A DNA stretch of 23,925 nt, from contig NZ_MTSB01000033.1 of NCBI RefSeq assembly GCF_002093745.1, positions 1 to 23,925 of the forward strand. The letters run 5' to 3'. Below are positions 1 through 23,925 of this stretch, one piece after another. Below the pieces are notes generated by a model. That model did no database searches, was not told the DNA's origin, and saw only the letters and a program-made list of their open reading frames with translations. A program made the translations under genes and the position numbers. The number at the start of each line of letters is the position of its first letter. Positions within the stretch are counted from its first letter, which is position 1. The DNA comes from Pseudomonas graminis. Its GTDB lineage: Bacteria; Pseudomonadota; Gammaproteobacteria; Pseudomonadales; Pseudomonadaceae.

Positions 1-10
1 AAGGGCCTGT

Positions 11-92
11 GTCATCACCGAAAATGCTTCGTCTGAAATACCGTCTTCGCGAACACGTTCGCTCCCACGCCCTGCGGGCAGAAGCCTGAAAG
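11..92. repeat. REP-type doublet downstream of betT
   Basis: The stretch holds a TTCGCGAAC...GTTCGCTCCCACG motif typical of Pseudomonas REP elements. Bases 11-54 are a near-exact reverse complement of 19261-19304. Bases 60-90, a CTCCCACGCCCT...GGGCAGAAGCCTG block, recur at about 17074-17105. It lies just beyond the betT stop codon and could act as a 3' mRNA structure, but no T-tract typical of an intrinsic terminator is visible. Confidence 0.75.
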
Positions 93-115
93 CCGATAGT
101 GCTCCCAGGCCCCTA

Positions 116-2110
116 TCAACGCACCAGGTGCAGGAACTGCATGTGCCGCTCGTACTGGTCGAGCACGTCGTTGATGACTTGTTCCTTGGTGTAGCCCACC
201 AGGTCGTAATCCTGACTGCCCTCGCTCAGGTGGACTTCGGCGCGATAATAGCGGCGGTTGTTCAGTTGCTTGGAGCCCATGCCACCTCGCGCGAACGACG
301 GGGTGAAGAAGCCTTTCATCTGTACCTGGTAGATGAACGGGCGCTCTTCGCCGTGGCCGATTTCCAGGGTCACCGAGTCGTTGGACGGGTCTGGCACGTT
401 GACGACGTTCAAGCCCTTCTCGACAAACACCGACGTCACGTCTTCAATCGCCGGGCGCACGGTCTGGTCGAGGAAGCGGTACACCTCGTCTCGCGACGGG
501 TAATGCACAGCCTGGCTGAGGCGCTGACGCCAGCCGCCGCGTCGCGAACCGGACACCGGCGCCAACGAGTACAGCTGCGCGATCTTGCGCTGAGACTCCA
601 TGACGAACGCTTTGTGCAGGCCCCACATCATCAGCAGCAGGATCAGCGAGAACGGCAGCGAGGTCAGGACCACCGCCGATTTCAGCGCGTCGATACTGCC
701 CGAGAACAACAGGCCGCTGGTGATCAATGCCGTCGCAACACCCCAGAACACACGCAGCCATTTCGGCCCGTCTTCGTCGGGGTTGCCACCTTTGGCCGAG
801 AGCGTCGACAGCACCACCGTGCCCGAATCGGCAGAGGTGACGAAGAACACGAAGCTGATGAACACCGTGACGGCGATCACCGTCTTGCTCCACGGATAGG
901 TTTCCAGCAGCAGGTACAGCGTCATCGACGGATCATCGATGGCCGACTGGCCCAACGCGACCATGCCGTGGTTGAGCACTTGATCGATGGCGCTGTTGCC
1001 GAAGATCGACATCCAGGCCAGGGTGAAGCCCAGCGGGATCAGCAGCACACCGAAAACGAATTCACGGATGGTCCGGCCACGGGAAATACGGGCAATGAAC
1101 AGGCCGACAAAAGGCGACCAGGCAATCCACCAGGCCCAGTAGAACACGGTCCAGCCGCCCAGCCAGTCGCTCGGCTCGTTATAGGCGTAAACATCGAAAC
1201 TCTTGCTCGGCAACGCGCCCAGGTAGTCACCGATGTTCTGCACCAGCGTATTGAGCAAATGCTGGGTCGGGCCGGCAAACAGCACGAACAGCAGCAGCGC
1301 ACAGGCCAGCAGCATGTTGATGTCGGACATGACACGCACGCCTTTGTCGACACCGGCAATGGCCACCAGAATCGCCGCACCCATCATCAGGGTGATCAAG
1401 CCGACCTGAATCCAGTGGGTGTGCGCCACGCCAAACAAGTAATCCAGACCGGAGTTCAGGTGCAGCACACCAAACCCCATGTCTGCGCCCAGCCCGAAGA
1501 TGGTCGCGATGATGCCGAAGCCATCGACCGCGTAGCCGATAGGGCCGTTGATGCGCTTGCCGATCAGCGGATACAGCGCTGAACGCAAGGCCAGTGGCAG
1601 GTTGTGTCGATAGGCGAAATAGGCCAGCGCCATGCCGACGAAGGCAAAGACGCCCCAGCCATGCAGGCCCCAGTGCAGAAACAGCAATTGCATGCCCTGC
1701 CGAGCGGCTTCGGTGGTTCCACCTTCGCCTTGGGGCGGTTGCAGCAAGTGTGTCAGCGGTTCTGAAACGCAGAAGAAGAACAGCGTAATGCTGATCCCGG
1801 CGGCGAACAGCATGCCGGCCCACGACAGGTAACTGAACTCGGGCTCGTCGTGGTCGGCACCGAGCTTGATCTTGCCGAAGCCCGACAAGGCGGTGACCAC
1901 CACGAAGACCAGGTACAGGGTCATGACCATCATGTAATACCAGCCGACCGTATTGGCCGCCCAGTTCTGGGCAGCCAGCAGCCATGCGCCGCTGGCTTGC
2001 GGGAACGCGATGACGATGATGCCGAAGATCAGGATGAAGCTCGCAGCGAAATAGAACACTGGCGCGTTCATGCGGACCGTGCCGCTGGGAGAAGTGCTCG
2101 GAGAACTCAT
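116..2110 (-). CDS. betT: BCCT-family choline/betaine transporter, BetT-like
   Basis: This 664-residue inner-membrane protein belongs to the betaine/choline/carnitine transporter family. It has about twelve hydrophobic segments between residues 18 and 500. The family Trp-rich segment is at about 320-345 (W320, W325, W327, W328, W331, followed by SPFVGLFIARISRGR), and AAGISITLFFF near 103-113 sits where the substrate/ion-coupling loop of the family lies. A hydrophilic C-terminal tail of about 150 residues follows, as in the long BetT proteins that respond to osmotic strength. The ATG start is supported by GGAGG about 10 bases upstream. A BetI-like palindrome about 100 bp upstream favours choline as substrate and betaine-linked control. 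Carnitine or glycine betaine cannot be excluded. It is transcribed away from the hut operon and is not part of it. Confidence 0.85.
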   Translation of the reverse strand: MSSPSTSPSGTVRMNAPVFYFAASFILIFGIIVIAFPQASGAWLLAAQNWAANTVGWYYMMVMTLYLVFVVVTALSGFGKIKLGADHDEPEFSYLSWAGMLFAAGISITLFFFCVSEPLTHLLQPPQGEGGTTEAARQGMQLLFLHWGLHGWGVFAFVGMALAYFAYRHNLPLALRSALYPLIGKRINGPIGYAVDGFGIIATIFGLGADMGFGVLHLNSGLDYLFGVAHTHWIQVGLITLMMGAAILVAIAGVDKGVRVMSDINMLLACALLLFVLFAGPTQHLLNTLVQNIGDYLGALPSKSFDVYAYNEPSDWLGGWTVFYWAWWIAWSPFVGLFIARISRGRTIREFVFGVLLIPLGFTLAWMSIFGNSAIDQVLNHGMVALGQSAIDDPSMTLYLLLETYPWSKTVIAVTVFISFVFFVTSADSGTVVLSTLSAKGGNPDEDGPKWLRVFWGVATALITSGLLFSGSIDALKSAVVLTSLPFSLILLLMMWGLHKAFVMESQRKIAQLYSLAPVSGSRRGGWRQRLSQAVHYPSRDEVYRFLDQTVRPAIEDVTSVFVEKGLNVVNVPDPSNDSVTLEIGHGEERPFIYQVQMKGFFTPSFARGGMGSKQLNNRRYYRAEVHLSEGSQDYDLVGYTKEQVINDVLDQYERHMQFLHLVR

Positions 2111-2208
2111 CGGTTGCGTGCCTCCGGACTGATAAAACCAACTGCAAAAAGCGGATACGGCAAGGGTAAGCCTCCTGTTGTGAGCGGGCAGCGAACCACC
2201 GGTTTAAC

Positions 2209-2224
2209 TTGAATGAACGTTCAA
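2209..2224. promoter_or_regulatory. Putative BetI operator upstream of betT
   Basis: TTGAATGAACGTTCAA contains the perfect 10-bp palindrome TGAACGTTCA (2214-2223) and resembles the site bound by the TetR-family choline-sensing repressor BetI. It lies 99 bp upstream of the betT start, which suits a promoter operator. No clear -10/-35 pair was assigned. BetI itself is not encoded here. Confidence 0.6.
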
Positions 2225-2562
2225 TTTAAACATGAAAGTGCCCGCAGAGACTAATCGCGGGCCGATGAACGCTGGCTCAGATCAGGGTATGACGTGTACG
2301 AGAGCGGGTTCGTTCCACGCCCGAGCGACTCGATTCTGCGCCTTCGAATGTTGCAGTACGTGGTGGTTTTCACGAGACCCGGCTCGGCCTGACTGCCGCA
2401 CCAATCTGTTACCTGCCGCCCCAAAACTGCGCAAAAACACAATCCGGTAACAACGCCACGGCCTTTCCATCCATCAGGCTGAACCTCCAGCCACCTCGCC
2501 CGCCCCCGCAACGTCGAGGCCCGGCGTCGATATCAGCCTCCAGATACTGCCTTCAGACAAAG
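2225..2562. other. Non-coding stretch between betT and the hutU promoter
   Basis: No convincing gene is present; the short open frames have no ribosome binding site or recognisable product. A 6-bp inverted repeat (GCCCGC at 2240-2245, GCGGGC at 2257-2262) lies near the betT side. The half-sites TGTTAC (2407-2412) and GTAACA (2447-2452) lie about 110-155 bp upstream of the sigma-54 promoter, a normal distance for an enhancer. In other pseudomonads this position is commonly taken by hutC, hutD or hutF, none of which is visible here. Confidence 0.6.
2407..2452. promoter_or_regulatory. Possible CbrB enhancer half-sites upstream of hutU
   Basis: TGTTAC and GTAACA form an inverted repeat with a 34-bp spacer. 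The same hexamers with a spacer of roughly 14 bp have been described as the CbrB recognition sequence in Pseudomonas, and CbrAB is known to activate hut genes. The wider spacing, about two extra helical turns, makes the assignment tentative. Confidence 0.35.
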
Positions 2563-2579
2563 TTGGTCCTTTGATTGCA
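2563..2579 (+). promoter_or_regulatory. Sigma-54 promoter of the hut operon
   Basis: TTGGTCCTTTGATTGCA has the invariant GG (2565-2566) and GC (2577-2578) separated by exactly 10 bases, with the TTGCA form of the -12 element. The -24 element TTGGTCC departs from the usual TTGGCAC. Transcription would start near 2590, leaving a leader of about 115 bases before hutU. RpoN with CbrB/NtrC activation is established for Pseudomonas hut operons; here it is inferred from the sequence. Confidence 0.7.
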
Positions 2580-2583
2580 TATG

Positions 2584-2597
2584 CTTGTATGTACAAG
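2584..2597. promoter_or_regulatory. HutC operator overlapping the hutU transcription start
   Basis: CTTGTATGTACAAG is a perfect inverted repeat with 6-bp arms around a TG centre, of the kind bound by HutC, the GntR-family urocanate-responsive repressor of hut genes. It begins six bases after the GC of the -12 element and spans the predicted start site near 2590. A bound repressor would therefore block open-complex formation or promoter clearance. The hutC gene lies outside the window. Confidence 0.75.
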
Positions 2598-2706
2598 TAG
2601 AGACAGGCTAAATGTCCTGCACGCTACCGGACTGAATCAGCCTGCTTCGCCAGGCACTGCTCGCCCTTGATCGGGCTGGTTGGGATTGATCGCTGAGGAT
2701 TTTTTT

Positions 2707-4404
2707 GTGACCGAGAATAATCAAGACCTGAAGCAGGGCTGGACCCGCCATCGCGCCGGCGAGGTCCGTGCAGCCCGCGGCACTCAACTGACCGCCAAGA
2801 GCTGGCTGACCGAAGCGCCGTTGCGCATGCTGATGAACAACCTTGACCCGGAAGTCGCCGAAAACCCCAATGAGCTGGTGGTCTATGGCGGCATCGGCCG
2901 CGCAGCGCGCAACTGGGAGTGCTACGACAAGATTGTCGAAAGCCTCACCCACCTTAACGATGACGAAACCCTGCTGGTGCAGTCCGGCAAACCGGTCGGC
3001 GTGTTCAAGACCCACAGCAATGCCCCGCGCGTGCTGATTGCCAACTCCAACCTGGTGCCGCACTGGGCCAGTTGGGAGCATTTCAACGAACTGGATGCCA
3101 AGGGCCTGGCGATGTACGGCCAGATGACCGCGGGCAGCTGGATCTACATCGGCAGCCAGGGCATTGTTCAAGGCACTTACGAAACCTTCGTCGAAGCCGG
3201 TCGCCAGCACTATGACGGCAACCTCAAAGGCCGCTGGGTGCTGACTGCCGGTCTGGGCGGTATGGGCGGCGCACAGCCACTGGCCGCGACACTGGCCGGC
3301 GCCTGTTCGCTGAACATCGAATGCCAGCAAAGCCGCATCGATTTCCGCCTCAAGACGCGCTACGTCGACGAGCAGGCGGCTGATCTGGACGATGCCTTGG
3401 CGCGCATCGCCAGGTACACCGCCGAAGGCAAGGCCATTTCCATCGCCCTGTGCGGCAATGCGGCAGAGATTCTGCCGGAAATGGTCCGTCGCGGCGTTCG
3501 TCCGGACATGGTCACCGACCAGACCAGCGCTCACGATCCACTCAACGGCTATTTGCCCAAAGGCTGGACCTGGGACGAGTACCGCGCCCGCTCGGTGAGT
3601 GAGCCGGCCAATGTCGTCAATGCCGCCAAACAGTCGATGGCTGAACACGTCGAGGCCATGCTGGCCTTCCAGCAAGCCGGTATTCCGACCTTCGACTACG
3701 GCAACAACATTCGCCAGATGGCCAAGGAAGTCGGCGTGGCCAATGCCTTCGACTTCCCCGGCTTCGTCCCGGCCTACATCCGTCCGCTGTTTTGCCGTGG
3801 CATCGGGCCGTTCCGCTGGGCCGCGCTGTCGGGTGACCCGCAGGACATCTACAAGACGGACGCCAAGGTCAAAGAACTGATCCCGGACGACGAACACCTG
3901 CACAACTGGCTGGACATGGCCCGCGAGCGCATCAGTTTTCAGGGCTTGCCCGCACGCATCTGCTGGGTTGGCCTGGGTCAGCGCGCCCGGCTCGGTCTGG
4001 CGTTCAACGAAATGGTGCGCAGCGGCGAGCTGTCGGCACCGGTGGCGATCGGTCGCGATCATCTGGACTCCGGTTCGGTCGCCAGCCCCAACCGCGAAAC
4101 CGAATCCATGCGTGACGGCTCCGACGCAGTCTCCGACTGGCCGCTGCTTAACGCCCTGCTCAACACCGCCAGCGGCGCGACCTGGGTGTCGCTGCACCAC
4201 GGCGGCGGCGTGGGCATGGGCTTTTCGCAGCACTCCGGGATGGTGATCGTCTGCGACGGTACGGATGAAGCCGCCGAACGGATCGCCCGCGTACTGCACA
4301 ACGACCCGGCCACCGGGGTGATGCGCCATGCCGACGCCGGATACGACATTGCCATCGACTGTGCCAAAGAGCAGGGCTTGAACCTGCCGATGATCGGACG
4401 TTAA
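2707..4404 (+). CDS. hutU: Urocanate hydratase (urocanase)
   Basis: Second enzyme of histidine breakdown: adds water to urocanate to give imidazolone propionate, using tightly bound NAD+ as an electrophile. The 565-residue cytosolic protein matches the family length (about 557). Visible marks are [17 protein letters not shown] near 60-76, the NAD-binding glycine loop [10 protein letters not shown] at 182-191, the active-site cysteine in [17 protein letters not shown] (C419, equivalent to C410 of P. putida urocanase), and a [15 protein letters not shown] block near the C terminus. The GTG start at 2707 is chosen because GAGGA at 2695-2699 lies seven bases upstream; a TTG at 2680 in the same frame has no such support. 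It is the first gene of the hut operon, directly behind the sigma-54/HutC control region. Confidence 0.96.
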
Positions 4405-4410
4405 GGGCGC

Positions 4411-4430
4411 TGTCGGCCATCAGGCCGACA
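4411..4430 (+). promoter_or_regulatory. Intercistronic hairpin after hutU
   Basis: TGTCGGCC and GGCCGACA form a perfect 8-bp stem with a 4-base loop, starting seven bases after the hutU stop. No T-tract follows, so it is more likely a mRNA-stabilising or processing structure, or a partial attenuator, than a terminator. It lies in the 113-bp gap before the binding-protein gene. Confidence 0.6.
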
Positions 4431-4517
4431 AACCTCGTGGACGGGCATTAACACGCCCAGGGGCCGGATGCCTGATTGAAGCTGCCGTCATCCATTTCAC
4501 GCTTGGGAGCATCGACA

Positions 4518-5486
4518 ATGAATATGAAAAAGGCCCTGTTGACCACACTGGTATCCGCTGGCCTGCTTGCCAGCGCAGGCGCGAGCCAGGCCGCCAACTG
4601 GTGTGAGTCCGGCAAGCCGGTGAAATTCGCCGGTCTGAACTGGGAAAGCGCCATGCTGCTGACCGACATTCTGCAGGTCGTGCTGAACAAAGGTTACGGC
4701 TGTGCGGTGGATGCCCTGCCCGGCAACTCCATCGCCATGGAAAACGCACTGGGCACCAACGACATCCAGATTTTCGCCGAAGAATGGGTCGGCCGCAGCG
4801 AGGTCTGGAACAAGGCCGCTGCCGCCGGGAAAGTGGTCGGTGTGGGCGCGCCCATCGTCGGTGCTGTAGAAGGCTGGTACGTGCCGCGCTACGTGATCGA
4901 AGGCGATGCCAAACGCAAGCTGGAAGCCAAGGCACCCGACCTGAAATCCATCAGCGATCTGGCCCGGTATTCGGCGGTGTTCAAGGATCAGGAAGAGCCC
5001 GACAAAGGCCGCTTCTACAACTGCCCGGCGGGCTGGACCTGTGAGCTGGAAAACAGCGAAATGCTCAAGAGCTACGGCCTGGAAAGCAAGTACACCAACT
5101 TTCGTCCAGGCACCGGCCCTGCGCTGGATGCAGCTATTCTCTCCAGCTACAAACGTGGCGAGCCGATTCTGACCTACTACTGGTCGCCGACGCCGCTGAT
5201 GGGCCAGGTGGATCTGGTGCGTCTGGAGGAGAAAGCCGGGGTCAACAAAACGATTGATATCAAGGTCGGTGTTTCCAAGGTGTTCCACGACGAAGCCCCC
5301 GAACTGGTCGCGGTACTGGAGAAGGTCAACCTGCCTATAGACCTGCTCAACCAGAACCTGGGGCGCATGGCCAAAGAACGCATCGAATCGCCGAAGCTGG
5401 CGAAAATTTTCCTGAAAGAACACCCGGAAGTCTGGCACAAATGGGTCAGTGAAGACGCCGCGAAAAAGGTGGACGCTTCGCTGTAA
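4518..5486 (+). CDS. hutX: HutX, periplasmic substrate-binding protein of ABC transporter
   Basis: This 322-residue exported protein belongs to the ProX/OpuAC-like class of binding proteins. It captures substrate in the periplasm for HutW and HutV. A signal peptide is clear: MNMKKALL, a hydrophobic core, and an A-S-Q-A cleavage site after residue 25. The mature protein opens NWCESGKPVKFAGLNWES, with family-like blocks ALPGNSIAMENAL and IFAEEWVGRSEVWNKA. The start at 4518 has GGGAG eight bases upstream; an earlier in-frame ATG at 4476 would spoil the signal peptide. Its place in the hut operon indicates histidine or urocanate as ligand. The family otherwise carries betaine, choline and proline, so dual use is possible. 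Confidence 0.87.
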   Translation: MNMKKALLTTLVSAGLLASAGASQAANWCESGKPVKFAGLNWESAMLLTDILQVVLNKGYGCAVDALPGNSIAMENALGTNDIQIFAEEWVGRSEVWNKAAAAGKVVGVGAPIVGAVEGWYVPRYVIEGDAKRKLEAKAPDLKSISDLARYSAVFKDQEEPDKGRFYNCPAGWTCELENSEMLKSYGLESKYTNFRPGTGPALDAAILSSYKRGEPILTYYWSPTPLMGQVDLVRLEEKAGVNKTIDIKVGVSKVFHDEAPELVAVLEKVNLPIDLLNQNLGRMAKERIESPKLAKIFLKEHPEVWHKWVSEDAAKKVDASL

Positions 5487-5492
5487 ACGTCC

Positions 5493-5521
5493 GGGCAGCC
5501 GGCTTGATGAGTCGTCTGCCC
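5493..5521 (+). promoter_or_regulatory. Inverted repeat between hutX and hutW
   Basis: GGGCAG (5493-5498) pairs with CTGCCC (5516-5521) across a 17-base loop. It sits just after the binding-protein stop, where such structures often keep the binding-protein transcript in excess over the membrane components. There is no T-tract. This is modest evidence. Confidence 0.4.
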
Positions 5522-5559
5522 TGATCGTTGACCCGATACACCTTATGTGAGAGCCGCTT

Positions 5560-6411
5560 ATGTTCCCTGAAAGCTTCACTTTCTCGATCGCCAACTGGGT
5601 CAACGACGGGGTCGACTCGTTGGTGACCCAGTACGGCGATGTGTTCCGGCACATCTCCGACACCCTGCTGTGGGCCATCGTCAACCTCGAAAGCCTGCTG
5701 CGCATGGCCCCGTGGTGGCTGATGCTGATCATCGTCGGCGGTATCGCCTGGCACGCGACGCGCAAGATCGTCACGACGGTGGTGATCGTCGGCCTGCTGT
5801 TTCTGGTCGGCGCGGTCGGGTTGTGGGACAAGCTGATGCAGACATTGGCGCTGATGCTGGTCGCCACGATCATTGCGGTACTGATCGGCATTCCGCTGGG
5901 CATCCTGTCCGCGCGCAGCAATCGCCTGCGCTCGGTGCTGATGCCGCTGCTGGACATCATGCAGACCATGCCCAGCTTCGTTTACCTGATCCCGGTGCTG
6001 ATGCTGTTCGGGCTGGGCAAGGTCCCGGCCATCTTCGCCACCGTGATCTATGCCGCGCCGCCATTGATCCGCCTGACCGACCTGGGCATTCGCCAGGTAG
6101 ACGGCGAAGTGATGGAAGCGATCAACGCGTTCGGCGCCAATCGCTGGCAGCAACTGTTCGGCGTGCAATTGCCGCTGGCCATGCCGAGCATCATGGCCGG
6201 CATCAACCAGACCACCATGATGGCGCTGTCGATGGTGGTCATTGCGTCGATGATCGGCGCACGCGGGCTGGGCGAAGACGTGCTGGTGGGCATTCAGACC
6301 CTCAACGTCGGGCGCGGGCTGGAGGCCGGGCTGGCCATCGTCATTCTGGCGGTCGTCATCGACCGTATCACGCAGGCCTATGGCCGCCCACGGCATGAGG
6401 CGCACAAATGA
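5560..6411 (+). CDS. hutW: HutW, ABC transporter permease
   Basis: A 283-residue inner-membrane subunit of the proline/glycine-betaine type of importer. Hydrophobic segments are visible at about 51-64, 70-88, 94-113, 137-166, 219-234 and 256-269. The cytoplasmic EAA loop that contacts the ATPase is at about 183-212 ([14 protein letters not shown], then [14 protein letters not shown]). The ATG at 5560 gives a normal start; upstream GTGAGAG is only a weak ribosome binding site. Its end overlaps the ATPase start by four bases (ATGA), so translation of the two is probably coupled. With HutX and HutV it should form a histidine uptake system. Confidence 0.9.
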
Positions 6412-7238
6412 GCAGCGTGGAACCGAACAAGATCGTCGTCAAAAACGTGTTCAAGATTTTCGGCAACCGCTCGAAGGATGCGCTGGCGTTGATCAAACAG
6501 AACCAGAGCAAGGATCAGGTGCTGGCACAGACCGGCTGCGTGGTCGGGGTCAACGACCTGTCGCTGTCGATTGGCAGCGGCGAAATTTTCGTCATCATGG
6601 GCCTGTCCGGTTCCGGCAAATCGACGCTGGTGCGCCACTTCAACCGGCTGATCGACCCGACCAGCGGCGAGATTCTGGTCGATGGCGAAGACATCCTGCG
6701 TTACGACATGGAGGCCCTGCGCCAATTCCGTCGGCACAAGATCAGCATGGTGTTTCAAAGCTTCGGCCTGTTGCCGCACAAGACCGTGCTGGCCAACGTG
6801 GCCTACGGCCTGAAAGTGCGCGGCGAGAGCAAGGCGCTGTGTCAGGAACGCGCGCAGCACTGGGTCACCACCGTCGGCCTGAAGGGCTACGAAAACAAAT
6901 ACCCGCATCAGCTTTCTGGCGGCATGCGCCAACGGGTCGGCCTGGCACGAGCGCTGGCAGCCGATACCGACATCATCCTGATGGACGAAGCGTTCAGCGC
7001 TCTCGACCCGTTGATTCGTGCCGAGATGCAGGACCAGTTGCTGGAACTGCAAGCCAGCCTTCATAAAACCATCGTGTTCATCACCCACGATCTGGACGAA
7101 GCCGTGCGCATCGGCAACCGCATCGCGATCCTCAAGGACGGACGGTTGATTCAGGTGGGCACGCCGAAAGAAATTCTCCATTCGCCTGCCGACGATTATG
7201 TGGATCGTTTCGTTCAGCGCCGCGTGGCCACTCTTTAA
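6408..7238 (+). CDS. hutV: HutV, ABC transporter ATP-binding protein
   Basis: A 276-residue ATPase of the ProV/OpuAA class that powers uptake through HutW. Motifs in order: Walker [10 protein letters not shown] (65-73), Q-loop in [12 protein letters not shown] (about 115-126), signature LSGGMRQRV (169-177), Walker B IILMDE (189-194), D-loop and the switch histidine H227 in ITHDLDEA. The N-terminal helix region before Walker A (residues 20-45, [19 protein letters not shown]) is typical of ProV-type ATPases. The protein ends about 40 residues after the H-loop and lacks the C-terminal CBS pair that lets ProV/OpuA sense ionic strength, so it is probably not osmotically gated. The start overlaps the hutW stop. 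Confidence 0.92.
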
Positions 7239-7250
7239 GGACTGTTGCAG

Positions 7251-8792
7251 ATGTCGCGAGCCGAACAGATCGTCATCGGTGAAGCCCCGCTGGGCTGGCA
7301 GGACGTCGTCACCGTAGCCCGGTATGGCGCGCAATTGCGTCTGTCGGACGCCGCATGGGCACGAATCGATAACGCCCAGGCCATCGTTCAGCAGATCGTG
7401 GCCAGCGGCGAACGCGCCTATGGCGTGAACACCGGGCTGGGCGCGCTGTGCAATGTGTCGCTACAAGGTGACGAACTCAGCCGCCTGTCACGCAATACGC
7501 TGCTCAGCCATGCCTGCGGCGTCGGTGCGCCGCTGACCGACGAACAGACCCGCGCAATCATCTGCTCCGCCATTCTCAACTACAGCCAGGGCAAATCCGG
7601 CATCCACCGCCAGGTAGTCGAAGCGCTGCTGGCCTTGCTCAACCGGGGCATTACCCCGCAAGTACCGTCGCAGGGCTCGGTGGGTTACCTGACCCACATG
7701 GCGCACGTCGGTATTGCGCTGCTGGGCGTTGGTCAGGTCAGTTATCGCGGGCGAATCGTTCCGGCTGAGCAGGCGTTGAATGAGGAACATCTGGCCCCGG
7801 TAACGCTCGGCGCCAAGGACGGGCTGTGCCTGGTCAACGGCACACCCTGCATGACCGGCCTGAGCTGTCTGGCCATCGCCGATGCCGAGCGTCTGAGCCA
7901 ATGGGCCGACGTGATCGGCGCAATGACCTTCGAAGCGTTGCGCGGCCAACTCGATGCGTTCGATGAAAGCATCCTCGCGCTCAAACCCCATCCGGGCATG
8001 CAGCAGGTGGGCAAGAACCTGCGCAGCTTGTTGGCCGGCAGCGAAGTACTGGCCAGCAGCCAGGGCATTCGCACTCAGGACGCGCTGAGCATTCGCTCGA
8101 TTCCCCAGGTACACGGCGCGACCCGCGACCAGTTGGACCACGCCATTCGCCAGATCGAGACCGAACTGAACTCGGTGACGGACAACCCGATGCTGCTCGG
8201 CACGCCCGAGGCCTGGCGCGTGGTGTCTCAGGCCAACCCGCATGGCCAGTCGGTGGCGATGGCGGCGGACGTGCTGTGCATGGCGTTCGCTGAACTGGGT
8301 TCCATCGCCGAGCGTCGGCTGGACCGCCTGATCAACCCGATGGTCAGTGGCCTGCCGGCCTTTCTGGTCAGCGAGCCGGGGGTCAACTCGGGGATGATGA
8401 TCGTGCAGTATGTCGCCGCCTCGCTGTGCGCAGAAAACCGTCAAATGGCGCAACCGGCGGTGGTCGACAACTACGTCACGTCCGGCCTGCAGGAAGATCA
8501 CCTGAGCATGGGCACCAGCGCCGCGCTCAAGCTGCACAAGGTGCTGGGCAACGCCACGCAGGTTCTGGCCATCGAGTATCTGCTGGCAGCTCAGGCATTC
8601 GAATTTCTCAAGACGCAGCGTTTGGGCGTCGGTACAAACGCGGCCTGGCGGCTGCTGCGCGAGCGGGTCCCAGCCTACGACGAAGACCGCTGGCTGGCCC
8701 CGGATATCGCCAGCAGCGCCGCGCTGCTCAAAGACGATACATCGCTGGAAAGGGTTTTCCAGCACTGCCGCGATCATGCGGCAACCCCATAA
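7251..8792 (+). CDS. hutH1: HutH1, HutH-like ammonia-lyase homologue lacking the MIO triad
   Basis: A 513-residue member of the aromatic amino acid ammonia-lyase superfamily, clearly homologous to the next gene. Some active-site positions known from P. putida HutH survive: Y57 in YGVNTG, H87 in LLSHACGVG, Q276, R282, and QEDH at 414-417. The stretch that should read [14 protein letters not shown] reads GSVGYLTHMAH at 142-152, exactly three residues shorter, so the Ala-Ser-Gly that cyclises into the MIO electrophile is missing. The equivalents of Y280 and F329 are also changed (QDALSIR and ANPHG). The frame is intact and long, so it is not decaying. Ordinary histidine deamination is unlikely; a regulatory, binding or different catalytic role is possible. 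The ATG at 7251 is preferred to TTG at 7245 because AAGGA at 7237-7241 is well spaced only for the former. Confidence 0.85.
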   Translation: MSRAEQIVIGEAPLGWQDVVTVARYGAQLRLSDAAWARIDNAQAIVQQIVASGERAYGVNTGLGALCNVSLQGDELSRLSRNTLLSHACGVGAPLTDEQTRAIICSAILNYSQGKSGIHRQVVEALLALLNRGITPQVPSQGSVGYLTHMAHVGIALLGVGQVSYRGRIVPAEQALNEEHLAPVTLGAKDGLCLVNGTPCMTGLSCLAIADAERLSQWADVIGAMTFEALRGQLDAFDESILALKPHPGMQQVGKNLRSLLAGSEVLASSQGIRTQDALSIRSIPQVHGATRDQLDHAIRQIETELNSVTDNPMLLGTPEAWRVVSQANPHGQSVAMAADVLCMAFAELGSIAERRLDRLINPMVSGLPAFLVSEPGVNSGMMIVQYVAASLCAENRQMAQPAVVDNYVTSGLQEDHLSMGTSAALKLHKVLGNATQVLAIEYLLAAQAFEFLKTQRLGVGTNAAWRLLRERVPAYDEDRWLAPDIASSAALLKDDTSLERVFQHCRDHAATP

Positions 8793-8848
8793 AAAAGCGG
8801 CTGACGGCCACAAGCCGTTGCTGACATCACTCAAGGAGTCGTTGCATC

Positions 8849-10396
8849 GTGACCACCTCATCTGCCCAGACGCTGAACCTGATCCCCGGCCAATTGACCC
8901 TGGCGCAACTGCGCGCCATTCATCAGCAGCCGGTCACCCTGACGCTGGACAGCAGCGCGAATCAGCAGATCGACGACAGCGTCGCCTGCGTCGAGCGCAT
9001 TCTGGCCGAGAACCGGACTGCCTACGGCATCAACACCGGTTTCGGCCTGCTGGCGTCCACGCGGATCGCCAGCGAGGACCTGGAAAACCTGCAACGCTCA
9101 CTGGTGCTGTCGCATGCAGCCGGTGTCGGCCAGCCGATCAGCGATGATCTGGTGCGGCTGATCATGGTGCTCAAGGTCAACAGCCTGAGCCGTGGTTTCT
9201 CGGGCATCCGTCGGGTGGTGATCGATGCGCTGATCGCGCTGATCAATGCCGAGGTTTACCCACACATCCCGCTCAAGGGTTCGGTCGGCGCTTCCGGCGA
9301 CCTGGCTCCGCTGGCGCACATGTCGCTGGTGCTGCTGGGTGAAGGCAAGGCGCGCTACAAAGGTGAATGGCTGAATGCCGTCGATGCACTGGCTGTCGCG
9401 GGGTTGCAGCCGCTGACGCTGGCGGCCAAGGAAGGGCTCGCCCTGCTCAACGGCACGCAAGTGTCCACCGCTTACGCACTGCGCGGCCTGTTCGAGGGTG
9501 AAGACCTGTTCGCCGCCGCACTGACCTGTGGCTCGCTGACGGTCGAAGCGGTGCTCGGCTCACGCTCGCCTTTCGATGCGCGCATTCACGCGGCACGCGG
9601 TCAGCGCGGGCAGATCGATGCGGCGGCCTGCTACCGCGATCTGCTGGGCGAAAGCAGTAGCGTGTCGGAGTCGCACCGCAATTGCGACAAGGTTCAGGAC
9701 CCCTACTCGCTGCGCTGCCAGCCTCAAGTGATGGGTGCATGCCTGACCCAGTTGCGCCAGGCCGCCGAGGTGCTGGAAATCGAATCCAACGCGGTGTCTG
9801 ACAACCCGCTGGTGTTCGCTGCCGAGAACGACGTCATATCCGGTGGCAATTTTCATGCGGAGCCTGTCGCGATGGCGGCAGACAATCTGGCGCTGGCCAT
9901 CGCCGAGATTGGCTCGCTCAGCGAACGCCGTATTTCGTTGATGATGGACAAGCACATGTCGCAGCTGCCGCCGTTCCTGGTGGCCAACGGAGGCGTCAAT
10001 TCCGGCTTCATGATCGCGCAGGTCACGGCCGCCGCGCTGGCCAGCGAAAACAAGGCGCTGGCCCATCCGCACAGTGTCGACAGCCTGCCGACCTCTGCCA
10101 ATCAGGAAGACCATGTGTCGATGGCCCCGGCCGCTGGCAAGCGGTTATGGGAAATGGCGGAAAACGTTCGCGGGATTCTTGCCGTAGAATGGTTGGCTGC
10201 CTGCCAGGGTCTGGACTTGCGCGAGGGGCTGAAAACCTCTCCAAAGCTGGAGCAAGCCCGCAGCCTGTTGCGCAGCAAGGTCCCGTTCTATGAAAAGGAC
10301 CGCTTTTTTGCACCGGACATCGAAGCTGCCAGTCAGCTGTTGTCCTCCACTTGCCTGAACCCGCTGGTTCCTGCACGTCTGCTACCGAGTCTGTGA
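8849..10396 (+). CDS. hutH2: Histidine ammonia-lyase (HutH2)
   Basis: First enzyme of the pathway: removes ammonia from L-histidine to give trans-urocanate. The 515-residue cytosolic protein has the complete catalytic set: the MIO-forming A148-S149-G150 in [15 protein letters not shown]59 in YGINTGFG, H89 in [12 protein letters not shown] at 201-204, Y286 and R289 in QDPYSLR, the NFH motif and NQEDHVSM. The GTG start at 8849 is preceded by AAGGAG at 8833-8838. It follows the MIO-less copy after 56 bp; the two are related along their length, so one arose by an old duplication or acquisition. It is the copy expected to support growth on histidine. Confidence 0.96.
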
Positions 10397-10402
10397 TGCA
10401 CC

Positions 10403-10422
10403 GCGAGCCTGGCAGGGCTCGC
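10403..10422 (+). promoter_or_regulatory. Intercistronic hairpin after hutH2
   Basis: GCGAGCC (10403-10409) and GGCTCGC (10416-10422) form a perfect 7-bp stem with a 6-base loop, seven bases past the hutH2 stop. No T-run follows. It may protect upstream mRNA from 3' exonucleases. Confidence 0.55.
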
Positions 10423-10440
10423 CTTGGTCATCGCTGCGGG

Positions 10441-10470
10441 AAGCCGGATGCAGGCGTCCTCGCGGCTTTT
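10441..10470 (+). terminator. Weak terminator-like structure before hutT
   Basis: AAGCCG (10441-10446) pairs with CGGCTT (10463-10468). The stem partly extends inward through GGA/TCC and runs into TTTT (10467-10470). The loop is long and the T-run short, so it would be leaky at best. It could lower expression of hutT, hutI and hutG relative to the upstream genes. Confidence 0.3.
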
Positions 10471-10498
10471 GCCATACCTGTAATGAAATGGACCTGAA

Positions 10499-11875
10499 AT
10501 GACGTCACAAGATGGTTTGAAACGCGGGTTATCCGCCCGCCACATCCGCTTCATGGCCCTGGGCTCTGCCATCGGCACAGGGTTGTTCTACGGCTCGGCC
10601 TCGGCGATTCAACAGGCCGGTCCCGCCGTACTGCTGGCGTACCTGATCGGCGGCGCGGCGGTGTACATGGTGATGCGTGCGCTGGGCGAAATGGCCGTCC
10701 ACGACCCGGTGTCCGGTTCGTTCAGCCATTACGCCACGCGTTACATGGGACCGCTGGCCGGTTTCGTGCTGGGCTGGACCTACGCTTTCGAGATGATCAT
10801 CGTCTGCCTGGCCGACGTGACCGCCTTCGGCATTTACATGGGTTTCTGGTTTCCGGAAGTGCCACGCTGGATCTGGGTGCTGGGCATCGTGTTCCTGATC
10901 GGCGCGCTCAACCTGTGCAACGTGAAGGTCTTCGGCGAAACCGAATTCTGGCTGTCCATCCTCAAGGTCAGCGCCATTGTGGCCATGATCGTGGCGGGTT
11001 TCGGCATCATGATTTTCGGCATCGGCAGCTCGACCAGCGGCACCGAAATCGGCATCAGCAACCTGTGGGCGCACGGGGGGGTCATGCCCAACGGCGTGGC
11101 CGGTCTGATCGCCTCGTTCGCCGTGGTGATGTTTGCCTTCGGCGGTATCGAGATCATCGGTATTACCGCCGGTGAGGCCAAAGACCCGCAGCGCAGCCTG
11201 CCGCAGGCGATCAACGCGGTGCCATTGCGCATTCTGCTGTTCTACGTGCTGACGCTGTTTGTGCTGATGTGCATTTACCCCTGGCCGCAGATCGGCACCC
11301 AGGGCAGCCCGTTCGTGCAGATTTTCGACAATCTGGGCATCGCCTCGGCAGCGACCATTCTCAACATCGTGGTGATCTCGGCGGCGGTGTCAGCCATCAA
11401 CAGCGACATCTTCGGCGCAGGCCGGATGATGTACGGCCTGGCGCGTGACGGTCAGGCTCCGGCGAGCTTTGCGCGTCTGTCGCGTCAGGGCGTGCCGTGG
11501 ATGACCGTGCTGGTAATGGGCGTGACGCTGCTGGGCGGCGTGCTGCTCAATTACCTGATCCCGAAAAACGTGTTTCTGCTGATCGCGTCGCTGGCAACCT
11601 TCGCCACCGTCTGGGTCTGGCTGATGATCCTGCTGACTCAGGTCGCCATGCGCCGCTCGATGAGCCGCGAAGAGGCTGCGCACCTGAAATTCGCGGTGCC
11701 GTTCTGGCCTTACGGACCGGCTGCCGCCATCGTCTTCATGCTGTTCATCTTCGGCGTGCTGGGCTATTTCCCGGACAACCGTGCAGCCTTGATCGTCGGC
11801 GCCATCTGGATTGTGCTGCTGCTCATCGCCTACAGGTTGTGGGTCAAGCCAAAGGCGCTCAACAAAACCTATTGA
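10499..11875 (+). CDS. hutT: HutT, amino acid permease for histidine or urocanate
   Basis: A 458-residue inner-membrane permease of the AAT family (relatives: ProY, GabP, histidine permeases). It opens with the conserved [15 protein letters not shown] (about 17-31), the first-helix motif of amino acid/polyamine/organocation transporters, and has about twelve hydrophobic segments to residue 450. [19 protein letters not shown], near 219-238, is another family block. Proton-driven histidine uptake is the likely role. Pseudomonads may carry separate urocanate and histidine permeases, and sequence alone does not decide which this is. Only a weak ribosome binding site (TGGA) precedes the ATG, and a five-codon open frame ends two bases upstream. 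Fifteen bases separate it from hutI. Confidence 0.87.
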
Positions 11876-11890
11876 CCCAAGAGGCCCGGA

Positions 11891-13096
11891 ATGAAAACGC
11901 TCTGGAAGAACTGTCACATCGCAAGCATGGCACACGGCAAATACTCGATCATCGAGGATGCCGCCATCGTGACCTCCGGAGCGCTCATCGAGTGGATCGG
12001 GCCTCAGGCTGAACTGATCGAGCCGGAGCATGACAACTGCATTGATCTGGGCGGCGCGTGGGTCACGCCCGGCCTGATCGACTGCCACACGCACACGGTC
12101 TTCGGTGGCAACCGCAGCGGCGAGTTCGAACAGCGCCTGCAAGGGGTGAGCTACGCCGAGATCGCCGCAGCAGGCGGTGGTATCGCCAGCACGGTGCGCG
12201 CGACTCGCGCCGCCAGCGAAGATGAACTGTATGCCAGCGCCGAGCGTCGTCTGCGGCACTTGCTCAAGGACGGCGTGACCACCGTCGAAATGAAATCAGG
12301 CTACGGGCTGGACCTGGAGAACGAGCGCAAGATCCTTCGCGTGATCCGTCGTCTGGGCAACACGCAGCCGGTCACCGTGCGCGCCACTTGCCTGGCTGCC
12401 CACGCGCTGCCACCGGAATACGCCGAGCGTGCCGACGACTACATCAAGCACATCTGCAACGACCTGCTTCCCGCACTGGCGGCCGAAGGGCTGGTGGACG
12501 CGGTGGATGCGTTCTGTGAATACCTGGCGTTCTCGCCTGCGCAGGTCGAGCAGGTGTTCATCACGGCAGGGCAACTGGCGCTGCCGGTGAAACTGCATGC
12601 CGAGCAGCTTTCTTCGCTGGGCGGGTCGAGTCTGGCAGCGCGCTACAAAGCACTGTCGGCGGACCATCTGGAGTTCATGACCGAAGACGACGCCATTGCC
12701 ATGGCCGCTGCCGGAACCGTCGCTGTATTGCTGCCGGGGGCCTTCTACTTCCTGCGTGAAACTCAACTGCCGCCGATGGACGCGCTGCGCAAGCATGGCG
12801 TGCCTATCGCGATTGCTACCGACCTGAACCCCGGCACGTCGCCCGGCCTGTCGTTGCGCCTGATGCTCAACATGGCCTGCACGCTGTTCCGCATGACGCC
12901 TGAGGAAGCGCTGGCGGGCGTCACGTTCAATGCTGCCAAAGCGCTGGGCATGAGCGCGACACACGGTTCGCTGGAGGTCGGCAAGGTGGCGGATTTCGTG
13001 GCGTGGAACATCGAACGACCGGCTGATCTGGCGTACTGGCTGGGCGGCGATCTGGACAAACGCATCGTGCGCCACGGCGTCGAATCATCGATCTGA
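11891..13096 (+). CDS. hutI: Imidazolonepropionase
   Basis: Third pathway enzyme: hydrolyses 4-imidazolone-5-propionate to N-formimino-L-glutamate. The 401-residue cytosolic protein is an amidohydrolase with a metal site. Visible ligands and catalytic residues are H66 and H68 in [13 protein letters not shown]236 and E239 in [13 protein letters not shown]259 in ADHLEF, and D311 in [11 protein letters not shown]. Length matches the family. AAGAGG at 11879-11884 gives a good ribosome binding site for the ATG. Its product must next pass through HutF to become N-formylglutamate, which HutG then cleaves; hutF is not in the window. Confidence 0.97.
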
Positions 13097-13109
13097 AGGA
13101 GTGTGCCCT

Positions 13110-13910
13110 GTGGATAACGTTCTGACGTTCAAACGTGGCCGCGTCCCGCTGCTGATCAGCATGCCGCACGCCGGTCTGAAGCTGACGCCGGTGGTCGAAG
13201 CGGCCTTAGTGGACGAGGCACTGAGCCTGCCGGACACCGACTGGCACATCCCGCGCCTGTATGATTTTGCCGCCGAACTGGGCGCAAGTACGCTGGCCGC
13301 CGAGTATTCGCGGTTTGTCATCGACCTCAATCGGCCGTCAGACGACAAACCGATGTACGTGGGTGCAACCACCGGCCTGTTCCCGTCGATCCTGTTTGAT
13401 GGCGTGCCGTTGTTCAAGGACGGCCAGACGCCAAGTGCGGAAGAACGTGCGCGGTACCTGGAGCAGATCTGGACGCCCTATCACCAGACGCTTGAGCAGG
13501 AACTGCAGCGGATGCGCGATGAGTTCGGCTATGCGCTGCTGTTCGACGCGCACTCGATTCGCGGGCACATCCCGCACCTGTTCGATGGACGGCTGCCGGA
13601 CTTCAACCTGGGCACTTTCAATGGGGTCAGCTGCGACCCGGAACTCGCCAGCCGAATGGAGCAGGTCTGCGCAGCGGCCAAGGACTACAGCCATGTGCTG
13701 AACGGGCGCTTCAAGGGCGGCCACATCACCCGCCACTACGGAGACCCGGCCAATAACATCCACGCCGTGCAACTGGAACTGGCGCAAAGCACCTACATGG
13801 ATGAGTTCGTGCCCTTCCACTACCGCCCCGACCTGGCCGACCCTACGCGCGCCGTGCTTAAAACGTTGCTGGAAACCTTCATTGCCTGGGGGCAGGAACG
13901 GTTTGGCTGA
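13110..13910 (+). CDS. hutG: N-formylglutamate deformylase
   Basis: Last enzyme of the five-step Pseudomonas pathway: hydrolyses N-formyl-L-glutamate to glutamate and formate. The 266-residue protein has family blocks LLISMPHAG (14-22), SRFVIDLNRP (67-76), LLFDAHSIRGHIPHLFDG and GRFKGGHITRHYG. The GTG at 13110 is chosen because AAGGAG at 13096-13101 lies eight bases upstream; a GTG at 13101 would overlap that site. It is the final gene of the operon; REP sequence follows. Presence of this deformylase, rather than a formiminoglutamase, means the cell uses the HutF route. Confidence 0.96.
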   Translation: MDNVLTFKRGRVPLLISMPHAGLKLTPVVEAALVDEALSLPDTDWHIPRLYDFAAELGASTLAAEYSRFVIDLNRPSDDKPMYVGATTGLFPSILFDGVPLFKDGQTPSAEERARYLEQIWTPYHQTLEQELQRMRDEFGYALLFDAHSIRGHIPHLFDGRLPDFNLGTFNGVSCDPELASRMEQVCAAAKDYSHVLNGRFKGGHITRHYGDPANNIHAVQLELAQSTYMDEFVPFHYRPDLADPTRAVLKTLLETFIAWGQERFG

Positions 13911-13918
13911 CAACATCG

Positions 13919-14090
13919 GACGCAGAGCGTGGGAGCGATAACAACACCTGTGGGAGTGAGCTTGCTCACGAAGACGTTGGCCCAAACGCCCCATTTTCCG
14001 GGGAATGTACTGGCCTCTTCGCGAGCAAGCGAAGCGCGATTATCGTTCCTACGCTCCGCGTGGGAATGCCGTTCTGGACGCTCCGCGTCC
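13919..14090. repeat. REP doublet nested within a second repeat family
   Basis: Bases 13949-14031 form a REP doublet: GGGAGTGAGCTTGCTCACGAAG on one side and TTCGCGAGCAAGCGAAG on the other. The flanks (13919-13942 and 14039-14090) belong to the ACGCTCCGCGTGGG...GGACGCTCCGCGTCC family also seen at 19151-19201 and 23503-23810. The left flank is the inverted partner of the right, so the doublet looks as if it sits inside that element. The block fills the gap between the converging hutG and cadA genes. Confidence 0.75.
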
Positions 14091-14112
14091 GCCCATCAAC
14101 GCTCCCGACTGA

Positions 14113-16371
14113 TCACTTCTTGAGCAATCGCAACCCGTTGAACACCACCAGCAGGCTCACGCCCATGTCGGCAAACACGGCCATCCACATGGTCGCCAGG
14201 CCGGCAAAGGTGATGCCGATGAACAGCACCTTCGTCACAATCGCCAGCACAATGTTCTGCCTGAGCACCGCAGACGTCCGACGTGACAGGCGAATGAATG
14301 TCGGAATCTTGCGCAGATCATCGTCCATCAAGGCGACATCTGCCGTCTCGATAGCCGTATCCGTACCGGCAGCCGCCATCGCAAAACCAATCTCGGCACG
14401 AGCCAGTGCCGGCGCATCGTTGATCCCGTCCCCCACCATGCCCACTCGATGGTTGCGGGCGTAAAGCGCCTCGATGGCCCCCAGCTTGTCGGCAGGCAAC
14501 AGATTGCCCTGCGCCTCATCGATGCCGACCTGATCAGCAATCGCCTTGGCCGTGTGCGGGTTATCGCCGGTCAGCATGACGGTCTTGATGCCCAGTTCAT
14601 GCAACTGCGCGATGGCTTCACGGCTGGTTTCCTTCACGGTATCGGCCACCGCGAACAGCGCTATCGGACCTGACGCATCCAGCAACAGCACCACGGTCTT
14701 GCCCTGCATTTCCAGTGCATCCAGCTTCGCTTCCAGTGCTGGCGAGCAAAGGCCCAGTTCTTCGACCAACCGATGGTTGCCCAAGTGGTACATCTGGCCG
14801 TTGACTTCGCCCTTCACACCCCGCCCGCCCAACGCTTCGAACGCAGTCACTTCATGCAGCACCAAGCTGTCATCGGCGGCCTTGGCAATCGCTTGGGAAA
14901 CCGGGTGGTCAGAGCGAACCGCAAGGCTTGCGGCAATGGCCGGCGCGCTGTCGGCGACGGCAGCGTTGAGTGGCACATAATCCGTCTGCACCGGCTTGCC
15001 GTGCGTGAGGGTGCCGGTCTTGTCGAGGGCCAGGTAATCAAGTTTCTCGCCCATCTCCAGATAGACGCCGCCCTTGATCAGGATGCCTTTGCGCGCTGCC
15101 GCTGCCAGACCGCTGACAATCGTCACTGGCGTCGAAATCACCAATGCGCAAGGGCAGGCAACGACCAGCAGCACCAGCGCACGGTAGATCCAGTCAAACC
15201 ATTCACCGCCAAAGAACAGCGGCGCGATCAGAGCCACTGCCAAGGCGACGATGAACACTACCGGCGTGTAGATCCGCGAAAAGCTGTCGACAAAACGTTG
15301 AGTCGGCGCGCGTGAGCCTTGAGCCGCTTCCACCGCGTGAATGATCCGCGCCAGCGTCGAGTTGTTTGCGGCGGCGGTCACGCGGTACTCCAACGACCCT
15401 GCCTGGTTAATGGTGCCCGCGAAAATCTTGTCGCCGACCGTTTTCTCGACCGGTAGGCTTTCACCTGTAATCGATGCCTGATCAATCGTCGAGTTACCGG
15501 ACACCACTTCACCGTCCAGCCCCACACGCTCGCCGGGCTTGATGCGGACAATCGCTTCCAGTTCGACGTTTTTGGCTTCAACTTCCTGCCAGCTGCCATC
15601 CGCCTGCCTGACGGTGGCGAGTTCGGGCGTCAGTTGCATAAGCCCGCTGATTGCATTGCGGGCACGGTCCAGCGACTTGGCTTCGATCAGCTCGGCCACG
15701 GTGAACAGGAACATGACCATTGCTGCTTCAGGCCACTGACCGATCAGGATCGCACCGGTCACGGCAATGCTCATCAGGGCATTGATGTTCAGGTTGAAGT
15801 TTTTGAGCGCGATCCAGCCCTTCTTGTAAGTCGTCAGCCCGCAACTGAAGATCGACACCAACGCCAGCAACGCCACGACCCAGGTCGGGCCAAGCGAAGC
15901 GAAATGAACCACCTCCGCGCCCAATGCAGCCACGCCGGAGAGCGCCAACGGCCACCAGTGTTTCTTCACCACGGGAGCCGGCTCGGCAGACTCAGCGCCT
16001 TCCTCGACCGGTTCGGCCTGCATGCCCAGCGAACTGATGGCGTCGCGGATAGGGTCAGTGGACGGCAAATCATGCCAGACGCCCAGCATGCGATTGATCA
16101 GGTTGAATTCAAGCTTCTGCACGCCGGCCAGTTTGCCCAGCTTGTTCTGGATCAAGGTCTGCTCGGTCGGGCAGTCCATCGCTTCAATACGGAAGCTGCT
16201 CAGACGTCCACCGGGCGCCGCCGCGTCATTGAACGTCACCACCGCAGGTTGCGCATCGCTGGAACAGCACGAGTGCGCAGGGGCTGCGGGCTTTTGCTCG
16301 TGCGCGTGCTCTCCGTGATCATGCTCGTGATCGTGGTCATGTGCGGGGGAAGTCTTGATGGTCGTGCCCAT
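14113..16371 (-). CDS. cadA: Cadmium/zinc-exporting P1B-type ATPase
   Basis: A 752-residue inner-membrane pump that exports Cd2+, Zn2+ and probably Pb2+ with ATP. In order: a His-rich N terminus (HDHDHEHDHGEHAHE at 11-25), a CC pair at 35-36, a heavy-metal domain with MDCPTE (65-70), TGES (302-305), the metal-binding CPC (406-408), the phosphorylated aspartate D450 in DKTGTLTHG, the HP motif (489-490) and GDGIND (647-652). The start is set at 16371 because GGAG lies eight bases upstream; a longer frame to 16422 has an atypical leader that runs into the operator. It is divergent from cadR, which should control it. Confidence 0.94.
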   Translation of the reverse strand: MGTTIKTSPAHDHDHEHDHGEHAHEQKPAAPAHSCCSSDAQPAVVTFNDAAAPGGRLSSFRIEAMDCPTEQTLIQNKLGKLAGVQKLEFNLINRMLGVWHDLPSTDPIRDAISSLGMQAEPVEEGAESAEPAPVVKKHWWPLALSGVAALGAEVVHFASLGPTWVVALLALVSIFSCGLTTYKKGWIALKNFNLNINALMSIAVTGAILIGQWPEAAMVMFLFTVAELIEAKSLDRARNAISGLMQLTPELATVRQADGSWQEVEAKNVELEAIVRIKPGERVGLDGEVVSGNSTIDQASITGESLPVEKTVGDKIFAGTINQAGSLEYRVTAAANNSTLARIIHAVEAAQGSRAPTQRFVDSFSRIYTPVVFIVALAVALIAPLFFGGEWFDWIYRALVLLVVACPCALVISTPVTIVSGLAAAARKGILIKGGVYLEMGEKLDYLALDKTGTLTHGKPVQTDYVPLNAAVADSAPAIAASLAVRSDHPVSQAIAKAADDSLVLHEVTAFEALGGRGVKGEVNGQMYHLGNHRLVEELGLCSPALEAKLDALEMQGKTVVLLLDASGPIALFAVADTVKETSREAIAQLHELGIKTVMLTGDNPHTAKAIADQVGIDEAQGNLLPADKLGAIEALYARNHRVGMVGDGINDAPALARAEIGFAMAAAGTDTAIETADVALMDDDLRKIPTFIRLSRRTSAVLRQNIVLAIVTKVLFIGITFAGLATMWMAVFADMGVSLLVVFNGLRLLKK

Positions 16372-16402
16372 TCGTTGCGCTCCAGAATTCTGCTTGTTGC
16401 CA

Positions 16403-16433
16403 AGTGAACACCCTGTAGCCACTATAGGGTCAA
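16403..16433 (-). promoter_or_regulatory. cadA promoter with MerR-type 19-bp spacer
   Basis: On the minus strand a -35 TTGACC (16428-16433) is separated by 19 bp from a -10-like TTCACT (16403-16408). Overlong spacers are the mark of promoters untwisted by MerR-family activators. The arrangement closely resembles CadR/PbrR-controlled promoters. Confidence 0.75.
16410..16430. promoter_or_regulatory. CadR operator
   Basis: A 21-bp dyad has arms ACCCTGTAG and CTATAGGGT around a 3-base centre and fills the spacer of the cadA promoter. Each arm has one mismatch to its partner. This is the standard position for a MerR-family dimer. Confidence 0.85.
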
Positions 16434-16456
16434 GCGCTCAATCGAGATGAGTTCAA

Positions 16457-16903
16457 ATGAAAATCGGCGAACTGGCAAAACTGACCGACACCCAGGTCGA
16501 AACCATCCGTTACTACGAACGTGAAGGCCTGCTGCCCGCCCCGGCCCGCAGTGACGGCAATTACCGGCTGTATACCCAGGCGCACATGGAACGCCTGTCG
16601 TTCATCCGCAATTGCCGCAGCCTGGACATGACCCTGGAAGAGATTCGCAACCTGCTGAACCTGCGCGACAGCCCGCAGGACCAGTGCGAGAGCGTTAACG
16701 CACTGATTGACGAACACATCGAACACGTCAACGCCCGGGTCGCGAGCCTGCAAGCACTCCAGGAACAGTTGCTCGACCTGCGCCGCCGTTGCAGCGATGA
16801 TGCCGCAGCGCATTGCGCGATTCTGGAAAGGCTGGAAGTGACCGGAGCGGTTGCAGCGCCAGAGGGTGAGCCTTCACATGTGGGCAGAAGTCACGGGCAT
16901 TGA
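16457..16903 (+). CDS. cadR: CadR, MerR-family Cd(II)/Zn-responsive regulator
   Basis: A 148-residue transcription factor. The winged helix at the N terminus is typical (MKIGELAKLT, then ETIRYYEREGLLP at 15-27, then NYRLY). A coiled-coil dimerisation helix follows at about 80-110. The metal site is given by C77, C112 and C120, close to the three cysteines of CadR/PbrR/ZntR. The His-containing tail (HVGRSHGH, 141-148) resembles the second site of P. putida CadR. It is divergent from cadA with 85 bp between starts, and the operator lies between, so it should activate cadA on metal binding and probably limit its own expression. ZntR or PbrR are near alternatives. Confidence 0.92.
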   Translation: MKIGELAKLTDTQVETIRYYEREGLLPAPARSDGNYRLYTQAHMERLSFIRNCRSLDMTLEEIRNLLNLRDSPQDQCESVNALIDEHIEHVNARVASLQALQEQLLDLRRRCSDDAAAHCAILERLEVTGAVAAPEGEPSHVGRSHGH

Positions 16904-16927
16904 TTGAGAGGAGACGCTTCGGTTGTC

Positions 16928-17105
16928 CGCGAACTACTGTTTTAGTAGGAGCGGACTTGTCCGCGAACTGTCGGGAACCGACAGCAAAACCGCCACATAC
17001 ATTACATCAGCCATAACCGGGGACACAGGTTCAGGGCCGCTTCGCAGCCCATCGCAGCCGTCGTAACCTCCTGAAGCTCCCACGCCCTCTGGGCAGAAAC
17101 CTGTT
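16928..17105. repeat. REP element and shared repeat block between cadR and thyA
   Basis: A REP of the TAGGAGCGGACTTGTCCGCGAA type is at 16946-16967; its core GCGGAC-TT-GTCCGC is a perfect inverted repeat. A partial inverse copy (GTTGTCCGCGAAC) precedes it. The block at about 17074-17105 matches 60-90 near the window start. The remainder of the 266-bp gap shows no gene. Confidence 0.65.
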
Positions 17106-17169
17106 TTCCGGGCTTTTTAGCACTTGTGGATGATACTGAGCCCAAGAGCTCGGGAGCGAAGACACGTGC

Positions 17170-18141
17170 TCAGACCGCCATCGGCGCGGTCATCGCCGGG
17201 TGGTGCTGATAGCCTTCCAGCGAAAAGTCCGACGGCTCGATCAGCTCCAGCCATTCAGGCTGATAAACACCCGTCTTGGCAAACTCCGGCACGCGGTCGG
17301 AGATCACCAGTTTTGGCATCGGGTACGGCTCGCGGGTCATTTGTTCGTTGAGCATGTCCAGGTGGTTCTCGTACACATGGGCATCGCCGATGAAGTAGGT
17401 GAACCAGCGCGGCGTGTAACCGGTCAGGCGACCGATCAGGCTCAGCAGCGCGGCACCTTCGGTCAGGTTGAACGGCGTGCCGAGGCCCAGATCGTTGGAG
17501 CGGATGTACAGCGTCAGGGATATTTCGCGGGTCTGCGGGTTGGGGTGCAGCTGGTACAGCAGATGGCACGGCGGCAGGGCCATTTCATCGAGCTGGGCGC
17601 AGTTCCAGCCGTGGAACAGGATGCGGCGGCTGCCGGGGTCATTGATGATGGTGTCGACGCACTGACGAATTTGGTCGATGGCTTTGTACAGCACCACGAA
17701 CGACTGGCCGTCCTCTTCCGATTCGGCAATCTGGCGATAGCCCTGGCCGAGGGCCAGCTCGATGGCGGCAACGTTGCCGGCGTCGATGCGCTTGTAGGCA
17801 GGCCACTTGCGCCATTGCACGCCGTAGATTTCGCCCAGATCGTCATCGCCCTTGCGAAACGGGTTGTTCAGCCACTGAGCGTTTTCGTTGGCGTTCTGGT
17901 CCCAGACTTTGCAGCCCAGCTCACGAAACTCAGCAGCGTTGTTCACACCACGCAAGAAACCGACCATTTCGCCAATGGCGGATTTGAAGGCCATGCGCCG
18001 TGTGGTAATCGCCGGAAACCCTTCCTTCAAGTCGTAACGCAGCATCGCACCCGGAAAGCTGATGGTGTTCACGCCGGTACGGTTGGCTTGCAGGGTGCCG
18101 TGCTTGATCACATGCGCGACCAGTTCCAGATATTGCTTCAT
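17170..18141 (-). CDS. thyA: Thymidylate synthase
   Basis: Makes dTMP from dUMP with methylenetetrahydrofolate as methyl donor. The 323-residue cytosolic protein has the nucleophile C192 in [10 protein letters not shown], the phosphate-binding RRILFHGWN (172-180), and the folate/dUMP block [15 protein letters not shown]. The C terminus is the usual ...APMAV. It is about 60 residues longer than the 264-residue E. coli enzyme; the extra part lies at about 85-145 in the small domain, the same place as the insertion of the Lactobacillus casei type. AGGTGA sits just before the ATG. It follows lgt by 52 bp and is probably co-transcribed. Confidence 0.95.
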
Positions 18142-18193
18142 AAATCACCTGCCTTGTGGAACGCGCCGGGTGCGGGCACCCGGCGTTTCGGTA

Positions 18194-19006
18194 TTAAGCC
18201 GCTGCCTTGCTGGCAGCTGGGTCGCGCTTGTAGGCCAGCCAGATCAGGAACAGACCGGCGATGATCATCGGCAGGCTGAGGATCTGGCCCATGGTGACCC
18301 AGCCCCACGCCAGATAGCCCAGCTGGGCATCAGGAACGCGGACGAATTCGACCACAAAGCGGAAAATGCCGTAAAACAGCGCGAACATGCCGGAAACGGC
18401 CATGGTCGGGCGTGGCTTGCGGGCATAAAGATTGAGGATGATGAACAGCGCGACGCCTTCCAGTGCGAACTGATACAGCTGCGACGGATGGCGCGCCAGT
18501 TGTGCAGGATCGCTGAAAGGCGGGAAGACCATTGCCCACGGCACGTCGGTCGGTTTGCCCCACAGTTCGGCGTTGATGAAGTTGCCGATCCGCCCGGCGC
18601 CCAGACCAATCGGCACCAGCGGAGCAACGAAGTCCATCAACTGGAAGAAGCTTTTGCCGTTGCGCTTGCCGAACCACCACGCCGCGATCATCACGCCGAC
18701 AAAGCCGCCGTGGAACGCCATGCCACCCTTCCACACTTCGAAGATCAGCAGCGGGTTGGCAAGGTAGGCTGACAGGTCGTAGAACAGCACATAGCCCAAC
18801 CGCCCACCGACGATGACGCCCATGGCCAGCCAGAAAATCAGGTCGGAGAGTTTTTCTTTGGTCCAGGTCGGGTCGAATTTGTTCAAGCGACGCGATGCAA
18901 GCAGCCAGGCGCCGCCGATACCGACCAGGTACATCAAACCGTACCAGTGAATTTGCAGCGGGCCGATAGCGACGGCTACCGGGTCAATCTGCGGGTAAGG
19001 CAGCAT
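18194..19006 (-). CDS. lgt: Prolipoprotein diacylglyceryl transferase
   Basis: First enzyme of lipoprotein maturation: moves diacylglycerol from phosphatidylglycerol to the lipobox cysteine. The 270-residue inner-membrane protein has about seven hydrophobic segments. The signature [13 protein letters not shown] is at 138-150 with the essential arginine R139; H99 in MAFHGG and the RHPSQLYQ block (172-179) also match. The start MLPYPQIDP is typical of the family. It is upstream of thyA in the same orientation, an arrangement common in gammaproteobacteria. Confidence 0.96.
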
Positions 19007-19150
19007 TGCGAGTCCTCAATTGGAACGCCCTTGCGAGCGACTGAATCAGGCGCGCATGTTACCGGAGCCCGGCAGGATGCTCTAGCGGCGACCGATGGAA
19101 GCTGCCTGAACGAAGTGAAAAAAGGTGCTCCTGATGTGTCCAGCCGTACG

Positions 19151-19201
19151 GTATCGCTCCCACGCTCCGCGTGGTAGCGCCTTTCTGGACGCTCTGCGTC
19201 C
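19151..19201. repeat. Hairpin repeat, ACGCTCCGCGTGG family
   Basis: CTCCCACGCTCCGCGTGG followed by GGACGCTCTGCGTCC matches the second half of the block at 14039-14090 and the left part of the units at 23503-23810. It lies in the 402-bp gap upstream of lgt, where no gene is seen. Confidence 0.75.
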
Positions 19202-19260
19202 GGTTTTGAGACAGGCGGCGCGTGGGTGGGCGGGAGTGACCGGGGGCGGCGATCCGCATT

Positions 19261-19340
19261 GTTCACGAAGACGGCGTTTCAGACGATGCATTTTCGGCGA
19301 TCACACCGGCCTATTCGCGAACAAGTTCGCTCCCACGGGG
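19261..19340. repeat. REP doublet upstream of lgt
   Basis: GTTCACGAAGACGG...TTCAGACGA...GCATTTTCGG is followed by TTCGCGAACAAGTTCGCTCCCACG. The left part is inverted relative to 11-54. Spacing and outer motifs match the doublet at 13949-14031, although the loop sequence differs. Confidence 0.75.
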
Positions 19341-19351
19341 GCAATGTGTAC

Positions 19352-19405
19352 CCACTAGAGCGTAAGGAACGATAATCTCAACTATCGTGCGCATGCTTTG
19401 CGTAA
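19352..19405. repeat. Degenerate hairpin repeat at the ptsP 3' end
   Basis: AGAGCGTAAGGAACGATAATCTC...ATCGTGCGCATGCTTTGCGTAAG matches, with decay, the unit junction of the 129-bp repeat at 23503-23810. The 6-bp inverted repeat ACGATA/TATCGT (19369-19374, 19383-19388) remains. It lies just past the ptsP stop and may serve as its 3' structure. Confidence 0.5.
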
Positions 19406-19408
19406 GGA

Positions 19409-21688
19409 TTAGTGCCCTTTGACCGAGCTCGGGTTGATCATCCGCGACAGGCCGAGGTTTTTCAGTGCCAGTTGCAGCGAGCTGCTGATGACTTGCGGGT
19501 TGTCGTTGGTCATCAACTGCGCAAGCAGTTCCTTGGCCTTGCTGAGGTTGATCTGGCGCAGCATCCACTTCACCTTCGGCAGGTTGGTGGCGTTCATCGA
19601 CAGGCTGTCGAAGCCCATCGCCATCAGCAACACCGCGGCGGCCGGATCGCCGGCCATTTCGCCGCAGATGCTGACCGGCTTGCCCTCGGCGTGGGCATCG
19701 CGCACTACGCTTTGCAGCGCCTGCAGCACCGCCGGGTGCAGGTAGTCATAGAGATCGGCCACACGCGGGTTGTTGCGGTCGACCGCCAGCAGGTATTGGG
19801 TCAGGTCGTTGGAGCCGACCGAAAGGAAATCCACCTGACGCGCCAGATCACGGGTCTGGTAGACCGCCGCTGGCACTTCGATCATCACGCCCACAGGCGG
19901 CATCGGCACGTCGGTGCCTTCGTCGCGCACTTCGCCCCAGGCACGGTGGATCAGGTGCAGCGCCTCTTCCACTTCATGGGTGCTGGAAATCATCGGCAGC
20001 AGAATGCGCAGGTTGTTCAGGCCCTCGCTGGCCTTGAGCATGGCCCGGGTCTGGACCAGAAAGATTTCCGGGTGGTCGAGGGTGACGCGAATACCGCGCC
20101 AGCCGAGAAACGGGTTGTCTTCCTTGATCGGGAAGTAGGACAGCGACTTGTCGCCGCCGATGTCCAGGCTGCGCATGGTCACCGGCAGCGGATGGAAGGC
20201 CGCCAGCTGCTCGCGGTAGATGGCCAGCTGTTCCTTTTCACTCGGGAAACGCTGGTTGATCATGAACGGCACTTCGGTGCGGTACAGGCCCACCCCTTCG
20301 GCGCCGCGCTGCTGGGCGCGTGCGACATCGGCCAGCAGGCCGGTGTTGACCCACAGCGGCATACGGTGACCGTCGAGGGTGACGCACGGCAGTTCACGCA
20401 GCGCATCGAGGCCCTGGGAAAGCTGACGCTCCTCCTCCACCACCTTGCCGAACTGCTTGCGCATGATCTCGCTGGGGTTGGTGAAGACTTCGCCGTGATA
20501 GCCGTCAACCACCAGGTCGATGCCATCGACCTTGGAGTATGGAAAATCCACCAGGCCCATGACCGTGGGGATACCCATCGCCCGCGCCAGAATCGCAACG
20601 TGGGAGTTGCCGGAACCTTGCACCGACACCAGACCGACAAGCTTGCCTTCCGGCACTTCGCCGAGCATGGCCGGGGTCAGCTCTTCGCTGACAAGGATCG
20701 TGTTGTCGGGGTAGACCAGTGCCTGTTGCCGCGCTTCCTGAAGATACGCCAGCAGACGACGACCCAGGTCCTTGACGTCCGATGCCCGCTCGCGCAGGTA
20801 GGCATCGTCCATCAGCTCAAAGCGTTTGACGTGCTCGCTGACCACCGAGCGCAAGGCGCCCTGCGCCCACTGGCCGGTCTTGATGACATCAGTCACCTCG
20901 CTGCCGAGCGAGGCGTCATCGAGCATCATCAGGTAGACGTCGAACAGCGCACGCTCTTCAGGACGCAATTGCGTGGCGAGCTTCGCGGACAGCGTGCGCA
21001 TGTCATTGCGCACGCCCTCCAGCGCATTCTGGAACAGTGCCAGTTCAGCGGCGATGTCAGTGACGGTCTTGTCCGGCACCACTTCCAGGTCGGCGGGTGG
21101 CAGCATGACCACCGCAACACCGACGGCGGCACCCGGAGAACCGGCCACGCCGACGAACTTGGCTTCCTGGATGCCCTTGCCTTGACGACCCAGACCGCGG
21201 ATCGAGCCAGTGGCCTCGGCGTGAGCAATAACGCCCGCCAGTTGCGCACTCATGGTGACGAGGAAGGCTTCTTCGCCCTCGTCGAACTGACGGCGCTCCT
21301 TTTGCTGGATCACCAACACGCCGACCACCCGACGGTGGTGGATGATCGGCGCGCCGAGGAAGGAGGCGTAACGCTCTTCACCGGTTTCGGCAAAGTAGCG
21401 ATAACGAGGGTGGTCTGCAGCGTTTTCGAGGTTCAGCGGTTCTTCGCGTGTACCGACCAGGCCGACGAGGCCTTCGTTCGGCGCCATGCTGACCTTGCCG
21501 ATGGAGCGCTTGTTGAGGCCTTCGGAAGCCATCAGGACAAAGCGGTTCACTTCGGCATCGAGCAGGTAGACCGAGCAGACCTGGCTGCCCATGGCCTCCT
21601 TGACGCGTAACACAATAATGCCCAACGCCGCCTTGAGATCCTTGGCGGAGTTAACTTCCTGGACGATCTTGCGCAGCGTATTGAGCAT
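19409..21688 (-). CDS. ptsP: PTS-Ntr enzyme I (PtsP)
   Basis: Takes phosphate from phosphoenolpyruvate and passes it to NPr (PtsO) in the nitrogen-related phosphotransferase system, a regulatory relay that does not carry sugar. The 759-residue cytosolic protein has an N-terminal GAF domain (about 15-160), an enzyme I N-terminal domain (from GVAGSPGAAVG near 180), the swivelling phosphohistidine domain with H363 in GSGNSHVAILARAMGIP, and a PEP-binding barrel with LSVGSNDLTQY and the catalytic C675 in VSICGEMAGDP. Length is right for PtsP. It lies 20 bp after rppH in the same direction, a conserved pair in gammaproteobacteria. Confidence 0.96.
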   Translation of the reverse strand: MLNTLRKIVQEVNSAKDLKAALGIIVLRVKEAMGSQVCSVYLLDAEVNRFVLMASEGLNKRSIGKVSMAPNEGLVGLVGTREEPLNLENAADHPRYRYFAETGEERYASFLGAPIIHHRRVVGVLVIQQKERRQFDEGEEAFLVTMSAQLAGVIAHAEATGSIRGLGRQGKGIQEAKFVGVAGSPGAAVGVAVVMLPPADLEVVPDKTVTDIAAELALFQNALEGVRNDMRTLSAKLATQLRPEERALFDVYLMMLDDASLGSEVTDVIKTGQWAQGALRSVVSEHVKRFELMDDAYLRERASDVKDLGRRLLAYLQEARQQALVYPDNTILVSEELTPAMLGEVPEGKLVGLVSVQGSGNSHVAILARAMGIPTVMGLVDFPYSKVDGIDLVVDGYHGEVFTNPSEIMRKQFGKVVEEERQLSQGLDALRELPCVTLDGHRMPLWVNTGLLADVARAQQRGAEGVGLYRTEVPFMINQRFPSEKEQLAIYREQLAAFHPLPVTMRSLDIGGDKSLSYFPIKEDNPFLGWRGIRVTLDHPEIFLVQTRAMLKASEGLNNLRILLPMISSTHEVEEALHLIHRAWGEVRDEGTDVPMPPVGVMIEVPAAVYQTRDLARQVDFLSVGSNDLTQYLLAVDRNNPRVADLYDYLHPAVLQALQSVVRDAHAEGKPVSICGEMAGDPAAAVLLMAMGFDSLSMNATNLPKVKWMLRQINLSKAKELLAQLMTNDNPQVISSSLQLALKNLGLSRMINPSSVKGH

Positions 21689-21709
21689 GGCTCGGGGTCG
21701 AACTCCGTG

Positions 21710-22189
21710 TCAGTCGCGCGATAACAGGCGCGGGGCAAGCTCTTTGAGTGCGCGTCGGTACACCTCGCGCTTGAATGTCACCACCTGGCCTAACGGGTAC
21801 CAATAACTGACCCAGCGCCAGCCATCGAACTCCGGTTTACCGGTCAAATCCATCCGCACCCGCTGCTCGTTGGAGACCAGGCGCAGGAGAAACCATTTTT
21901 GCTTCTGGCCGATACACAGCGGCTGGCTGTGGGTACGGACCAATCGTTGCGGCAGACGATAGCGCAACCAGCCCCGAGTGCAGGCAAGTATTTGCACATC
22001 CTGTGGTTCAAGCCCGACTTCTTCGTTCAATTCACGATAAAGCGCGTCTTCCGGCGTCTCCTGCGGGTTTATACCACCTTGGGGAAACTGCCAGGCATCC
22101 TGGTTAATTCGCCGAGCCCATAGGACCTGACCAGCATCGTTTGTCAGAATAATCCCGACATTAGGACGGAAACCATCGGGGTCGATCAC
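21710..22189 (-). CDS. rppH: RNA pyrophosphohydrolase (RppH/NudH)
   Basis: Removes pyrophosphate from the 5' end of mRNA, opening it to RNase E decay; Nudix family. The product is 159 residues if started at the GTG at 22189, the normal family length, opening with [18 protein letters not shown] lies eight bases upstream of that GTG; a longer frame to 22231 adds an unusual 14-residue leader without support. The Nudix box [17 protein letters not shown] followed by NEEVGL is complete. FPQGG before it and KWFLLRL later are also typical. It is first in the rppH-ptsP pair and divergent from the HAD gene. Confidence 0.95.
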
Positions 22190-22331
22190 GGCAACAACCT
22201 CGCAAACGCATGTCGCCGCATTGTTCCACAAAGGCGATCAAACCAGCAACGAGGCTTATCACCTTATGTGAAGACTTGTGAAAACCTCGTATTCTGAGGC
22301 TCTTTTTTCAACTATTTCAGCGAGTAACCCT

Positions 22332-22988
22332 ATGCGCCTGGCTTTATTCGACCTCGACAACACACTTCTGGGCGGCGACAGCGATCACGCCTGGGGCGAT
22401 TATCTGTGCCAGCGCGGGATCCTTGATGCCGCCATCTACAAAACCCGCAATGACGAGTTTTATAACGATTACATGGCCGGCACGCTCAACATGACCGATT
22501 ACCTGAATTTCACGCTGGAAATTCTGGGCAAGACCGACATGGCTCAGCTTGAGGAATGGCACCGTGAGTTCATGCGTGACTGCATCGAACCCATGATGCT
22601 GCCCAAAGCGCTGGAGCTGATTGGCAAGCATCGGGCGGCAGGCGACAAGCTGGTGGTGATCACGGCCACCAATCGTTTTGTAACGGCGCCGATTGTGGCA
22701 CGCCTGGGGATCGATACGCTGCTGGCGACCGAGTGCGAGATGGTTGACGGGCGCTATACCGGCCGCACGACGGGCATTCCATGCTTCCGTGAGGGCAAGG
22801 TGACGCGCCTCAACCAATGGCTGGAAGACAATGCGTTCAGCCTGGAGGGCAGCTATTTCTACAGCGACTCGATGAATGACCTGCCGCTGCTGGAGCAGGT
22901 CTCCAACCCGGTGGCGGTCGACCCGGACGCCAAACTGCGCGCAGAAGCCGAGCGACGTGGCTGGCCGGTAATCACCTTGCGTCACTGA
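22332..22988 (+). CDS. HAD-superfamily phosphatase, SerB-like subfamily IB
   Basis: A 218-residue cytosolic hydrolase. HAD motif I is DLDNT (D7 nucleophile, D9), motif II is T111 in LVVITATN, the lysine is K156 in REGKVTRL, and motif III is [10 protein letters not shown] (D179, D183). A helical cap at about 15-95 fits subfamily IB. Members next to rppH-ptsP are often named histidinol-phosphatase-like, but the physiological substrate cannot be read from the sequence. The ATG at 22332 is chosen because motif I then begins at the usual place; an upstream start at 22278 would add 18 unrelated residues. It is divergent from rppH with 142 bp between starts. Confidence 0.85.
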
Positions 22989-23001
22989 TTCGCGGGAACA
23001 C

Positions 23002-23430
23002 TCAGGCCGGTTTGAAGCCCGTCAGGCCGGCCATTGTCACAAAGCACACGACACTGATCACCGTCAGCGCTACGGTGAAGCCTCGCCTGCCTCTGGCTGC
23101 GCCAAGGCGCAAGCCGTTGAGCCTGACAACTAGCCAGACCCAACTGCACAGTCCCAGCGTGTAAAGCACGCTGCTGCCCAGCACCCAGGTCTGGCCCAGC
23201 GACAACCCTTTCAAATGCACCAGCCACCATCCGCTGAACGGCAGTATCGCCAGGCAAACCGCCATCAGCACCCAGAAAAACACCAAAGGCCGCTTGAGCA
23301 GGCGATTCTGGATGGTCGTGTCGCCCTCAAGACGCACCTTGACCACCCCGCTGGCCAACACCAGCGCGCTGATCAGCAACAACGCGATGGCGACGATGTG
23401 CAGGGTATTGAGGGCGGTGATGGGTTCCAT
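23002..23430 (-). CDS. Small four-helix membrane protein, DUF2269-like
   Basis: A 142-residue hydrophobic protein with four evident membrane segments at about 8-27, 46-68, 79-102 and 117-137. The first helix has an LHIVAIALLLISALVLASG pattern. The VRLEGDTTIQNRLLKRPLVFF stretch between helices one and two, and the overall layout, resemble DUF2269 membrane proteins; the resemblance is by eye and function is unknown. It converges with the HAD gene, with 13 bp between the stops. It lies between that gene and the hairpin repeat array; ilvA lies beyond in the same orientation. Confidence 0.7.
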   Translation of the reverse strand: MEPITALNTLHIVAIALLLISALVLASGVVKVRLEGDTTIQNRLLKRPLVFFWVLMAVCLAILPFSGWWLVHLKGLSLGQTWVLGSSVLYTLGLCSWVWLVVRLNGLRLGAARGRRGFTVALTVISVVCFVTMAGLTGFKPA

Positions 23431-23502
23431 GACGCGGTGTTCCTTTTGGATCGGGCTTGGGTGAGTTTAACAGCGCGGACACAAGAGTCGCGCCTTGAGC
23501 GC

Positions 23503-23810
23503 TATCGTGCCCATGTTCTGCATGGGCATGCCGGTCTGGACGCTCTGCGTCCTCTTGCGACGCGGAGCGTCGTGAACTGCGTCCCCACGCTGGAGCGTGG
23601 GGACGATAATCATGGGTGTCCAGAGAACATCTATCGTGCCCATGCTCCGCGTGGGCATGCCGGTCTGGACGCTCTGCGTCCTCTTGCAACGCGGAGCGTC
23701 GTGAACTGCATTCCCACGCTGGAGCGTGGGGACGATAATCATAGGTGCCCAGAGAACATCCATCGTGCCCATGCTCCGCGTGGGCATGCCGGTCTGGACG
23801 CTCTGCGTCC
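23503..23810. repeat. 129-bp tandem repeat of clustered hairpins, about 2.4 copies
   Basis: Two full units (23503-23631 and 23632-23760) and a 50-base third copy (23761-23810) repeat with a period of exactly 129 bp. The full units differ at about eight positions by eye. Each full unit carries four successive short inverted repeats: CCCATGC...GCGTGGG, GGACGC-TCT-GCGTCC, CGACGC-GGA-GCGTCG (first unit) and CCCACGCT-GG-AGCGTGGG. The array fills the gap between ilvA and the small membrane protein. There is no coding potential of note: frames across it merely repeat the same peptide. Confidence 0.9.
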
Positions 23811-23815
23811 AGGCC

Positions 23816-23925
23816 TCAGCCCAAAAACAGCCGGTACGCCGGGTTCTCGCTCTCGTCCCAGTACGGGTAGCCAATCTCGTCCAGCGCCGCGCCGACCAGA
23901 TGCCGCTCATCTTCGGGCACCACCA
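23816..23925 (-). CDS. ilvA: Threonine dehydratase, biosynthetic, C-terminal end (partial)
   Basis: The last 35 codons and stop of a gene entering from the right edge. The visible C terminus runs VVPEDERHLVGAALDEIGY then PYWDESENPAYRLFLG. It closely follows the end of biosynthetic threonine dehydratases (E. coli IlvA ends NELGYDCHDETNNPAFRFFLAG), which is the C-terminal part of the second ACT-like regulatory domain binding isoleucine or valine. The enzyme makes 2-oxobutanoate from threonine, the first step to isoleucine. Only a small fraction is visible, so integrity of the rest cannot be judged. Confidence 0.85.
   Translation of the reverse strand, partial: VVPEDERHLVGAALDEIGYPYWDESENPAYRLFLG

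What the first reader, a model, noticed from the sequence alone, without database searches (positions are those of the whole stretch)
7674..7706. HutH1 lacks exactly the MIO-forming Ala-Ser-Gly triad
Seen: HutH2 reads [14 protein letters not shown], while HutH1 reads GSVGYLTHMAH, three residues shorter with flanks conserved. Known: the ASG triad cyclises to MIO, the electrophile required by histidine, phenylalanine and tyrosine ammonia-lyases. HutH1 also loses the equivalents of P. putida Y280 and F329 but keeps the Tyr, His, Gln, Arg and Glu positions. Inference: an intact, operon-encoded pseudoenzyme or neofunctionalised lyase, perhaps a histidine/urocanate sensor, a HutH2 hetero-oligomer partner, or an enzyme with MIO-free chemistry. 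The excision of just the triad in an otherwise well-kept protein suggests selection rather than decay.
Basis: partly seen in the sequence, partly recalled or inferred. Interest (0 to 1): 0.75.

Follow-up and report, generated by a model that had tools for sequence, protein, structure and literature searches.

The report
Cofactor-free histidase cousin, probable betaine lyase
A gene labelled as a second histidine-degrading enzyme has lost the enzyme's built-in chemical cofactor but kept its other catalytic parts, and its company across many bacteria suggests that it splits a trimethylated form of histidine instead of histidine itself.

Summary
HutH1 (7251-8792, +) reads GSVGYLTHMAH at exactly 7674-7706, three residues shorter than [14 protein letters not shown] of HutH2, so the Ala-Ser-Gly triad that makes MIO is gone. 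This is no local oddity: of 199 Pseudomonas genomes 137 carry HutH1, none of these with the triad, and the loop recurs in Enterobacterales, Burkholderiales, rhizobia, Halomonadaceae and Firmicutes. It does not look like a pseudoenzyme: HAL Tyr53, His83, Gln277, Arg283 and Glu414 are kept in 126 of 126 MIO-less proteins; median dN/dS is 0.12. Lost are MIO and the residues beside it (Tyr280, Phe329). Betaine-type transporters adjoin HutH1 in about 48 of 84 loci, but lie near canonical hutH in only 3 of 31. In Halomonadaceae, BCCT adjoins 12 of 13 HutH1 and 0 of 17 canonical loci. Urocanase accompanies HutH1 in 28 of 28 genomes tested. Six genomes have HutH1 without a hut-type histidase. Best reading: a MIO-free lyase that, like ergothionase, expels trimethylamine from a histidine betaine, most likely hercynine, giving urocanate. 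Fold, conservation and context are shown; substrate and reaction are inferred. Whether MIO was lost separately from ergothionase is open (p-AU 0.37).

The parts
2680..4404 (+). hutU, urocanase
   Evidence: NCBIfam hutU 1017.9 bits (cut-off 375); below the cut-offs of the thiourocanate hydratase models
4518..5486 (+). hutX, periplasmic binding protein of the glycine-betaine type
   Evidence: Pfam OpuAC 204.6 bits; no NCBIfam model at 1e-20; best PDB relative 7yle, a glycine betaine/proline binding protein
5560..6411 (+). hutW, ABC permease of the choline/betaine type
   Evidence: Pfam BPD_transp_1; nearest NCBIfam model choline ABC permease, 293.1 bits, below its cut-off of 363
6408..7238 (+). 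hutV, ABC ATPase of the betaine/proline/choline family
   Evidence: NCBIfam proV subfamily 362.2 bits, cut-off 326.6
7251..8792 (+). hutH1, MIO-less HAL-fold lyase
   Evidence: AF2 model pLDDT 92.4, pTM 0.92
7674..7706 (+). GSVGYLTHMAH loop without Ala-Ser-Gly
8849..10396 (+). hutH2, canonical MIO histidase ([14 protein letters not shown])
   Evidence: NCBIfam hutH 737 bits, cut-off 539.15; loop
10499..11875 (+). hutT-like amino-acid permease
   Evidence: Pfam AA_permease
11891..13096 (+). hutI, imidazolonepropionase
   Evidence: NCBIfam hutI 483.6 bits, cut-off 298.15
13101..13910 (+). hutG, N-formylglutamate deformylase
   Evidence: NCBIfam 397.1 bits, cut-off 278.75

Best explanation
HutH1 is an active, MIO-free lyase of the histidase fold. 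HutXWV (in other lineages a BCCT carrier, an OpuAC-type ABC system or a polar amino-acid ABC system) brings in a histidine betaine, most likely hercynine (N-alpha-trimethylhistidine). HutH1 holds imidazole and carboxylate with the residues that histidase uses (His87, Gln276, Arg282), takes the beta-proton with Tyr57 and expels trimethylamine, giving urocanate, which HutU, HutI and HutG degrade. MIO serves to make a plain amino group leave; a quaternary ammonium leaves without that help, has no lone pair to add to MIO, and needs the room that MIO, Tyr280 and Phe329 take up. Shown: triad loss, retained catalytic residues, purifying selection, fold, linkage to betaine-type transporters and to hutU. 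Inferred: that it is catalytic, the substrate, the leaving group, the residue roles (transferred from histidase, from general knowledge) and the roles of the new conserved Asp220, His288, Arg359 and Tyr387.
For: (1) HAL Y53, H83, Q277, R283, E414 kept in 126/126 and N195 in 125/126 of the MIO-less GY-type proteins, while Tyr280 is Leu in 121/126 and Phe329 is Pro or Ala in 119/126; Asp220, Arg359 and Tyr387 are 126/126 (Tyr146 too, but it defines the group). Ergothionase also has Leu at 280, and Lys where HutH1 has Arg359 and Tyr387. (2) HutX is OpuAC, HutV proV family. HutX (E<=1e-120) is in 128 of 137 HutH1-bearing and 1 of 62 HutH1-less Pseudomonas genomes; Fisher p 3e-40, not corrected for kinship. 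(3) The importer is swapped for another betaine kind: BCCT in Pseudomonas G041, G063, G133; in the Halomonadaceae BCCT adjoins HutH1 in 12/13 loci and 0/17 canonical loci, p 1.5e-7; an OpuAC-type ABC system in Paenibacillus eucommiae. Five BCCT genes checked match Pfam BCCT at 385-400 bits. (4) hutU in 28 of 28 HutH1-bearing genomes tested; the two hutU proteins scanned are plain urocanase, not thiourocanate hydratase. (5) P. eucommiae has HutH1 and no other family member; five Halomonadaceae genomes have HutH1 and no hut-type HAL. (6) dN/dS 0.12. (7) Ergothionase releases trimethylamine without MIO (PMC13405746 passages).
Against: No activity data. 29 of 84 HutH1 loci have polar amino-acid (HisJ-like) importers and 7 had none labelled, so the betaine signal is not universal. 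PMC5343134 (passages) lists HutXYZ of Pseudomonas and HisJMPQ among known histidine uptake systems. The Salinicola-type BCCT and the P. eucommiae ABC proteins score below the NCBIfam cut-offs for named betaine transporters, so their substrate is open. PMC12772324 (passages) reports that deleting a gene called hutG and tagged PA5093 hurts growth on histidine or urocanate and is complemented; by synteny with P. aeruginosa PA7 (L064) the gene next to hutI (PA5092) would be HutH1, so either the tag is wrong or HutH1 matters there. 31 of 34 HutH1 genomes also have a canonical HAL. Where ergothionase has Lys, HutH1 has Tyr387. HutH1 dN/dS is twice that of HutH2.
Confidence: 0.55

Rival explanations
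1. MIO-free lyase for another N-methylated or modified histidine (ergothioneine, mono- or dimethylhistidine) or another aromatic betaine.
For: Same anatomy and transporters as the best reading; ergothionase is a HAL-fold TMA-lyase; an ABC transporter specific for ergothioneine is known (PMC9732360 passages). GY-type proteins and ergothionase may form one MIO-less group (p-AU 0.37).
Against: The partner hutU scans as plain urocanase and below the thiourocanate hydratase cut-offs in the window and in P. eucommiae, which asks for urocanate as product; ergothioneine would give thiourocanate. Salinicola corii has a separate ergothionase-like gene beside its HutH1 cluster.
Confidence: 0.17
2. Non-catalytic paralogue: a histidine/urocanate-binding regulator or a HutH2 hetero-oligomer partner.
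For: No MIO; hutH2 lies directly downstream in many Pseudomonas loci. I recall that Zhang and Rainey 2007 called one of two hutH copies of P. fluorescens SBW25 nonfunctional (recalled; not held).
Against: Acid-base and substrate-binding residues invariant; present without any other family member in P. eucommiae and without a hut-type HAL in five Halomonadaceae genomes; stands as a BCCT-hutH1 pair away from labelled hut genes in Halomonas and Paracoccus loci.
Confidence: 0.15
3. MIO-free histidase acting on plain histidine.
For: P. eucommiae and the Salinicola group have HutH1 with hutU and hutI and no hut-type HAL; HutXWV and HisJ-type systems are listed as histidine importers (PMC5343134 passages).
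Against: An unactivated amino group is a poor leaving group (established view of MIO). 31 of 34 HutH1 genomes keep a canonical HAL. A PAO1 hutH (PA5098) deletion is reported defective on histidine (PMC12772324 passage), although by synteny with PA7 PAO1 should also carry HutH1.
Confidence: 0.08
4. Decaying duplicate of hutH2.
For: dN/dS twice that of HutH2.
Against: dN/dS 0.12; loop kept across phyla; lies in a group apart from HutH2 in the tree.
Confidence: 0.01

Closest known systems
MIO-dependent histidine ammonia-lyase (HutH/HAL, P. putida 1b8f)
   Different: No Ala-Ser-Gly, so no MIO; Tyr280 to Leu, Phe329 to Pro or Ala; conserved Tyr146, Arg359, Tyr387; about 40% identity to the window's HutH2
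Ergothionase (Treponema denticola, 6s7j/6s7q)
   Different: Loop SSIGEGDITTLSHIG instead of GSVGYLTHMAH; Lys instead of Tyr387; Ser instead of Asn195; Phe329 kept; own branch with a Salinicola protein (100/99)
ProU/ChoXWV-type betaine and choline ABC importers
   Same: OpuAC binding protein and proV-type ATPase upstream of hutH1
   Different: Substrate of the window's copy unknown; it follows HutH1, not HutH2, across Pseudomonas genomes

Membership tests
MIO-dependent histidine ammonia-lyase | Ala-Ser-Gly triad that cyclises to MIO | tested here: not met
   GSVGYLTHMAH; orthologues likewise
MIO-dependent histidine ammonia-lyase | Tyr280 and Phe329 at the active site | tested here: not met
   Leu279 and Pro330
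MIO-dependent histidine ammonia-lyase | fold and the other catalytic residues | tested here: met
MIO-dependent histidine ammonia-lyase | deaminates histidine | not testable with these tools
   no assay; it passes the NCBIfam hutH cut-off by 0.35 bit, which gives a name, not a function
Ergothionase | HAL fold without MIO triad | tested here: met
Ergothionase | lies inside the group of T. denticola ergothionase and the Salinicola ergothionase-like protein | tested here: not met
   branch 100/99
Ergothionase | shares one MIO-less ancestor with it, apart from the MIO proteins | tested here: inconclusive
   not rejected, p-AU 0.369; seen in 23% of bootstrap trees
Ergothionase | Lys at the position of HutH1 Tyr387 | tested here: not met
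   that this Lys is catalytic is recalled, not read
Ergothionase | 1,2-elimination of trimethylamine | not testable with these tools
   needs an assay
Pseudoenzyme | catalytic residues degraded beyond the cofactor | tested here: not met
   126/126 or 125/126 kept at the six positions named

The most novel reading that the evidence does not exclude
HutH1 founds a large, so far misnamed family of MIO-free histidine-betaine (hercynine) trimethylamine-lyases that feed a natural betaine into the hut pathway; loss of MIO would be the mark of a quaternary leaving group, as in ergothionase and perhaps independently of it.
Probability: 0.5. Interest if true: 0.82.

Novelty: new variant of a known kind. 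Interest (0 to 1): 0.72.

Why it matters
137 of 199 sampled Pseudomonas genomes carry this protein, and it passes the curated hutH cut-off (539.5 against 539.15 bits) and is named histidine ammonia-lyase in many source records, although it cannot form the histidase cofactor. If the reading holds, it gives a gene for bacterial use of hercynine. Histidine betaine was found in nine of ten cyanobacterial strains (PMC3826126 passage), and in biocrust it is depleted by organisms not among the isolates tested (PMC4595634 passage). It would also test what MIO is for, since the cofactor would be dispensable once the leaving group is quaternary, and would add a source of trimethylamine.

Tried and rejected
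Chance or sequencing error: rejected, the loop is conserved across phyla. Recent decay of a hutH2 copy: rejected by dN/dS and tree. Membership in the ergothionase group: rejected. My first wording that MIO was lost separately from ergothionase was withdrawn after a test: a tree that joins the GY-type proteins with ergothionase is not rejected (p-AU 0.369), and the GY branch itself has 88/86, which is not full support. Viral contigs gave two pattern matches and no relative. The HutX-bearing, lyase-less genome G043 has hutC-like and hutXWV genes near a PheS-related ligase and a prolyl aminopeptidase, which says nothing on substrate. Paper searches (listings seen) showed no report of a MIO-less HutH family or a hercynine lyase.

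Weak points of the counts. The 80 genome loci were fetched partly by the pattern GYLTH[MN]AH, so their loop uniformity is biased; with 46 and 54, were chosen by whole-protein similarity. The 126 GY-type rows are defined by the loop (so Tyr146 is 126 of 126 by definition) and many are close Pseudomonas relatives; they come from 242 distinct full-length rows plus the window's two and ergothionase. Transporter labels come from phmmer against 23 named proteins, were partly spot-checked by Pfam and NCBIfam and miss kinds outside that set. The 3 of 31 control loci with a betaine-type label within 4.5 kb are L163 and L166 (low-scoring hits) and L168 (hutW and hutV, no hutX or hutH1). In one search L096 is counted with the 42 ProU/Cho-type loci through its ATPase; its other subunits resemble the OpuC type. 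The 17 Halomonadaceae control loci are the best-scoring canonical ones for which loci were given, all from HutH1-less genomes, with about 1.5 kb on each side. Counts that combine searches were made by eye. The 20 HutH1-less Pseudomonas loci are 20 of 30 genomes searched. The five Halomonadaceae genomes without hut-type HAL each have one MIO-bearing paralogue of another type ([14 protein letters not shown]), whose activity is unknown.

Full report
What is there. The window is from a Pseudomonas close to P. syringae (best homologues 95% identical). hutU, hutX, hutW, hutV, hutH1, hutH2, an amino-acid permease, hutI and hutG follow one another on the + strand from 2680 to 13910. hutH1 runs from 7251 to 8792. 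Its loop at 7674-7706 reads GSVGYLTHMAH where HutH2 reads [14 protein letters not shown]. HutH1 passes the NCBIfam hutH cut-off, by 539.5 against 539.15 bits, and many source records of its relatives are named histidine ammonia-lyase, others HAL/PAL/TAL family ammonia-lyase.

It is a family, not an accident. 120 of 120 listed best homologues (of 7449) have the loop. In 199 Pseudomonas genomes 134 carry the loop in DNA; three more HutH1 proteins, found through, read GYLSHMAH or GYLAHMAH. Loci from Serratia, Erwinia, Pantoea, Burkholderia, Polaromonas, rhizobia, Halomonas, Salinicola, Paracoccus, Paenibacillus and Sulfobacillus have GS[VA]GYL[TSV]H[MNA]A[HA]. In a 54-row tree the 35 MIO-less GY-type proteins are one side of a branch (88/86; 88% of 200 bootstrap trees), and ergothionase with a Salinicola ergothionase-like protein is another (100/99), on long branches. 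A tree that joins the two MIO-less groups is not rejected (p-AU 0.369), so one or two losses of MIO remain possible.

Its company. In 84 HutH1 loci (80, 4 from plasmids) the nearest upstream transporter on the same strand is a ProU/Cho-type ABC in 42, BCCT in 5, OpuC-type in 1, polar amino-acid ABC in 29, and unlabelled in 7 (L096, among the 42, is OpuC-like by its other subunits). In 31 canonical HAL loci 3 had a betaine-type label, none a BCCT or polar amino-acid one. HutX is in 128 of 137 HutH1-bearing Pseudomonas genomes and in 1 of 62 without. Of 20 HutH1-less Pseudomonas hut loci 19 lack hutXWV. In Pseudomonas G041, G063 and G133 BCCT stands in their place; the two fetched at length read hutU-BCCT-hutH1-hutH2. 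Of 151 genomes from the family of Salinicola corii 13 have HutH1, 12 of them with BCCT immediately upstream and one with hutU there; of 17 canonical HAL loci from that search none has BCCT. Five BCCT genes checked are Pfam BCCT at 385-400 bits, but the Salinicola one is below every NCBIfam cut-off for named BCCT transporters. In the Halomonas and Paracoccus loci BCCT and hutH1 stand as a pair away from labelled hut genes.

Which product? Urocanase was found in 28 of 28 HutH1-bearing genomes tested (16, 13, one shared), in pieces in G205 and as a partial match in G213. The hutU proteins of the window and of P. eucommiae score 1017.9 and 997.3 bits with the urocanase model and stay below the cut-offs of the thiourocanate hydratase models. 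In P. eucommiae HutH1 is the only family match in the genome and lies in the order OpuAC-type ABC genes, hutH1, hutU, hutI. In five genomes of the S. corii family (G199, G338, G378, G442, G463) HutH1 lies between BCCT and hutI, and the other matches are a MIO-bearing paralogue with [14 protein letters not shown] (read in all five; aryl-polyene type is recalled) plus, in G199, the ergothionase-like gene. So HutH1 most likely supplies urocanate. Of 34 genomes searched (three further records are plasmids) 31 have a canonical HAL match of 47-83% identity as well; the exceptions are G199, G202 and G205, where it is in pieces. HutH1 thus adds a feeder route rather than replacing histidase.

Mechanism. 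The established role of MIO is to activate an amino group as a leaving group. A substrate whose nitrogen is already quaternary does not need it and would clash with it. Ergothionase is the known case (PMC13405746, passages: lacks MIO, trimethylamine lyase). With betaine-type importers outside and urocanase downstream, the simplest substrate that yields urocanate is histidine betaine, hercynine. That last step is inference, about 0.55.

Literature. Seen as passages only: PMC13405746, PMC7653990, PMC4595634, PMC9732360, PMC3826126, PMC5343134, PMC12772324, PMC12977541, PMC9002059, PMC8069873. PMC5343134 notes that HutC regulons often include multiple HutH paralogues and, in the passages read, gives them no separate role. 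PMC12772324 uses PA5093 as hutG; synteny with PA7 suggests that PA5093 is HutH1 (PAO1 itself was not looked at). Searches showed, in their listings, no report of a MIO-less HutH family or a hercynine lyase; most subscription papers are missing from that library. Zhang and Rainey 2007 is recalled, not read.

Searches were made for this: they added hutU in the 13 genomes, read the four remaining paralogues, confirmed gene names by models, and removed the claim of a separate loss of MIO. The odds for the best reading did not change, because it does not rest on that claim.

Noticed in passing
L217-L221 (Pseudomonas genomes G129, G141, G095, G079, G070): A second MIO-less subfamily, GSVGYLAVEGH, 36-37% identical to HutH1; in L217 and L220 beside a hutU gene, in four of five beside a polar amino-acid ABC transporter.
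   Followed up: partly
L090:11990-13525 (Salinicola corii): Ergothionase-like protein with loop GSLGAADL, best PDB match 6s7j, followed by an OsmF-like binding protein, an ornithine cyclodeaminase/alanine dehydrogenase-like protein (below cut-offs) and an ABC permease; possibly a separate betaine-breakdown cluster next to hut.
   Followed up: partly
L244, L252 (family of Paenibacillus eucommiae); L216 (Rhizobium leguminosarum genome): Further MIO-less loops GSVGYLAPEAH and GSVGYLIATSH, so the GY group is more diverse than the hut-linked HutH1.
   Followed up: no
L222, L223 (G107, G044): MIO-less HutH1 relatives with GSVGYISHMAH, about 49% identical; no hut gene other than hutH1-like ones was labelled near them.
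   Followed up: no
PMC12772324: The gene tagged PA5093 and called hutG there lies, by synteny with P. aeruginosa PA7 (L064), where HutH1 is; tag or gene identity deserves a check.
   Followed up: partly
L226 (G043): hutC-like and hutXWV genes in a Pseudomonas genome without any histidase-family match.
   Followed up: partly
L227-L230 and others: A second HutX-like binding protein (69-76% identical) in nine Pseudomonas genomes; in the four fetched no hutW or hutV was labelled beside it.
   Followed up: partly
window 14113-16422 (-) and 16457-16903 (+): P-type (E1-E2) ATPase divergent from a MerR-family regulator, an ordinary metal-resistance pair by look.
   Followed up: no
window 116-2110 (-): Choline-type BCCT transporter BetT (817.5 bits, cut-off 695) divergent from hutU.
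   Followed up: no
G205 (Polaromonas sp. P2-4): hutU and the canonical hutH appear in several pieces; gene decay or draft errors.
   Followed up: no
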